The notes beneath the pieces were generated by a model. It worked only from the letters and a program-made list of their open reading frames with translations. It searched no databases and was not told where the DNA came from. Shown one piece after another: positions 1 through 64,000 of a DNA stretch of 64,000 nt (position 1 is its first letter; each line of letters begins with the position of its first letter). Source of the DNA: Sphaerotilus microaerophilus (GTDB lineage Bacteria > Pseudomonadota > Gammaproteobacteria > Burkholderiales > Burkholderiaceae_C); contig NZ_AP025730.1 in NCBI RefSeq assembly GCF_023734135.1, positions 1,984,001-2,048,000 on the forward strand, in the 5' to 3' direction. The translations under genes and the position numbers were made by a program.

Positions 1-1218
1 TTCCACCTGGTGGCCACCGGTCCGGACGGCCACCCGGTGATGCGCGAGGCCGAGATGCGTGCCCTGCTGGCCAGCGGCCCCTGGCCCTCACGCAACCCCG
101 ACCAGAACCTGGCCGACCTGCGCGCCCAGATCGCCGCCAACGAGAAGGGCGTGCAGGAGCTGCGCGCCATGGTGGCCCAGTTCGGCCGCGACACCGTGGC
201 CGCCTACATGGGCCATGTGCAGGACAACGCGGAGGAGAGCGTGCGCCGTGTCATCACCGCACTGTCACAACGGCCCCCAGGCCCCGTGGGCGCCAGCGCA
301 CTGCCCCCCACGGCGCCGCCCCCCGAGGGGGACCGGCCGACTTGGGGTGGCCCGGCGTCGGCCGGAGACGGCGAATTCACCCTCCCCCTGGACAACGGCG
401 CCCAGATCCGCGTGGCGGTGCGGGTGGACGCCGCGCGCCGGGCGGCACAGATCGACTTCACCGGCACCAGCGCCCAGCTGCCGGGCAACTTCAACGCCCC
501 GCGCGCCATCACCACCGCCGCGGTGCTCTACGTCTTCCGCACCCTGGTGGACGACGCCATCCCGCTCAACGCCGGCTGCCTCAAGCCGCTGGAGCTGATC
601 GTGCCTGTGGGCAGCATGCTCAACCCGAACCACCCGGCGGCGGTGGTGGCCGGCAATGTCGAGACCTCTCAGTGCATCACCAACGCCCTGTACGGTGCGC
701 TGGGCGTGCTGGCCGCCAGCCCCTGCACGATGAACAACTTCACCTTCGGCGACGATGCGCACCAGTACTACGAGACGATCGCCGGCGGCTCCGGAGCGGG
801 CCCGGGCTTCGACGGCACGGCGGTGGTGCAGACCCACATGACCAACTCCCGCATGACCGACCCGGAGGTGCTGGAGACGCGCTTCCCCGTGCGGCTGGAG
901 GCCTACACCGTGCGCGCCGGCTCCGGCGGCGCCGGGCAGTGGCGCGGCGGGGACGGCGGTGAGCGCCGCGTGCGATTCCTGGCGCCGATGACCGCCTCCA
1001 TCCTCAGCAACGGCCGTCAGCACGGTGCCTTCGGTGCTGCAGGCGGCCAGCCCGGTGCGGTGGGCGAGAACTGGGTGCAACGCGCCGATGGCTGGTTGGA
1101 TCGGTTGGGCCACATCGGCGAGGTGCAGATGCAGCCCGGCGACGTGTTCATCATCCGCACTCCAGGCGGCGGGGGCTGGGGGGTACCCCCCGCAGCCGCC
1201 GGGGAGGTTCGGCGATGA
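1..1218 (+). CDS. hyuB: Hydantoinase B / 5-oxoprolinase B-domain protein, 5' end outside window
   Basis: This is the C-terminal part of a HyuB-family subunit, which with HyuA performs ATP-dependent hydrolysis of hydantoin- or oxoproline-type rings in the cytoplasm. The frame is open from base 1, so the start lies upstream. Family features seen include the stretch [18 protein letters not shown], the region [17 protein letters not shown], and the glycine-rich end RTPGGGGWG typical of the family. Residues about 85-118 (positions 262-350) are Pro/Gly-rich and do not look like the family; the DNA there resembles REP-like repeats seen elsewhere in the window. The substrate cannot be told from sequence. 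Confidence 0.88.
262..350. repeat. REP-like C/G-run repeat inside hyuB
   Basis: Runs of C and G arranged as short palindromes (for example GCCCCCCGAGGGGG) interrupt the otherwise conserved hyuB coding sequence without breaking the frame. The segment is translated as a Pro/Ala/Gly-rich loop. Composition and arrangement resemble the repeats at 13144-13210 and 16310-16400. Assignment to one repeat family is by eye only. Confidence 0.45.
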
Positions 1219-1377
1219 GCCCGGTGATCGCAGACCCCACCCGTGCCGCGGCGGGCCAGGGCGAGCCGGCCCTGTCGTACGTGCGCCACCAGGCCGACGG
1301 CCCCTGGCAGACCTACCTGACCCAGGTGGAGCGGGTGCTGCCCTACCTCGGCCCGCTCAGCCGCTGGGCGCAGACCC
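1215..1377 (+). pseudogene. gdhA: Glutamate dehydrogenase N-terminal remnant
   Basis: The first 54 codons starting at 1215 (ATG overlapping the hyuB stop by four bases) read DGPWQTYLTQVERVLPYLG followed by PLSRWAQT. This matches the start of betaproteobacterial Glu/Leu/Phe/Val dehydrogenases (typically PWxxYLQQVDRVxPYLGxLxRWxET, then LKRPKR). After about 1377 the similarity ends abruptly. The frame then runs on as unrelated codons antisense to hoxX until 1637. None of the NAD-binding or catalytic domain is present, so this is a stump left by a rearrangement. Recognition rests on remembered family sequences and no alignment was run. Confidence 0.7.
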
Positions 1378-1386
1378 GTCTGGAGC

Positions 1387-1407
1387 CTTGGCAGGAGCTG
1401 TGCCAAG
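1387..1407. terminator. Hairpin between gdhA remnant and hoxX
   Basis: CTTGGCA at 1387-1393 and TGCCAAG at 1401-1407 form a perfect 7-bp stem with a 7-nt loop, located just downstream of the hoxX stop on the minus strand. There is no clear U-tract on either strand. It could be a weak terminator or processing stem at the end of the hydrogenase operon. Confidence 0.35.
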
Positions 1408-1424
1408 CCGCACAAGCCGCTGGA

Positions 1425-3182
1425 CTAGCGGTGCACCGCCAGGTGCCGCGGCGTCCACGCATGCGGCTTGCGGTGCACGAAGTAGTGCCGCGCCACGTGG
1501 TAGCTGGGGTCGAAGCCGTAGAAGTTGCGGTGCATGCGCTGCAGCTCCTCCTCGCGGTGGCGCTGCAGCGGCTTGGCGGCCTCGTCGGCGGCGCGGCGGG
1601 CGGCCTTGGCGGCGATGCGCTCGGCCAAGTCTGGTGAGGCGGCCAGGGCCAGCGCCTGCTGGCGGGCCAGCACTTCCAGCTCGGCAGCGTCCTCGCCCAG
1701 CACCGCGTCGAGCAGGCCGATGCGCAGCGCCTCGGCCGCGCCGATCGGCAGGCGGCCCTGGGTGATGGCCTTGGCCTGCGCGGCACCGACGCGGCGGGGC
1801 AGGGTGTAGGTCCAGTACTCCGAGCCGTAGAGGTTGCCCATGTTCTTGTAGTGCGGGTTCTGCACCACGCCGGCATGGGCCCAGACCTGGTCGGCCGCCA
1901 GCGCCAGGAAGCAGCCGCCCGCGCCGGCGTTGCCTCGCAGCACGGCGACGGTGAGCCGGTCGGTCAGCGTCAGCAGCTCCAGCGCGGCGTCGTCCATCGC
2001 GTTGATGTTGCGCCAGGAGGCATCCGCAGCGCTGTCGTCGGCGCTGTTGCCAGGCGTGAGGCCCATCTCCGGCGCGGCGGCCTCGATGTCGTGCAGGTGG
2101 ATGCCGTTGGAGAAGAAGTCCGGCCCGCCCGTCAGCAGCAGCACTTTGATCGGCCGCTGGCGCAGCGCGCGCAGGGTGTCGCGCAGGCGCTCGCACTGGC
2201 GGGTGCTCATTGCACCGTTGTGGAAGGCGAACTCCAGCCAGCCGACGCGCGCCTCGGCCGGGCCGAATTCTTCGTAGCGCAGCTCGTCCCAGTCGGCTTC
2301 GGGTCCCTCTGCCGGGCGCTCCAGCGGCGCGGGCCATTCTGGCAGCGCGGCGCATTCGGCGGCAAAGGCCCGGGTGGTGGCCAGCTTGAGTGTCAGGCCG
2401 TCCGGCCCGGTGGGTGCGCGGCGCACATGGCCGATCCAGATCGCGCCGTCCACCGTGCGCACCAGCACGCCCGGCCCGCGGCGGGCGATGGCGTCGCCCG
2501 GCTGGCCGAGCCCGGCGGCGCGTGCCCGCGTGGCGGCGTTGGCCGGGTGGGCGTCGAAGAGGTGTGCCGGCTGGCCGAACAGCGTCGAGGCGACGCCCGG
2601 GAAGCCATCCGCCGCGCGCAGGTGGCGCCCGATCGTCTCGCTGTCGTCGCGCCGCCAGTCGATGGCGCGGTCGGCCTGGCGCATCAGTGGCTGCCAGCCG
2701 TCGTCGCCCGCGGGCGCTTCGACGAGCGGCAGCGCCAACCTCTGCAGCGCCTCGCGCACCGCGCCCACCGCCGCGCGGGTCACCTCGCGTCGGTACAGGC
2801 TGGCCTTGGTGCCGGGGCGCATCGCAAAGCTCGCGTGCGCCAGCACCGGCCCGGCGTCGAACTCGTCGGTCGCCTGCAGCACCGTCACGCCCCAGTGCGC
2901 GCGCTCGCGCATCACCGCCCAGTCCAGCGCACTGGGCCCGCGGTCGCCCGGCGGGCCGGGGTGGACGATCAGGCAGGGCAGCCGCCGCCAGGTGGCCTCG
3001 GCGATGCGGCGCTTCAGGAAGGGCGCGATCAGCACGTCCGGCCGGAACAGGTCGATGGCCTCGTCGGTGACGTTGTCGGCAATGTCCAGCTCCACCGACA
3101 GCGTGTGCCCGTCGTCGCGCAGGGCGGTGAACAGGCGCTGGCTGAGGCTGTTGAAGCTGTGACAGAGCAGGAGGATGCGCAT
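1425..3182 (-). CDS. hoxX: Hydrogenase maturation protein HoxX/HypX
   Basis: This is the last gene of the hydrogenase operon. HypX/HoxX makes the active-site CO ligand of [NiFe]-hydrogenases under aerobic conditions from a formyl group. The 585-residue protein has the expected two halves: an N-terminal formyltransferase-like domain (MRILLLCHSFNSLSQRLF; HPGPPGDRGPSALDWA about residues 73-88, with 10-formyl-THF-enzyme-like character) and a C-terminal enoyl-CoA hydratase/isomerase-like domain from about 310 (VLLLTGGPDFFSNGIHL; AGAGGCFLALAADQVWA). Length fits the family. It is separated from hypE by an inserted vapBC pair. Its presence fits an oxygen-tolerant enzyme working in air. Confidence 0.95.
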   Translation of the reverse strand: MRILLLCHSFNSLSQRLFTALRDDGHTLSVELDIADNVTDEAIDLFRPDVLIAPFLKRRIAEATWRRLPCLIVHPGPPGDRGPSALDWAVMRERAHWGVTVLQATDEFDAGPVLAHASFAMRPGTKASLYRREVTRAAVGAVREALQRLALPLVEAPAGDDGWQPLMRQADRAIDWRRDDSETIGRHLRAADGFPGVASTLFGQPAHLFDAHPANAATRARAAGLGQPGDAIARRGPGVLVRTVDGAIWIGHVRRAPTGPDGLTLKLATTRAFAAECAALPEWPAPLERPAEGPEADWDELRYEEFGPAEARVGWLEFAFHNGAMSTRQCERLRDTLRALRQRPIKVLLLTGGPDFFSNGIHLHDIEAAAPEMGLTPGNSADDSAADASWRNINAMDDAALELLTLTDRLTVAVLRGNAGAGGCFLALAADQVWAHAGVVQNPHYKNMGNLYGSEYWTYTLPRRVGAAQAKAITQGRLPIGAAEALRIGLLDAVLGEDAAELEVLARQQALALAASPDLAERIAAKAARRAADEAAKPLQRHREEELQRMHRNFYGFDPSYHVARHYFVHRKPHAWTPRHLAVHR

Positions 3183-3198
3183 GGCAGTTTGGCTGGAG

Positions 3199-3609
3199 TC
3201 AGCTCACCGCCCAGAGCCTGAATTCGACGTGCCGGGCGGCAAAGCGGAAGTCCTGGTCGGTGGACAGCAGGGTCAGGTCATGGCGGCGGCAGAGCTGGAT
3301 CAGCAGGGCGTCGATGGTGCCGATCTGCACGCCGCCTCGGCGGCAGGTGTTGCGTAGCTCAGCCGCTTCGATGTGGTCCTGCCGATCCGGCTGCACGCAG
3401 CCCAGCGCCGCGAAGTGCTCGATGATTCGCGCGCTGTCCTTCGGGCCGGCGAAGCCCTGCAGCAGCTCCTGCAGCACCAAGCCAGTGACGAACACCTGAT
3501 CCGCACCGAGGATCGCCTCGCGCAGCGCCAGCACCTCGGGCGGTTGGGGCTGGGTGGCCTGGCGCCGCAGGGCAAGCGACCAGACGCTGGTGTCGACCAG
3601 CAGGCTCAC
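3199..3609 (-). CDS. vapC: VapC-type PIN-domain toxin
   Basis: A 136-residue PIN-domain ribonuclease toxin. The N-terminus MSLLVDTSVWSLALRR carries the first catalytic Asp (LVDTSVW). Later acidic residues are in the expected places: TGLVLQELLQG (Glu near 46), GTIDALLIQLCRR (Asp near 98) and LLSTDQDF (Asp near 117). The start overlaps the end of the antitoxin gene by four bases (ATGA), typical of a co-translated vapBC pair. The pair lies in the same direction as, and between, hypE and hoxX, so it interrupts a normally contiguous hyp-hoxX order. Confidence 0.92.
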   Translation of the reverse strand: MSLLVDTSVWSLALRRQATQPQPPEVLALREAILGADQVFVTGLVLQELLQGFAGPKDSARIIEHFAALGCVQPDRQDHIEAAELRNTCRRGGVQIGTIDALLIQLCRRHDLTLLSTDQDFRFAARHVEFRLWAVS

Positions 3610-3812
3610 GACTCAGCCCGGCTGCGCTCGGCCTTGGGGTCGAAGCTGCTGTCCCACTCCAGCTGACCGAACAGCTCCGCCACCCGCCGCTGCTCACGCC
3701 GGGCAATGAACTCCTGCAGGGCGCGGGTGACGGCGGCCTTCTTGGTCGGTTCGCCGCTGACCTGAAAGGCCCGCTCCAGCAGTTCGGGATCGAGGGCGAG
3801 GTTGGTGGCCAT
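3606..3812 (-). CDS. vapB: VapB-type antitoxin
   Basis: A 68-residue antitoxin starting at MATNLALDPELLERAF. This start is chosen because AAGGAG precedes the ATG by a good distance; the open frame extends 16 codons upstream to 3860 without a good ribosome site. The first 45 residues suit a short DNA-binding type II antitoxin fold (KKAAVTRALQEFIARREQ resembles the helical part of ribbon-helix-helix or VapB proteins). The acidic tail (WDSSFDPKAERSRAES) would wrap the VapC toxin. Its stop overlaps the vapC start. Confidence 0.88.
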   Translation of the reverse strand: MATNLALDPELLERAFQVSGEPTKKAAVTRALQEFIARREQRRVAELFGQLEWDSSFDPKAERSRAES

Positions 3813-3873
3813 GTGTGACTCCTTCGGTTCCAGTCTACACATCCATCGTGGGCAGGACAAATCGGCCTCGTGT

Positions 3874-4935
3874 TCAGCAGATCCTCGGCAGCGGCTCCCC
3901 GCTCAGCCAGTCCACCACGCGCTGGCCGCCGAAGGCGGTGGTCATCTGCACGAAGTGGTGCGCGTCCTCCGTGACCACGCCGATGCGCGCAGCCTGAGCG
4001 CCCAGCGGGTGGGCGCGCATCGCGGCCAGCAGGGCGTCGGCCGCCTCGGGCGCGACGATGGCGATCAGCTTGCCCTCGTTGGCGATGTACAGCGCATCCA
4101 GCCCCAGCAGCTCGCAGGCGGCGTCCACTTGCGGCGCGATGGGGATCGCCGCCTCCTGCAGCATCATGCCCACGCGGGACTGGCGGGCGATTTCGTTGAG
4201 CGTGGTGGCCAGGCCGCCGCGGGTGGGGTCTCGCAGGGTGCGGACGGCGCCTTCCGGCACGGCGGCCAGCATCGCGGCGACCAGGCCGTGCAGCGCGGCG
4301 GTGTCGGAGACGATGGCGGTCTCGAACTCCAGCGATTCGCGCTGCGACAGCACCGCCACGCCGTGGTCGCCGATCGTGCCGGAGACCAGGATCACGTCGC
4401 CCACGCGGGCGCGCGCACCGCCGATCTGCCGGCCCTCGGGCAGCGCGCCCACGCCGGTGGTGCTGATGAACACGCCGTCGCCCTTGCCCTGCTCGACCAC
4501 CTTGGTGTCGCCGGTCACCACCGGCACGCCGGCCTCGCGGGCGGCGGTGGCCATCGAGTCGACGATGCGCTTGAGGTCGGCCAGCGCAAAGCCCTCCTCG
4601 ATGATGAAGCTGGCCGCCAGGTACAGCGGCGTCGCGCCCATCATCGCCACGTCGTTGACCGTGCCGTGCACCGAGAGCGCGCCGATGTCACCGCCCGGGA
4701 AGAACAGCGGCGAGATCACGTGGCCGTCGCAGGCCATCACCGGCCGGTGGCCGGGCGGCAGCGCCGGCAGCGCCGCGCCGTCGTTGCCCTGGCGCAGGAA
4801 CTCGTTGTCGAAGGCGCGCGCGAACACCTCCTCGATCAGCTGCAGGCTGGCCCGGCCCCCGGCGCCGTGGTTCATGTCGATGCGACCGTGCTTGAGGTCG
4901 AGGGGGCGGATGTAGTCTTTCTTGGGGGTGCTCAT
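3874..4935 (-). CDS. hypE: Hydrogenase maturation protein HypE
   Basis: HypE is the ATP-dependent dehydratase that turns the carbamoyl group received from HypF into the thiocyanate donor for the Fe-CN ligands. The 353-residue protein shows the PurM/AIRS-like fold with MNHGAGGRASLQLIEE near the start and VTGDTKVVEQGKGDGVFI in the middle. It ends in PRIC, the conserved C-terminal cysteine that carries the thiocarboxamide. It follows hypD in the operon but is separated from it by the yefM-yoeB pair on the opposite strand. Confidence 0.97.
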   Translation of the reverse strand: MSTPKKDYIRPLDLKHGRIDMNHGAGGRASLQLIEEVFARAFDNEFLRQGNDGAALPALPPGHRPVMACDGHVISPLFFPGGDIGALSVHGTVNDVAMMGATPLYLAASFIIEEGFALADLKRIVDSMATAAREAGVPVVTGDTKVVEQGKGDGVFISTTGVGALPEGRQIGGARARVGDVILVSGTIGDHGVAVLSQRESLEFETAIVSDTAALHGLVAAMLAAVPEGAVRTLRDPTRGGLATTLNEIARQSRVGMMLQEAAIPIAPQVDAACELLGLDALYIANEGKLIAIVAPEAADALLAAMRAHPLGAQAARIGVVTEDAHHFVQMTTAFGGQRVVDWLSGEPLPRIC

Positions 4936-4957
4936 GGGTGGGGTCTCAGAGGTTGTT

Positions 4958-4978
4958 ATTGTACAATTTTGCGTACGC
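4958..4978 (+). promoter_or_regulatory. YefM-YoeB operator with two palindromes
   Basis: ATTGTACAAT at 4958-4967 and GCGTACGC at 4971-4978 lie 12 bp apart centre to centre, about 25 bp before the yefM start. The first contains TGTACA, the core hexamer known from the E. coli yefM-yoeB operator, where a long and a short palindrome are also used. Autoregulation by the YefM-YoeB complex is inferred. The sequence also overlaps the hypE upstream region, so binding could affect the hyp operon. Confidence 0.72.
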
Positions 4979-5002
4979 TATTGAAGCGGTGGAGAACTCG
5001 CC

Positions 5003-5254
5003 TTGGATGCCATTTCCTACTCGGCCGCGCGCGCCAACCTGGCCAGCACCATGGACCGCGTGTGCAACGACCATGAGCCGCTGATCGTCACCCGCAACGG
5101 CCAGCCCTCGGTGGTGATGCTGTCGCTGGAGGACTACCAGGCGCTGGAGGAGACGGCCTACCTGCTGCGCAGCCCCGCCAACGCCCGGCGGCTGCTCTCG
5201 GCCGTGCAACAGCTCTCGGCCGGCCAGGGCCAGGAGCGGGAGCTGGTGGAATGA
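5003..5254 (+). CDS. yefM: YefM/Phd-family antitoxin
   Basis: The 83-residue antitoxin begins MDAISYSAARANLASTMDRV, typical of YefM. It continues with HEPLIVTRNGQPSVVMLSLEDYQALEE-like sequence, the Phd/YefM DNA-binding fold. The start codon is TTG at 5003, preceded by GGAGA at 4990-4995; no in-frame ATG gives a better start. It is transcribed against the hydrogenase operon in which it sits, and its stop overlaps the yoeB start by four bases. Confidence 0.95.
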   Translation: MDAISYSAARANLASTMDRVCNDHEPLIVTRNGQPSVVMLSLEDYQALEETAYLLRSPANARRLLSAVQQLSAGQGQERELVE

Positions 5255-5505
5255 AGCTGGTCTTTGCGGACGCCGCATGGGAGGACTACCTCTATTGGCA
5301 GAAGCAGGACCGCAAGATGGTGGAGCGCATCAACAAGCTGATCCGCGAAACCCAGCGCGAGCCCTTTGAGGGCGTCGGCAAACCCGAGCCGCTGAAGCAC
5401 GCGCTGGCCGGCTTCTGGTCACGCCGCATCACCGAAGAGCACCGCATGGTCTACCGGGTCGAGGGCGACGCTTTGCTGATTGCGCAGTTGCGGTATCACT
5501 ATTGA
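5251..5505 (+). CDS. yoeB: YoeB-family mRNA interferase toxin
   Basis: The 84-residue toxin matches YoeB (Txe): MKLVFADAAWEDYLYWQ at the start, then SRRITEEHRMVYRVEGD and the terminal RYHY. The conserved Arg and the C-terminal His-Tyr are the residues used in ribosome-dependent mRNA cleavage in E. coli YoeB. Length and layout are normal, so the toxin looks intact. Its end lies 74 bp from the end of hypD on the other strand. Confidence 0.95.
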   Translation: MKLVFADAAWEDYLYWQKQDRKMVERINKLIRETQREPFEGVGKPEPLKHALAGFWSRRITEEHRMVYRVEGDALLIAQLRYHY

Positions 5506-5579
5506 CATTGGATGGATGCAGGACTCAGCGGGTCAGGGCTGGAAGCCTTGCCCAACGAGCTGGAGCCTCGCTGCGATCC

Positions 5580-6860
5580 TCAGAGCGTTCCATCTGTCCG
5601 CAGCTGCTTCCCGAACGCTTCCAGGGTCAAGGTGGGCTCACCTTTGCGTGCATGCGCCGCTGCGATGTCCGCCTCGTCTTCTGCTGACCGCTGCTGACGC
5701 CCGGCCCTCGTGCTCGCAGGCGGGGCGGCCACCACCGGAATGTCCCGGAAGCGCCCATAGCTGTAGTGCGCGGCGCAGGCGCCTTCGCTGGAGACCATGC
5801 ACGAGCCCATCGGGTTCTCGGGCGTGCAGACCGTGCCGAAGAGCTTGCAGTCGGTGGGGCGCTTGACGCCGCGCAGGATGGCGCCGCACTCGCACTGTTT
5901 GTGGTCGGGCACGGGGGTGTAGCTGAGCTCGAACTTGCGCTCGGCGTCCCAGGCGGCGAAGGCGGGGCGGATCTTCAGCGCGCTGTAGGGCACCTCGCCC
6001 AGGCCGCGCCACTCGAAGCTGCTGCGCAGCTCGAAGACCTCGCTGACGACGGCCTGCGCGGCCAGGTTGCCCTCGGGCGTCACCGCGCGGGTGAATTCGT
6101 TTTCCACTTCGGCGCGGCCCTCGTTGACCTGGCGCACCAGCATGCGGATGGCCTGCATCACGTCCAGCGGCTCGAAGCCGGCGATCACCACCGGCTTGCG
6201 GTACTCCTCGGCGAAGTGCACGTAGGGGTCCGAGCCGATGATGATGCTGACGTGGGCCGGGCCGATGAAGCCGTCGATAGGCACCGTGCCGTACTGGCGC
6301 ACCTCGGGGCTCTCCAGGATGTGCGTGATCGCGCTCGGCGTCAGCACGTGGCAGCAGAGCACGCTGAAGTTGGTGATCTGCTCCTTGGCGGCCTGGCGGA
6401 TCACCAGCGCGGTGGGCGGCGTGGTGGTCTCGAAGCCGATGGCCAGGAAGACCACCTCGCGGTCCGGGTGCTTGCGCGCCAGCCCCAGCGCGTCGGCGGC
6501 GGAATAGACCATGCGGATGTCCGCGCCGCGGGCCTTGGCCTTCATCAAACTGAGGCTTTCCGAGGCCGGCACGCGCATCACGTCCCCGTAGGTGCAGAGG
6601 ATCACGCCCCTTTCCATCGCCAGCTTGATCGCCAGGTCCACCCGGCCGATCGGCAGCACGCAGACCGGGCAGCCGGGGCCGTGGATCATGCGCACGTTGG
6701 GCGGCAGCAGCTCCGTGACGCCGTAGCGGGAGATGGCGTGGGTGTGGCCGCCGCAGAACTCCATGAAGCTGTACTGGCGGTCGGGCCGGGCCTCGGCGGC
6801 GAGGCTCTCGGCGATGCGCCGGGCGAGGTCGCCGTCGCGGAATTCGGTGACGTACTTCAC
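5580..6860 (-). CDS. hypD: Hydrogenase maturation protein HypD
   Basis: HypD is the iron-sulfur scaffold on which the Fe(CN)2CO unit is assembled with HypC. The 426-residue product has the conserved cysteine motifs FCGGHTHAISRYG and GPGCPVC in the first 75 residues. It also has the C-terminal [4Fe-4S] set (CECGAILRGVKRPTDC, FGTVC, GSCMVSSEGAC). The tail after about residue 375 (ASTRAGRQQRSAEDEADI and onward) is longer than usual and not conserved. The ATG overlaps the hypC stop by four bases. Confidence 0.97.
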   Translation of the reverse strand: MKYVTEFRDGDLARRIAESLAAEARPDRQYSFMEFCGGHTHAISRYGVTELLPPNVRMIHGPGCPVCVLPIGRVDLAIKLAMERGVILCTYGDVMRVPASESLSLMKAKARGADIRMVYSAADALGLARKHPDREVVFLAIGFETTTPPTALVIRQAAKEQITNFSVLCCHVLTPSAITHILESPEVRQYGTVPIDGFIGPAHVSIIIGSDPYVHFAEEYRKPVVIAGFEPLDVMQAIRMLVRQVNEGRAEVENEFTRAVTPEGNLAAQAVVSEVFELRSSFEWRGLGEVPYSALKIRPAFAAWDAERKFELSYTPVPDHKQCECGAILRGVKRPTDCKLFGTVCTPENPMGSCMVSSEGACAAHYSYGRFRDIPVVAAPPASTRAGRQQRSAEDEADIAAAHARKGEPTLTLEAFGKQLRTDGTL

Positions 6861-7105
6861 TGCGACTGCTCCACGGCGGCAGCCTGCTCGACGGCGGAGA
6901 GCTCGGCAAACAGCGCCAGCGTCTGCGCGGCCTCCTCGGGGTCGATCACGCCGATGGCGTGGCCGACGTGGACGATGACGTAGTCACCGACCTGCGCCTC
7001 CGGGGTCAGGGCGCCACTGACGCGCTTGCGCACGCCACCGAGGTCGATCAGCAGCTCTTCACCATCGAGTCGTTCGATCACGCAGGCGGGCAGGGCGAGG
7101 CACAT
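6857..7105 (-). CDS. hypC: Hydrogenase maturation chaperone HypC
   Basis: An 82-residue HypC, the small chaperone that binds HypD and the hydrogenase large-subunit precursor. The start is set at MCLALPACV because the essential N-terminal Met-Cys of the family falls there; the frame stays open upstream but is not HypC-like. GDYVIVHVGHAIGVIDPEEA is the usual core. A longer Ala/Glu-rich tail is translationally coupled to hypD. A second HypC paralogue (hoxL) is in the same operon. Confidence 0.95.
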   Translation of the reverse strand: MCLALPACVIERLDGEELLIDLGGVRKRVSGALTPEAQVGDYVIVHVGHAIGVIDPEEAAQTLALFAELSAVEQAAAVEQSQ

Positions 7106-7128
7106 GGGTCTTGTTCTCGGGAAGGAAG

Positions 7129-9552
<2,424 letters not shown>

Positions 9553-9572
9553 CGTCGCAGGCCCGCTCGCGT

Positions 9573-10820
9573 TCAGCCCTTGGCGGCAAGCTGCGCTTCC
9601 AGCTCGGCGACGCGCGCGCGCAGCCGTGCCAGCTCGGCGGCTTCGGGCGATTCTTGGGATTCGGTGGGCTGGTCGCCTTGCAGCAGCCAGTCCAGCCAGG
9701 CGTCCATGCCCTGGCCGCTCCTGGCCGAGACCAGCAGCACCTCGATGCCCGGGTTGACGCGCTGGGCGTACTCGATGCACTTCGCCACATCGAAGTCCAG
9801 GTGCGGCAGCAGGTCCACCTTGTTGAGCAGCATCAGCTTGGCGGCGGCGAACATGTCCGGGTACTTGATCGGCTTGTCCTCGCCCTCGGTCACCGAGAGG
9901 ATAGCCACCTTGGCGCGCTCGCCCAGGTCCCACATCGCGGGGCAGACCAGGTTGCCGACGTTCTCGATGAAGAGCAGCGCGCCCGGGCCGTGGTCCGCGG
10001 TGTGGCTGTGGGCGTGCTCGCCGGTGTGCGAATGCTCATGCACGTGCACCGAGCCATCCGAGTGGGTGTGCGCATGCGCGTGGCCGTGGGCCTGCCCGGC
10101 GGCGTGCGAGTGCTCGTGCACATGGCCGTGCAGCGACAGGCGGCCGAAGGCGTCGGCCACCATCGGCGCGTCCAGGTGGCAGCCCTTGCCGGTGTTGACC
10201 TGGATCGCCGGAGCGCCGGTGGCGCGGATGCGGTCGGCGTCGTTGCTGGTCTGCTGGTCGCCCTCGATCACCGCCACCGGCAGCTGAGGTGCGCGGGCCT
10301 TGAGCGCCTCGATGGTGGCGCACAGCAGCGTGGTCTTGCCCGAGCCCGGGCTGGAGACGAGGTTGTAGGCCACCACGTCGTGCGCGGCGAAGTGGGCACG
10401 GTTCTGCTCGGCGATGCGGTTGTTGGCGCCGAGCACGTCCAGCTCGATCTTGATCGCGCGGGCCTGGCTCATGCCGGGCACCGAGACGCGGGCGCTGCCG
10501 GCGCCGTAGTGCAGGTCGCCGGTGGCGGCGTCCACCTGCGGCGCGCCGTCCGGGCGGATCACCTCAGCGTGGTCATGGCCGTGATCGTGCGAATGGCCGT
10601 GCGAATGGCCGTGCGTATGTTCGTCGGCATGGTCATGCGCGTGGTCATGGTCGGGATGCCCGTGGCGCGTGTCGTGCGCCGGGTGGTGATGGGCGTGGCT
10701 GTGCACCACGCCGTCCTCGTGGCGATGCTCATGAGCATGGTCATGTTCATGCTCATGCGAGTGGGCGGTGGCGGGCTGGGCGCCCGGGGTGCCGGTGGCA
10801 CATCCGCAAACGACACACAT
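9573..10820 (-). CDS. hypB: Nickel-binding GTPase HypB with two histidine-rich regions
   Basis: HypB delivers nickel to the hydrogenase large subunit with HypA, driven by GTP. The 415-residue protein begins with the nickel-binding MCVVCGC motif and a long His-rich segment (about residues 20-85). The G domain follows from about 125, with Walker [26 protein letters not shown] and NKVDLLPH. An extra His-rich block of about 50 residues (around 235-285) lies inside the G domain, between [18 protein letters not shown] and [16 protein letters not shown]. Normal HypB proteins have only the N-terminal His tract. The C-terminus has a Glu/Ala-rich coiled stretch. Confidence 0.95.
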
Positions 10821-10841
10821 GGGGAACTCCTTCGGCAGAAA

Positions 10842-11228
10842 TCAGGTGGGTTGGCTCGCCGCAGCGGGGGGCTGGGTGGATGCGTCGTCGTGCACGATCA
10901 GGTCGACCACGCGCAGCTCGGTGCCGCCGGTGGGCTGGATCTGGTGGCCGCCGCACAGCGGGCAGGGGTCGGCGCGGCTCTGGATCTCGACCGTCGTGCC
11001 GCAGGCCAGGCACCAGGCGGCGCCGGGCGGTTCGTCGATCAGGATCTCGGCGCCCTGCAGCACGGTGCCGTGGGCGCAGGCCTCCAGTGCGAAGCGCAGC
11101 GCGTGCACGTCCACGCCGGAGAGCGCGCCGGCCTCCACGCGCAGCTGCGAGACGCGCTGGAAGTGCTCGCGCGCGGCGGCGTCCTCGACCACGCGCACGA
11201 TGCCGCCGGCCAGACTCAGTTCATGCAT
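10842..11228 (-). CDS. hypA: Nickel chaperone HypA
   Basis: HypA passes nickel to the hydrogenase large subunit. The start is at MHELSLAGG, the invariant Met-His N-terminus that binds nickel; the frame runs 13 codons further upstream but that part is not HypA-like. The zinc site is CLACG and CPLCGG (two CxxC pairs). The protein is about 128 residues with a Gln/Pro/Ala tail. The start lies within the last bases of hoxV, showing tight coupling. Confidence 0.96.
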   Translation of the reverse strand: MHELSLAGGIVRVVEDAAAREHFQRVSQLRVEAGALSGVDVHALRFALEACAHGTVLQGAEILIDEPPGAAWCLACGTTVEIQSRADPCPLCGGHQIQPTGGTELRVVDLIVHDDASTQPPAAASQPT

Positions 11229-12507
11229 CGGGGGATCCTTCGGCGGTCGCACGTTCGGTGGGGGCATCGGCTGCGTCGATGGAGAAGGCCACGCAGGGGT
11301 CGAAGGCCACCGCCAGCCGCTGGGCAGCGACGGGGCGTTCGTCGGCGGGCCGCCCCGACAGCCCGGCCAGCGCCTGCGCCAGCACGCCGCGGGGGTGGAA
11401 GTTCCATTCGGTGGGCGCCAGCACGCGGCAGGCCTCGACGGTCTGGCCGGTGGGGTCGAGCCGCACCCAGTGGACCAGCAGGCCGCGGGCCATCTCGGTC
11501 CAGGCGATCCCCTCGCCCGGGCTCAAGGTCAGCGCGCCGCGGGTGAGCCAGTGTTCGCCTTCCGGGCTGGCGAGCTGCAGCAGGTCGACGACGCGGGCGA
11601 CGAGGCGGTCCCAGGCGCTGTGCACAGCCGCGGCCGGGCCGTGGCGGCGGTTCCAGGGGCCGGTGTCGGGCAGGCTGTCAGCCAGCTGCGGGGCGATCCA
11701 GAAGCCGGGTTCGCGGGCGAGGGCCGCCGCGATCCCACGCAGCCGGGCCTGCAGCGCGGCCTCGTCGCCGGCGAGCAGCGTGGCGGCCGGTGCACTCGCC
11801 ATCAGGCGGTCGGCACGGGCCGGGCCGGTGAGCTGGCTGGCCAGCAGGCGCGCGATCAGGGGCGGCTTCGCCAGGCTGGCCTGCCCCAGCGCCCAGCGGG
11901 CGGCCCAGCCCTGGGGGTCGCCGGTGTGTGCGGCCAGCCAGTCGGCCACAGGCATGGCCAGCAGGGCGTGCGCGAGCCAGTCGGGCAGGGCGGCCAGGCG
12001 CTCCTCGGCCGGCCAGTCGCTGCGCCACAGCGGGCAGGCGCGCAGCAGCAGGGCGCTGGCGGCATCGCGGGCGGCGTGGCTCAGCCCCGGCGGCGTGGCG
12101 CCGGGCAGCTGGCGCGGCCAGTCGTGCACGATGCGCAGGATCTGGTCGCGCGCGGTGGCCAGGCGCAGCGCCTGGGCCTCGCCCGCGGTGCGGCCGGGGT
12201 CGGTGTCGCCCCGGGCGGCCAGCACCGCGCGGCGGGCGGTGAGCCGGTGCGCCTGGGCGCACAGGCTGTGCACGGCGGCGAGCAGGTCGGGGAGCTGGTC
12301 GGCCGGCTTGCCTGGGGCCAGGCGGGGTACGACCTCGGGCCGGCTGCTGTCGATGGCCGGCAGGCCTGCTCCGGCACGCAGGCGCACCTCGCCGGCCAGG
12401 TTGGCGGGGGCGCGCGCACCCGCACCCGCACCCGCACCCATGCCGGCAGCCGCGCCCGCGCCTGGCTGCGCAGTCGGTCCGGTGGCGGGGGCGGTGGGCG
12501 AACTCAT
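11221..12507 (-). CDS. hoxV: Hydrogenase accessory protein HoxV/HupK
   Basis: HoxV/HupK is a scaffold-like protein distantly related to hydrogenase large subunits and used in assembling membrane-bound hydrogenases. Evidence is its position between hoxT and hypA and the C-terminal RLAVAFDPCVAFSID, an echo of the large-subunit DPCxxC end that keeps only the first Cys. The chosen start MSSPTAPATG at 12507 gives 428 residues; an upstream ATG at 12558 overlaps hoxT. The first 50 residues are an Ala/Gly repeat (GAGAGAGA) that is probably disordered. Confidence 0.85.
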   Translation of the reverse strand: MSSPTAPATGPTAQPGAGAAAGMGAGAGAGARAPANLAGEVRLRAGAGLPAIDSSRPEVVPRLAPGKPADQLPDLLAAVHSLCAQAHRLTARRAVLAARGDTDPGRTAGEAQALRLATARDQILRIVHDWPRQLPGATPPGLSHAARDAASALLLRACPLWRSDWPAEERLAALPDWLAHALLAMPVADWLAAHTGDPQGWAARWALGQASLAKPPLIARLLASQLTGPARADRLMASAPAATLLAGDEAALQARLRGIAAALAREPGFWIAPQLADSLPDTGPWNRRHGPAAAVHSAWDRLVARVVDLLQLASPEGEHWLTRGALTLSPGEGIAWTEMARGLLVHWVRLDPTGQTVEACRVLAPTEWNFHPRGVLAQALAGLSGRPADERPVAAQRLAVAFDPCVAFSIDAADAPTERATAEGSPDA

Positions 12508-12535
12508 GGACGGCGATTGTGGGCGCAGGACGCCA

Positions 12536-13210
12536 TCAGGGTCGTTGATCGGCCGCACGGGTGCCGCCGAACAGGAAGCCGCGCCGGGCCGGGCGCTCCA
12601 CCGGGGTGGGTGCGGCGGCCGGCGCGGCCACGGGACCGGCCGGAACGCTCGAAGCCGCGGGAGCAGTGGCCGGGGACGCCGTGACCGATGCCGTTGCCGG
12701 CGTGCGCAGCAGCTTCATGACCTCGGCCGCCGTGGCGACCGCGGCCGCCTGGTCGGCGAAGTGGAACATCGGCGAGTACAGCGAACACTGCTCGTAGTGG
12801 CCCAGCCGGTCCTCCTGCGCGCCGACGAAGTAGAGCGGCTCGCTGCCACCGACCGCGCGCAGCGCGTCGCGCCCCACCTGCAGGCAGCCGGCCGCGGCGG
12901 CGCCGGCGAGATCGGCCAGCGGCTGCACCGGCAGGCGCAGCAGGTTCATGAACCAGGGCGTCACGAGCACGCCGCAGAGCCAGCCGGGCGCATCCGGCAG
13001 CGGGGCGAAGCCCACCGCCCGCACCTGCAGCGCCGCGTGCAGCACCGGCACCCCCGCCATGCGGGTGGCGGCGATGTGCCGGAAGGTGCGCTCCAGGTTG
13101 TCAATGCGTTGCTCGACCGCATCCAGCAGCCGCCGCGGATCCGGCTTTGCTGGTCCGCTGGCGGCGCCCCCCTGGGGGGGAGCGGCGAAGCCGCAACGGG
13201 GGGGGGTCAT
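12536..13210 (-). CDS. hoxT: Hydrogenase assembly chaperone HoxT/HybE
   Basis: HoxT/HupJ/HybE-family protein, thought to guard the small-subunit precursor before Tat export. Core motifs are VEQRIDNLERTFRHIAATRM, GVLVTPWFMNLL and YSPMFHFADQ. The C-terminus ends ARRGFLFGG, a usual family feature. The ATG overlaps the hoxR stop by four bases. The first 24 codons (MTPPRCGFAAPPQGGAASG) are encoded by a REP-like repeat and the core begins only near PRRLLDAVEQ, so the repeat seems to have extended or replaced the original N-terminus. Confidence 0.88.
   Translation of the reverse strand: MTPPRCGFAAPPQGGAASGPAKPDPRRLLDAVEQRIDNLERTFRHIAATRMAGVPVLHAALQVRAVGFAPLPDAPGWLCGVLVTPWFMNLLRLPVQPLADLAGAAAAGCLQVGRDALRAVGGSEPLYFVGAQEDRLGHYEQCSLYSPMFHFADQAAAVATAAEVMKLLRTPATASVTASPATAPAASSVPAGPVAAPAAAPTPVERPARRGFLFGGTRAADQRP
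13144..13210. repeat. REP-like repeat forming the hoxT 5' end
   Basis: On the minus strand the segment reads TGACATGACCCCCCCCG, then an inner GCGGCTTCGCCGC stem, C- and G-runs, and CCGCCAGCGGACC. The repeat at 16310-16400 has the same order: start codon after TGAC, C-run, GCGCCTTCGGCGC stem, C/G runs and CCGCCAGCGGACC. Both overlap the start codon of the downstream gene. Confidence 0.65.
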
Positions 13211-13419
13211 GTCACAACCATGAACTGGTCGGCGGCGCCGTCGCAGCGCGGGCAGCGCCAGTGCGCCGGCAGGGCGGAGAACGGCGTGCCGGGGTCGATC
13301 TGCCAGACCGGGTCGCCCTCGGCCGGGTCGTAGACGTACCAGCAGATCTTGCACTCCAGCTGGGTGTCGGGCGCCAGCTTGGCCGCGTCGCCGAGATAGC
13401 TGCCTTCAAAACCACTCAT
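13207..13419 (-). CDS. hoxR: Rubredoxin HoxR
   Basis: Rubredoxin-type iron protein of hydrogenase operons (HupI/HoxR), linked in other bacteria to making or protecting the small subunit's Fe-S clusters in air. The 70-residue product has both Cys pairs, CKIC and CPRCD, around the typical WYVYDPAEGDP and FSALPAHWRCP. The start at MSGFEGSYLGD (13419) overlaps the hoxQ stop by four bases; five extra in-frame codons upstream have no support. Confidence 0.95.
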   Translation of the reverse strand: MSGFEGSYLGDAAKLAPDTQLECKICWYVYDPAEGDPVWQIDPGTPFSALPAHWRCPRCDGAADQFMVVT

Positions 13420-14315
13420 GCCTGTTCCACCCACTGCAGCACCTCGGTCAGGCGCTCGGCCGAATCGGCCAGGTCCTCGGTGGCGGCGCAGGCCACCTCG
13501 GGCAGGTCCACCACCTCGACGGCGTTGAGGATCACCGCGTCCTGCGAGTTGTAGTAGACGACCCGCCAGGTGTGGTCCACCGCCGCGTTGGTGATGCGGC
13601 AGTTGCCGTAGCCGCGCGAGAGGATGACGACGCGGCCGGTGCCGATGATGTGGTCGATGTAGGCGATGTCCTCCGGCGTGACCGGCAGCAGCGAGAGGTT
13701 GACCACCTCGGCGCTCTGGCCGGCGCGCCAGTGCAGGCGGTGCTCGGCCAGCTCGGCCAGGATGGCCGGGGCGTTGAGCACGCCCGGCGGCAGCGGCTGC
13801 AGCGGCGCCAGCGGTGCGCGGGCGTCGTCGCGGGCGGCCTGGCGCAGGATGGCCGGCACCGGGCCGACCTCGATGTGGTCACGCACCAGGCCGTCGTCGC
13901 TGCGCTCGATCACGCGCCAGACGCCGGCGAACACCGACTCCTGGATCTGCACCCGCGGCAGGGCGTGGGCCTGGCCGGGGGCCCCCGGCTCGGCCAGCAC
14001 CTGGGCGCTGACTTCGCCCTCGCCCAGCACCTGGTGGATCAGCGCCAGGTCGTCGGCGCCCAGGACTTCCAGGCGCACGGGCTCGACCGCCTGCCCGGCC
14101 AGCAGCGCCTGCAGGCGCGCGTGCACCTCGTGCAGGGCGCGCAGCGCCGGGCCGTGGCCGGCGAAGGCCTCGGGCTCGGGCAGCGGGGGCGGCTGGAAGG
14201 TGGCCATGCCCTGCGGCAGGCTGAGGTAGTCCAGGCCTTCGTCTTCGGACTGGCTGCCGGCGCCGAGGGCGACCACCGGGATGGGGAAGGACTTCGGATC
14301 GTACGGGAGGCTCAT
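13416..14315 (-). CDS. hoxQ: Hydrogenase small-subunit maturation chaperone HoxQ
   Basis: HoxQ/HupH protein of 299 residues, which with HoxO binds the small-subunit precursor and holds it back from export until its clusters are complete. Features are the start SLPYDPKSFPIPVVALG, IQESVFAGVWRV in the middle, and LSRGYGNCRITNAAV with WRVVYYNSQDAVILN near the end. It starts 40 bp after hoxO and is four-base coupled to hoxR. Confidence 0.92.
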   Translation of the reverse strand: MSLPYDPKSFPIPVVALGAGSQSEDEGLDYLSLPQGMATFQPPPLPEPEAFAGHGPALRALHEVHARLQALLAGQAVEPVRLEVLGADDLALIHQVLGEGEVSAQVLAEPGAPGQAHALPRVQIQESVFAGVWRVIERSDDGLVRDHIEVGPVPAILRQAARDDARAPLAPLQPLPPGVLNAPAILAELAEHRLHWRAGQSAEVVNLSLLPVTPEDIAYIDHIIGTGRVVILSRGYGNCRITNAAVDHTWRVVYYNSQDAVILNAVEVVDLPEVACAATEDLADSAERLTEVLQWVEQA

Positions 14316-14355
14316 GCGGGGCTCCGGAAGGGATTCGGTCTGCGGAACTCAGGAC

Positions 14356-14805
14356 TCAGTGGCAGGCAGCGCCGGCATCGGCATTCGCCGAGACGACCGG
14401 GATGCCGACGGTGGGGGCCCGGCTGATCGGGGCCTCCAGCGCCTCGCCGACCTTGGCCACGTACTCGGTCCAGTCGTGCATGCCGGGCAGGACGGTAACG
14501 TAGGCACCGTCGCGCAGGAAGACCAGCGCGGGCCAGCGGTTGCTGCCGAAGCGGCGGGCGATCTCGGTCTCGTGCTCACGGTCGACCACGCCGACGGCGA
14601 AGCGGCCCGGGTGGGCGGCCTGCAACTCGGGTAGCACGACGGCCACGTCCAGCGCCTCGGGGAAGCGCACCGGGTCGCCGCTGAGGAAGAGCACGCGGTC
14701 ACCCGCCTCGGCGAGGAAGGCGTCGAGCGTCTCGGGCGTGATCCAGCGGGCGCCGAACTGCTGGACCAGGCGCTGCTGCAGGGGGTGGGCGGTGTCGTAG
14801 CTCAT
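14356..14805 (-). CDS. hoxO: Hydrogenase chaperone HoxO (thioredoxin-like)
   Basis: HoxO/HupG/HyaE family, 149 residues, a thioredoxin-fold chaperone specific for the Tat-exported hydrogenase small subunit. The sequence follows thioredoxin (VLFLSGDPVRFPE; FAVGVVDREHETEIARRFG; RWPALVFLRDGAYV) but the CxxC active site is absent, as expected for this family. It acts in the cytoplasm with HoxQ and lies between hoxL and hoxQ. Confidence 0.93.
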   Translation of the reverse strand: MSYDTAHPLQQRLVQQFGARWITPETLDAFLAEAGDRVLFLSGDPVRFPEALDVAVVLPELQAAHPGRFAVGVVDREHETEIARRFGSNRWPALVFLRDGAYVTVLPGMHDWTEYVAKVGEALEAPISRAPTVGIPVVSANADAGAACH

Positions 14806-14842
14806 GGGGTGTCTCGGGCAGGGTGGAGTGGCGCTGAGGGCG

Positions 14843-15166
14843 TCAGCTGCGCGGCGCGGCGCCGGTGAGCGCAGCGAGTTGGTCGGCGCTCATCATCGAA
14901 GGCAGGTCAAAGGCCGCCTCGGTGTCGGCAGCGGTGGCGGTGTTGCCGGCCATCACGGCGTCGAGCAGGTCGAGGGTGGCATCGACTTCAGCGGCGCGCT
15001 CGGGCGTGATCGCCTCGCGGGCGCCGTCGAGGAAGACCAGCAGCCAGTCACCGGCGGCCGGCTCGTCGACCAGCGCGGTGTTGACGAGGCGGACTTCTCC
15101 ACGCCCTTGCACCAGCGCGTGGCCGGGCCGGGTCTCGATGACCTGCATGGGGATGCCGATGCACAT
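14843..15166 (-). CDS. hoxL: HypC-like chaperone HoxL
   Basis: HypC-family paralogue of 107 residues dedicated to the large subunit HoxG; it helps place the Fe(CN)2CO unit and is needed in air. It begins MCIGIPMQVIE with the family Met-Cys start. GDWLLVFLDGAREAI is the beta-barrel core, and the tail is longer and acidic (DTEAAFDLPSMMSADQL). It starts 13 bp after hoxM. Confidence 0.94.
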   Translation of the reverse strand: MCIGIPMQVIETRPGHALVQGRGEVRLVNTALVDEPAAGDWLLVFLDGAREAITPERAAEVDATLDLLDAVMAGNTATAADTEAAFDLPSMMSADQLAALTGAAPRS

Positions 15167-15179
15167 GGACTGGCTCCCC

Positions 15180-15902
15180 TCAGGTGGTCGACGCGGCCGC
15201 GGCCGGCGTGCCGTCCGGGTGGTTGCCCGGCAGGGTCATCAGGAAGCGTTCGTCGCCGACGCGGCAGGCCAGCCCGGCGTCCGGGCGGCCGGATTCGTAG
15301 GCCGCCAGGCCCAGGGTCGGCAGGGTCACGGCCTCCGAGTGGTCGGGCGGGGCTTGGCGGGTGCGGGGCTCGGCGCCCCAGGCGCGCAGCCGGTCCACGC
15401 CCAGCGCCAGGGCGTCTTCCATCGCCAGCTTGACGCTCTCGCGCAGGCTGCCGCCGTAGTCCTCCAGCTCCTCGGGCTGGCAGCCGATCAGCAGCACCTG
15501 CTCGGGGTAGTGGCCGGTGAGCTGGGCCAGCATCAGCACCTCCTGGAAGCCGGTCTGGTGCAGGCTCATCTTCTTGGCGCCGAGGAACTTGGGCACTTCC
15601 TCGTTCTCGACGATCTTGAGCGTGCCGGGCGGCAGGCCGTAGTCCACCGCGTCGAAGATGATGAGCCGCTGCGCGGCCTGCACGTGGTGGATGAGGTACA
15701 GGCCCTGGGTGCCGCCGTCGATCAGCTGCACGTTGGGCGCCAGGTCCCAGCGCTGCTGCAGGGCCTCGACGCAGCGCACGCCGAAGCCCTCGTCGGCCCA
15801 GAGCACGTTGCCGATGCCGAGCACGACGATGGCGTCTTCCGGATCTTCCAGCAGGGTGTCACGGGTAGGGTGACAGGTGCTTTCGGGCGTGGAGGCAGTC
15901 AT
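15180..15902 (-). CDS. hoxM: Hydrogenase maturation protease HoxM
   Basis: HoxM/HupD/HyaD endopeptidase that removes the C-terminal extension of HoxG once nickel is in place. IVVLGIGNVLWADEGFGVRC carries the first metal-ligand Glu/Asp, DAVDYGLPPG the second ligand, and KMSLHQTGFQEVL the His. At 240 residues it is longer than the usual 165-200 because of an N-terminal TPESTCHPTRDTLLEDPED and a C-terminal tail after about 195. The substrate extension is visible in hoxG. Confidence 0.95.
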   Translation of the reverse strand: MTASTPESTCHPTRDTLLEDPEDAIVVLGIGNVLWADEGFGVRCVEALQQRWDLAPNVQLIDGGTQGLYLIHHVQAAQRLIIFDAVDYGLPPGTLKIVENEEVPKFLGAKKMSLHQTGFQEVLMLAQLTGHYPEQVLLIGCQPEELEDYGGSLRESVKLAMEDALALGVDRLRAWGAEPRTRQAPPDHSEAVTLPTLGLAAYESGRPDAGLACRVGDERFLMTLPGNHPDGTPAAAASTT

Positions 15903-15910
15903 GGCGTGGA

Positions 15911-16399
15911 TCAGGAGGAACCGCCGGGGCGGAAAAGGAGGGTGTCAGACGCGCAGTTCGCGCGCCGACACCGGGAGGATAGGGGCCGATGGGTGGCTGA
16001 ACGGCGCAGGGCCTGCCAGTGGTGCCAGCTGTCCCAGCGGGACTGCTGCTCAAGCCAGAAGCCGGCGTCCACCCCGAAGGCCAGTGCGCAGCGGATCGCG
16101 GTGTCCGGCGACATCGCGCGCTGGCCCTGCACCAGCTCGTTGACGCGCCGGCGCGAGATGCCCAGCAGGCGGGCGGCGGCGCTCTGGTTGATCGCCAGTG
16201 GCGTGAGCACCAGGTGGTCCAGCAGGCGGCCCGGGTGGATCGGCCGGCGCAGCGGCACGCCACGCGGCACATGAAGCCCCTCCACCCAAGCAACCGCCGC
16301 GGAACCGGCTCCGCCGGTCCGCTGGCGGTGCCCCCCAGAACCCGGAGGGTTCCCTCCAGGAACGGGGGACGCGCCGAAGGCGCTTCGGGGGGGATTCAT
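15911..16399 (-). CDS. Orphan HigA-like XRE-family regulator
   Basis: Helix-turn-helix protein of the HigA antitoxin family: [20 protein letters not shown] then RRRVNELVQGQRAMSPDTAI is the XRE domain (about residues 66-105). DAGFWLEQQSRWDSWHHWQA follows as in HigA. No HigB toxin precedes it; instead it sits one base after the hoxZ stop and 8 bp before hoxM, within the hydrogenase operon. The first 35 codons come from a REP-like repeat and may not be translated; an internal GTG near LHVPRGVPL is an alternative start. It could be a local regulator or a leftover. Confidence 0.8.
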   Translation of the reverse strand: MNPPRSAFGASPVPGGNPPGSGGHRQRTGGAGSAAVAWVEGLHVPRGVPLRRPIHPGRLLDHLVLTPLAINQSAAARLLGISRRRVNELVQGQRAMSPDTAIRCALAFGVDAGFWLEQQSRWDSWHHWQALRRSATHRPLSSRCRRANCASDTLLFRPGGSS

Positions 16400-16400
16400 G
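16310..16400. repeat. REP-like repeat after hoxZ
   Basis: C- and G-rich palindromic sequence just after the hoxZ stop. It overlaps the start region of the HigA-like gene and is related to the repeat at 13144-13210 in order and inner stems (GCGCCTTCGGCGC at about 16370-16382). An extra imperfect stem (AACCCGGAGGGTT) lies at 16339-16351. Confidence 0.6.
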
Positions 16401-17135
16401 TCACCTCTTGAAGGTGCGGTAGCCGGAGATCATGGTGGACACCATGCTCTGGCGGCCCATGATGTCCTCGCGGATCGCGGCGTAGACGTGCAGCGTCACG
16501 AAGATCACCATGCCCCACATGCCCATGCGGTGCCAGGTGTGCAGGTTCTGGCTGTTGTGGTCGAACAGGGTGATCACCCAGCCGAACATCACCTCCTGCC
16601 ACGATCCCATCTGCGCGCCTTCGCCGTACATCGCGAAGCCGGTGCAGACCATGAAGACCGAGAACAGGAAGAAGCCGAAGAACATCGCCAGGCGCGCCAT
16701 CGGGTTGTGGCCCACGTACTGGCTGGGCTGCGGGATCAGGAAGGCGTACCACTTCAGCATCGTGATCACCTCGCGCCAGTAGGCCGGCGTGAAGATGGGC
16801 AGCACGAACAGCTCATGCGCGTGGTGGTTGCCCACGATGGCCCAGTAGATGCGCCCCAGCAGGCCCACCGCGAACACATAGGCCGCACTGAAGTGGGCGA
16901 AGCGGATGTAGCCCATCAGGTAGTGCTCGCTGGCCTCGCCGGGCATCGTCGGCAGCGGCGCGCCGATGAAGTAGCCGGTGACGGCCAGCACCGTGATGGC
17001 CAGGGCGTTCACCCAGTGCCAGGCCCGCACCGGCGCCTCGTAGACGTAGACCGACTTGGTGGTGGCGCCGTGCTCGACCGCCGCGGTGTCGATGCCGGTG
17101 GCATCGGCAAGCTTCTGTGTGGTGGAGGTGCTCAT
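16401..17135 (-). CDS. hoxZ: Hydrogenase cytochrome b subunit HoxZ
   Basis: Di-haem cytochrome b that anchors the hydrogenase to the periplasmic face and passes electrons to quinone. The 244-residue protein shows four hydrophobic segments: ALAITVLAVTGYFIG, SAAYVFAVGLLGRIYWAIV, LAMFFGFFLFSVFMVCTGFA and GMVIFVTLHVYAAIRE. Histidines suited to haem binding occur in PVRAWHWVN, FAHFSAAY, LHTWHRMGMW and LHVYAAIRED. It starts 13 bp downstream of hoxG. Confidence 0.96.
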   Translation of the reverse strand: MSTSTTQKLADATGIDTAAVEHGATTKSVYVYEAPVRAWHWVNALAITVLAVTGYFIGAPLPTMPGEASEHYLMGYIRFAHFSAAYVFAVGLLGRIYWAIVGNHHAHELFVLPIFTPAYWREVITMLKWYAFLIPQPSQYVGHNPMARLAMFFGFFLFSVFMVCTGFAMYGEGAQMGSWQEVMFGWVITLFDHNSQNLHTWHRMGMWGMVIFVTLHVYAAIREDIMGRQSMVSTMISGYRTFKR

Positions 17136-17148
17136 GGCCGCTCCTGGT

Positions 17149-19020
17149 TCAACGCACCTTGACGGTGGTGAGTTCCTGTCCGTCCGGGCTCATCACGTGG
17201 GTGGAGCAGGCCAGGCAGGGGTCGAAGCTGTGCAGCGTGCGCAGGATCTCCAGTGGCTGCTCCGGGTTGGCCATTGGCGTGTTCATCAGCGAGGCCTCGA
17301 AGGCGCCGATCTGGCCCTTGTGGTCACGCGGGCTGCCGTTCCACGTGGTGGGCACCACGCACTGGTAGTTCTCGATGCGCCCTTCCTTGATCCGGATCCA
17401 GTGCGCCAGGCCGCCGCGCGGCGCGGCGGTGCAGCCCACGCCCTTGGCTTCCTTCGGCCAGGAGGCCGGGTCCCACTTGTCGACGTTGGCGGTGGCGGTG
17501 TCGCCGGCCTTGATGTTGGCGATCAACTCGGCGTGGTCGTCCACCATCATCTCGGCACAGTACTGCGCTTCCAGGCAGCGCGCCAGCGTGCGGCCGATGG
17601 TGCTGGGCAGCATCTGCTTGAGCGTGAACTGCGTTTCCGGCAGGCCCAGTGCCTTCGGGATGGCGCTGTTGATCATCTGGGCGGCGAACTCCAGCTGCTC
17701 CTTCGGGCGCTGGGCGTACTTGTTGCCCTTCTTGGCGTGGGCGTAGGCCAGGATGTAGCGCGGCAGCGGGCCGACCTCCATCGCGTGGCCGCGCCAGCGC
17801 GGGGCCTTGATCCAGCTGTACTTGGCGCTCTCGTCGACCTGCTCGATGGCGGTGCGGCTGCCCTTGAACTTCGGGCCCTCGGGCTTGTAGTTCGGTTCGG
17901 TGACGCCGTCCCAGGGGTGCAGGCCCTTGTTGTCGCCCCCAATGGCGTCGGCGTACTTGTACCAGCTGTGGGTGACGAACTCCTGCACCTGCTCCGGGTC
18001 GCGCGGGTCGACCGGCAGGATCTCGTCCCAGTTGCCGTTGATGATCGCGCCGCCGGGCAGCTGGTCGGTCGACTTGTCGTAGTTGACCTTCGGGAACTCG
18101 CCGTAGTCCAGCACATTGGTGGCCGACAGGCCGCCGCCGTGCAGCCAGCCGGCGTGCTTGTAGAGCGTGCCGATGGCCAGCACGTCGGGCAAGTAGACGT
18201 TCTTGACGAACTCCACCATCTCGTCGATGCGCGCCTTGATGAAGTTCAGCCGCTCCATGTTGATCGGCGCACCGGCAGCACCGTTGCCGTCGATGTTGAT
18301 GGCGCAGGGCATGCCGCCGACCAGGAAGTTCGGGTGCGGGTTCTTGCCACCGATGATGGTGTGCACCTTCACCCACTCCTTTTGCAGGTCCAGCGCCTCC
18401 AGGTAGTGGGTGACGGCCATCAGGTTGGCTTCGGCGGGCAGCACATAGGCCTTGTTGCCCCAGTAGCCGTTCATGAAGGGCCCGAGCTGGCCGGACTCGA
18501 CGAACTTCTTCAGCCGGTTCTGCACGTCGCGGAAGTAGCCCGGCGACGACATCGGGTGGCTCGGCGACACCAGCTGCTGCAGCTCGCTGGTCTTCTTCGG
18601 GTCGGCCTTGAGCGCGCTGACCACGTCCACCCAGTCCAGCGCGTGCAGGTGGTAGAAGTGCACCGCGTGGTCGTGCACCTGCAGCGTCTTGTTGAACAGC
18701 TCGCGCAGCAGGTGGGCGTTCTTCGGGATCTTGATGCCCAGTGCGTCCTCGACCGCGCGCACGCTGGTCAGCGCGTGCGTGCCGGTGCACACGCCGCAGA
18801 TGCGTTCCACGAACGCCCAGGCGTCGCGCGGATCGCGGCCCTTCAGGATCACTTCGAGGCCGCGCCACATCGTGCCGGTGGAGACGGCGTTGCGGATGAC
18901 GTTGTCCTTGTCGACGTTCACCTCGCAGCGCATGTGGCCTTCGATGCGGGTGACCGGGTCGACGACGATGCGGCGCCCGCTGTCGTCGAGCTTGAAGCCT
19001 TGCGTTTCAATCGCGCCCAT
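17149..19020 (-). CDS. hoxG: [NiFe]-hydrogenase large subunit HoxG
   Basis: Catalytic subunit that splits H2 at the NiFe(CN)2CO centre, 623 residues. The N-terminal nickel motif is [12 protein letters not shown] (about residues 73-84). The C-terminal motif is [16 protein letters not shown], with ELTTVKVR following. Cleavage after the His by HoxM would remove the last 15 residues. It is exported as a pre-folded dimer by the Tat signal on HoxK. The ATG lies about 45 bp after hoxK. Confidence 0.98.
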
Positions 19021-19064
19021 GGATGTTCCTCAGTGTTCTCGGTGTTCTGTTCGTGCCGGGCGGG

Positions 19065-20150
19065 TCACTGACCCGACGTGGTCTGCGTCGCCTGCGGCTT
19101 GGTGGCCGCACGCTTGATGGCCGAGACCGCCGCGTGGGCGGCCACACCGGCGCCAACGATCGCTGCGGCCGTGCCGCCGACCTTGTCGGCATTGGCCTCG
19201 ATGCCGAACTGGTGGATGTCGGTCAGGCGGTTGTAGAACGAACCCTTGTCCCAGAAGCCGTCTTCCGAGCAGCCGATGCAGCCGTGGCCGGCCTTGATCG
19301 GGAAGCTCGTGCCCTCGTTCCACATCACCGTGGAGCAGGCGTTGTAGGTGGTCGGGCCCTTGCAGCCGACCTTGTAGAGGCAGTAGCCGCGCTTAGCGTA
19401 CTCGTCGTCGAAGGCCTCGACGAACTGGCCGGCGTCGAAGTGCGGCCGGCGGTAGCACTTGTCGTGGATGCGCTGGCTGTAGAACATCTTCGGCCGGCCC
19501 TGGCGGTCCAGCTCGGGGATCTTGTCGAAGGTCAGCATGTAGGTGATCACGCCGGTCATCACCTCGGCGATGGGCGGGCAGCCCGGCACCTTGATGATCG
19601 GCTTGTCGGTGATCACCTTGTCGATCGGCGTGGCGCGCGTCGGGTTCGGCTTGGCAGCCTGCACGCAGCCCCAGCTGGCGCAGGAGCCCCAGGCGATGAT
19701 GGCCTTGCAGTCCTTGGCCACGCGCTTGAGCTTTTCGATGAAGGGCTTGCCCGACTGGATGCAGAACATCCCGTCCTCGTTGAGCGGCGGATTGCCCTCC
19801 ACGGCCAGGATGTAGTTGCCCTTGTACTTCGTGATGATCTCGTCCAGGATCGCCTCGGCCTGGTGGCCGGCGGCGGCCATCAGCGTGTCGTCGTAGTCCA
19901 GGCTGATCATCGACAGCACCACGTCCTTGGCCAGCGGGTGTGCCGAGCGGATGAAGGATTCCGAGCAGCAGGTGCACTCCAGCCCGTGCAGCCACAGCAC
20001 CGGCGTGCGCGGCTTGGTCTCCATCGCGTGCACGATCTGCGGCACGAAGGCCGGGCCCAGGCCGAGCGACGTGGCGGTCAGCGAGCTGTACTTCAGAAGG
20101 CTGCGGCGCGAGATGCCCTGGCGGCGCATCACCTCGTAAAACGTTTCCAT
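19065..20150 (-). CDS. hoxK: [NiFe]-hydrogenase small subunit HoxK, oxygen-tolerant type
   Basis: First gene of the operon and the electron-transfer subunit. The start [12 protein letters not shown] gives a Tat signal ([17 protein letters not shown]) ending near FVPQIVHA. The proximal cluster region reads ECTCCSES and [11 protein letters not shown]. This supplies the two additional cysteines that make a [4Fe-3S] cluster in oxygen-tolerant group 1d enzymes; standard enzymes have Gly there. Medial and distal cluster ligands lie in [28 protein letters not shown] and [12 protein letters not shown]. The Ala-rich C-terminal helix ([19 protein letters not shown]) would contact HoxZ. Length is 361 residues. 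Confidence 0.97.
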
Positions 20151-20232
20151 CGTTCGGTCTCCTCGGGTCCGTGGGATCGGTTGCAGAGCGGTGGGGGAGG
20201 TCGCTCCACGCATCACGTGTGGATGGATATGG

Positions 20233-20248
20233 ATCAATTCGCGTGCCT
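20233..20248 (-). promoter_or_regulatory. Candidate sigma-54 promoter of the hox operon
   Basis: Read on the minus strand the site is AGGCACG, four bases, TTGAT. The sigma-54 consensus is TGGCACG-N4-TTGC, so GG and the spacing fit, but the first T and the conserved C of the -12 GC do not. It would start transcription about 70 bp before hoxK. Uptake hydrogenase operons are often sigma-54 dependent under HoxA, which is not in this window. Confidence 0.38.
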
Positions 20249-20299
20249 GACCTGCCACCACTGGGGTAACTCCTAGGCGTCGCGTCCAAGTCGTTGATC

Positions 20300-20326
20300 C
20301 GTCACGACTTTCTAACGGGTGTGACG
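20300..20326. promoter_or_regulatory. Inverted repeat upstream of hoxK, possible activator site
   Basis: CGTCAC at 20300-20305 and GTGACG at 20321-20326 form a perfect 6-bp inverted repeat with centres 21 bp apart, two helical turns. It lies about 80-105 bp upstream of the predicted start of hoxK transcription, where an enhancer-binding protein would be expected. The binding protein is unknown. Confidence 0.35.
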
Positions 20327-20672
20327 ATGTCGGTAACGTTCTCATCGCGGGGCGTGGCGGAACGCTGATCGGTTTGGTCGGGCAGCTGGAAGCTGGCTTT
20401 CCAGCTTGGCCGTTGGCGATGTGGCGGCCCGACACGCTCGTGCCCGGAAGTCAGGCCGGGGTTGAAGGGCGGCGCCAGCGCCGTGACTTCGGTGCTGCAG
20501 ACGGACTGCACGCCTTTGCCTCCCCTTTCCCCTCTACCCCCTTACCATCGGCGCTCAAGCACCGAGGCTCACGTCAGAACACGGTTCCAGCAGCTCGGAC
20601 CGGGCTCCGCCGGATCCGGCCGACGTGCCACTCGCCTCGGTGTGTCCCACAACGAGCCGGGAGTTGAGCGAG

Positions 20673-21806
20673 ATGGTTGAGCGGGTCATCCTGGTGGACT
20701 ACGAAAATGTCCAGCCCATCGCCGAGGAGTTGCAGCGCGTCGATGCCATGCGGGATCGGCTGAAGATCTTCCACGGACCTGGGCAGAACTCGCTGCCGAT
20801 CCGGCTGGCGGCGGCGCTGCTGCCAATCGGCCCCGCGGTGGAGCTGATCCAGTGCGAGAAATCGGGCAAGGATGCGCTGGACTTCCACCTGGCCTTTCAC
20901 CTGGGCAGGCTATCGGTCCAGCACCCGCAGGCCGAGTTCGTGATCGTCTCGCGTGATCGCAAGGGCTTTGCGCAGATGGTCGAACACGGCATCAAGCTCG
21001 GCTGCAGGGTGATGCTGGTCCCGTCGATGCTCGATGCGACGGCCGCTCCCGCAACCAAGGCCGCTACAGGCATTGGCGGCGGGGATGCCGCCATCGGCGC
21101 CAAGACGTCCATTGCGGAGCCATCGGCGTCCGGCGGTACGCCACCGCGCGAAGCCTCTACTCCCGAGGCGGCCGGCTCGGCGTTGGCAGCCGCCTTGGCA
21201 TTCCCGGCAAGAAAAGCGCCCGCAACGAAGGCGCCTGCGAAGAAGGTGCCGGCCAAGAAAGCCGCTGCCAAGAAAGCAGCCGCCAAAAAAGCAGCTGCCA
21301 CGAAAGCCGTTGCCAAGAAGGCGTCGGCGAAGGACGCGCCCGCGGAGAAGCCAGCTGCCAAGAAGGCACCGGCGAAGAAGGGGGCTGCCGGGAAAACAGC
21401 CAGCGAGTCAGCGCCCGCCAAGTCAGCGGCCAAGACGGCGGCGGGCGTGTCCGTTGCGGCCGCGCAGACGGAGCCGCTGGGTTCGTTGGGTCCGTTGGAA
21501 CTGAGTCCGGCGGCCCCGCCCCCCGTTCCTTCCGTGGTCCCGATCGTGGACCCGGCACCTGCCCTGAAAACACTGCGCCAGGCACCGGCGCCCGCGGACG
21601 TGGCCAAGGTCATCGCAGGATTGAGCAAGGTTGCCCCCGACAAGCGCCCCGCCAAGGCCGCGACGCTGCTGCGTCATCTGGAGTCCCACCTGCGGGCTGA
21701 CTTGACGGAAGCCGGCGTCGCCGAGTTGCTGCGCAGCTTGCGTGCCCAGGGCTGGATCAGCGATGGGCCGGGCGGGAAAGTGGAGTACCACCTGCAGCGG
21801 CCCTGA
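20673..21806 (+). CDS. PIN-like nuclease-fold protein with Lys/Ala-rich linker
   Basis: A protein of 377 residues in three parts. Residues 1-115 form a PIN/NYN-like domain: VILVDYENVQPI gives the first Asp/Glu, KSGKDALDFHLAFHLGRL the middle Asp, and FVIVSRDRKGFAQMV the last. Residues about 185-270 are a histone-H1-like repeat of AKK and APAKK units, basic and probably binding nucleic acid. Residues about 310-377 look like a small winged-helix domain (LRAQGWISDGPGGKVEYHL). Start chosen at MVERVILVDY, with GGAG at 20659. An RNA-related role is inferred from the domains; the substrate is unknown. Confidence 0.75.
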   Translation: MVERVILVDYENVQPIAEELQRVDAMRDRLKIFHGPGQNSLPIRLAAALLPIGPAVELIQCEKSGKDALDFHLAFHLGRLSVQHPQAEFVIVSRDRKGFAQMVEHGIKLGCRVMLVPSMLDATAAPATKAATGIGGGDAAIGAKTSIAEPSASGGTPPREASTPEAAGSALAAALAFPARKAPATKAPAKKVPAKKAAAKKAAAKKAAATKAVAKKASAKDAPAEKPAAKKAPAKKGAAGKTASESAPAKSAAKTAAGVSVAAAQTEPLGSLGPLELSPAAPPPVPSVVPIVDPAPALKTLRQAPAPADVAKVIAGLSKVAPDKRPAKAATLLRHLESHLRADLTEAGVAELLRSLRAQGWISDGPGGKVEYHLQRP

Positions 21807-21860
21807 GCTGCTGCCCTGCGCCGGGCGTCGACCTGGTGACGCTCGACGCGGTGCAGGCCC

Positions 21861-22883
21861 TCAGCCGGCGCCGTGGCATTTCTTGTACTTCTTTCCACTG
21901 CCGCAGGGGCAGGGGTCATTGCGGCCCACCTTCTCTTCCGCGCGGACGTAGGTCGTCGGTGCAGGGTCCTCGACCTGGGAAAGGGCCACAGGCCAGGGCA
22001 TGGGCGACGATGGAGCGGCGCTGGAGGGTTCCGACCAGCAACCCCACCACCGGGTTTCCTCCACCGGGTCGTCGACGAATGCGTTGTGGCGATTCGCCGG
22101 GCTTCCCTCAGGTGCCATCCCGCCGTCGCGCATGTCCGCGTCGTAGTCCTCGCGGCCAATCGTCATGGGGTCCACCAGCTCCTCGTCGAACCAGCCGTGG
22201 ACGGTCGGTTGCAGGCGCTGCGATTGCAGCTTGCCAGCGGTCGCGATCACGTCGGACAGAAGGTACTCCGCGCTGGTGTCGATCTCTTCGAGATCGTCTT
22301 CGGTGACGTTTCGCAGCTCGGCAGCGCACTGCTCGCCCAGCAACAGCAGGTCGTCCTCCAGTTCGGCCTGCGCTGCATCAGCGAGCTGCACCCGCAGGCG
22401 CCAGGCGTCCAGAACGGCGATGCGAGTCCACACCGACACCGACCCGTCCTGCGCCAGCTCCCGCAGCGGCGCCACATCTCCCGGGCAGACACTCGCCAGG
22501 GCCCGGCCGTAGCATTCGTGGATCATGTCGCCGAGCAGCTCGTCGAGCAGCGCCGTCGGCTGTCTCAGCAGGGCCAGCATCGGCTCCCAGGCCCGGCAGT
22601 CGCGCCAGACGGCCAGGTACACGTAGGCCCAGGTGAACAGGTTCGCGTCGTCCTCGGACGCGGCTGCCGGATCGCGGGCCACCCGTTCCAGCAGCGCCAG
22701 GAAATGCGGCGTCAGAGCCTCGCGCTGCGTCTGCGCCCAACGCACGGTTTCGGTCGGGTACGGCGGGTCACACTTCACCAGCTCGCGACATAGGCGCAGC
22801 CAGGGGTCGTCGCCGAGGGAAAGGTCGGTGTTGGGGTTGACAGGGTCTGGGGCGTGATCGGTGGGGATGTTCATGCGATCCAT
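21861..22883 (-). CDS. DUF1186-type protein with C-terminal SEC-C motif
   Basis: A 340-residue protein ending in [19 protein letters not shown], the SEC-C zinc motif also found at the end of SecA. The first 240 residues are acidic, helical and HEAT-like ([41 protein letters not shown]), as in DUF1186 proteins. The function of such proteins is not established. It is convergent with the PIN-like gene, with only 54 bp between the stops. Confidence 0.75.
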
Positions 22884-22917
22884 TGTCCGCTCGGGACCAC
22901 GGCATCCGAAGGGCCAC

Positions 22918-23817
22918 TCAGGGCAGATCCAGCCGGGTGACGCTCTGGCGCATCGAGCCCAGCAGGGCGCCCAGGATCTGCGAGTCGTCGTCGGCGCGGT
23001 AGATGCAGCACAGATCCACGCGTGACTGCGTGGGGTGGTGCAGCGGGCGGTAGGTCACGCCCGGCACGGCCATCGCGGTGGCGGAGTGAGGCACCAGGCA
23101 GATGCCGAAGCCGGTGGCCACCAGGGCAATGGCATGCACCACATCGCCGACCTCCTGGGCCACCTGCGGTGTGAAGCCGCTGGCGCGGCACATCTCGTGC
23201 ACGCGGTCGATGAAGCTGGGCCGCGAGCCGGTGGGAAACAGCACCAGCGGCTGGCCCTCCAGCTCGCTGAAGGCCACCGCGGTGCGGGCGGCCAGCCGGT
23301 CGCCCGAGGGAATGGCCACGTACAGCGGCTCGGTCAGCAGCGTCTCGCAGACCAGGCCGTCCACCGGGCGCATCAGGCGGTTGAAGGCCAGGGTGACGCG
23401 CTGGTGGCGCAGGGCGTCGAGCTGCTCCTCCTTGTTCATCGTGTGCAGCACGATGTTCACCTCCGGGTAGGCCTCGCGGAAGCGCCGCAGCAGTTGCGGG
23501 ATGGCGCCGAAGATGCCCGAGCCGAAGATCGCCACGTCCACCCGCCCGAGCAGGCCCTGCGCGGCCTTGCTGGCGCGCTCGGCGGCGCGGTCCGACAGCG
23601 CGAGGATGTTGCGCGCATCGTCGTAGAGCACCCGCCCGGCGTGGGTCAGCTCCACGCCCCGGCTGGTGCGCCGGAACAGCTGCGCGCCCAGCTGCTCTTC
23701 GAGCTGCTGGATCTGCCGCGTCAGCGGCGGCTGGGAGATGTGCAGGCGCAGCGCCGCGCGGCCGATGTTCTGCTCATCGGCGACGCAGACGAAGTAGCGC
23801 AGGTGTCTCAGTTCCAC
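22918..23817 (-). CDS. LysR-family regulator, divergent from the meta-cleavage operon
   Basis: A 299-residue LysR regulator starting with GTG at 23817. The N-terminal winged helix is [20 protein letters not shown] then [19 protein letters not shown]; the inducer-binding domain follows from about residue 90. The start resembles CatR/BenM-type regulators of aromatic degradation. It is divergent from the catechol dioxygenase gene across a 236-bp gap, so it probably controls that operon and itself. The inducer is not known; muconate or pathway intermediates are usual for relatives. Confidence 0.9.
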
Positions 23818-23879
23818 GGCCGCCCCGGTGTGCTGTCAAGGCCTGGGGCGGATTGTGCGGCGGCGAATGGTGTCATACC

Positions 23880-23891
23880 TGATGTAAATCA
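23880..23891. promoter_or_regulatory. Candidate LysR-type operator in the dmpB/LysR gap
   Basis: TGAT at 23880-23883 and ATCA at 23888-23891 form a short inverted repeat about 60 bp upstream of the LysR start. ATACCT (23875-23880) and AGGTAT (23916-23921) form a second, longer-spaced pair around it. These are plausible LysR boxes, but short. Confidence 0.35.
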
Positions 23892-24053
23892 ATGCTGCCA
23901 TGCGGCATGCCTGAAAGGTATTCCTGCAAGAGTTCGATGGTATTGGACGCCCCAGGGGGTGGCCTCCTACAGTGGCAGCAGATCACGGGGCAGGTTGCAG
24001 CGTCGTCGATGCATCCGCCACCTCACGGTTTTCGACGACAGGAGACAGACAAC

Positions 24054-24989
24054 ATGGCATTGACAGGCGTACTGCGCCCCGGGCACATCCAGATCCGCGT
24101 GCTGGACCTCGACGAAGGCGTGAAGCACTACCGCGACGTGCTGGGCCTGGAGGAAACCGGCCGCGATGCATCGGGCCGCGTCTACCTGCGCGGCTGGGAC
24201 GAGCGCGACCACCACAGCGTCGTGCTGCGCCAGGCCGACCGCGCCGGCATGGACTTCTTCGGCTTCAAGGTGGCCGACGAGGCCACGCTGTCCAAGCTGG
24301 AAGCCGACGTGCAGGCCTGGGGCCTGAAGACCGAGCGCATCCCCGCCGGCGACCTGCTGGAAACCGGTGAGCGCGTGCGCTTCGAGATCCCCAGCGGCCA
24401 CCAGATCGAGCTGTACGCGAAGAAGACCTTCACCGGCTGCGACCGCGGCGAGAAGGACCCGTCGCACTACTCGCCCAAGATGGACAAGGGCATCGCGCCG
24501 ATGCGCTTCGACCACGCGCTGCTCTACGGCCCGAACGTCGACAAGGTGCTGGACCTGTTCACCAATGTGCTGGGCTTCCACCTGGCCGAGTACGTGACGC
24601 TGCCCGACACCGACATCAAGGGCGCGCTGTGGCTGTGCTGCTCGAACAAGGCGCATGACATCGCCTTCGTCGTGCACCCCGAGCCGGGCAAGCTGCACCA
24701 CGTGTCGTTCTACATGGAGTCGGTCGAGCGCGTCTTCCGTGCCGCCGACATCATGGCGGCCAACGACATCAAGGTCGACATCGGCCCGACCCGCCACGGC
24801 ATCACCCGCGGCGGCACGATCTACGCCTGGGACCCGTCGGGCAACCGCTTCGAGACCTACTCCGGCGGCAACACCACCTACCCCGACCTGCCCCCGATCG
24901 CCTGGACCTGGGAAGGCCTGGGCGAGGGCGGCGGCCTGGACGTGGCGCACCGCAAGCTGCACGAGACCTTCCTGACCGTCGTGACCTGA
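24054..24989 (+). CDS. dmpB: Catechol 2,3-dioxygenase
   Basis: Extradiol ring-cleavage enzyme: catechol plus O2 gives 2-hydroxymuconic semialdehyde. The 311-residue protein has two VOC domains (RPGHIQIRVLDLDEGVKHY; RFDHALLYGPNVDKVLDLF). The iron ligands are His in FDHALLYG, His in LHHVSFYME and Glu in NRFETYSGG. Start ATG at 24054 has AGGAGA about 12 bases upstream. It opens the meta-cleavage gene series but is followed by a strong hairpin, so part of the transcription may end there. Confidence 0.96.
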   Translation: MALTGVLRPGHIQIRVLDLDEGVKHYRDVLGLEETGRDASGRVYLRGWDERDHHSVVLRQADRAGMDFFGFKVADEATLSKLEADVQAWGLKTERIPAGDLLETGERVRFEIPSGHQIELYAKKTFTGCDRGEKDPSHYSPKMDKGIAPMRFDHALLYGPNVDKVLDLFTNVLGFHLAEYVTLPDTDIKGALWLCCSNKAHDIAFVVHPEPGKLHHVSFYMESVERVFRAADIMAANDIKVDIGPTRHGITRGGTIYAWDPSGNRFETYSGGNTTYPDLPPIAWTWEGLGEGGGLDVAHRKLHETFLTVVT

Positions 24990-25006
24990 TCACTGTCACG
25001 TTCGGT

Positions 25007-25041
25007 GCAGGCCCGTCGCCCTTCGCTGCCGACGGGCCTGC
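25007..25041 (+). terminator. Hairpin after catechol dioxygenase gene
   Basis: GCAGGCCCGTCG at 25007-25018 and CGACGGGCCTGC at 25030-25041 form a perfect 12-bp GC-rich stem with an 11-nt loop, 18 bp after the dmpB stop. No U-run follows, so it may act as an attenuator or mRNA 3'-end stabiliser rather than a full terminator. Confidence 0.6.
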
Positions 25042-25053
25042 GCAAGGCTCCTT

Positions 25054-25071
25054 CTTGAGACCCGTCTCAAG
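25054..25071. promoter_or_regulatory. 18-bp palindrome before dmpC
   Basis: CTTGAGAC, two C bases, GTCTCAAG: a perfect inverted repeat in the 206-bp gap between dmpB and dmpC. The symmetry and position suggest an operator for a dimeric repressor (GntR- or TetR-like), with a separate promoter for the lower pathway. It could also extend the terminator region. Confidence 0.45.
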
Positions 25072-25195
25072 TTTGTGACGCGGGTGGCCCGGCGACCACC
25101 GCTGACCGGCCGACGGTGCCGCCCGCGTCCTCCTTTTTCGAATGCTTTCCGCTGCCCGAAGCAACGCCAAGCGTCGCGTCGGGCAGAACGCTGCC

Positions 25196-26659
25196 ATGAC
25201 CCGCACCATCACCTCCTTCATCGACGGCGCCTTTGTTCCCGCTGACGGCGCCCGCCTGTTCGACAAGCGCTCGCCGGTGGACGGCCGCGTGATCGCCCGC
25301 ATTGCCGAGGCGGACGCGGCCCAGGTGAATGCTGCGGTGCAGGCCGCCCGCCGTGCCATGGCCGGCGAGTGGGGCCGCATGCCCGTCGAGAAGCGCTGCG
25401 CGCTGCTGCACGCCATGGCCGACGAGATCACCCGCCGCTTCGACGACTTCGTCGCGGCCGAGATGGCCGATACTGGCCAGCCGAGCCACGTGATGACCCA
25501 TGTGTTCATCCCGCGCGGTGCGGCCAACTTCAAGGTCTTCGCCGACGTGGTGAAGAACGTGGCCACCGAGAGCTTCCGCACCGACACGCCGGACGGGCGC
25601 GGTGCGCTGAACTACGCGATCCGCAAGCCCAAGGGCGTGATCGGCGTGGTCTGCCCCTGGAACGCGCCCTTCCTGCTGATGACCTGGAAGCTGGGCCCCG
25701 CACTGGCCTGCGGCAACGCGGTGGTCGTCAAGCCCAGCGAGGAAACGCCGCTGACCGCCGCGCTGCTGGGCGAGGTGATGAACGCCGTGGGCATCCCCAA
25801 GGGCGTCTACAACGTGGTGAACGGCTTCGGCCCGGGCTCCACCGGCGAGTTCGTCACCAGCCACCCGGGCGTGGACGCCATCACCTTCACCGGCGAGACG
25901 CGCACCGGCACCGCGATCATGCGGGCCGCCGCCGAGGGCGTGCGCGACGTCTCCTTCGAGCTGGGTGGCAAGAACGCCGGCATCGTGTTCGCCGATGCGG
26001 ACTTCGACGCCGCGGTGGACGGCATCTTCCGCTCCGCCTTCCTCAACACCGGCCAAGTCTGCCTGGGCACCGAGCGCGTGTACGTGGAGCGGCCGATCTT
26101 CGAGCGCTTCCGCGATGCGCTCAAGGCCAAGGCCGAGGCGGTCAAGTACGGCCGCCCGGAGGACCACGCCAGCACCTACGGCCCGCTGATTTCCCGCGAG
26201 CACCAGCAGAAGGTGCTGGGCTACTACCGCCTGGCGGTGGAGGAGGGCGCCAGCGTCGTCACCGGCGGTGGCGTGCCGCAGATGCCCGCCGAGTTGGCCG
26301 AGGGCTGCTGGGTGCAGCCCACCATCTGGACTGGGCTGGCCGATGACGCCCGCACGGTGCGCGAGGAGGTCTTCGGCCCCTGCTGCCACCTGCGCCCCTT
26401 CGACAGCGAGGACGAGGTGGTCGGCCTGGCCAACGACACCGACTACGGCCTGTCCACCACGATCTGGACGCAGAACCTGGCCCGCGCGCACCGCATGGCC
26501 GAGCGCATCGACGTGGGCATCACCTGGATCAACAGCTGGTTCCTGCGCGACCTGCGCACGCCCTTTGGCGGCAGCAAGCACAGCGGCATCGGCCGCGAAG
26601 GCGGCGTGCACTCGCTGGAGTTCTACACGGAAACGCGCAACGTGTGTGTGAAGCTCTGA
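25196..26659 (+). CDS. dmpC: 2-hydroxymuconic semialdehyde dehydrogenase
   Basis: NAD-dependent aldehyde dehydrogenase of 487 residues that oxidises 2-hydroxymuconic semialdehyde to 4-oxalocrotonate, the oxidative branch of the meta pathway. Motifs: GVVCPWNAPFLLMTWKLGPA, GFGPGSTGEFV (cofactor site), FELGGKNAGIVF (general-base Glu) and NTGQVCLGTERVYVE (catalytic Cys). The start MTRTITSFIDGAFVP is chosen over an upstream ATG at 25142 by family length. The hydrolytic-branch hydrolase (DmpD) is not found here. Confidence 0.94.
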   Translation: MTRTITSFIDGAFVPADGARLFDKRSPVDGRVIARIAEADAAQVNAAVQAARRAMAGEWGRMPVEKRCALLHAMADEITRRFDDFVAAEMADTGQPSHVMTHVFIPRGAANFKVFADVVKNVATESFRTDTPDGRGALNYAIRKPKGVIGVVCPWNAPFLLMTWKLGPALACGNAVVVKPSEETPLTAALLGEVMNAVGIPKGVYNVVNGFGPGSTGEFVTSHPGVDAITFTGETRTGTAIMRAAAEGVRDVSFELGGKNAGIVFADADFDAAVDGIFRSAFLNTGQVCLGTERVYVERPIFERFRDALKAKAEAVKYGRPEDHASTYGPLISREHQQKVLGYYRLAVEEGASVVTGGGVPQMPAELAEGCWVQPTIWTGLADDARTVREEVFGPCCHLRPFDSEDEVVGLANDTDYGLSTTIWTQNLARAHRMAERIDVGITWINSWFLRDLRTPFGGSKHSGIGREGGVHSLEFYTETRNVCVKL

Positions 26660-26679
26660 CCTCCCCAAAGGCCCAGCCC

Positions 26680-27477
26680 ATGACGCCTGAACTGATCCAA
26701 ACCTGCGGCGACGAGCTCTACGACGCCTGGCGCGAGCGCCGGGTCCTGGCGCCGCTGCTGGAGCGCTTCCCCGCCATCCGCATCGAGGACAGCTACGCCA
26801 TCCAGTCGCGCTTCGTGGCGCGGCGCGTGGCGGCCGGCGAGACCATCGTCGGCAAGAAGATCGGCGTGACCAGCAAGCCGGTGCAGGACTTCCTCGGCGT
26901 GTACGAGCCGGACTTCGGCCAGCTCACCTCCGGCATGGTCTGCAGCGAGTCCGACGGCATCGACCTGAGCGGGCTGATCCAGCCCAAGGCCGAGGCGGAA
27001 CTGGCCTTCGTGCTGGAGCGCGACCTGATCGGCCCCGGCATCACCGCCACCGACGTGATCCGCGCTACCGCCTACGTGGCGCCCTGCTTCGAGATCGTCG
27101 ACAGCCGCATTCGCGACTGGAAGATCAAGATCCAGGACACCGTGGCGGACAACGCCAGCTGCGGCGTCTTCGTGCTCGGCAACGCCAAGGGCGACCCGAA
27201 GAAGCTCGACCTGGCGCTGGCCGGCATGGCGCTGCACCGCAACGGCGAGCTGCACGCCACCAGCGTGGGCGCGGCGGTGCAGGGCTCGCCGGTCAACGCC
27301 GTCGTCTGGCTGGCCAACACGCTGGGGCGGCTGGGCCTGCCATTCCGCGCCGGCGAGGTGATCCTCTCCGGCTCGCAGTCGCCGCTGGTGCCGGTCACGG
27401 GCGGCGACGAGCTGGTCTGCCGCATCGGCGGCCTGGGCACCTGCCGGGCCCGGTTTCACGGAAAGGCGGCGCTGTGA
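26680..27477 (+). CDS. dmpE: 2-keto-4-pentenoate hydratase
   Basis: Hydratase converting 2-hydroxypenta-2,4-dienoate to 4-hydroxy-2-oxovalerate, 265 residues. It starts MTPELIQTCGDELYDAW; family features include GKKIGVTSKPVQDFLGV and the metal-binding EAELAFVLERDL with YVAPCFEIVDSRI. The start is 20 bp after dmpC. The stop overlaps the dmpH GTG start by four bases, so the two related proteins are probably made together. DmpE and DmpH form a complex in Pseudomonas. Confidence 0.94.
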   Translation: MTPELIQTCGDELYDAWRERRVLAPLLERFPAIRIEDSYAIQSRFVARRVAAGETIVGKKIGVTSKPVQDFLGVYEPDFGQLTSGMVCSESDGIDLSGLIQPKAEAELAFVLERDLIGPGITATDVIRATAYVAPCFEIVDSRIRDWKIKIQDTVADNASCGVFVLGNAKGDPKKLDLALAGMALHRNGELHATSVGAAVQGSPVNAVVWLANTLGRLGLPFRAGEVILSGSQSPLVPVTGGDELVCRIGGLGTCRARFHGKAAL

Positions 27478-28310
27478 ACGCTCCTGAACAAACTTCGCTC
27501 TCTGCCGCCACCGACATGCGCCGCACGCTGGACGCCGCTGCGGTGCAGCAACTCACCGACCGCATCGAGGCGGCCCAGACCGGCGCGCGCGCCATTCCGA
27601 AGCTGACCGACGACTTCCCCGGCATGACGCTGGGCGACGGCTACGCGGTGCAGCTGGAGCTGCTGCGCCGCTGGAGGGCCGCGGGGCGCCGCCAGGCCGG
27701 CTGGAAGGCCGGGCTGACCTCCAAGGCCAAGATGGTGCAGATGGGGGTAACCGTGCCCTCGATCGGCTTCCTGCTCGCCGACTTCGCCCGCGCCGAGGGC
27801 AGCACGGTGCGCACCGACGACCTGGTGCACCCGCGCGTCGAGTGCGAGGTGGCCTTCGTGACCAAGGCCGATCTGGCCGGGCCGGACGTGACGCGCGCGC
27901 AGGTGCTGGCGGCCACCGACTTCGTCGTGCCGGCCATCGAGGTCATCGACTCGCGCTTCTCCGGCTTCAAGTTCGACTTGCCCAGCGTGGTGGCGGACAA
28001 CGGCTCCTCGGCGCGCTACGTGACCGGCGGGCGGGCGCTGCGTGCCGATGGTTTGGAGCTCGACTGCCTCGGCGTCGTGCTGGAAAAGAACGGCGAGCCG
28101 GTGGCCATGGGCGCTTCCACCGCGGTGATGGGCCACCCGGCCGACGCGGTGGCCCTGCTGGTCAAGGTGCTGCACGAGCTGGGCGAGACGCTGCCCGCCG
28201 GCAGCTTCGTGATGAGCGGCGGCATCACCGAGGCCATCGCGGTGAAGCCGGGCGACGTCGTCTGCGCCCGCTTCCAGGAACTCGGCAGCGTCGCTGTGCG
28301 CTTTGCCTGA
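27474..28310 (+). CDS. dmpH: 4-oxalocrotonate decarboxylase
   Basis: Decarboxylase of the oxidative branch, giving 2-hydroxypentadienoate for DmpE. The 278-residue protein starts with GTG overlapping the dmpE stop. It shares the hydratase fold (GWKAGLTSKAKMVQMGV; ECEVAFVTKADLAGPDV; FVVPAIEVIDSRF). The MVQMG segment and SIGFLLADF are decarboxylase-like, which separates it from dmpE. It is placed directly after dmpE rather than after dmpG as in the classical dmp order. Confidence 0.92.
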   Translation: MNAPEQTSLSAATDMRRTLDAAAVQQLTDRIEAAQTGARAIPKLTDDFPGMTLGDGYAVQLELLRRWRAAGRRQAGWKAGLTSKAKMVQMGVTVPSIGFLLADFARAEGSTVRTDDLVHPRVECEVAFVTKADLAGPDVTRAQVLAATDFVVPAIEVIDSRFSGFKFDLPSVVADNGSSARYVTGGRALRADGLELDCLGVVLEKNGEPVAMGASTAVMGHPADAVALLVKVLHELGETLPAGSFVMSGGITEAIAVKPGDVVCARFQELGSVAVRFA

Positions 28311-28331
28311 CGCATTCATCAAGGATTCGAC

Positions 28332-29258
28332 ATGACCCAAAAGATCCGCTGTGCCCTGATCGGCTCCGGCAACATCGGCACCGACCTGATCTACAAGATC
28401 CAGCGCAGCCCCGTGCTGGAGCCGGTGTGGATGGTCGGCATCGACCCGAACTCCGAGGGCCTGGAGCGCGCCCGCAGCATGGGCCTGAAGACCACCGCCG
28501 AGGGCGTGGACGGCCTGCTGCCGCACGTGCTGGAAGACAACATCCAGATCGCGTTTGATGCGACTTCCGCCTACGTGCACGCCGAGAACTCGCGCAAGCT
28601 CAACGCGCTGGGCGTGCTGATGATCGACCTGACGCCTGCGGCCATCGGCCCGCTGTGCGTGCCGCCGGTGAACCTGAAGGAACACGCGGACAAGGCCGAG
28701 ATGAACGTCAACATGATCTCCTGCGCCGGCCAGGCCACGATCCCCATCGTGAACGCCATCAGCCGCGTGCAGCCGGTCGAGTACGGCGAGATCGTGGCCA
28801 GCCTGGCGTCCAAGTCCATTGGCCCGGGCACCCGCGCCAACCTGGACGAGTTCACTTACACCACCTCCAACGCCATCGAGCGCGTCGGCGGGGCCAAGAA
28901 GGGCAAGGCGCTGGCGATCATCAACCCGGCCGAACCGCCGATGATCATGCGCAACACGATCAACTGCCTCACCGAGACTGAGCCCGACCAGGCCAAGATC
29001 ATCGACTCGGTGCTGGCGATGATCGAAGAGGTGCAGAAGTACGTGCCCGGCTACCGCCTGGTCAACGGCCCGCTCTTCGACGGCAAGCGCGTCGCGGTCT
29101 TCATGGAAGTGAAGGGCCTGGGCGACTACCTGCCCACCTACGCCGGCAACCTGGACATCATGACCGCCGCGGCCTGCCGCACCGCGGAGATGTTCGCCGA
29201 GGAAATCCTGGCCGGCACGATCACGCTCAAGCCCGTGGTGGCTGCCGCTGCAGCTTGA
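28332..29258 (+). CDS. dmpF: Acylating acetaldehyde dehydrogenase
   Basis: Converts acetaldehyde plus CoA and NAD to acetyl-CoA and channels substrate from the aldolase. The 308-residue protein has the NAD motif [13 protein letters not shown] and the catalytic Cys in [32 protein letters not shown] and the C-terminal [16 protein letters not shown] are typical of the DmpF/MhpF group. It starts 21 bp after dmpH and is followed 14 bp later by its partner dmpG. Confidence 0.97.
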
Positions 29259-29272
29259 GGGGAGAACCGAAC

Positions 29273-30361
29273 ATGACGACGACGAACGCCTACGACGCCC
29301 TCAGCAGCAGCCTCAAGGGCCGCAAGGTCCTGCTGCACGACATGTGCCTGCGCGACGGCATGCACGCCAAGCGCGAGCAGATCTCTGTCGAGCAGATGGT
29401 GCAGGTCGCCACCGCGCTGGACGCGGCCGGCGTGCCGATGATCCAGGTCAGCCACGGCGCCGGCCTGGGCGGCAACTCGCTGCAGCACGGCTTTGCGCTG
29501 GCCAAGAACGAGGAGTACCTGCAGGCCGTGACCTCGGTGGTCAAGCAGACCAAGGTCTCGGTGCTGCTGATCCCGGGCCTGGGCACGATGCGCGAGCTGC
29601 AATCGGCCTACGACTGCGGCGCGCGCAGCGTGCACGTGGCCACCCACTGCACCGAGGCGGACACCTCGCCCCAGCACATCGCCTACGCCCGCAAGCTGGG
29701 CATGGACACCACCGGCTTCCTGATGATGGCCCACCTGAACTCGCCCGAGGGGTTGGCGCAGCAGGGCAAGCTGATGGAGGGCTACGGCGCACAGACCATC
29801 TACATCACCGACTCGGCCGGCTACATGCTGCCCGAGCACGTGACGGCCGCGGTCAGCCGCCTTCGCGAGGTGCTCAAGCCCGAGACCGAGATCGGCTTCC
29901 ACGGCCACCACAACCTGGGCCTGGGCATCAGCAACTCGATCGCCGCCATCGCCGCGGGCGCCAGCCGCATCGACGGCTCGGTGGGCGGCCTGGGCGCCGG
30001 CGCCGGCAACACGCCGCTGGAGGTGCTGCTGGCCGTGTGCGAGCGCATGGGCATTCACACCGGCGTGGACCTGTTCAAGCTGATGGATGTGGCCGAGGAC
30101 GTGATCCTGCCGCTGATGGCCGAGCGCATCGTGCGCATCGACCGCGACTCGCTGACCCTCGGCTTCGCGGGCGTGTACTCCACCTTCCTGCTGCACGCCA
30201 AGAAGGCGGCCGCCCGCTTTGGCGTGCCGGCGCGCGACATCCTGGTCGAGCTGGGCCGCAAGAAGATGATCGCCGGCCAGGAGGACATGATCGAGGACAC
30301 CGCGATGACCATGGCCAAGGAGCGCGGCCTGCTCAAGGACGTGGTGCGCTCCGGCGCATGA
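29273..30361 (+). CDS. dmpG: 4-hydroxy-2-oxovalerate aldolase
   Basis: Cleaves 4-hydroxy-2-oxovalerate to pyruvate and acetaldehyde, in complex with DmpF. The 362-residue protein shows the HMGL-like barrel start [14 protein letters not shown] (catalytic Arg, metal Asp), metal-binding His in [12 protein letters not shown], and the communication domain at the C-terminus ([18 protein letters not shown]). The ATG at 29273 is supported by GGGGAGA upstream; an in-frame ATG at 29255 is too close to the dmpF stop and has no ribosome site. Confidence 0.97.
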
Positions 30362-30386
30362 GGCTCAGGCTGAGGAGGAAGCAGCG

Positions 30387-31163
30387 ATGAGCGAGCGCGA
30401 ACTTGCCGTGGTCGTCGGTGCCACCGGCGCCTTCGGCCAGCCCATCGTCGCGCGGCTGATCGCCCGCGGCCTGACGGTGCTGGCGGTCGCCCGCAGCGCC
30501 GCCAGCCTCACCGGCCTGGCCGAGCGCTTCGGCCCGTCGCTGGTCGCCTGCGTGGCCGACATCGCCGACGACGCGTCGATCGAGACCATCCGCGCCGCGG
30601 TCGACGCCCAGGCGGCGATCGACGGTGCCCCCGTGCGCATGCTGGTGCACGGCCCCGGCGTCGCGGTGGCGGGCGGCATCCTGAGCGCGCCCACGGGCTC
30701 GATGGTCGACGCCGTCAACATCAAGGTTGGCGGCATGCTGAGGCTGGTGCGCGCGGTGGACGGCCGGCTCGTGCCGCACTCGCGCCTGGTGGCCATTGCC
30801 GGCCACTACGGCCTGGAGCCCACCGCCTACGCCGCCGCGGCCGGCGTGGCCAACGCGGCGCTGTTCAATGTGATGCGCCAGCTCAGCCTGGCCTACGGCC
30901 CGCGCGGCATCACCGCCCACACCCTGGCGCCCGGCCCGGCCGACACCGAGCGGCTGCACCGCGTCGCCGCCGACCGCGCCCGCCTGCAGGCCACCACGCC
31001 CGAGGCGGTGCTGGACGCGATGCGCGCCGACTCCTCGCTCGGCCAGCTCACCACACCCGAGCAGGTGGCCTGGGCGGTGGCGCTGCTGCTGGACCCAGAG
31101 GCCGACGTGATGACCGGCTCGACGCTGATGCTCGATGCCGGCCGCCGCAAAGGTCTCCCCTGA
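30387..31163 (+). CDS. Short-chain dehydrogenase-like protein without the usual active site
   Basis: A 258-residue SDR-fold protein between dmpG and the tautomerase gene. The nucleotide motif is [20 protein letters not shown]. The usual Ser...Tyr-x-x-x-Lys triad is not complete: the region reads [21 protein letters not shown], so Tyr is followed by Ala in the Lys position and no Ser is in the normal place. It may be a non-catalytic or altered enzyme. Its operon position suggests a role in aromatic degradation, such as dihydrodiol or aldehyde handling, but none can be assigned. Confidence 0.75.
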
Positions 31164-31208
31164 ATTCCCCGAATCGCTGTCAACCGCTGTCAATACCCCG
31201 GAGGCTCC

Positions 31209-31643
31209 ATGCCCGTCGCCAACATCCACGTGCTCGCCGGCCACCCGCGCCCGGTGCTCAAGCAACTGCTGCGCGAGGCGTCGGCCACCTTCGCCCGCGT
31301 CATCGAGGCGCCGCCCGACCGCCTGCAGGTCTGGATCACCGAGGTCGACCCGGAGCTCTACGCCATCGCCGGTGAACCCGCCGACGAGGTGCTGCAGCAC
31401 ACACCACGCGCCCAGGCCGAGATCCCGCTGATCCGCATGGCGCTGATGGAGGGCCGACCGGTGGAGATGCTGCACCGCGTCATGGCCGAGATGAGTGCCG
31501 TCGTGGCCCGCAACCTGGGCGGCGACCCCCAGCGCGTGCGCGTGCAGATCGACCACGTGAACGCCGACCGCTGGGCCATCGGCGGCGTGCCCGCCAGCGT
31601 CGCCCGCGCGGCGGAGCTGGCGACGCGCCGGGCTGCGGCCTGA
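31209..31643 (+). CDS. dmpI: Two-domain 4-oxalocrotonate tautomerase-like protein
   Basis: Tautomerase-superfamily protein of 144 residues, about twice the classical 62-residue DmpI. Domain one begins [16 protein letters not shown] with the catalytic Pro-1 after Met removal. Domain two (about residue 75 on) reads [16 protein letters not shown] and [16 protein letters not shown], as in the second half of 4-OT units. The Arg-11 position (EGR) is kept only in domain two, so the active site could be shared. Its likely role is isomerising 4-oxalocrotonate before DmpH. A ribosome site (CGGAGG) precedes the ATG. Confidence 0.82.
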
Positions 31644-31652
31644 GGGTAGGCG

Positions 31653-31746
31653 TAAATCCCCCCCAGCCCCCCTTTTCCAAAGGGGGGAGGCATGCGGCAG
31701 GGTGTGTTTGGTTCCCCCCTTTGAAAAAGGGGGGTCAGGGGGGATT
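31653..31746. repeat. Palindromic REP-like element between dmpI and dmpR
   Basis: Two arms, AAATCCCCCC at 31653-31662 with CCCCCCTTTT nearby, and their mirror GAAAAAGGGGGG to GGGGGGATTT at 31737-31746. The near-perfect inverted arms are about 33 bp each, around a 20-bp centre. Such C/G-run palindromes recur between Burkholderiales genes. It can form a long hairpin and probably separates the catabolic operon from the regulator gene. Confidence 0.8.
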
Positions 31747-31781
31747 TGCTCTCCGCCATGTATTCCCACCGGAGCCTCGCC

Positions 31782-33614
31782 ATGCCCCCCAATCCCCACC
31801 GACTCCACCCCATCGGCTGTGATTGCGAGGCCCTGGAGCCCACCGATGAGCTGGTCTCGCGGCTGCACTTCGACGCCCGCGAGGGCCGCATCTGGCTCAA
31901 CGACCAGCGCATGCTGCTGCTGCACAACAGCGCCATGGGCGTGCTGCGCCAGGAGCTGATCGAGGGCCTGGGGCTGGACAAGGCGCGCGGCCTCATCACC
32001 CGCATGGGCTACAACTGCGGCGCCAACGACGCCGACCTGGCGCAGAAGTTCCGCCGCTTCGACCGCCCGATCGACGCCGTCTACATCGGCCCGCAGCTGC
32101 ACATGCTCGAAGGCGTGGCCCGCGTCGAGAAGGTCAACCTGGAGCTGGACGAAGAGGCCGGCCACTTCCTCGGCGAGTTCAACTGGCACGGGAGCGCCGA
32201 GGCCGAGGCGCACGTGCAGATCTACGGCATCGGCAGCCATGCGGTGTGCTGGCAGCAGACCGGCTACGCCAGCGGCTTCGTCAGCCGCTTCATGGGCCGC
32301 CCGGTGGTGTTCCGCGAGATCCAGTGCCGCGCCCAGGGCGCGCCGCACTGCGTCATCGTTGGCCGCCCGGCCGAGGCCTGGGCGCAGGCCCGCGCCGAGG
32401 GAGCCGAGGGCGCCGAGTCGGACCTCGCCAGCCTGCGCGCCGACGACCTCAGCCTGGGCGTGGCCGCGCCCCTGCCGGCCCAGGCGGCGGGGCCCGATGC
32501 CCTGCTCAACGACCTGGAGGTGGTCGGCGTCTCGGCCGGCTTCAACGCCGTCTGCCACATGGTGCGCCGCGCCGCGAACACCCAGGCCACCGTGCTCTTC
32601 CTGGGCGAAAGCGGCGTGGGCAAGGAGGTGCTGGCGCAGGCGCTGCACCGCATCAGCCCGCGCGGGAACGGGGCGAACACAGGGCCCTTCGTGGCGATCA
32701 ACTGCGCCGCCATCCCCGAGGACCTGATCGAGAGCGAACTCTTCGGCGTTGACAAGGGCGGCTACACCGGCGCGCTCGCCACCCGGCCCGGCCGCTTCGA
32801 GCGCGCGCACGGCGGCACGCTCTTCCTCGACGAAATCGGCATCCTCGGCTGGACCGCCCAGGGCAAGCTGCTGCGCGCCCTGCAGGAGCGCGAGATCGAG
32901 CGCGTGGGCGGCACCCAGACCGTCAAGGTCGACGTGCGCGTGGTGGCCGCCACCAACCTGGACCTGAAGCGCGAGGTCGAGGCCGGGCGCTTCCGCGAGG
33001 ACCTGTACTACCGCCTGAACGTGCTGCCGCTGCGAGTGCCACCGCTGCGTGAACGCCGCGAGGACATTCCGGTGTTCATGAACCACTTCCTGCACAAGTT
33101 CAACCGCCGCGACGGCCGCCAGGTTACCGGCTTCACCGGCCGCGCCATCGACGCGATGCTCGCCTACGCCTGGCCCGGCAACATCCGCGAGCTGGAGAAC
33201 CTGGTCGAACGCGGCGTGGTGCTCGCCAGTGACGGCGGCGCCATCGACCTCATGCACCTCTTCCTCGGCGACGAGGCCCTCTCCGCCCAATGGCTCGCCC
33301 TGCAACGCGACGGCAGCCTGCGCCACCGCGGCGTCGGCGCCGCCAACGACCCGGTGAAGGTGGAGGCCGACGCGGAGCAGGCCGACGCGGCGACCGATCC
33401 TCTCAGCCCCGCCCAGCAACTTGCCCAGCGCGTCCAGGCCTTGCTTTGCGGCCAGGCCACCCACTCCACGGAGGCCCAGCTGTCACTCGACCAGCTCGAA
33501 ACCGAACTGGTGCGCAGCGCGATGGCTGCGACGGGAGGCAACCAGTCCGCTGCGGCGCGGCTGCTGGGGTTGAGTCGGGCGCAGTTGATTTATCGGTTGA
33601 AGGGGTTGGGGTAG
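31782..33614 (+). CDS. dmpR: DmpR/XylR-type sigma-54 activator
   Basis: Phenol-responsive enhancer-binding protein, 610 residues. The N-terminal XylR_N/V4R sensor domain spans about residues 20-200 ([37 protein letters not shown]). The AAA+ domain has Walker [17 protein letters not shown] and [10 protein letters not shown], and the C-terminus is a Fis-type helix-turn-helix ([20 protein letters not shown]). The sigma-54 contact loop reads GGYTGA where GAFTGA is usual. The start at 31782 has GGAG seven bases upstream; earlier in-frame starts exist at 31746 (TTG) and 31758. Downstream of dmpI in the same direction. Confidence 0.93.
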
Positions 33615-33762
33615 GGCAAATCGGACTGTTGAAGGGCTGCAATCGACCCTAAGCTGTCCTTCGCGTCGATGCAAAGCTGTCACTCCTCCCTGCAGGTGTA
33701 TCCAGGCCGGCGCGGCCGTTGTATGCCTTTCGGCGGCTATTGGAGACCGCCGAGAATGGCGT

Positions 33763-35070
33763 ATGGGCACCTACACCTCCCTCTACGTAAACGACTTCGA
33801 TCTTGCTATCTCCAAGAGCGCGGTGATTCCGGAGATCATGACGGTCTTCGTCGAGTCCGACCGCCGCAGTCTGTGGCGCCGCACAAGTGACTGCGAGGTA
33901 GTGGACGGCCCATCAGGCGACGACGACATCGAGCGGGCAGTCGAGTACGTCACAACGGGCGAGAAGGCCATCCAACGCTTGGATGTAATGGGATTTACTC
34001 TGGAGCGCTGCAGGCGAGAGTACGACGAGATTCGAAATGAGGCGATCCAAGGTCTTCGCGATGCTGTAGCGGAGGATGGCCTCGCGAGCGATGGGTCAGA
34101 CAACTTCTACGCTAAGGAGATTGAGAAGTACGAGCGCCTGACCTTCGACGAATACGCTGCAGCCTTCAAGAGCGTCTTGGAGCGCAAGCTTCAGTGGTAT
34201 GACCTCACGAGCGAGCAGCGTGCAACACTACATGCGACAACGTCGTACATCCTCTCGGATCAGCACGATGACTGGCACAACTTCGGTTTCATGTGCCGGG
34301 ACATCAGGAGCTTTCTCCGGATGGCACTCTCCGTTTCCGCGCCCGACGCGATCCTGCGGCAAGACGTATCCGGGTTGGTGTCCGCAGGATGGGTTCGCGC
34401 AGAGGACCCTATTCGGGACGACGCTGTGCGACTGCTGGTCGAGCGTTACCCTGAGAACGCCCCCCGAATCGTACTCACCGAAGGCTCAAGCGATGCAGAG
34501 ATTCTTAAGATTTCGCTTGCCGTCCTCTTCCCACATTTGGTCGGCTACTACACATTCTTCGACTTCCATGGCAGCAAGGCAGCCGGCGGCGCAACGCAGC
34601 TCATCTCAGTGGTGAAGGCCTTTGCGGCAGCGGGCGTCGCCAACAGAGTAATCGCGGTTCTGGATAACGACACGGCTGCGCACGAAGCGCGTCGGGCGTT
34701 GAGAGACGTGCTGCTTCCCGAGAACATCGCCATTGTTCATTACCCACCCAGAGACTGGCTGCGCGAGTACCCCACTCTCGGTCCGTCAGGCGACGTGTCT
34801 TTGGACGTTAACAGCAAAGCCGCCAGCATCGAGCTCTATCTTGGCCGCGACGTCCTCACGGTCGGTGGCAACCTGTGTCCGGTCCAGTGGGCTGGCTACT
34901 CGCAAGCCATGCGCGCGTATCAAGGGGAGGTTGTAGACAAGCCGGGAGTGATCGAAAGATGGAGAGCAAAGGCCAACCGCTGCCTCGAAGAACGCACTTC
35001 TATCGTGCCAGCCTACTGGGCTGACATTCGCGCGGTATGGGAGCAAATCATGGCCGCTTTTCCGGCTTAG
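33763..35070 (+). CDS. HEPN/Toprim-type protein, candidate defence gene
   Basis: A 435-residue protein with a C-terminal Toprim-like domain (about residues 235-330). RIVLTEGSSDAEILKISLAV carries the catalytic Glu, and NRVIAVLDNDTAAHEARRAL the Asp-x-Asp acidic pair used by OLD-family and topoisomerase-type nucleases. The N-terminal half (MGTYTSLYVNDFDLAISK) resembles the N-terminal domain paired with Toprim in HEPN/Toprim-associated proteins. No classical HEPN Rx4-6H motif was found by eye. Codon use is less GC-biased than neighbours, suggesting transfer. It stands alone with no partner nuclease or helicase beside it. The defence role is inference. Confidence 0.7.
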   Translation: MGTYTSLYVNDFDLAISKSAVIPEIMTVFVESDRRSLWRRTSDCEVVDGPSGDDDIERAVEYVTTGEKAIQRLDVMGFTLERCRREYDEIRNEAIQGLRDAVAEDGLASDGSDNFYAKEIEKYERLTFDEYAAAFKSVLERKLQWYDLTSEQRATLHATTSYILSDQHDDWHNFGFMCRDIRSFLRMALSVSAPDAILRQDVSGLVSAGWVRAEDPIRDDAVRLLVERYPENAPRIVLTEGSSDAEILKISLAVLFPHLVGYYTFFDFHGSKAAGGATQLISVVKAFAAAGVANRVIAVLDNDTAAHEARRALRDVLLPENIAIVHYPPRDWLREYPTLGPSGDVSLDVNSKAASIELYLGRDVLTVGGNLCPVQWAGYSQAMRAYQGEVVDKPGVIERWRAKANRCLEERTSIVPAYWADIRAVWEQIMAAFPA

Positions 35071-35093
35071 TTGCGAAGGGACTACTTCTTGGA

Positions 35094-35110
35094 GTCTCTC
35101 GACGAGAGAC
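35094..35110 (+). terminator. Hairpin after the HEPN/Toprim gene
   Basis: GTCTCTC at 35094-35100 and GAGAGAC at 35104-35110 form a perfect 7-bp stem with a 3-base loop, followed by CGTTTAGG, 24 bp after the stop codon. It looks like a modest factor-independent terminator. Confidence 0.55.
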
Positions 35111-35320
35111 CGTTTAGGTGTGCTGTACCGGCCTACCGTTCATGGCCGGCTCGCGCCGACCAGCGGTCCCAACTCGTCGCGGCAATCCTGCCTTTCAAGC
35201 GGGCGCAGGGGCAATAACTTGGAGCGGGGGATGACCGGCAGCTTGTGGCCGAGTGCGGACTGCCGAGCGGATCGCCGATCGCGTAGCGCGCCACCATTTC
35301 GATCACGAAGCCCCTGCGTC
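35111..35320. other. Intergenic stretch before LysR gene, nothing recognised
   Basis: About 210 bp between the hairpin at 35094-35110 and the LysR stop. The minus-strand frame stays open for much of it as an extension upstream and downstream of the LysR region, but no known domain was seen. It may hold remnants of a displaced gene. Confidence 0.3.
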
Positions 35321-36217
35321 TCAACCCACCCCGCCCCCCAACGCCTCCACCAAGTAGTCCACCAGCAGCCGCACCTTCGGCGTGAGGTGCTTGCGGCTGG
35401 GGTAGACGGCGTAGACGCCGAATTCCATCGAGCGGTACTGCGGCAGCACCTCGCGCAGGGCGCCGGTTTGCAGGTGGGTGCCGACCATGAAGGAGGGCTG
35501 CAGGACGATGCCCTGGTGGGCGAGGGCGGCGGCGACGCAGGTGTCGCCGCTGTTGCTGCGCATGCGCGGGGCGATGCGCACGCTGACCTCGTCGCCCTCG
35601 GGGCCGGTGAAGCTCCACTGTTCGCCGGTGGAGAGCAGGGTGTAGGCCATCACGCTGTGCTGGGCGAGGTCGGCGGGGTGGGCCGGTTCGCCCTCGCGGC
35701 GCAGGTACTCGGGCGAGGCGCAGAGCAGCATGCGGGTGGTGGTGAGCTGGCGGCTGACCAGGGAGGAGCTGGGCAGGCGGGCGATGCGCACGGCGAGGTC
35801 GATGCCCTCGTCGACCAGGTCGACCAGGCGGTCGGACAGGGTGACCTCCAGCAGCACCTGCGGGTGCCGCGCCATGAAGCCGGGCCACAGCGGCGCCAGG
35901 TGCAGCAGGCCGAAGCTGACCGGCACGTTCAGCCGCAGCGGGCCGATGGCGCGGCCGGTGCGCTCGGTCAGCTCGGCCTCGGCCTGGGCGATGCCGTCGA
36001 GCAGCTCGCGGCAGCGCGCGTGGAAGCGCTCGCCGGCCTCGGTGAGCGACAGGCGCCGCGTGGTGCGCTGCATCAGGCGCGCGCCCAGGCGCTGCTCCAG
36101 GTCGCCGACCAGGCGGGAGACGGCGGTCTTGGAGACCTGCAGCGCATCCGCCGCGCCGACGAAGCTGCCGGCCTCCACCACCGCCGCGAAGGCGCGCATT
36201 TCCTCGAACTTGTCCAT
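35321..36217 (-). CDS. LysR-family regulator (quinone/oxidoreductase type)
   Basis: A 298-residue LysR protein: MDKFEEMRAFAAVVEAGSFV then GAADALQVSKTAVSRLVGDL is the winged-helix N-terminus. The effector domain from about residue 90 (GPLRLNVPVSFGLLHLAPLW) is that of the large CrgA/DsdC-like group. It is divergent from the F420-type reductase gene, with two operator-like repeats between them, so it very likely regulates that gene. The inducer is unknown. Confidence 0.9.
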   Translation of the reverse strand: MDKFEEMRAFAAVVEAGSFVGAADALQVSKTAVSRLVGDLEQRLGARLMQRTTRRLSLTEAGERFHARCRELLDGIAQAEAELTERTGRAIGPLRLNVPVSFGLLHLAPLWPGFMARHPQVLLEVTLSDRLVDLVDEGIDLAVRIARLPSSSLVSRQLTTTRMLLCASPEYLRREGEPAHPADLAQHSVMAYTLLSTGEQWSFTGPEGDEVSVRIAPRMRSNSGDTCVAAALAHQGIVLQPSFMVGTHLQTGALREVLPQYRSMEFGVYAVYPSRKHLTPKVRLLVDYLVEALGGGVG

Positions 36218-36268
36218 GGCGGTTCTCTGGGTCCTTTGAGGAGGCTTTGAACGTCTGATTGGCTGTGG

Positions 36269-36330
36269 TTATCCCTGAAATCGGGATAAACAGTTGATTG
36301 GTGGCCAGTTTATCTGCGGAGTCGGGACAA
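36269..36330. promoter_or_regulatory. Paired LysR-type operator sites
   Basis: TTATCCC-N7-GGGATAA at 36269-36289 is a perfect inverted repeat. A weaker copy with the same 7-7-7 layout (TTATCTG-N7-GGGACAA) lies at 36310-36330, 41 bp or four helical turns away. LysR proteins usually use a strong and a weak site arranged this way; the sites lie between the LysR start and the start of the reductase gene. Confidence 0.75.
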
Positions 36331-36381
36331 ATACAGTGCTCTCCATGGCAGCGCAGTGCTGCCACCCCACGGAGAACCCTC

Positions 36382-37014
36382 ATGAACATCACAGTCCTCG
36401 GCGCCGGCAACATGGGCGCAGCCTTCGTTCAACAACTGACGCGCGCTGGCCACCGGGTCACGGTCACGGCCCGCGATGCCGCCAAGGCGGCGCAGGTGGC
36501 CGAGCGCCACGTCGGCGCCCAGGCGCTGCCGCCGGCCGAGGCCGCCCGCGACGCCGAGGTGATCGTGCTGGCCACCGGCTACGCCGACGCCGTGGCCGCG
36601 CTGCGTGGCCTGGGTGACCTGCAGGGCAAGGTGGTGATCGACATCACCAACCCGCTGACGGCCGACTACATGGGCCTGACGCTGGGGCACAGCACCTCGG
36701 CGGCCGAGCAGATCGCCCAGGCGCTGCCGGGCATCGAGCTGGTCAAGGGCTTCAACACGGTGTTCGCCCAGGTGCTGGCCGAGGGGCCGGACTTTGGCGG
36801 CGGCCAGCGCGTGCCGGTCTTCCTGGCCAGCGACAGCGAGCGCGCCAAGCAGGCGGCCCGCACGATCGCGCAGGGCCTGGGCTTTCACGTGGTGGACGCG
36901 GGCGGCCTGAAGAACGCGCGCTACCTGGAGCCGCTGGCCGGTCTGAACATCTACCTGGGCTACGGCGCTGGGCTGGGCACAGCCATCGCGCCGACCTGGC
37001 TGCGCAAGGGCTGA
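36382..37014 (+). CDS. NADP/F420-dependent oxidoreductase-like protein
   Basis: A 210-residue NAD(P)-binding protein of the F420:NADP oxidoreductase/NpdG-like group: MNITVLGAGNMGAAFVQQLT is the nucleotide-binding start, and KVVIDITNPLT and ELVKGFNTVFAQVLAEGPDF are family motifs. F420 is not usual in these bacteria, so the protein probably reduces another substrate with NADPH. The start at 36382 has GGAG nine bases upstream. Transcribed away from, and probably controlled by, the divergent LysR gene. Confidence 0.82.
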   Translation: MNITVLGAGNMGAAFVQQLTRAGHRVTVTARDAAKAAQVAERHVGAQALPPAEAARDAEVIVLATGYADAVAALRGLGDLQGKVVIDITNPLTADYMGLTLGHSTSAAEQIAQALPGIELVKGFNTVFAQVLAEGPDFGGGQRVPVFLASDSERAKQAARTIAQGLGFHVVDAGGLKNARYLEPLAGLNIYLGYGAGLGTAIAPTWLRKG

Positions 37015-37043
37015 ACCCGCACCCCATCACCGACACGATCACC

Positions 37044-37628
37044 ATGAACTTCACCGTCTCCTCCCTGCGCACGGCCGTCGCTACTGCGGCCCTGCTCGCC
37101 GCCGCCGGCAGCGTCTTCGCCCAAACCACCGCTTCGCCCGTCTCGACGGCCGAGAAGCCGGCCACCCCGGCGCCCAAGCCCGAGCGCCAGGCGCCGAAGG
37201 TCGAGAAGCACCTGAAGACCTTCGACACGCTGGACTTCGACGTCTTCAGCAACCAGAAGTGGGACCGCCTGCACGAGAGCCACGCCGAGGACATCGTCGT
37301 CACCTGGCCGGACGGGCACGAGACGCGCGGCATCGCCCGGCACATCGACGACCTGAAGGCGATGTTCGTCTTCGCCCCGGACATCGCGATCAAGACCCAC
37401 CCGATCCGCTTCGGCTCGGGCGCCTGGACGTCGGTGACCGGCGTGATGACCGGGACCTTCACCCGCCCGATGCCGCTGCCCGATGGCTCCAGCATCCCGC
37501 CCACGGGCAAGCGTTTTGCGATCGGCATGGCCACCATCGGCCACTGGACGAAGGGCCGCATCGACCACGAGTGGCTGTTCTGGGACAACCAGGACTTCAT
37601 GCAGCAGCTGGGGCTGGCCAAGCCCTGA
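37044..37628 (+). CDS. Exported SnoaL-like/ester cyclase family protein
   Basis: A 194-residue protein with an N-terminal signal peptide (TAVATAALLAAAGSVFAQ, cleavage after Ala) and a SnoaL/NTF2-like domain with HESHAEDIVVTWPDGHETRG, TGVMTGTFTRPM and HEWLFWDNQDFMQQLGL near the C-terminus. Such proteins include polyketide cyclases and many of unknown function. A Pro-rich linker follows the signal. It is 29 bp downstream of the reductase gene and probably in the same unit. Confidence 0.75.
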   Translation: MNFTVSSLRTAVATAALLAAAGSVFAQTTASPVSTAEKPATPAPKPERQAPKVEKHLKTFDTLDFDVFSNQKWDRLHESHAEDIVVTWPDGHETRGIARHIDDLKAMFVFAPDIAIKTHPIRFGSGAWTSVTGVMTGTFTRPMPLPDGSSIPPTGKRFAIGMATIGHWTKGRIDHEWLFWDNQDFMQQLGLAKP

Positions 37629-37663
37629 GGGGGCGGCGGTGGTGCCGGCGGAGGTGCTGGGCT

Positions 37664-39964
37664 TCAGCCTGCCAAGGCAGGCTCGTGCGGCAATCCCGCT
37701 TCACTAAGCAGCCGGGTGATTTCGGCCGCTGGCAGCGGGCGGGCAAAGTGGTAGCCCTGCGCATGGTCGCAGCCCAGGGCGTGCAGCTGCCGGCGGGTTT
37801 CTTCGTCCTCGACGCCCTCGGCCACCGTGAGCAGGCCCAGGCTGTGCGCCATCGTCACCACCGCGGCGACGATGGCGGCGTCGTCCGGGTCGCGGGCGAG
37901 GTCGCCGACGAAGCTGCGGTCGATCTTCAGCGTGTCCACGGCGAGCCGCTTCAGGTACGACAGGCTGGAGTAGCCCGTGCCGAAGTCGTCGATCGCCAGC
38001 CGCACGCCCAGCCGCTTGAGGTTGCGGATCACGCTGAGCACCTGCTCGGTGTCGCTGATGAGGATCGATTCGGTCAGCTCCAGCGTCAACGCATGGCCGG
38101 GCAGGCCCGACTTGCGCAGCGCCTCCACCACGCTGCGCTCCACGTCGCCCCGGCGGAACTGCAGGGCCGACAGGTTCACGGCCACCTTCATGCCCGTGTG
38201 CCCGTCGGCATGCCAGCGGGCCGCCTGCCGGCAGGCCTCGCCCAGCACCCAGTCGCCGATGGAGACGATCAGCCCGCTTTCCTCGGCCACCGGGATGAAG
38301 CGTGCTGGCGGGATGAACTGCCCGTCCTCGCCGCGCCAGCGGATCAGCGCCTCGACACCTTCCATCGCCCCGGTGGCCAGGTTCACGACGGGCTGGTAGT
38401 GCAGCAGCAGCGTGCCGGCGTCCAGCGCGCGGTGCAGGCCGTTGCGCAGGCGCAGGCGCTCCTCGACCTCGGCGTCCATGTGCGTGTCGAAGAAGCGGAA
38501 GGTGTTCCGCCCGGCCCCCTTGGCGCGGTACATCGCCATGTCGGCCTTCTTCAGCAGGGTGTCGAAGTCCTCGCCGTCGTCGGGGTAGAGCGCCACGCCG
38601 ATCGACGCGCAGCTGATGAGCTCGTGCCCCTCGTGGCGGCAGGGCTCCTGGATGCGCTCCAGCAGCCGCTCGATCAGGGGCGTCAGGCTCTCGGCGTCGC
38701 CCACGTCGGTGAGCAGGATCAGGAACTCGTCGCCCCCCTGGCGGCTGACGGTGTCGATGCCGCGCACCGACTCGACCAACCGCCTGGCCGTGGCCGTCAG
38801 CAGTACGTCGCCGTACAGGTGCCCGAGCGAGTCGTTGATGGCCTTGAAGTTGTCGAGGTCGATGAACAGCAGCGCCACGCGGCTGCCCGAGCGTTGCCCC
38901 TGTGCGGCAGCCCCCCGGAATCGGTCGGCCGCGAGCCGGCGGTTGGGCAGGCGCGTCAGTGCGTCGTGGTACGCCAGGAACTCGCTGCGCTCCTCGGCCT
39001 CGCGCCGGATGCCGATCTCCCGGTTCAGCTGCTCGTACGGCGCCTGCACGCCAGCGACCACCAGCGCACGGTACAGGTAGGCATAGGCGATGACCTTGTA
39101 GGTGTGCCCCAGCAGGCTGAACAGGCTGTTGACGTTCGAGTACAGCGTGAAGCACAGCTCACAAAGGATGGTGATCACCACCGCGGTGAACAACGAGCCG
39201 GCGTCGTAGTCCGCGCCCCGGCGCCAGTCGCGCAGGAACACCGCGGCCGGCACCAGCAGCAGTGCGACGATGCCGTACTCGCTGGCGATCTTGAACGCGG
39301 TGAGCCCCTGCCCGTCGATGAAGGTGCGCGGGAACAGCTCCGGGTGCAGCAGCCGCAGCAGGCAGGCCAGCGCCACGCCCCCCAGCACCAGCGCCAGCAG
39401 CCCCCCGCGCGGTATCGACTCCAGCCGCTGCCGCCAGGGCCGCAGTGCCACCGCCAGCAGCGTCAGCGCCGAGGCATAGCGGGCCATCAGCCAGAAGTCG
39501 ATCGCCTTCTCCGGTGACGCGGGCGTCACGAAGTCCGGCATGCCCTTGTAGGACAGCATGTGCGCCAGGTCGAGCAGCCCCACGGCCAGGAAACCCGCGC
39601 CGAGCACCGTCAGCCCGCTGGCGCGCGGCGTGTCGTGGGCGTGCCAGCACACCGCAAAGACCAGCAGGGCGACCACGATCGCCATCGTCTCCATCACCGT
39701 GTGGAGGGCGACCGGGAAGAAGCGCGCGCTCTGCTTCAGCCCCTCCAGCGGGGGCGCCAGCCAGAACAGCAGGAACACCAGCGTGAACCCGACCAGGAGC
39801 GGCCAGGGCACGCGGCCGGCGGCCACCGGCTCGTGCGCACCCAGGACCGGCGGGGTTGGAGGCCAGGGTTCTTCCGTCACGGCGGCCTGGGTGGGCAAGG
39901 AAGCGAAGGAGGTCTTCACGCGATCGCGGTTTCGCAAATACAGCTCAGGAGGGCCTGGGGGCAA
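37664..39964 (-). CDS. GGDEF-EAL c-di-GMP protein with MASE3-type membrane sensor
   Basis: A 766-residue membrane protein. The N-terminal 300 residues contain several membrane helices (VPWPLLVGFTLVFLLFWLAP; MAIVVALLVFAVCWHA; VLGAGFLAVGLLDLAHML) of MASE3/MASE4 type. The GGDEF domain has RQGGDEFLILL (about residue 420) and the EAL domain starts with GVEALIRW (about 535). The TTG at 39964 opens the longest frame; a GTG at 39919 is an alternative start. Both catalytic motifs look intact, so it can be bifunctional. Confidence 0.9.
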   Translation of the reverse strand: MPPGPPELYLRNRDRVKTSFASLPTQAAVTEEPWPPTPPVLGAHEPVAAGRVPWPLLVGFTLVFLLFWLAPPLEGLKQSARFFPVALHTVMETMAIVVALLVFAVCWHAHDTPRASGLTVLGAGFLAVGLLDLAHMLSYKGMPDFVTPASPEKAIDFWLMARYASALTLLAVALRPWRQRLESIPRGGLLALVLGGVALACLLRLLHPELFPRTFIDGQGLTAFKIASEYGIVALLLVPAAVFLRDWRRGADYDAGSLFTAVVITILCELCFTLYSNVNSLFSLLGHTYKVIAYAYLYRALVVAGVQAPYEQLNREIGIRREAEERSEFLAYHDALTRLPNRRLAADRFRGAAAQGQRSGSRVALLFIDLDNFKAINDSLGHLYGDVLLTATARRLVESVRGIDTVSRQGGDEFLILLTDVGDAESLTPLIERLLERIQEPCRHEGHELISCASIGVALYPDDGEDFDTLLKKADMAMYRAKGAGRNTFRFFDTHMDAEVEERLRLRNGLHRALDAGTLLLHYQPVVNLATGAMEGVEALIRWRGEDGQFIPPARFIPVAEESGLIVSIGDWVLGEACRQAARWHADGHTGMKVAVNLSALQFRRGDVERSVVEALRKSGLPGHALTLELTESILISDTEQVLSVIRNLKRLGVRLAIDDFGTGYSSLSYLKRLAVDTLKIDRSFVGDLARDPDDAAIVAAVVTMAHSLGLLTVAEGVEDEETRRQLHALGCDHAQGYHFARPLPAAEITRLLSEAGLPHEPALAG

Positions 39965-40117
39965 GCCTTCATGCCTTCAATGATGCACCGCATCGGCACT
40001 GCTCACCCCACAAGGGGGAGCCCTTCGTTGGCCATACTCACGAAGTCGAACGGCGCGGCAGCCCGATCAACTGGCGAGCGGTGGCCAAGCTGCTGCCGGG
40101 CAGGCCCGAACCTGGCC

Positions 40118-41185
40118 CTACCCGTCCCTCTGTTTCTTGTAGCTGTGGACGAACCGGCCGAACGCCCGGTCCTTTCGGCGCCGGTCCAGGTGGGACAGGT
40201 CGTTGAAGTCGGATTCCTTCTGCAGCTTCAGGTAGTTCTGCAGGTGCTCCTCGCTCAGCTCGCGGCGCTCGATGGCGGCACGGACCTCGCAGCCGGGTTC
40301 GCTGCCGTGGCGGCAATCCGGGTAGCGGCAGCTGCGCGCCAATGAAGCTATGTCGGCAAAGGCCGCCTCGATGCCCTCGTGGGCGCCCAGCATCCCCAGC
40401 TCTCGCATGCCCGGCATGTCGATCAACAGCCCCCCCTGTTCAAGCACGATCAACTGCCGCCGCGTGGTGGTGTGCCGCCCCTCGCCTGTGTGGCTGACCT
40501 CGCGGGTTTCCAACGAATCCCCGCCCAGCAGGCGGTTGATGAGTGTGGTCTTGCCCACGCCCGACGAGCCGAGCAGGCAATACGTGCGGCCGGGCACGAT
40601 GAGTTCGCGCACCTGGTCGACGCCCGAGCCCGTCACGTTGCTGATGCAGACGATCCTGGCGTCCACCCCCAGGGCACGGATCTGGCCGATCAGCTGATCC
40701 AGCGCCTCCGGGGTGACCAGGTCCGTCTTCGTCAGCAGCAGCACCGGCTCGATGTGGCCATCCCGTGCCATCACCAGGTAGCGCTCCAGCCGCCGGACGT
40801 TGAAATCGAAGTGGCAGCCCTGCACGATGAACGCCACGTCGATGTTGGCGGCGATCATCTGGAACTCGACGTCCCGGCCCGCAGCCTTGCGCCGCAGGAA
40901 GGACCGGCGGGGCAGCAGGTGATGGATGCTGGCCTGCGTGCCGGCATCGCGCCAATGCACGCACACCCAGTCGCCGACACAGGGCAACTCGGCCGCGGAT
41001 TCGGCCAGGTGGAGGAACTTGCCGGTCAACTCGGCCGGCACCTCACCACCTTCACCCCGGATCAGGTACCGCCCGCGGTCCACCGCGGTGACGCGGGCGA
41101 TGGACAGGCCCGGCCCACAAGATTCAGCGGCCTCACCGGCTGCATTCGCCAACCAGCGATCCAGGCCCAGGGCATTCAATTCCAT
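40118..41185 (-). CDS. rsgA: Ribosome small subunit-dependent GTPase A
   Basis: Late 30S-subunit assembly GTPase of 355 residues. It has the OB-like N-terminus, the circularly permuted G domain (LLTKTDLV for G4, GSSGVGKTTLINRLLG for G1, DMPGMRELGM for G3) and the C-terminal zinc finger (CRYPDCRHGSEPGCEVRAAI). The start is placed at MELNALGLDRWLANA; the frame runs 16 codons further upstream with no family similarity. The gene stands alone. Confidence 0.96.
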   Translation of the reverse strand: MELNALGLDRWLANAAGEAAESCGPGLSIARVTAVDRGRYLIRGEGGEVPAELTGKFLHLAESAAELPCVGDWVCVHWRDAGTQASIHHLLPRRSFLRRKAAGRDVEFQMIAANIDVAFIVQGCHFDFNVRRLERYLVMARDGHIEPVLLLTKTDLVTPEALDQLIGQIRALGVDARIVCISNVTGSGVDQVRELIVPGRTYCLLGSSGVGKTTLINRLLGGDSLETREVSHTGEGRHTTTRRQLIVLEQGGLLIDMPGMRELGMLGAHEGIEAAFADIASLARSCRYPDCRHGSEPGCEVRAAIERRELSEEHLQNYLKLQKESDFNDLSHLDRRRKDRAFGRFVHSYKKQRDG

Positions 41186-41342
41186 CAGGACACTCTGGCA
41201 GCAACGGCGGGGCTTGCCAAGTGGACTGGTCAAGGTCAGGTGACTTGCCTGGAGGCGGGCTCATGGCCGACTCCAGCCATTCAAGACGCCATGCCCACAA
41301 CCGCCCTGCCTCTTTGCGGTGAGTTCGGTTGGGTCCTTCATC

Positions 41343-41825
41343 TCACCCCCGCCAAGCCTTCTCGATCGCGGCGATGTCGATCTTCGTCATTTCCATCATG
41401 GCATCGAAGGCCCGCTTGGCGGCCACGCGGTCCGGGTCGCTGATCGCCTCCATCAGCACGCGCGGGGTGATCTGCCAGTTCAGCCCCCACTTGTCCTTGC
41501 ACCAGCCGCAGGCGCTGGGCCGGCCGCCGTGGTCGATGATGGCGTTCCACAGCCGGTCGGTTTCGGCTTGGTCGTCGGTGGCGACCTGGAAGGAAAACGC
41601 CTCGGTCTGCGGGAAGGCCGGGCCGCCGTTCAGCCCCAGGCAGGGGATGCCCATGACGGTGAACTCGACGGTCAGTATGTTGCCCTCCTGCCCGGCGGGG
41701 TAGTCGCCAGGCGCACGCAGCACGGCGCCCACGGCGCTGTCGGGGAAGGTGGCGGCGTAGAACTGCGCGGCCTCCAGGGCGGTGCCGTCGTACCAGAGAC
41801 AGATGGTGTTCTTGGGGCTGGGCAT
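41343..41825 (-). CDS. VOC-family (PhnB-like) protein
   Basis: A 160-residue single-domain VOC/PhnB-type protein: MPSPKNTICLWYDGTALEAA, PCLGLNGGPAF, and CGWCKDKWGLNWQITPRVLM, the signature block of this family (often labelled 3-demethylubiquinone methyltransferase-like, without proof). The ligand is unknown. It stands alone, convergent with nothing and about 160 bp from rsgA. Confidence 0.85.
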   Translation of the reverse strand: MPSPKNTICLWYDGTALEAAQFYAATFPDSAVGAVLRAPGDYPAGQEGNILTVEFTVMGIPCLGLNGGPAFPQTEAFSFQVATDDQAETDRLWNAIIDHGGRPSACGWCKDKWGLNWQITPRVLMEAISDPDRVAAKRAFDAMMEMTKIDIAAIEKAWRG

Positions 41826-42009
41826 GGGGAGCCTCCGGGCGTCGGGTTGGGGAACGCGCAGTCTCGCACCGCGGCGGTGATTTTTCTCGCGCTGCCAGGC
41901 CAGACCCCGGCGGGCTCAAGTTCTCCGCCCGCCTGCCGAACCCCAGGCACGGCATGCCGTCCGCCCGCCCGCCCGAACGCACGTAGGCCCTGACCCTGAA
42001 ACCCACGCC

Positions 42010-42375
42010 ATGTCCACCTCGTCCGTCAGCCTGGGCGGCATGAACGCCGCAATGAATGCGCTGGACACCTCCGCCTGGCGCATCGCCCGCCAAGCCGCCC
42101 AACGTCCCGCCGATGCGGCCAGCCCGGCGACACCCGCTGCCACGTCGAGCCCCTCGCTGGAGGACGACATGGTCAGCCAGCTCCAGGCCAAGAACGCCTT
42201 CCTCGCCAACCTGCGCGTGTTTCAGACGGGGGACGAGATGCTGGGCGCGCTGATCGACGTGAAGGGCGGACCGCCCGCCCCGGCGGCCTACGCCTGGGCC
42301 GCCACCAGGAAGACCTCGCGCGTGGGCGGTCCGGCCATCAGTGGGCCGAACTTCGCGATCTGCTCCTGCAGGTAG
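42010..42375 (+). CDS. Small flagellar rod/hook C-terminal-like protein
   Basis: A 121-residue protein. Residues about 50-85 (DDMVSQLQAKNAFLANLRVF then QTGDEMLGALIDVKG) look like the C-terminal helix of flagellar rod/hook proteins (FlgC/FlgE). In such small proteins a stop normally follows VKG. Here the frame continues for about 35 codons, overlapping the monooxygenase gene on the other strand, so the stop may have been lost. No other flagellar genes are near. The start is preceded by no clear ribosome site. Confidence 0.5.
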   Translation: MSTSSVSLGGMNAAMNALDTSAWRIARQAAQRPADAASPATPAATSSPSLEDDMVSQLQAKNAFLANLRVFQTGDEMLGALIDVKGGPPAPAAYAWAATRKTSRVGGPAISGPNFAICSCR

Positions 42376-42581
42376 CCGCTGCTCTCGCCGGCCTTCATGT
42401 CCTCCGGGGTGTCCCAGAGCGTCAGCGACACGCCCTTGCCCGTCTCGGGGTCGGTCAGGAAGAACGCGCCCCTGAATCCCTTCTGCTGCCTCGCGACGGG
42501 AATCACGGACTCATTGAAGATTTTCTGGGCCTCGTCCATCTTGTCGGGCCGACCCGGCATCGCCACCATCCTCGCGTACAT
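42288..42581 (-). CDS. Antibiotic biosynthesis monooxygenase-like (ABM) protein
   Basis: A 97-residue ABM-fold protein: MYARMVAMPGRPDKMDEAQK, IPVARQQKGFRGAFFL and VSLTLWDTPEDMKAGE. The start at 42581 has AAAGGAG six bases upstream; 22 further open codons upstream lack support. Family members are small haem-degrading or quinol-oxidising enzymes; the substrate here is unknown. Its 3' end overlaps the plus-strand small gene by 88 bp. Confidence 0.85.
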   Translation of the reverse strand: MYARMVAMPGRPDKMDEAQKIFNESVIPVARQQKGFRGAFFLTDPETGKGVSLTLWDTPEDMKAGESSGYLQEQIAKFGPLMAGPPTREVFLVAAQA

Positions 42582-42641
42582 AGCCAACTCCTTTCGCGGC
42601 GTCTTGCTCGCGCTGCTGAATCTGCGTCCGCGGCGGGCAAT

Positions 42642-42665
42642 CGTCATTGCGTACGCTCAATGACG
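42642..42665. promoter_or_regulatory. Palindromic operator upstream of the ABM gene
   Basis: CGTCATTG at 42642-42649 and CAATGACG at 42658-42665 form a perfect 8-bp inverted repeat with an 8-bp spacer (CGTACGCT), about 60 bp upstream of the ABM start. Likely the site of a TetR- or MarR-type repressor that is not encoded nearby. Confidence 0.5.
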
Positions 42666-42770
42666 GCGGCCAAACAGGTCGCCCTTGTGCAGGCGATCTG
42701 GTGTGGATTCCTTCAGGAGCTGGCGTGACGCGGGCCCCATCGGGCGGCGACGTGAGGCATGCCATGCCCG

Positions 42771-43381
42771 TCATCGACTCAGTGCGTCCTCTCCCGGGGC
42801 GATCTCCGCGCCACCTGCGGCCCAATGCGCACGAATCAACCGGTACAGGCAATGCGATCTCAGCGGGCTCCCCTCGGGAAGCGCCGGGTGGTCAAAGTCC
42901 TCATGCGTGGCGCGCATGCCAAGGCGCTGCATGACCGCCTGCGACGGCAGGTTCAGCTTGGCCGTGGAGGAGACCACCTCCGGCAGACCCTGCTGCTCGA
43001 ACCCGAACCGAAGCACCTCGCGTCAAGCCTCCGTGGCCGGGCCCTTGCCCCAGTGCTGCCTGGCCAGCCGGTACCCGATTTCCACACAGGGCATTCCACA
43101 CAGGGCATGAACGGCAGTGCACGCCTGGGTATGGTGAGCCCGACAAAGCCGACGAAGCCGCCATCGCACACCTGCTCGACCGCCCAGTCGCTCCAGCCGC
43201 ACTCCTCCAGTTCGGCGGCCCAGGCGGCGATGCTGCGGTCGCTCTGCTCCCGCGTCTGGAGGCCTGGAAAGTACCGCATCACGTCGGGGTCGGCGTTCCG
43301 CCGGGCAAACGCCGGCTTGTCGCGCGCCTGCCACTGGCGCAGGCGAAGACGCGGCGTGGCCCGTTGAATCACTCGGGACAT
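42771..43381 (-). pseudogene. RimJ/RimL-type N-acetyltransferase pseudogene
   Basis: The N-terminal part (MSRVIQRATPRLRLRQWQAR; GFVGFVGLTIPR) reads well to about 43109. The next stretch is a 14-bp tandem duplication, TCCACACAGGGCAT at 43081-43094 and 43095-43108 (plus strand), which shifts the frame. In the restored frame the protein continues MPCVEIGYRLARQHWGKGPA and then meets TGA at 43023-43025. After it the same frame goes on as REVLRFGFEQQGLPEVV and NLPSQAVMQRLGMRATHEDF to the stop at 42771. Two independent lesions make it clearly non-functional. Confidence 0.9.
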
Positions 43382-43556
43382 GGCCTACGTGCAGTGGGCG
43401 CGCACGGCCGCCGAGGGCAAGCCCCTTGCCAAGGGCACGCTGCCTCAGCTGTGCCAGGTCTGCCAGTGGCCGGTGCTCTTCACCGAGCCGGGCGATCCGA
43501 CGGAAATCTGCTACCGGGAGGAGAAATACCTCGGCGAAACCTTCCACTCTTGCTCG
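43380..43556 (+). pseudogene. Fragment of phenol/toluene monooxygenase large subunit
   Basis: A 59-codon stretch reading AYVQWARTAAEGKPLAKGTL, QLCQVCQWPVLFTEPGDPT and GETFHSCS. This matches a segment near the C-terminal part of the oxygenase alpha subunit of multicomponent phenol and toluene hydroxylases (DmpN/TmoA type), including the CQVCQWP cysteine pair and FTEPGDPT. Sequence on both sides is unrelated: an in-frame stop lies a few codons upstream, and after FHSCS the next expected residues (DGC) are lost. It is a remnant left by rearrangement. Confidence 0.75.
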
Positions 43557-43655
43557 AGAAGTTCCTCTCGGCGGCGGACGCGCCGTCCGTGCGCAGCCCG
43601 ATGTTCCGGTCGATTTGAGAGGGGCAGTCGGCGGCTACAGCCAGCGGCGACACCC

Positions 43656-43838
43656 TCAACGCTGCGAATCCGTGTGCGACTTCGCCATCAGCTTGATCAT
43701 CTTCAGGTTGATGATGAAGAAGCGCGGGATCTGCCAGAGCAGGCTGGTGCGCAGGTAGCGGGTCAGGCCCGTGGGCTTGGGCGGGTAGTAGGCCTGCTGG
43801 TAGGGCTCTTTGTTCGCGGGTTGTGCGGTGGTGGACAT
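43656..43838 (-). CDS. Small conserved protein next to sulfide:quinone oxidoreductase
   Basis: A 60-residue protein (MSTTAQPANKEPYQQAYYPP start; TSLLWQIPRFFIINLKMIKLM, a possible amphipathic or membrane-attached helix). It follows the SQR-like gene by 57 bp on the same strand. Similar small proteins are often found at this place in betaproteobacteria, but I know of no function. It may help attach the flavoprotein to the membrane. Confidence 0.6.
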   Translation of the reverse strand: MSTTAQPANKEPYQQAYYPPKPTGLTRYLRTSLLWQIPRFFIINLKMIKLMAKSHTDSQR

Positions 43839-43895
43839 GGGGTTGCTCCGGAGGATGGGTGGTTTGCGGCGATCCGATTGGTTCGTCCGACGCCA

Positions 43896-45353
43896 TCAAT
43901 CGGGCAGCAACTGCCAGCCCGGCTTCATCTTGGCCTGGTAGATGAAGGTGTAGTGCAGCAGCGACTTCATCCAGTGCCCGGCCAGGCCGATCTCGCCGAA
44001 GGTCAGGTGCAGGTCGCGGCCGTACTCGGGGTAGGTGCGGTAGTCCGGCACCACCGGGAACACGGTCATCGTCGCCGCCGTGCCGCGCAGCAGGTGCGAG
44101 CCAGTGGAGGCCACGCAGGCCGCGCCCATGCGGGCCATCGAGGCCTGGTGGGTGGGCTTCTCGGCACCGGCGAGCATGTCGCGCAGGCTCTTGGCCACGG
44201 CGATCGCCATCGCGGCCGAGGGCATGCCGGTGCGCGGCGGGGCCGGGTTGATTGGTGTGCCGTTGGTGCTCTGCATCGGCTTGCTGATGAGGTGCGGCGG
44301 CGCAAAGGCGATGCCGACCGCGAAGAGGTTGCGATACACCGGTGACTGGTAGGTCCGGGGCCAGTCGTCGGCGCTCCACTGGGCGTAGGGGCGCGGGGTG
44401 TAGTCCGCATCCACCTTCATGAAGCCGCTGGGCGCGAAGACCTTGGCGGTGATGTCCTCGCCGCCCCGGTCGTAGGCCTTCAGGCCGACGCCGGCGAACG
44501 GCGGGATGAGCATCGAGAAGTCGAAGGGCAGCTCGTGGAAGCTGCCGTCCAGCGTCTCGTAGTGGATCTTGCCGGCCTCGACCTTCTTGACGTGGGCGCG
44601 CACGATCCACTCGATGTCGCGCTCGACCATCAGCGACTCGGCAAAGGTCTTGCCGTTGGTGATGTAGCCGCCGCGCTCGATGTGCACGCCGCCCATGCCG
44701 AAGTCGCCCAGCTCGTACTCGTTGCTGATCCAGACGATGCGGGCCTGGTCGCGCACGCCGGCCTCGCGCAGCACGTGGTCGACGTTGTAGATGTATTCGA
44801 AGGCGGCGCCCTGGCAGGTGCAGGTGCCGTGACCGGTACCGATCACGAAGGTGCGCTGCTCGCCGCGCTTCATTGCCTCGACCTGCTGCTGCAGCTGGTG
44901 GTTGGCCTCCAGCGCGTGCGAGGCGGTACACACCGACACGGTGTGGCCGTGGTCAGGCCCCAGCCCCTCGGTGGCGCCGAAGTTCAGTTTCGGCCCGGTG
45001 GCATTGACCAGGTAGTCGTAGGCGATGCGCTCCTGCTGGCCAGCCTTGGCGGGCAGGGTGTATTCCACCGTGACGAAGGGGCGCGCATCGCTGGTGTCCC
45101 CTTCCGGGTGGATCGACACGCCCTTGGCCTGGCGGAAGTCGACGCTGGTCTTCTTGTAGACCTCGGCGAGGTCGAAGGTGACCTGCTCCTCGGTCATCTG
45201 GCCGACGCCGACCCAGATGTTCGACGGGATCCAGTTCCAGCGCGCATTGGGCGACACCACGACGATCTCATGCTGCTTGCCGACCCACTGGTTGAGGTAG
45301 CGGGCGACGGTGTGGCCGGAAATGCCGGCCCCCAGGATGACGATGCGGGACAT
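43896..45353 (-). CDS. sqr: Sulfide:quinone oxidoreductase-like flavoprotein
   Basis: FAD-dependent disulfide oxidoreductase of 485 residues. MSRIVILGAGISGHTVARYL is the FAD-binding start. SVCTASHALEAN, GHGTCTCQGAAFEYI and AACVASTGSHLL hold conserved cysteines. FAVGIAFAPPHLISKP resembles the SQR FAD/quinone site. The product would oxidise sulfide or persulfide and pass electrons to quinone. The ATG at 45353 has GGGGAG upstream; the frame extends 48 codons further but through the operator. A CsoR/CstR-type operator upstream supports a sulfide role. Confidence 0.85.
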   Translation of the reverse strand: MSRIVILGAGISGHTVARYLNQWVGKQHEIVVVSPNARWNWIPSNIWVGVGQMTEEQVTFDLAEVYKKTSVDFRQAKGVSIHPEGDTSDARPFVTVEYTLPAKAGQQERIAYDYLVNATGPKLNFGATEGLGPDHGHTVSVCTASHALEANHQLQQQVEAMKRGEQRTFVIGTGHGTCTCQGAAFEYIYNVDHVLREAGVRDQARIVWISNEYELGDFGMGGVHIERGGYITNGKTFAESLMVERDIEWIVRAHVKKVEAGKIHYETLDGSFHELPFDFSMLIPPFAGVGLKAYDRGGEDITAKVFAPSGFMKVDADYTPRPYAQWSADDWPRTYQSPVYRNLFAVGIAFAPPHLISKPMQSTNGTPINPAPPRTGMPSAAMAIAVAKSLRDMLAGAEKPTHQASMARMGAACVASTGSHLLRGTAATMTVFPVVPDYRTYPEYGRDLHLTFGEIGLAGHWMKSLLHYTFIYQAKMKPGWQLLPD

Positions 45354-45414
45354 GGGCGGCTCCCCAGGAGGAGTGAGCGAAGAACGGGGTGGACTGGATC
45401 GGCGAGTCGATCTG

Positions 45415-45430
45415 ATACCCAATAGGGTAT
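45415..45430 (-). promoter_or_regulatory. CsoR/CstR-type operator
   Basis: ATACCC-AATA-GGGTAT at 45415-45430 is a perfect inverted repeat about 62 bp upstream of the sqr start. The same 6-N-6 pattern with GGGTAT arms is known for persulfide-sensing CstR and related CsoR-family repressors. No such repressor gene is in the window. Confidence 0.7.
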
Positions 45431-45569
45431 GCGATGTAACCAATTCCATCCATAGGTGTTGACCCCGAAAATCGTCCCGCGGCGCGATCTGGATCAAGGC
45501 GGCCGGCTGGAACCCCGCCCCGATCCTTGCCCGGGCCCCTGGCCGGCCCAGCCCCTAACATCCACGGCG

Positions 45570-46865
45570 ATGATTCCGCCCGACCTCGTCCAGCTCCAGC
45601 TCCTCGGCCATGACCCGCAGGACTGGGCCATCCTCGCCGTCTTCGGCACCGTCTACCTCGGCATGTTCCTGGGCGGGCTGCCGCACTTCCGGCTCGACCG
45701 CACGGGGGTGGCGGTGCTGGGTGCCATCACCATGATCGCGCTCGCCGGCCACCCGGTGGAGGAGGCCGCGCGCGCGGTGGACCTGCCCACCATCGTGCTG
45801 CTGTTCGCCTTCATGGTCGTCTCGGCGCAGATGCGCCTGGGCGGCTTCTACACCGAGGTGACGCGGCGCGTGGGTGAGCTGCCGCTGTCGCGCCGCGGCC
45901 TGCTGGCGGCGCTGATCGCCACCGCGGGGGTGCTGTCGGCCATCTTCTCCAACGACATCATCTGCCTGGCGATGACGCCGGTGGTGGCGCACCTGTGCCT
46001 GCGGCGCGGGCTGGCGCCGCTGCCCTTCCTGGTCGGGCTGGCCTGCGCGGCCAACATCGGCTCGGCGGCCACGCTGATCGGCAACCCGCAGAACATGCTG
46101 ATCGGCTCGCTGCTGAAGCTCGACTTCGGCGCCTACCTGCGCAGCGCGCTGCCGCCGGTGGCGATCAGCCTGGCGCTGCTCTGGCTCTGGCTGGCCTACG
46201 GCCCGGGCTCGCGGGCGCCGGACCCCGCGCCGCGCACGGAAGTGGCCGACGACGAGCACGACTTCGACGCCTTCCAGACCGCCAAGGGCCTGACGGTGGC
46301 CGCCGCGCTGATGGCCGTCTTCCTCTTCACCGACTGGCCGCGCGACGTGGCCGCGCTGGTCGGCGCCGGCGTGCTGCTGCTCAGTCGCCGGCTGCACTCG
46401 GCGCACGTGATGGGCTTCGTCGACTGGCAGCTGCTGCTGCTCTTCATCGGCCTGTTCGTGGTCAACCACGCGGTCGAGACCACCGGCGTGGCGGCCCAGG
46501 CCGTCGCCTGGCTGGCCGGGCAGGGGGTGCACCTGGCCGAGCCGGGCCCGCTGCTGGTGGTGGGCGTGACGCTGTCCAACCTGGTGTCCAACGTGCCGGC
46601 GGTGATGCTGCTGCTGCCGCACCTGGGTTCTTCCGGCGGGCCCGGCACGCCGGCGGTGGATCAGGCCGGCGTGCTGCTGGCGCTGGCCAGCACCTTCGCC
46701 GGCAACCTGCTGCTGGTCGGCTCGATCGCCAACCTGATCGTGGTGGACGGGGCGGAGAAGAACGGCATCGCCATCGACTGGCGCGACCATGCGCGCATCG
46801 GCGTGCCGGTGACGCTGGCCACGCTCGTGGTGGTCTGGGGCTGGCTGGCGTGGGGGCGGGCATGA
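45570..46865 (+). CDS. ArsB/NhaD/SLC13-type anion transporter
   Basis: A 431-residue inner-membrane protein with about ten hydrophobic segments, of the ion transporter superfamily that includes ArsB, NhaD and citrate carriers. Motifs: FLGGLPHFRLDRTGVAVLGA, SNDIICLAMTPVVAHLCLRR and GCANIGSAATLIGNPQNMLI-type sequence (ANIGSAATLIGNPQN) in one repeat, and LVSNVPAVMLLLPHL with FAGNLLLVGSIANLIV in the other. The substrate is not clear. The stop overlaps the next gene by four bases. Confidence 0.85.
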   Translation: MIPPDLVQLQLLGHDPQDWAILAVFGTVYLGMFLGGLPHFRLDRTGVAVLGAITMIALAGHPVEEAARAVDLPTIVLLFAFMVVSAQMRLGGFYTEVTRRVGELPLSRRGLLAALIATAGVLSAIFSNDIICLAMTPVVAHLCLRRGLAPLPFLVGLACAANIGSAATLIGNPQNMLIGSLLKLDFGAYLRSALPPVAISLALLWLWLAYGPGSRAPDPAPRTEVADDEHDFDAFQTAKGLTVAAALMAVFLFTDWPRDVAALVGAGVLLLSRRLHSAHVMGFVDWQLLLLFIGLFVVNHAVETTGVAAQAVAWLAGQGVHLAEPGPLLVVGVTLSNLVSNVPAVMLLLPHLGSSGGPGTPAVDQAGVLLALASTFAGNLLLVGSIANLIVVDGAEKNGIAIDWRDHARIGVPVTLATLVVVWGWLAWGRA

Positions 46866-47971
46866 GCTGGGGTTTGACACACAGGGCGGGCGCCATTGCC
46901 AGCCTCTTCCTGGCGCTGTCACTGGCGCTGGCGGTCAGCGGCTGCGCCGATTCGCCGCGCTACACCAACAGCGACGGCCGGCCGTCTGAAAAGCCGCTGG
47001 CCGACCTGCTGCGCTGGCAGTGGACGCGCGACCGCAGCGCCGCCGACCGCCCGGTGGCGCTGCCCGTGCGCCAGGAGCCGCGTGCCACCGCGCCGGCGCG
47101 CCCGGGCGAGCTCTCCGCCACCTGGGTGGGCCACGCGACGGTGCTGCTGCGCATCGGCGGGCTGAACGTGCTGACCGACCCGATGTTCTCGCCCCGCGCC
47201 AGCCCCTTCAGCTGGGTCGGGCCGGAGCGCCGCACCCCGCTGCCCTTCGCGCTGGCGGCGCTGCCGCACATCGACGTGGTGCTGATCTCGCACAACCACT
47301 ACGACCACCTCGACGAGGCCAGCGTGCTCGGCCTGCAGCGCCAGGCCGGCGGCGCGCCGCTGTTCATCGTGCCGCGGGGGCTGGACGCCTGGTTCCGCGA
47401 TCGGGGCATTGCCAACGTGCGCAGCCAGGCTTGGTGGGAGACGCGCCCGGTGCGCGAGGCGGCGCCCGGCGTGCAGGTCACCGGCGTGCCGGCGGTGCAC
47501 TGGAGCGCACGCGGCCTGTTCGATCGCAACGCCAGCCATTGGGGCGGCTGGGTGCTGCAGGCCGGCGGCCAGAGCGTCTACTTCGCGGGCGACACCGGCT
47601 ACGGCGACGGCCGCGACTTCCGCCAGATCGGCCAGCGCTTCCCGGCGCTCGACCTGGCGCTGATCCCGGTGGGCGCCTACGAGCCGCGCTGGTTCATGCG
47701 CGCGCAGCACGTCGACCCGGCCGAGGCGGTGCAACTCTTCCGTGACCTCGGTGCCCGCCGCGCGCTGGGCATCCACTGGGGCAGCTTCGTGATGGCCGAC
47801 GAGCCACTGGATGCGCCGATTGCCGCGCTCGACGCCGCCCGCCGCAGCCAGGGCGTCGCCGAGTCCGACTTCCGCCTGCTCGCGCACGGCGAGACCTGGG
47901 AGATCGCGCCGCCTGCGGGCGCGGCGTCAGCGCCTGCCGTTCAGCCCGGAATGTCCGGCTCCACCAACTGA
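46862..47971 (+). CDS. MBL-fold metallo-hydrolase lipoprotein
   Basis: A 369-residue protein. The signal ends at LALAVSGC, a lipobox, so it is probably a lipoprotein. The metallo-beta-lactamase fold follows, with the zinc motif HNHYDHLD and later YFAGDTGYGD, as in NAPE-PLD/UlaG-type hydrolases. It probably cleaves a phosphodiester or ester; the substrate is unknown. Coupled to the transporter gene by ATGA. Its 3' end overlaps the SRPBCC gene on the other strand by 31 bp. Confidence 0.88.
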   Translation: MSWGLTHRAGAIASLFLALSLALAVSGCADSPRYTNSDGRPSEKPLADLLRWQWTRDRSAADRPVALPVRQEPRATAPARPGELSATWVGHATVLLRIGGLNVLTDPMFSPRASPFSWVGPERRTPLPFALAALPHIDVVLISHNHYDHLDEASVLGLQRQAGGAPLFIVPRGLDAWFRDRGIANVRSQAWWETRPVREAAPGVQVTGVPAVHWSARGLFDRNASHWGGWVLQAGGQSVYFAGDTGYGDGRDFRQIGQRFPALDLALIPVGAYEPRWFMRAQHVDPAEAVQLFRDLGARRALGIHWGSFVMADEPLDAPIAALDAARRSQGVAESDFRLLAHGETWEIAPPAGAASAPAVQPGMSGSTN

Positions 47972-48390
47972 GCCAGCTGCAGCAGCGACTCCTGCCAGCC
48001 CAGGTAACACATCTCCGGCGGAATCATCGCCGGGATGCCCGACTGCTCGAACGTCGCCGACGTGCCGCAGGACACCGCCTCCAGCGTCACCGTGGTCACC
48101 ATCTCCCCGGGCAGGTTCGGGTCGTCGAAGGCGCTCGTGTAGCTGAGCTTGCTGCCCGGCTCCACCACCCGGTAGGTGCCACCAAAGCTGTGGCTGCCCC
48201 CGGACGAAAAGTTGGTGAACGCCATGCGCCAGCGCCCGCCCACGCGCACATCCAGCTCGAACACCTGCGCCGTGAACCCGAACGGCGGCAGCCAGCGCGC
48301 AAAGGCATCGGCCTGGGTGAAGGCGCGGAACACGCGCTCGGGCGGGGCGCGCAGCACGCGGTGCAGGCGGATGGTGTGGGTGTCGGACAT
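47941..48390 (-). CDS. SRPBCC/AHSA1-family protein
   Basis: A 149-residue START-like protein: TIRLHRVLRAPPERVFRAFT at the start, GGRWRMAFTNFSSGGSHSFG in the middle and PEMCYLGWQESLLQLAQLVE at the end. Such AHSA1-like proteins bind hydrophobic ligands. Nothing nearby shows which. Convergent overlap with the metallo-hydrolase gene. Confidence 0.88.
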   Translation of the reverse strand: MSDTHTIRLHRVLRAPPERVFRAFTQADAFARWLPPFGFTAQVFELDVRVGGRWRMAFTNFSSGGSHSFGGTYRVVEPGSKLSYTSAFDDPNLPGEMVTTVTLEAVSCGTSATFEQSGIPAMIPPEMCYLGWQESLLQLAQLVEPDIPG

Positions 48391-48522
48391 GCGGTCTCCG
48401 GTGAGGTGGTCGTGCGATGCGTCACGATGCTACGCGGGCAGCGTTCCAGATCCTGGTGGGGAAAGACCCACCGTTGATACGGGCTTGGCGGCGAAAATGC
48501 GAGAACGAGAGGCGGGGCAGGC

Positions 48523-49302
48523 ATGGCGGGCAAGATCTTGTCGGCCGCGCCTGTGCTGATTGAACCAGGGGAGGGACACGTGGAGCGCCACGACATCGGT
48601 TTCGACGAAAGCGACAAGAATCTGTTTCAAGTCGAGGACGCTCGACTGCGCGCCGATGCGCTGCGGCATTCGATACTGCCGCGCCTGCACTTGGTGATGA
48701 ACGAGGCCATCGCTGGAATCAGGAACATCTACGGCGTTGACGTTCTTGAAGACTCCATCGTGACCTACTGGCCTCACTTCAGAACACGCCGCGAGGCTGA
48801 CCTGACCCACTTGTACGACTCGGCGTTTGTCGGCATCGGTGGGCGCAGAGTGAAGGAGAAGTGGTTCGGTGTCGCCAGGAAGGACGGCAAGCCGGTTCAG
48901 ATCCTTCCATTCAGGTTCGGCATGGAGCTCACCGTCGAGGGGCTATCGCTGCTGTTTGACAACCACTGGCTCAAAGGACTGACCGACGCGTCTTACGAGA
49001 AATACCTCGACTTTCATCTGGAGTTCGAGGGCCTGACGCACCGAATTTGCTACTTCTCGGGGTTGTTTCCGGAGCTTCCTGTCGGCAAGGGGGCGAGGGC
49101 GATTTCTCCCTTTCGTGAGCACTATCTCGACATGAAGGCCGAAAAGTATTTCGCCAACAGATTCTTCTCGGTCAGTGTGCAGAGCTACCCTGTGTCCGAG
49201 GAAGACATCAACCAGTTGATCTGGGCGCTTTCCTTCTTCTTTCCCGTCTACGACTCGTACATCCAGATATCGAAGGGCGAGCCTGTTCGATTTCTCGATT
49301 TA
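48523..49302 (+). pseudogene. 5' part of an HNH-endonuclease gene split by an IS element
   Basis: The first 260 codons of an unrecognised domain (MAGKILSAAPVLIEPGEGHV at the start; EEDINQLIWALSFFFPVYDS near the break). The frame ends in Leu TTA (49300-49302), whose TA is the target site of the IS630-type insertion. The rest of the gene resumes in frame at 51595. Removing the element plus one TA copy gives one protein of 383 residues with an HNH nuclease C-terminus. GC content is lower than neighbours. Confidence 0.75.
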
Positions 49303-49314
49303 TTAACCCGGCAA

Positions 49315-50388
49315 TTAAATATAAGACCAGTTCATGGCGACGCTCGCATATGAAACCGTCTTGCTCCTGAAGTAGCGTTTGATCTTTCCGGGTAGTTCAG
49401 CGAGTGTCTTCATGAATTCCTCAGCGATACGTTTGAGTTCATCGGAGTCCTTGGCCGCCGGGCGCATGCGCAACTCGGTCTTCAAGTCGCGGTTGAGGAT
49501 CTCGTCGGGATTGGCTTCGGGCGAGTACGGCGGCAAGTAATGAACCTCGATTTGCCTATCCTTGCCTTCGAGCCATTGCGTGACGGCCTTGGCCCGGTGA
49601 ACCCGAAGGTTGTCCACGATCAGGAAGACCTTCTTGCCGGCACTGTCGGCCACGAGCGCAGCGAGGAACTCGATGAATCGATCCTGGTTGATCGCGCCGT
49701 CGTGGAAGGCGAACTTCAGCAGTCCCTGGTTGGTCAGCGCCGAGATCATGGTGATGCTGGTCCAGCGCGCGGCATGCCGCAGCACCGGGGTCTGCCCGGC
49801 CGGGGCGTAGCCGCGCACCCAGGCGGTGTCCTGGCGGATGGCCGTCTCATCGCCCCAGTAGATCTCGCCTGCTTCAGCCTTGGCCCGACGCACCAGCGCG
49901 GGGTAGTCCACCTGCATCCATTGCTGCACCAGCTCGCTGCGCTGCTCGACGGCCCGTTTGGCGGGCCTCTGAGGCGTGAAACCCCAACGCCGCAGATACT
50001 CGCCCACGGTGCGAATGGGCATGTCGATGCCCAACTTGAGCTTGATGGCCTCCTGCACCGCCTTGCGCGTCCACAACGCGAACGGCAACGACATCTGATC
50101 TGGATTGCCCCCGACGATCTGATCGCGCAGGGCCATCTCATCGAGCAGGCTGATCGTGCGCTTTTCACCCACACGGCGCCCGCGCCGCGCCGAACTCACA
50201 TTCGTTGGCGCCTTTTCACCGCCCACATTGAAACGCCGTGCCCAACTCATGAGCGTGCTTTGGTGGACTCCAACGATCTGAGCAATCTCGGACCATGCCC
50301 GCCCGTCCTGACGCAGCCGGTGCGCCTGCCGGCGCAACAACTCCAGGGATTCTTCTGAAAGTGAACGGGCGTCAGTAGGCTTATTCAT
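49315..50388 (-). CDS. IS630-family transposase
   Basis: A 357-residue DDE transposase. The N-terminal helix-turn-helix region reads AWSEIAQIVGVHQSTLMSWA. The catalytic triad comes from YWGDETAIRQDTAW, VFLIVDNLRVHRAKAV and YLPPYSPEANPDE, which is the typical IS630 pattern. The start at MNKPTDARSLSEES (50388) is inside the outer element and just left of the nested IS insertion at 50398, which has separated the gene from its native promoter region. The coding sequence itself is intact. Confidence 0.92.
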   Translation of the reverse strand: MNKPTDARSLSEESLELLRRQAHRLRQDGRAWSEIAQIVGVHQSTLMSWARRFNVGGEKAPTNVSSARRGRRVGEKRTISLLDEMALRDQIVGGNPDQMSLPFALWTRKAVQEAIKLKLGIDMPIRTVGEYLRRWGFTPQRPAKRAVEQRSELVQQWMQVDYPALVRRAKAEAGEIYWGDETAIRQDTAWVRGYAPAGQTPVLRHAARWTSITMISALTNQGLLKFAFHDGAINQDRFIEFLAALVADSAGKKVFLIVDNLRVHRAKAVTQWLEGKDRQIEVHYLPPYSPEANPDEILNRDLKTELRMRPAAKDSDELKRIAEEFMKTLAELPGKIKRYFRSKTVSYASVAMNWSYI

Positions 50389-50397
50389 GCAAACATA

Positions 50398-51551
50398 GGA
50401 CTTACGCAAACGTTTAAATCAAACTAGATTATTTAATATATCGGCGCCGATTTCGTGGTATTTGTGATAATATATTCACCATGAAACCCACGAGCCGAGA
50501 CTACTGCCAATTTCTGATATCCACACAAATCAACTACACGCAGACCTATTTTGCGGATCACCATCAGAGGTTTTCTCATGACGCCATAAATCGCTACTTG
50601 CAGGCTGCCAATATCAGCCCGGCCGATGTCTGGAATCTGGCCCGACGAAACATCGAATTTGACGACGATGCCTGCCTGGTTTTCGATGACAGCGTTCTGG
50701 ACAAGAACCACTCGCACAAAATCGAGCTGGTGCGCAAACAGTACAGCGGCAACGCCCACGGCCTGATCAAGGGCATTGGGGTGGTCAACTGCCTGTACGT
50801 GAACATCAAGACCGGCCACTACTGGATCATCGACTGGCGCATCTATGCGCCTGACGAAGACGGCAAGTCCAAGCTGGATCATGTCCAGGAGATGTTCGAC
50901 AATGCCATGGCGCACAAGAAGCTGCCCTTTCGCACCGTGCTGATGGACTCCTGGTACGCCACCATGGATCTGATGAAGCACATCCACCGGGCGGGCAAGC
51001 ACTTCTACTGCCCGCTCAAGAGCAATCGCAAGGTTGACGACAGCCAAGGCCAGCAGCCCTACAAGGCGGTCAGTACGCTGCAGTGGAGTGCCCAAGAACA
51101 TGTGCATGGCAAACACGTCAAACTGTTCAAGTTTCCCAGTGACATCAAGCTGAAACTGTTCCGGGTTGTGGTTGATACCAATCGCACGGACTGGGTTGTG
51201 ACAAACGACCTATCTCAAGATTCGACGGACGATACGCATGAGATGTGTGCCGTGCGCTGGAAGATTGAGCAGTACCACAGGGAGATCAAGCAGGTTCTTG
51301 GCATCGAAAAATGTCAGTGCAGAATGGCCCGGTCACAGAAGAATCACATCGCCTGCGCGATATTGGCCTGGGTCCACCTCTGCGAGACGGCCAAAGCGCT
51401 GAAGACAAACATCTACAGCCTGAAGAAGGGAATCCTCTCGGAATTCCTCAAGAAGGAACTTCGGTCACCAACCATTCGCATGGCACCCATCTGACATATT
51501 GAGTCGAAATGGCGAATCATTGCGCTAGCTGAAGTGACCCTGCGTAAGTCC
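50398..51551. mobile_element. Second IS nested in the IS630-type element
   Basis: 1154 bp with 11-bp perfect terminal inverted repeats: GGACTTACGCA at 50398-50408 and TGCGTAAGTCC at 51541-51551. TA flanks both ends (50396-50397, 51552-51553) and may be a target duplication. It carries one transposase gene on the plus strand. AT content at the left end is high. IS701-like family membership is a guess from the transposase. Confidence 0.8.
50481..51494 (+). CDS. IS4/IS701-type DDE transposase
   Basis: A 337-residue transposase. The acidic triad is suggested by VFDDSVLDKNHSH, RTVLMDSWYATMDLM, and Glu in RWKIEQYHREIKQVLG, the last resembling the IS4-superfamily YREK box. KQYSGNAHGLIKGIGVVNCL is typical of IS701-like enzymes. 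The protein looks complete. It is the only long gene of the nested IS, and its right end is 57 bp before the terminal repeat. Confidence 0.88.
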   Translation: MKPTSRDYCQFLISTQINYTQTYFADHHQRFSHDAINRYLQAANISPADVWNLARRNIEFDDDACLVFDDSVLDKNHSHKIELVRKQYSGNAHGLIKGIGVVNCLYVNIKTGHYWIIDWRIYAPDEDGKSKLDHVQEMFDNAMAHKKLPFRTVLMDSWYATMDLMKHIHRAGKHFYCPLKSNRKVDDSQGQQPYKAVSTLQWSAQEHVHGKHVKLFKFPSDIKLKLFRVVVDTNRTDWVVTNDLSQDSTDDTHEMCAVRWKIEQYHREIKQVLGIEKCQCRMARSQKNHIACAILAWVHLCETAKALKTNIYSLKKGILSEFLKKELRSPTIRMAPI

Positions 51552-51594
51552 TAAAACATTATACTAACATTTGTATTTAATTGCCAGGTTAATA

Positions 51595-51966
51595 ATCGCC
51601 AAGGCGAACGATTTCCTCGACTCCCTCCAAGAGGAACCTGCCAAAGATTCCACCGTAGCCGGCCAGTCATCGGTTGACCATGGACTGCAGCACGGTGCGG
51701 CCCAACTTGCGGTGCAGCGCGTTCGTGTGATGCCCGCTCTTCGGTGGCAAGTCTTCCAGCGGGACCGTTGGAAATGCGTGGCCTGCGGGCGCGGCTCACA
51801 TGATGACGTGATCTTGCATGTCGATCACATACTTCCGCGTTCGCGAGGTGGCACAGACAGTCTGGACAACTTTCAGACGCTGTGCGACCGGTGCAATATT
51901 GGCAAGAGCAACCGGGACGACACCGATCTGCGTTCAGCAGAGTCGCCGCCCGTACGATCAGACTGA
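51595..51966 (+). pseudogene. 3' part of the split gene: HNH endonuclease domain
   Basis: Continuation of the frame broken at 49302. It encodes an HNH nuclease domain: RWQVFQRDRWKCVACGRG, HVDHILPRSRGGTDSLDN and FQTLCDRCNIGKSNRDD, with the zinc Cys pairs CxxC (CVAC, CDRC) and the His-Asn-His set of the ββα-metal fold. On its own it has no proper start; read from a TTG at 51571 it includes IS sequence. Together with 48523-49302 it was a restriction-like or defence nuclease, an inference. Confidence 0.8.
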
Positions 51967-52006
51967 TCGGTTTATTCCTACATTTCGGCTAGGCAAGCCT
52001 GCGGCT

Positions 52007-52348
52007 TCAGGGAGTCCCCAGCAGGCGTTCAATTCGGGCCATCAATTCAGGCAGATGGGCCGTCGCCACATCCCAGACGAGCCGATGGTCCACCGATCCG
52101 TAGGCATGAATCAGGATGTTCCGCAGGCCGACCGCCGCATTCAACTCGGGGATCTGCGCGGCGGTGGCGGCATCCACCTTGCGGAGTTGGTTGAGAGCCT
52201 CGCCGACGATTTCCAGTTTCCGTTCGACAGCGGCAGACAGCATCGGGTCGGCCAGGTAGTCGCTGAAGCTCCGGCCTCGCACGAAGCCGCACACCGCCTG
52301 GGCGGCGGCATGCGCATCCCACAGCAGGGCCGCCGCGTCAGGCGCCAT
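52007..52348 (-). CDS. hepT: HepT-type HEPN toxin
   Basis: A 113-residue HEPN-domain protein (DUF86/HepT). The RNase-type motif Rx4H is present as RNILIHAYGSVDH (Arg-Asn-x3-His-x-Tyr), preceded by RKLEIVGEALNQL. It pairs with the overlapping MNT gene upstream; the start overlaps its end by 11 bp. In the HepT/MntA system the toxin is blocked by AMPylation of this Tyr region. Transcribed away from the acyl-CoA synthetase gene. Confidence 0.92.
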   Translation of the reverse strand: MAPDAAALLWDAHAAAQAVCGFVRGRSFSDYLADPMLSAAVERKLEIVGEALNQLRKVDAATAAQIPELNAAVGLRNILIHAYGSVDHRLVWDVATAHLPELMARIERLLGTP

Positions 52349-52655
52349 ACACCGTCAGCCGTTCGGCATCGACGCGCTGACGCAGATAAGGGTTGACGAT
52401 CTGCTGGCTGCTCAGCAGGTCGACCGGGCGCTCGAACAGCGCTTCCAGGTCGCGCTTCAGGCCGAAGAAGGCCTCGGCATACCCGCCGGGCGGCAGGTCG
52501 CTGGGCAGATCGACCAGGAAGTCGAGATCGCTTCGCTCTGGCGCGAAATCTGCGCGCGTGGCCGAGCCGAACAGATCCAGCCGCCGGGCGTGATGGCGGC
52601 GGCACAGTGCCGCGACGTCTTCGCGGTGCTCCTGGATGAAGGTGGGCAGGGCCAT
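52338..52655 (-). CDS. mntA: MntA-type nucleotidyltransferase antitoxin
   Basis: A 105-residue minimal nucleotidyltransferase. GSATRADFAPERSDLDFLVD is the GSx10DxD motif that binds metal and nucleotide. The start at MALPTFIQEHRED (52655) is the first good codon; the frame is open upstream but antisense to the acs region. It would neutralise HepT by AMP transfer (type VII toxin-antitoxin). Confidence 0.93.
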   Translation of the reverse strand: MALPTFIQEHREDVAALCRRHHARRLDLFGSATRADFAPERSDLDFLVDLPSDLPPGGYAEAFFGLKRDLEALFERPVDLLSSQQIVNPYLRQRVDAERLTVYGA

Positions 52656-52792
52656 GACCCCGATTGAACGGGCTGGGAGGGCCGGCGTCAAGCGCCAGCA
52701 GAAATCGGCCCTGCGGGTGTGACCCACGGCGTTCGCAGGGCTACATTGCTGGCAACGCGCACCGTGCGCCACAGCCCGGAGAACCCTTCGCC

Positions 52793-54445
52793 ATGACCGA
52801 CGCCTCTCGCCTGAACCCCTACGACACCAACCTCGACCGCAACCCCGCCAACTTCGTGGCGCTGAGCCCTTTGAGCTTCCTGGAGCGCACGGCGAGGGTG
52901 TACCCGCAGCGCCTGGCGCTGGTGCACGGGGGGCTGCGGCAGACCTGGGCACAGACCTTCGAGCGCTGCCGCCGCCTGGCGTCGGCGCTCAGCAAGCGCG
53001 GCATCGGCCTGGGTGACACGGTGGCGGCCATGCTGCCCAACACCCCGCCGATGTACGAAGCCCACTTCGGCGTGCCGGTGACCGGCGCGGTGCTCAACAC
53101 CCTGAACACCCGGCTCGACCCGGAGGCGATTGCCTTCCAGCTCGACCACGGCGAAGCCAAGGTCCTGCTGACCGACCGCGAGTTCTCCTCCACCATCGCC
53201 CGCGCGCTGGCGCTGATGACCGGCCCCAAGCCGCTGGTGATCGACGTGCTGGATGCGGAGTTCGACGGCGGCAAGAGCCTGGGTGAACTCGACTACGAAG
53301 CCTTCCTGGCCGAAGGCGACCCGGCCTTCGCCTGGACCTTGCCGGCCGACGAATGGCAGGCCATCTCGCTGAACTACACCAGCGGCACCACCGGCAACCC
53401 CAAGGGCGTGGTCACCCACCACCGCGGCGCCTACCTGAACGCCGTGTCCAACGTGGTGACCTGGACGATGCCCCAGCACCCGGTCTACCTGTGGACCCTG
53501 CCGATGTTCCACTGCAACGGCTGGTGCTTCCCCTGGACCATGGCGCTGCAGGCCGGGGTGAGCGTCTGCCTGCGCCGGGTCGACCCACAGCTGATCTTCC
53601 CGCTCATCCGCGAGCAGCAGGTCACCCACATGTGCGGTGCCCCCATCGTCTACGGCATGCTGGTCAACGCCCCGGCCGCGCTGAGAGAAGGCATCAGCCA
53701 CACCGTGCAGGGCCTGATCGCCGGGGCGGCGCCGCCGGCCGCGATCATCGAAGGCTGCGAGCGCATCGGCATCGACATCACCCACGTCTACGGCCTGACC
53801 GAGGTCTACGGCCCGGCGGCCGTTTGCGCCAAGCAGGAAGAGTGGAGCGGCCTGCCCATCGAAGAACGCGCCGCGCTCAACGCCCGCCAGGGCGTGGCCT
53901 ACCCGCTGCAGCAGGACGTCACCGTGCTCAACCCCGAGACGCTGCAGCCGGTGCCCGCCGATGGCGAGACGATGGGCGAGATCTTCTTCCGCGGCAACAT
54001 CGTGATGAAGGGCTACCTGAAGAACCCCGAGGCGACGCAGGAAGCCTTCAAGGGCGGCTGGTTCCACACCGGGGATCTGGCGGTGATGCACCCGGACGGC
54101 TACGTCAAGATCAAGGACCGCAGCAAGGACATCATCATCTCGGGCGGGGAGAACATCTCCAGCGTGGAGGTGGAGGAAGTGCTGTACCGGCACCCGGCCG
54201 TGGCCTTGGCGGCGGTGGTGGCGGTGCCGGATGCAAAGTGGGGCGAGGTGCCCTGCGCGGTGGTGGAGCTGCGCGACGGCGTGAGCGCCACGCCCGAGGA
54301 GATCATCGAGTTCTGCCGCGGCCACATGGCGCGCTACAAGGTGCCCAAGCAGATCGTCTTCGGCGTGCTGCCCAAGACCTCGACCGGCAAGATCCAGAAG
54401 TTCCAGCTGCGCCAGCAGTTCAGGTCGGCTGCGGCGATCGGCTGA
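52793..54445 (+). CDS. Acyl-CoA synthetase, copy 1
   Basis: A 550-residue AMP-forming acyl-CoA ligase activating fatty or aromatic acids as CoA esters. Core motifs: LNYTSGTTGNPKGVVTHHRG (ATP-binding P-loop), MFHCNGWCFPWTMALQAGV, VYGLTEVYGP, GWFHTGDLAVMHPDGYVKIK and PKTSTGKIQK with the catalytic Lys. Close to the long/medium-chain group often labelled 3-methylmercaptopropionyl-CoA ligase-like. Its first 300 and last 190 bp are identical to copy 2 at 57804-59444. The divergent mntA-hepT pair lies upstream. Confidence 0.92.
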   Translation: MTDASRLNPYDTNLDRNPANFVALSPLSFLERTARVYPQRLALVHGGLRQTWAQTFERCRRLASALSKRGIGLGDTVAAMLPNTPPMYEAHFGVPVTGAVLNTLNTRLDPEAIAFQLDHGEAKVLLTDREFSSTIARALALMTGPKPLVIDVLDAEFDGGKSLGELDYEAFLAEGDPAFAWTLPADEWQAISLNYTSGTTGNPKGVVTHHRGAYLNAVSNVVTWTMPQHPVYLWTLPMFHCNGWCFPWTMALQAGVSVCLRRVDPQLIFPLIREQQVTHMCGAPIVYGMLVNAPAALREGISHTVQGLIAGAAPPAAIIEGCERIGIDITHVYGLTEVYGPAAVCAKQEEWSGLPIEERAALNARQGVAYPLQQDVTVLNPETLQPVPADGETMGEIFFRGNIVMKGYLKNPEATQEAFKGGWFHTGDLAVMHPDGYVKIKDRSKDIIISGGENISSVEVEEVLYRHPAVALAAVVAVPDAKWGEVPCAVVELRDGVSATPEEIIEFCRGHMARYKVPKQIVFGVLPKTSTGKIQKFQLRQQFRSAAAIG

Positions 54446-54455
54446 GGGGCGGCGC

Positions 54456-54869
54456 GTGGGCTGGATCGAACGCAGCCGTGAGCGGCTGCGCGACTGGGCG
54501 CGCCGCCTCAAGCGCGACGCGATGACGCTGTGGTTTGCCCGCGCCCACCCGGCCACGCCCTGGACGGCCAAGGCGCTGGCGGCGGTCGTGGTGGCCTACG
54601 CGCTCAGCCCGATCGACCTGATCCCGGACTTCGTGCCGGTGCTGGGCTACCTGGACGACGTGATCCTGCTGCCGCTGCTGATCTGGCTGGCACTGCGGCT
54701 ACTGCCGCCCGAGGTGATCACCGAATCGCGTCGGCAGGCCGAGGCCTGGCTGGAGCGCCATGAGGCCCGGCCGCGCAGCTGGGCCGGGGCGATCGGCATC
54801 GGGCTGATCTGGCTGGTGGTTGCGGTGGGGCTGTCGCTGTGGGTGGTGCGGGCGGCGGGCGCTGTCTGA
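54456..54869 (+). CDS. YkvA-like DUF1232 membrane protein
   Basis: A 137-residue protein with a GTG start 10 bp after the acyl-CoA synthetase stop, so probably co-transcribed. The DUF1232 core is ALSPIDLIPDFVPVLGYLDDVILLP, with a second membrane helix near the C-terminus (GIGLIWLVVAVGLSLWVVRA). Function of the family is not known. Confidence 0.85.
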   Translation: MGWIERSRERLRDWARRLKRDAMTLWFARAHPATPWTAKALAAVVVAYALSPIDLIPDFVPVLGYLDDVILLPLLIWLALRLLPPEVITESRRQAEAWLERHEARPRSWAGAIGIGLIWLVVAVGLSLWVVRAAGAV

Positions 54870-54888
54870 CCACCGGGCGCTGCGCCGT

Positions 54889-55626
54889 TCAGCTCCAGGT
54901 GACTGCGGCGGTGAAGAGGTAGCCGGCCCCGTAGACGGTCTTGATCAGCTTCGGGTTCTGCGGGTCGGCCTCCAGGCGGCGGCGCAGGCGGGAGATGCGC
55001 ACGTCGATGCTGCGGTCCAACGGAGAGAGGTCGTGCTGGCCGATCAGCTGCTCGCGGGTGAGGATCTGGTGCGGGCGATCGAGGAAGACGCGCAGCACCT
55101 GGGCCTCGGCCAGGCCGAGCACCTGCTCCTCGCCCGCGGGTGAACGCAGGGTGTTGGAGGCGCCGTCGAGCGTCCAGCCCGCGAAGCTCGCCAACCGGCG
55201 AGTGCCCGGTGCCATGCCGGGGGCTGCCGCGCTGCGCCGCCGCAGGATGCTGCGCACGCGGGCGACCAGTTCGCGCGTGTCGAAGGGCTTGACGACGTAG
55301 TCGTCGCCGCCCAGTTCCAGGCCCATGACCCGGTCCACCGTGTGGCCCCGGCCGGTGAGGATCAGCACGCCGCAGGTGTGGGCGGCGGTGATCTGCCGCA
55401 CCAGCTCGATGCCGTCCATGTCCGGCAGGCCGAGGTCGACGATGCACAGGTCGGGGCGCTGCACCGGCAGGCGGCGCAGGGCGGCCGTCGCGCTGTGGAA
55501 GGTTTCCGTGGCGTAGCCGAACTCGCGCAGGGTGTCGGCCACCAGTCCGGCGACCGCCGCGTCGTCCTCGATGACGTAGACCAGCGCGGCGGCGCCGCCC
55601 AGGGGCACGGGCCCGGTCGGGGTCAT
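54889..55626 (-). CDS. OmpR-family response regulator
   Basis: A 245-residue regulator. The receiver domain shows VYVIEDDAAVAGLVADTL, phospho-acceptor Asp in CIVDLGLPDMDGIELV and Lys in GGDDYVVKPFDTRELVAR. The C-terminal winged helix is typical of OmpR/PhoB (LAEAQVLRVFLDRPHQILTR; ISRLRRRLEADPQNPKLIKT). Its ATG overlaps the stop of the sensor kinase gene by four bases, so the two form one unit. Flanked by the acyl-CoA synthetase copies, which it may control. Confidence 0.95.
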   Translation of the reverse strand: MTPTGPVPLGGAAALVYVIEDDAAVAGLVADTLREFGYATETFHSATAALRRLPVQRPDLCIVDLGLPDMDGIELVRQITAAHTCGVLILTGRGHTVDRVMGLELGGDDYVVKPFDTRELVARVRSILRRRSAAAPGMAPGTRRLASFAGWTLDGASNTLRSPAGEEQVLGLAEAQVLRVFLDRPHQILTREQLIGQHDLSPLDRSIDVRISRLRRRLEADPQNPKLIKTVYGAGYLFTAAVTWS

Positions 55627-57620
55627 CGCCCGTCCCCGGATTCGAGCCGGGCCGCCAACTGCTCCCGGGTGAAGGGCTTGGGCAGGATCGGCTGGCCCTC
55701 GTCAGGCGATGCGCCGGGGGCATAGCCGCTCATCAGCAGCACCTGCGGAACCCGCTGGCGCCGGGCGTGGGCGGCCACCTGCCGACCGTCGACGCCACCG
55801 GGCATCACCCCGTCGGTCAGGACCAGCGTGATCGCGGGCGTGCAGTCCAGGATCTCCAGCGCCTCCGGCCCGTTCTCCGCCTCCAGCACCGCGAAGCCCA
55901 GGGCGAGCAGATCCCGGCGCACCACCTGGCGCACCGCTGCGTCGTCCTCGACCAGCAGGGCCAGGCCCCGCGAGCCGGCCGGCGCCGGCGAGGCGGGCGA
56001 TTCGACGTCGACGTCCTCCAGCGGGGCCTCGCAGGCCGGCAGCCAGAGCGAGACGGTGGTGCCGGCGCCGGGCGCGCTGTCGATGCGGATGGCGCCAGCG
56101 GACTGGGTGATGAAGCCGTACACCATCGCCAGGCCCAGCCCGGTGCCGTGGCCCGGTGGCTTGGTGGTGAAAAAGGGCTCGAAGACGCGCTCCTGCGTGG
56201 CGCGGTCCATGCCGCAGCCGTTGTCGCTCACCACCAGGCGCACGTGCGGGCCCGGGCGCAGCCCCAGTTCCGTGGCGGCGGTGGCCGCGACGTCGTGCAC
56301 TTCCAGTCCGAGCGCGATCCGCCCGCCTGCCGCGGTGGCGTCTCGGGCGTTGAAGATCAGGTTCAGCAGGCTGTTCTGCAGCTGGTGGGCATCGGCCCAG
56401 GCCCAGACGGAGACGGTGCAGGGGCGAAGGTCCAGCTGCCGATCCTCGGGCAGCGTGCGCCGCACCAGCCGCGCAACCTCGTCGAGCAGCCGGCCCACGT
56501 CGGTGGCCTTGGCCGCCAGCGGCTGCTGGCGGGAGAAGGACATCAGGCGGCGGATCAGGTCGGCGCCGCGGTGGGCGGCGAGCAGCGCCGGTTCGATGGA
56601 CTCGGCCATCGCCGGGTCGTCCGGACGCGCCCGGCGCAGGCCTTCCAGGTTGCCGATCACCACGGTGAGGATGTTGTTGAAGTCGTGCGCCAGTCCGCCG
56701 GTGAGCTGGCCCAGCGCTTCCATCTTCTGTGCCTGCACCAGCATCGCCTGGGAGCGCTTCTGCTCGGTGATGTCGAAGGTGAGTTCGAAGCAGCCGGCCA
56801 CCTGGCCGTCGACGTCCACTTCCGGAATCAGCGTGGTGCGTGCGATCAGCCGCGTGCCGCCGACGATGTCGACCTCGTACTCGTAGGTCACCGGCTCACC
56901 CGCCAGCGCGCGCGCCACGTTGGGGCGGATGCCCGCATAGGTGGCCGCGCCGAGGTAGGCCTTGGCGCTGACCCGCTCGGGGTGATCCGGGTCCAGGCCG
57001 AACCAGGCCTTGTAGCCGCGGTTGATGTAGCGGTAATTGCGGTGGCGGTCGAAGTAGGCCACCAGCGCCGGGATGGAGTCGGTGATCAGGCGCATCTGCG
57101 CCTCGCTGCGGCGCAGCTCCGCAGTGCGCTCGGCCACCCGCTGTTCGAGCACGGCGGCGTGCTGCTGGATCTGCCGCTCGGCGGCGCGCTGTGCGGTGAT
57201 GTCGGAGTACAGCGTCACGAAACCGTGGCCCGGCACCGGCACCCCGCGCACCAGCAGCACGGTGCCGTCGGGCCGGGTGCGCTCCAGCGTGTGGGCGGTG
57301 AAGCGGCTGGCCGCCAGCATGCGCTCGCGCACCTGCAGATCCGGGTCACCCGGGCCGTATTCACCGCGCTGCGCGTTGTAGCGCATGAAGCCCTCGAACG
57401 GGGCACCCACCCAGGCCAGTTCGTCCGGAAAGTCCAGCAGGCGCAGGAAGGTCTGGTTCCAGGCCACCATGCGCAGGTCGCCGTCGATCAGCGTGAAGCC
57501 CTGGTCGATCAGGTCCAGGGCCGCCTGCAATCCGCCGTGGCGGGGCGACAGGTCCGACAGACCCGAGGATTGGGCCAATGGGGGTGAGGGCGGGGAAGGG
57601 GGCGGGCGGTCGTCGGGCAT
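55623..57620 (-). CDS. PAS-containing hybrid sensor histidine kinase
   Basis: A 665-residue cytoplasmic sensor kinase. It begins at MPDDRPPPSPPSPP (57620). Two PAS domains (DGDLRMVAWNQTFLRLLDF; DRHRNYRYINRGYKAWFGLD) are followed by a HisKA domain with the phospho-His in GGLAHDFNNILTVVIGNLE. HATPase motifs are NLIFNARDA, DNGCGMDRAT and GTGLGLAMVYGF. The C-terminal receiver has the acceptor Asp in LVLTDGVMPGGVDG. No membrane segments were seen, so it probably senses an internal signal. The frame is open far upstream across the antisense of the synthetase gene, which is not coding. Confidence 0.94.
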   Translation of the reverse strand: MPDDRPPPSPPSPPLAQSSGLSDLSPRHGGLQAALDLIDQGFTLIDGDLRMVAWNQTFLRLLDFPDELAWVGAPFEGFMRYNAQRGEYGPGDPDLQVRERMLAASRFTAHTLERTRPDGTVLLVRGVPVPGHGFVTLYSDITAQRAAERQIQQHAAVLEQRVAERTAELRRSEAQMRLITDSIPALVAYFDRHRNYRYINRGYKAWFGLDPDHPERVSAKAYLGAATYAGIRPNVARALAGEPVTYEYEVDIVGGTRLIARTTLIPEVDVDGQVAGCFELTFDITEQKRSQAMLVQAQKMEALGQLTGGLAHDFNNILTVVIGNLEGLRRARPDDPAMAESIEPALLAAHRGADLIRRLMSFSRQQPLAAKATDVGRLLDEVARLVRRTLPEDRQLDLRPCTVSVWAWADAHQLQNSLLNLIFNARDATAAGGRIALGLEVHDVAATAATELGLRPGPHVRLVVSDNGCGMDRATQERVFEPFFTTKPPGHGTGLGLAMVYGFITQSAGAIRIDSAPGAGTTVSLWLPACEAPLEDVDVESPASPAPAGSRGLALLVEDDAAVRQVVRRDLLALGFAVLEAENGPEALEILDCTPAITLVLTDGVMPGGVDGRQVAAHARRQRVPQVLLMSGYAPGASPDEGQPILPKPFTREQLAARLESGDGR

Positions 57621-57803
57621 CGGCAGTAGCGCCTGTGCCAAGCACAGACCGCTGCAGGAAATTCTAGGAGGCTGCCTGAGGTGTGACCGAAGTTGCAAAC
57701 ATTCGTCACATTGCATGGCGGGCGCTGCAACGTTCTCTCGCGATGCTTCCGGTCCAGAGCAGCCCCGCGCCTCGTGCGGCGGCCGACACCGGAGACAACG
57801 ACG

Positions 57804-59444
57804 ATGCAGACCCATCCCTACAACGTCGGGCTGGACAAGAACGACGCCAATTTTGTGGCGCTGAGCCCTTTGAGCTTCCTGGAGCGCACGGCGAGGGTGT
57901 ACCCGCAGCGCCTGGCGCTGGTGCACGGGGGGCTGCGGCAGACCTGGGCACAGACCTTCGAGCGCTGCCGCCGCCTGGCGTCGGCGCTCAGCAAGCGCGG
58001 CATCGGCCTGGGTGACACGGTGGCGGCCATGCTGCCCAACACCCCGCCGATGTACGAAGCCCACTTCGGCGTGCCGGTGACCGGCGCGGTGCTCAACACC
58101 CTGAACACCCGGCTCGACCCGGAGGCGATTGCCTTCCAGCTCGACCACGGCGGCGCCAAGGTACTGCTCACCGACCGGGAGTTCTCCTCGACGATCGCCC
58201 GCGCCCTGGCGCTGATGACCGGCCCGAAGCCGCTGGTCATCGACGTGCTCGACGCCGACTTCGAAGGCGGTAAGTCGCTGGGTGAGCTGGACTACGAGGC
58301 CTTCCTCGCCGAAGGCGACCCGGTCTACGCCTGGACGCTGCCTGCGGACGAATGGCAGGCCATCTCGCTGAACTACACCAGCGGCACCACCGGCAACCCC
58401 AAGGGCGTGGTGACCCACCACCGCGGCGCCTACCTGAACGCCGTGTCCAACGTCGTCACCTGGACGCTGCCCCTGCACCCGGTGTACCTGTGGACGCTGC
58501 CGATGTTCCACTGCAACGGCTGGTGCTTCCCCTGGACGATGGCGCTGCAGGCGGGCGTCAGCGTCTGCCTGCGCCGGGTCGACCCGCAGCTGATCTTCCC
58601 GCTGATTCGCGAGCAGAAGGTGACGCACATGTGCGGTGCCCCCATCGTCTACGGCATGCTCGTCAACGCCCCCGCTGCGCTGCGCGAAGGCATCAGCCAC
58701 ACCGTGCAGGGCCTGATCGCCGGGGCGGCGCCGCCGGCGGCGATCATCGAAGGCTGCGAGCGCATCGGCATCGACATCACCCACGTCTACGGCCTGACCG
58801 AGGTCTACGGCCCGGCGGCCGTCTGCGCCAAGCAGGAGGAATGGGCGCCTCTGCCGATCGAGCAGCGCGCCGCACTGAACGCCCGCCAGGGCGTGGCCTA
58901 CCCGCTGCAGCAGGACGTCACCGTGCTGAACCCCGAGACGCTGCAGCCCGTGCCGGCCGACGGCGAGACGATGGGCGAGATCTTCTTCCGCGGCAACATC
59001 GTCATGAAAGGCTACCTGAAGAACCCCGAGGCGAGCGCCGAGGCCTTCCGTGGCGGCTGGTTCCACACCGGAGATCTCGCGGTGCTGCACCCGGACGGCT
59101 ACGTCAAGATCAAGGACCGCAGCAAGGACATCATCATCTCCGGCGGGGAGAACATCTCCAGCGTGGAGGTGGAGGAGGTGCTGTACCGGCACCCGGCGGT
59201 GGCGCTGGCCGCGGTGGTGGCGGTGCCCGATGCGAAGTGGGGCGAGGTGCCCTGCGCGGTGGTGGAGCTGCGCGACGGCGTGAGCGCCACGCCCGAGGAG
59301 ATCATCGAGTTCTGCCGCGGCCACATGGCGCGCTACAAGGTGCCCAAGCAGATCGTCTTCGGCGTGCTGCCCAAGACCTCGACCGGCAAGATCCAGAAGT
59401 TCCAGCTGCGCCAGCAGTTCAAGTCGGCTTCGGCGATCGGCTGA
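57804..59444 (+). CDS. Acyl-CoA synthetase, copy 2
   Basis: A 546-residue ligase nearly the same as copy 1 (same spacing throughout; offset 4999 bp). The N-terminus differs (MQTHPYNVGLDKNDANF), with GGAGAC upstream of the ATG. Motifs are as in copy 1: TSGTTGNPKGV, GWFHTGDLAVLHPDGY and PKTSTGKIQK. It is followed after 10 bp by livG, so it belongs to the ABC transporter operon. This suggests the imported compound is activated to a CoA thioester on arrival. Confidence 0.92.
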   Translation: MQTHPYNVGLDKNDANFVALSPLSFLERTARVYPQRLALVHGGLRQTWAQTFERCRRLASALSKRGIGLGDTVAAMLPNTPPMYEAHFGVPVTGAVLNTLNTRLDPEAIAFQLDHGGAKVLLTDREFSSTIARALALMTGPKPLVIDVLDADFEGGKSLGELDYEAFLAEGDPVYAWTLPADEWQAISLNYTSGTTGNPKGVVTHHRGAYLNAVSNVVTWTLPLHPVYLWTLPMFHCNGWCFPWTMALQAGVSVCLRRVDPQLIFPLIREQKVTHMCGAPIVYGMLVNAPAALREGISHTVQGLIAGAAPPAAIIEGCERIGIDITHVYGLTEVYGPAAVCAKQEEWAPLPIEQRAALNARQGVAYPLQQDVTVLNPETLQPVPADGETMGEIFFRGNIVMKGYLKNPEASAEAFRGGWFHTGDLAVLHPDGYVKIKDRSKDIIISGGENISSVEVEEVLYRHPAVALAAVVAVPDAKWGEVPCAVVELRDGVSATPEEIIEFCRGHMARYKVPKQIVFGVLPKTSTGKIQKFQLRQQFKSASAIG

Positions 59445-59454
59445 GGAGGATTCG

Positions 59455-60207
59455 ATGAGCACTGAATTCATCCTCGAGACCCGCGGCCTGACCAAGGAGT
59501 TCAAGGGCTTTGCGGCCGTGCAGGACGTGAACCTGAAGATCCTCCGCGGCAGCATCCACGCGCTGATCGGCCCGAACGGCGCCGGCAAGACGACCGTCTT
59601 CAACCTGCTGACCAAGTTCCTGCAGCCCACGCGCGGGCAGATCCTCTTCGATGGCCAGGACATCAGCCGCGAGGAGCCGGCGCAGATCGCCCGGCGCGGC
59701 GTGATCCGCTCCTTCCAGATCTCAGCCACTTTCGGCCACATGACCGCGCTGGAGAACGTGCGGGTGGCGCTGCAGCGCCGCCTGGGCACCAGCTTCCACT
59801 TCTGGCGCCATGAGCGCACCCTGCGCCAGCTCGACGACGAGGCGATGGCGTTGCTGGATCAGGTGGACCTGGGCAGCTACGCCCGCACGCTGGCGGTCGA
59901 GATGCCCTACGGCCGCAAGCGCGCGCTGGAGATCGCCACCACGCTGGCGCTGGACCCCCAGCTGATGCTGCTGGACGAGCCCACCCAGGGCATGGGCCAC
60001 GAGGACGTGGACCGGGTGGCCGAGCTGATCAAGAAGGTCGCGGCCAGCCGCACCGTGGCGATGGTGGAGCACAACCTGTCGGTGGTGGAAAAACTCTGCG
60101 ACCGCATCACCGTGCTGCAGCGTGGCCAGATCCTCACCGAAGGGCCCTACGCGGAGGTCTCCAAGGACCCGCGGGTGCTCGAAGCCTATGTGGGAGTCGC
60201 CGCATGA
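59455..60207 (+). CDS. livG: Branched-chain amino acid-type ABC transporter ATPase LivG
   Basis: A 250-residue ATP-binding subunit: Walker A LIGPNGAGKTTVFNLLTKFL, the Q-loop in RSFQISATFGHMTALENV, the Walker B region LMLLDEPTQGMGHED, and the H-loop in VAMVEHNLSVVEKL. The signature motif reads MPYGRKRALEIA instead of LSGGQ, which is a variant. It ends by overlapping livF by four bases. Confidence 0.95.
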   Translation: MSTEFILETRGLTKEFKGFAAVQDVNLKILRGSIHALIGPNGAGKTTVFNLLTKFLQPTRGQILFDGQDISREEPAQIARRGVIRSFQISATFGHMTALENVRVALQRRLGTSFHFWRHERTLRQLDDEAMALLDQVDLGSYARTLAVEMPYGRKRALEIATTLALDPQLMLLDEPTQGMGHEDVDRVAELIKKVAASRTVAMVEHNLSVVEKLCDRITVLQRGQILTEGPYAEVSKDPRVLEAYVGVAA

Positions 60208-60965
60208 GCGCCGTCGACATGACCGCCCAACGCCGGGCCGACCCGGCGCTGAGCCCGCCGCGCGGCAACGAGATGCTGCGCATCACCGACCTGCACGCCT
60301 TCTACGGCGAATCGCATGTGCTGCACGGCATCGACCTGCGCGTGGCCGAAGGTGAGCTGATCACCCTGCTGGGCCGCAACGGCGCCGGCCGCTCGACCAC
60401 GCTGAAGTCGATGATGGGGCTGGTGGGCCGCGCCAGCGGCTCGGTGATGTTCAACGGCCGCGAGCTGATCGGCATGGCGCCGCACCAGGTGGCGCGCCTC
60501 GCGGTGGGCTTCTGCCCGGAGGAGCGCGGCATCTTCTCCGGCCTGACCACCGAGGAGAACCTGCTGCTGCCGCCGGTGGTGCGCTCCGGCGGCATGACGA
60601 TCGAGGAGATCTACGAGCTCTTTCCCAATCTCTGGGAGCGCCGCCACAGCCCGGGCACCCGGCTGTCCGGCGGTGAGCAGCAGATGCTGGCGATGGCGCG
60701 CATCCTGCGCACCGGCGCGCGGCTGCTGCTGCTCGACGAGATCACCGAGGGCCTGGCCCCGGTGATCGTGCTGAAGCTCGGGCAGGTGATCCGCCTGCTC
60801 AAGTCGCGCGGCTACACCATTGTGCTGGTGGAGCAGAACTTCCGCTTCGCCGCGCCCCTGGCCGACCGCCACTACGTGCTGGAGCACGGCCGCGTGGTGG
60901 CCGTGGTGCACAAGGACGAGCTGGCCGACAAGACCGAGATGCTGCACGAGCTGCTCGGCGTCTGA
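60204..60965 (+). CDS. livF: Branched-chain amino acid-type ABC transporter ATPase LivF
   Basis: A 253-residue ATP-binding subunit. RLSGGEQQMLAMARIL is the signature motif and LLLLDEITEGLAPVIV the Walker B region. Walker A reads GRNGAGRSTTLK, with Arg instead of the nucleotide-binding Lys; such a change occurs in some LivF homologues. The first 25 residues are an extension. It partners LivG. Confidence 0.93.
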   Translation: MSAVDMTAQRRADPALSPPRGNEMLRITDLHAFYGESHVLHGIDLRVAEGELITLLGRNGAGRSTTLKSMMGLVGRASGSVMFNGRELIGMAPHQVARLAVGFCPEERGIFSGLTTEENLLLPPVVRSGGMTIEEIYELFPNLWERRHSPGTRLSGGEQQMLAMARILRTGARLLLLDEITEGLAPVIVLKLGQVIRLLKSRGYTIVLVEQNFRFAAPLADRHYVLEHGRVVAVVHKDELADKTEMLHELLGV

Positions 60966-61095
60966 GCCTGGGCGGCCGCCGCGCCGCCCCCCGACCCGAT
61001 CCCGAACCCCTGCCCGACGAGGCCGCCCAGGCCCCGGCGTGGCGGACTTCGCCCTGCCATTGCGCTTTTTCCACAGACCTCAACGGAGACAGACC

Positions 61096-62325
61096 ATGCG
61101 TTTCACTTCACTCGCGCCCACGGCCTTTGCCGCCGCCCTGGCCACGGCCTTCACCGCCGCATCCGCGCCCGCCGTGGCGCAGGTGTCGGACAATGCCGTG
61201 CGCATCGGCGTGCTCACCGACCTGTCGGGCGTGTACTCCGACGTCTCCGGCAAGGGCACGGTGATCGCCACCCAGATGGCCATCGACGACTTCGTGGCCA
61301 AGGAGAAGCCGGCCTTCAAGGTGGAACTGGTCTCCGCCGACCACCAGAACAAGGGCGACATCGCCGCCAACAAGGCGCGCGAGTGGTTCGAGCGCGAGAA
61401 GGTGGACGTGGCCAGCGAGCTGGTCACCACCTCGGTGGCGCTGGCGGTGCAGAAGATCGCCAAGGAGAAGAACCGCATCGCGCTGATCTCCGGCGCCGCC
61501 TCCACCCGCGTCACCAACGAGGACTGCAACGACGTCACCGTCCACTGGACCTACGACACCTACGCGGTGGCCAACGGCACGGCCAAGGCGGTGACGAAGA
61601 CCGGTGGCAAGAAGTGGTTCTTCCTGACCGCCGACTACGCCTTCGGCCACTCGCTGGAGAAGGACGCGAGCGAGGTGGTCAAGGCCAACGGCGGCGAGGT
61701 GCTGGGCGCCGTGCGCCACCCCTTCCCGGGCAGCGACTTCTCCTCCTTCCTGCTCAAGGCGCAGAGCTCGGGCGCACAGATCATCGGCCTGGCCAATGCC
61801 GGCGGCGACACCATCAACTCGATCAAGCAGGCCGCCGAGTTCGGCATCACGCCCAAGCAGTCGCTGGCCGGCCTGCTGATGTTCATCACCGACGTGCACT
61901 CGCTGGGCCTGAAGGTGACGCAGAACATGTACCTCACCGAAGGCTTCTACTGGAACCTCAACGACGAGACGCGGGCCTGGTCCAAGCGCTTCTTCGATGC
62001 GCACAAGCGCATGCCCACGATGGTGCAGGCTGGCCAGTACTCCTCGGTGATGCACTACCTGAAGGCCGTCAAGGCCGCTGGCACCGATGACACCGCCAAG
62101 GTGATGGCGCAGATGAAGAAGACGCCGGTCAACGACTTCTTCGCCAAGAACGGCAGCATCCGTGCCGACGGCCGCATGGTGCACGACATGTACCTGCTGC
62201 AGGTGAAGAAGCCGGCCGAGTCCACCACCCCCTGGGACTACTACCACGTGCGCGCCACCATCCCGGCGGCCGAGGCCTTCCAGCCGCTGGCGGCCAGCAA
62301 GTGCCCGCTGGTGGCCAAGAAGTAA
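61096..62325 (+). CDS. Periplasmic substrate-binding protein of the Liv transporter
   Basis: A 409-residue periplasmic protein with a signal peptide (AFAAALATAFTAASAPAVAQ, cleavage near AVAQ-VS). The type I periplasmic-binding fold is seen in VRIGVLTDLSGVYSDVSGKG and KWFFLTADYAFGHSLEKDAS. Family Peripla_BP_6, close to the LivK-like group often linked to aromatic or fatty acids. Three-residue GKK repeats and Cys near the C-terminus (SKCPLVAKK) are normal. A 130-bp gap separates it from livF. Confidence 0.93.
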   Translation: MRFTSLAPTAFAAALATAFTAASAPAVAQVSDNAVRIGVLTDLSGVYSDVSGKGTVIATQMAIDDFVAKEKPAFKVELVSADHQNKGDIAANKAREWFEREKVDVASELVTTSVALAVQKIAKEKNRIALISGAASTRVTNEDCNDVTVHWTYDTYAVANGTAKAVTKTGGKKWFFLTADYAFGHSLEKDASEVVKANGGEVLGAVRHPFPGSDFSSFLLKAQSSGAQIIGLANAGGDTINSIKQAAEFGITPKQSLAGLLMFITDVHSLGLKVTQNMYLTEGFYWNLNDETRAWSKRFFDAHKRMPTMVQAGQYSSVMHYLKAVKAAGTDDTAKVMAQMKKTPVNDFFAKNGSIRADGRMVHDMYLLQVKKPAESTTPWDYYHVRATIPAAEAFQPLAASKCPLVAKK

Positions 62326-62350
62326 GCCACGCCTTTTATTGGGGACGCGC

Positions 62351-63235
62351 ATGACGCTCTTCGGCCTCTCCTCCCAGGCGCTGTTCGGCCAGCTGTTGCT
62401 CGGGCTGATCAACGGCTCCTTCTACGCCGTGCTCAGCCTGGGCCTGGCGGTGATCTTCGGCCTGCTGAACATCATCAACTTCGCCCACGGGGCGCTGTAC
62501 ATGGTCGGCGCCTTCGTGGCGCTGCTCGGGCTCGAATACCTGGGCATGAACTACTGGGTGGCGCTGGTGGCTGCGCCGCTGGTGGTCGGCCTGCTGGGGG
62601 TGGTGATCGAACGCGGCCTGCTGCGCCACCTCTACAAGCTCGATCACCTCTACGGCCTGCTGCTGACCTTCGGGCTGGCGCTGATCGCCGAGGGGGTGTT
62701 CAAGTACTTCTTCGGCGTCTCGGGCAGCTCCTATGCGCCGCCCGAGCAGCTGCAGGGCGGGGTGGACCTGGGCTTCATGTTCATGCCGCTGTACCGCGGC
62801 TGGGTGGTGCTGGCCTCGCTGACCGTGTGTGTCGCGACCTGGTACGTGATCGAGCGCACCCCGCTGGGCGCCACGCTGCGCGCGGCCACCGAGAAGCCCC
62901 AGCTGGTGCAGGCCCTGGGCATCAACGTGCCGGTGCTGGTGACGGCCACCTACGGTGTGGGCGTGGCGCTGGCGGCCTTTGCTGGCGTGCTGGCCGCGCC
63001 GGTGATGCAGGTGAACCCGGTGATGGGCTCCAACCTGATCATCGTCGTGTTCGCGGTGGTGGTGATCGGCGGCATGGGGTCGATCGCCGGTTCCATCGTC
63101 ACCGGGCTGGGGCTGGGCATCGTCGAAGGCCTGACCAAGCTGATCTACCCGGAAGCCTCGGCGGTGGTGATCTTCGTGATCATGATCGTCGTGCTGCTGC
63201 TGCGTCCCGCCGGCCTGTTCGGCAAGCAGGCCTGA
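62351..63235 (+). CDS. livH: ABC transporter permease LivH
   Basis: A 294-residue inner-membrane permease: QLLLGLINGSFYAVLSLGLA, INFAHGALYMVGAFVALLGL, and the EAA-type loop in RAATEKPQLVQALGINVP. About eight membrane segments. The start at 62351 follows the binding-protein gene by 25 bp with GGGGA upstream. Pairs with LivM. Confidence 0.95.
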   Translation: MTLFGLSSQALFGQLLLGLINGSFYAVLSLGLAVIFGLLNIINFAHGALYMVGAFVALLGLEYLGMNYWVALVAAPLVVGLLGVVIERGLLRHLYKLDHLYGLLLTFGLALIAEGVFKYFFGVSGSSYAPPEQLQGGVDLGFMFMPLYRGWVVLASLTVCVATWYVIERTPLGATLRAATEKPQLVQALGINVPVLVTATYGVGVALAAFAGVLAAPVMQVNPVMGSNLIIVVFAVVVIGGMGSIAGSIVTGLGLGIVEGLTKLIYPEASAVVIFVIMIVVLLLRPAGLFGKQA

Positions 63236-63260
63236 CCCGGCCGTTCTCCCTGGAGCCGAC

Positions 63261-64000
63261 ATGTCGACCCTGACCTCCTCTCCTGCGGCGCGCGGCAGCG
63301 CCACCGAGTCCCGCCACCTGCTGGGCTGGACGCTGGCCCTGGCCTTCGGCCTGGCTGCGCCCTGGTTCATCTACCCCACCTTCCTGATGAAGGTGCTGTG
63401 CTTCGCGCTGTTCGCCAGCGCCTTCAACCTGCTGCTGGGCTTTGCCGGGCTGCTGTCCTTCGGCCATGCGGCCTTCTTCGGCGCCTCGGCCTATGTTTGC
63501 GCCGGGCTGGCGAAGAACCTGGGGCTGAGCCCGGAGCTGTCCATCCTGGGCGGCACCACGGTGGCTGCGGCGCTGGGGGCGCTGTTCGGCTGGTTGTCCA
63601 TCCGCCGCTCGGGCATCTACCTGACCATGATCACGCTGGCGCTGGCGCAGCTGGTGTTCTTCGTGGCGCTGCAGATGCCCTTCACCGGCGGCGAGGACGG
63701 CCTGCAGGGCGTCCCGCGCGGGGCCCTGCTGGGCCTGCTGCCTCTGGGCGACAACCAGGCGATGTACTACTTCGTCTTCGCGGTCTGCCTGGCCGGCTTC
63801 TGGCTGATCCGCCGCACGGTGCATTCGCCCTACGGCCAGGTGCTCAAGGCCATCCGCGAGAACGAGCCGCGCGCCATCTCGCTGGGCTACGACGTCAACC
63901 GCTACAAGCTGCTGGCCTTCGTGCTCTCGGCCGCGCTGGCCGGCACCGCCGGGGCGCTCAAGGCGCTGGTGTTCCAGCTCGCCTCGCTCACCGATGTGCA
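63261..64000 (+). CDS. livM: ABC transporter permease LivM, 3' end outside window
   Basis: The first 246 codons of the second permease, starting MSTLTSSPAARGSATESRHL at 63261 after a GGAG site. Motifs are ASAFNLLLGFAGLLSFGHAA, SIRRSGIYLTMITLALAQLV, and the cytoplasmic loop VLKAIRENEPRAISLGYDVN. The frame is open to the last base, so the gene continues beyond the window. Confidence 0.95.
   Translation, partial: MSTLTSSPAARGSATESRHLLGWTLALAFGLAAPWFIYPTFLMKVLCFALFASAFNLLLGFAGLLSFGHAAFFGASAYVCAGLAKNLGLSPELSILGGTTVAAALGALFGWLSIRRSGIYLTMITLALAQLVFFVALQMPFTGGEDGLQGVPRGALLGLLPLGDNQAMYYFVFAVCLAGFWLIRRTVHSPYGQVLKAIRENEPRAISLGYDVNRYKLLAFVLSAALAGTAGALKALVFQLASLTDV

Follow-up and report, generated by a model that had tools for sequence, protein, structure and literature searches.

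Among described systems, the McrA-like type IV restriction enzymes have the same plan as the protein considered here. Both follow the plan of an N-terminal domain, a linker and an HNH nuclease domain, and both are mostly solitary, scattered in distribution and often lost. The type IV restriction enzyme EcoKMcrA (structure 6ghc; PMC7145662) differs from the present protein, which has an N-terminal domain of DUF1054 fold. Reader domains are also fused to HNH in the modification-dependent wH-HNH and PUA-wH-HNH nucleases (PMC11037411) and in the EVE-HNH nucleases (PMC7641849); the general plan is similar but the N-terminal domain is different. The HNH-containing Septu system (PtuAB) adjoins relatives of the gene in 3 loci from Methylococcaceae, and was not found when neighbours at the other 29 loci were scanned. 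Lastly, members of DUF1054 (PF06335), such as Q45498 from B. subtilis (structure 2a8e) and the Leptospirillum protein 3mqz, have a fold like that of the N-terminal domain, with an identity of 12%. The chains of these two solved structures comprise 205–210 residues and are unfused, whereas here a DUF1054-like domain is joined to HNH. We know of no function for DUF1054.

The gene under study lies in a window of 64,000 nucleotides, corresponding to positions 1,984,001–2,048,000 on contig 1 of a two-contig genome of 6.06 Mb. It begins with an ATG at 48523 and its frame is open throughout up to the boundary of an insertion sequence (IS), which interrupts it after residue 260. The 5' part (48523..49302, plus strand) encodes residues 1–260, with the DUF1054/YktB-fold domain, and the 3' part (51595..51966, plus strand) encodes the linker and the HNH domain, located at about 51775–51915 (PF01844, E 1.8e-13; PF14279, E 2.9e-12). 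Aligned separately to P0001, an intact relative of 383 residues with 97% identity over the first part, the two pieces occupy the consecutive stretches 1–260 and 261–383. The first-pass annotation had described a single gene of two domains and 383 residues, with a frame ending at a TA and restarting at 51595 on the other side of a nested IS pair; its coordinates held when sequence and borders were rechecked, and the contiguity of the pieces on P0001 and the length of this relative bear out the rest. A search with the first 260 residues yielded 191 proteins at E ≤1e-3, and 112 of the 120 listed carry a Pfam HNH domain. The split itself and the 8 listed homologues without an HNH call, 7 of which are short, could be taken to mean that two separate genes were joined by chance around the IS elements, but this idea, already refuted by P0001–P0003 and more than 100 other proteins that cross the junction, has next to no probability left. 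The absence of homologues across the junction, which would have refuted the first-pass annotation, was not observed. The split is a real and ordinary event, and the nesting of IS elements is everyday genome wear.

The outer element (49303..51592, minus strand) is an interrupted member of the IS630 family, as indicated by a DDE_3 transposase (PF13358) and by a TA target duplication, the TA borders being seen in three copies. It starts with TTAACCCGGCAATTAAATA at 49303 and is closed by a near-perfect inverted copy of this sequence at 51592, with flanking TA dinucleotides at 49301–49302 and 51593–51594. The frame of its transposase (49315..50388, minus strand; 357 residues; PF13358, E 7.2e-40) is intact. 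Two further genomic copies (L002 and L004), both uninterrupted and 1127 bp long, share its ends and TA borders and run from TTAACC to GGTTAA between TA dinucleotides; exact 22-base end probes gave no match for the remaining copy, L005. Compared with the genome, the first 1094 bp of the element have 4 matches at 98–100%, window copy included, and 4 more at 67–71%.

The inner element (50396..51553, plus strand) is IS4-like and is inserted just upstream of the start of the IS630-type transposase gene. It is 1158 bp long, has 13-bp ends TAGGACTTACGCA, is surrounded by a 5-bp duplication, AAACA, at 50391–50395 and 51554–51558, and encodes a transposase of 337 residues (50481..51494, plus strand; PF01609, E 8e-14). 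The lengths add up, with 2290 being the sum of 1127 (outer element), 1158 (inner element) and 5 (duplication). This nesting gives the order of insertion, IS630-type first and IS4-like second. The IS4-like element is abundant in the genome, with 27 full-length and 6 partial matches. At three places on the same contig, near 1156945–1159265, 3186523–3188842 and 4010566–4012886, it is inserted in its own copy at the same internal position (about 751–755), which reflects either a preferred site or the later duplication of one event.

The HNH piece in the window has the hallmarks of an HNH (His-Me finger) nuclease, namely a CxxC...CxxC zinc site and a D-H / N / C-N motif that vary little or not at all among 110 relatives. 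For the N-terminal domain, which the first-pass annotation had called unknown, this description stands as regards a family name, with residues 1–260 giving no Pfam or PADLOC match at E ≤1 and no PHROG match at E ≤0.01, but not as regards the fold, which a fold search predicts to be that of DUF1054/YktB. By sequence, the piece lacks a PF06335 match at E ≤1, and PF06335 was detected neither in 100 genomes of the phylum, that of the window included, nor in 18 genomes containing the loci described below. Known domains that read modified bases include, among others, SRA, NEco, EVE, SBD, wH and YTH. None of these was returned by the fold search or by Pfam in the first 260 residues, a result that does not count against a reader of another type. 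Judged by titles in the open PMC subset, no paper was found on a fusion of HNH with DUF1054, YktB, UPF0637 or PF06335, and the open PMC literature gave none joining HNH with UPF0637, or McrA with HNH and DUF1054. The protein family behind the split was therefore not found described in this searchable literature.

Relatives of the gene are scattered. No close relative was found by scanning genomes with the N-terminal piece alone; with an alignment of relatives as query, a scan of 84,980 species (one genome each) confirmed 95 loci, and the analysis went on with the best 80. These comprise 32 full-span loci, 7 partial loci at contig ends and 41 in which the match is limited to the HNH end or extends only slightly beyond it (L079–L119). 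Of the 39 full-span and contig-end loci, 37 match an N-domain profile, as against none of the 41 HNH-end loci. By record titles, the full-span loci belong to Methylococcaceae and other Gammaproteobacteria, Desulfobacterota, Bacteroidota, Cyanobacteria, Spirochaetota, Chloroflexota, Elusimicrobia, Synergistota and Myxococcota. No further member was found in 199 genomes of the window's family or 368 of its class. A search with residues 1–250 of a divergent cyanobacterial member yielded 48 proteins; HNH was called in 43 of them, and no other type of nuclease in any. In their source records, the relatives are mostly named 'HNH endonuclease', 'hypothetical protein' or 'McrA'. As for mobile replicons, 326 phage and 52 plasmid records had a match, none of which covered 80% of P0001, and the N-domain profile matched none of the 80 viral loci kept out of 312 confirmed. 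The gene is broken in 7 of the 32 full-span loci, by in-frame stops (L046, L058 and L063) or frame changes (L059, L067, L071 and L073), a count that may include sequencing errors, mainly in MAGs. An 86% relative of 214 residues, P0004, from a record with 8 contigs (the longest of 94,869), stops around residue 233 in window-protein numbering and is possibly another naturally interrupted copy.

This patchy distribution, together with a GC content of 0.56–0.60 for the gene against 0.69 for the window, in keeping with the low GC pointed out in the first-pass annotation, indicates that the gene was probably acquired horizontally. Its flanking genes are of the AHSA1/SRPBCC and AMP-binding (acyl-CoA ligase) types. 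In the other genome of the genus with the best match to the former (G206), the same flanks enclose a YgjP-like metallopeptidase gene and a TacA1-like antitoxin fragment; the site is variable. Among the listed matches of the ligase that carry a name, identity is highest to a Burkholderiales MAG (95%) and to Sphaerotilus (80%). The metagenomic relative P0002 (89% identity) and the protein P0176, which is 95% identical to the ligase, come from records whose longest contig is given in each case as 24,654 bases; this shared figure, by itself, suggests that a sister strain has an intact gene close to that ligase. Two acyl-CoA ligase frames are present in the window, at 52805–54445 and 57693–59444, about 3 kb apart and with 96% protein identity.

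The first-pass annotation had also proposed a role in restriction or defence, partly on account of a neighbouring pair of genes, convergent with the split gene, that encode a HepT-like HEPN toxin (52007..52348, minus strand; PF01934, E 1.4e-20) and an MntA-like nucleotidyltransferase antitoxin (52338..52655, minus strand; PF01909, E 5.4e-7). This pair is not a constant partner among the 32 full-span relatives. The neighbourhoods as a whole, scanned as raw counts over 115 genes (at most 2 per side, one of 116 being left out), leave a defence role plausible, given PtuAB-like genes at 3 of the 32 loci and a C5 methylase gene at one, but weakly so, as many of the other named neighbours are housekeeping genes. 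In the top 25 of 224 and 147 families, PtuA and PtuB are the PADLOC models with most matches and PIN, with 4, is the commonest Pfam domain. Single defence-like neighbours include a Schlafen-type helicase and an AbiO/PDC-like ATPase (L058).

With frames drawn mechanically, the gene overlaps a neighbour by 4 nt at 7 of the 32 loci, the partners encoding a PtuA-like ATPase (L042, L044 and L046), a C5 methylase (L041), a TPR protein (L050), an unknown protein (L056) and a T5orf172 protein (L071). The methylase (TIGR00675, E 1.4e-109), a gene of the L041-methylase cluster about 3 kb away at L077 and a weak match to the PADLOC type II REase model (E 1.6e-8, confined to the HNH region) would suit a sequence-specific type II restriction endonuclease, whose necessary cognate methylase would usually be lost or encoded elsewhere. 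We regard this as unlikely: PF00145 occurs in 1 of the 115 neighbours, as befits a solitary gene, Pfam detects no methylase among seven window proteins around the gene (43.9–55.6 kb), and a lone type II enzyme would be expected to harm its host. The arrays in Methylococcaceae (L042:2545-5809, L044:2131-5359 and L046:5996-9230), in which the DUF1054-like-HNH gene overlaps the PtuA-like gene and a PtuB-like HNH gene follows, are a possible Septu variant of three genes. They would lead one to see the protein as one subunit, an accessory effector, of larger defence systems (Septu, for example), with the solitary copies as remnants, were it not that all three belong to one family, that the scanned neighbours elsewhere contain no such pair and that the gene is disrupted at L046, where the PtuA-like and PtuB-like genes keep open frames; we consider this quite improbable. 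Window ORFs at 44–56 kb include no adjacent PtuA and PtuB genes.

Direct repeats of at least 50 bp surround the gene at 5 of 29 testable loci, compared with 3 of 127 control genes (Fisher p 0.006, a rough value with controls taken from the same loci), which hints at small inserted islets. At L054, L059, L061 and L077, they measure 170–212 bp with 84–97% identity, and include apparent duplications of an acyl-CoA ligase end at L077 and of an antitoxin start at L061. An origin from integron cassettes was considered for these repeats and dropped, the repeats being unlike between loci. Together with the high decay and the occurrence as single genes amid housekeeping genes, they could also betray a selfish nuclease gene of the homing type, propagated by the cutting of new sites into which it is then copied, but no intron, intein or common target gene was seen, and both the repeats and, except within Methylococcaceae, the neighbours vary from locus to locus, so that homing, too, has a low probability.

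On balance, the locus is best explained as an inactivated copy, dead or dormant, of a rare and patchily distributed two-domain nuclease that is solitary and McrA-like, an account that we consider rather likely as a whole. The gene would have entered a variable spot between the SRPBCC (AHSA1-type) and acyl-CoA ligase genes; an IS630-type element then hit codon 260 at its TA and was itself hit later by an IS4-like element. In intact relatives, which look like an uncharacterised restriction-type nuclease, DNA, or a feature of it, is the probable ligand of the DUF1054/YktB-fold domain, which a flexible linker would tie to the zinc-bound HNH domain, the presumed cutter. The fusion of HNH to a domain of DUF1054 fold is established, and this domain would be the recognition part of a type IV enzyme. 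The protein would most likely act alone, as type IV (McrA-like) enzymes do, cutting incoming DNA recognized by the N-terminal domain; defence is its most likely function and is plausible, and the cutting may depend on modification. More tentatively, the relatives may be stand-alone restriction nucleases of an undescribed family: the DUF1054/YktB-fold domain would recognize a mark or a sequence in DNA and thereby direct the HNH cutter, and Septu would be an occasional partner. If this is true, the DUF1054 fold would receive its first function, that of a module for DNA recognition, and a family of nucleases dispersed across many groups of bacteria would become a testable restriction system.
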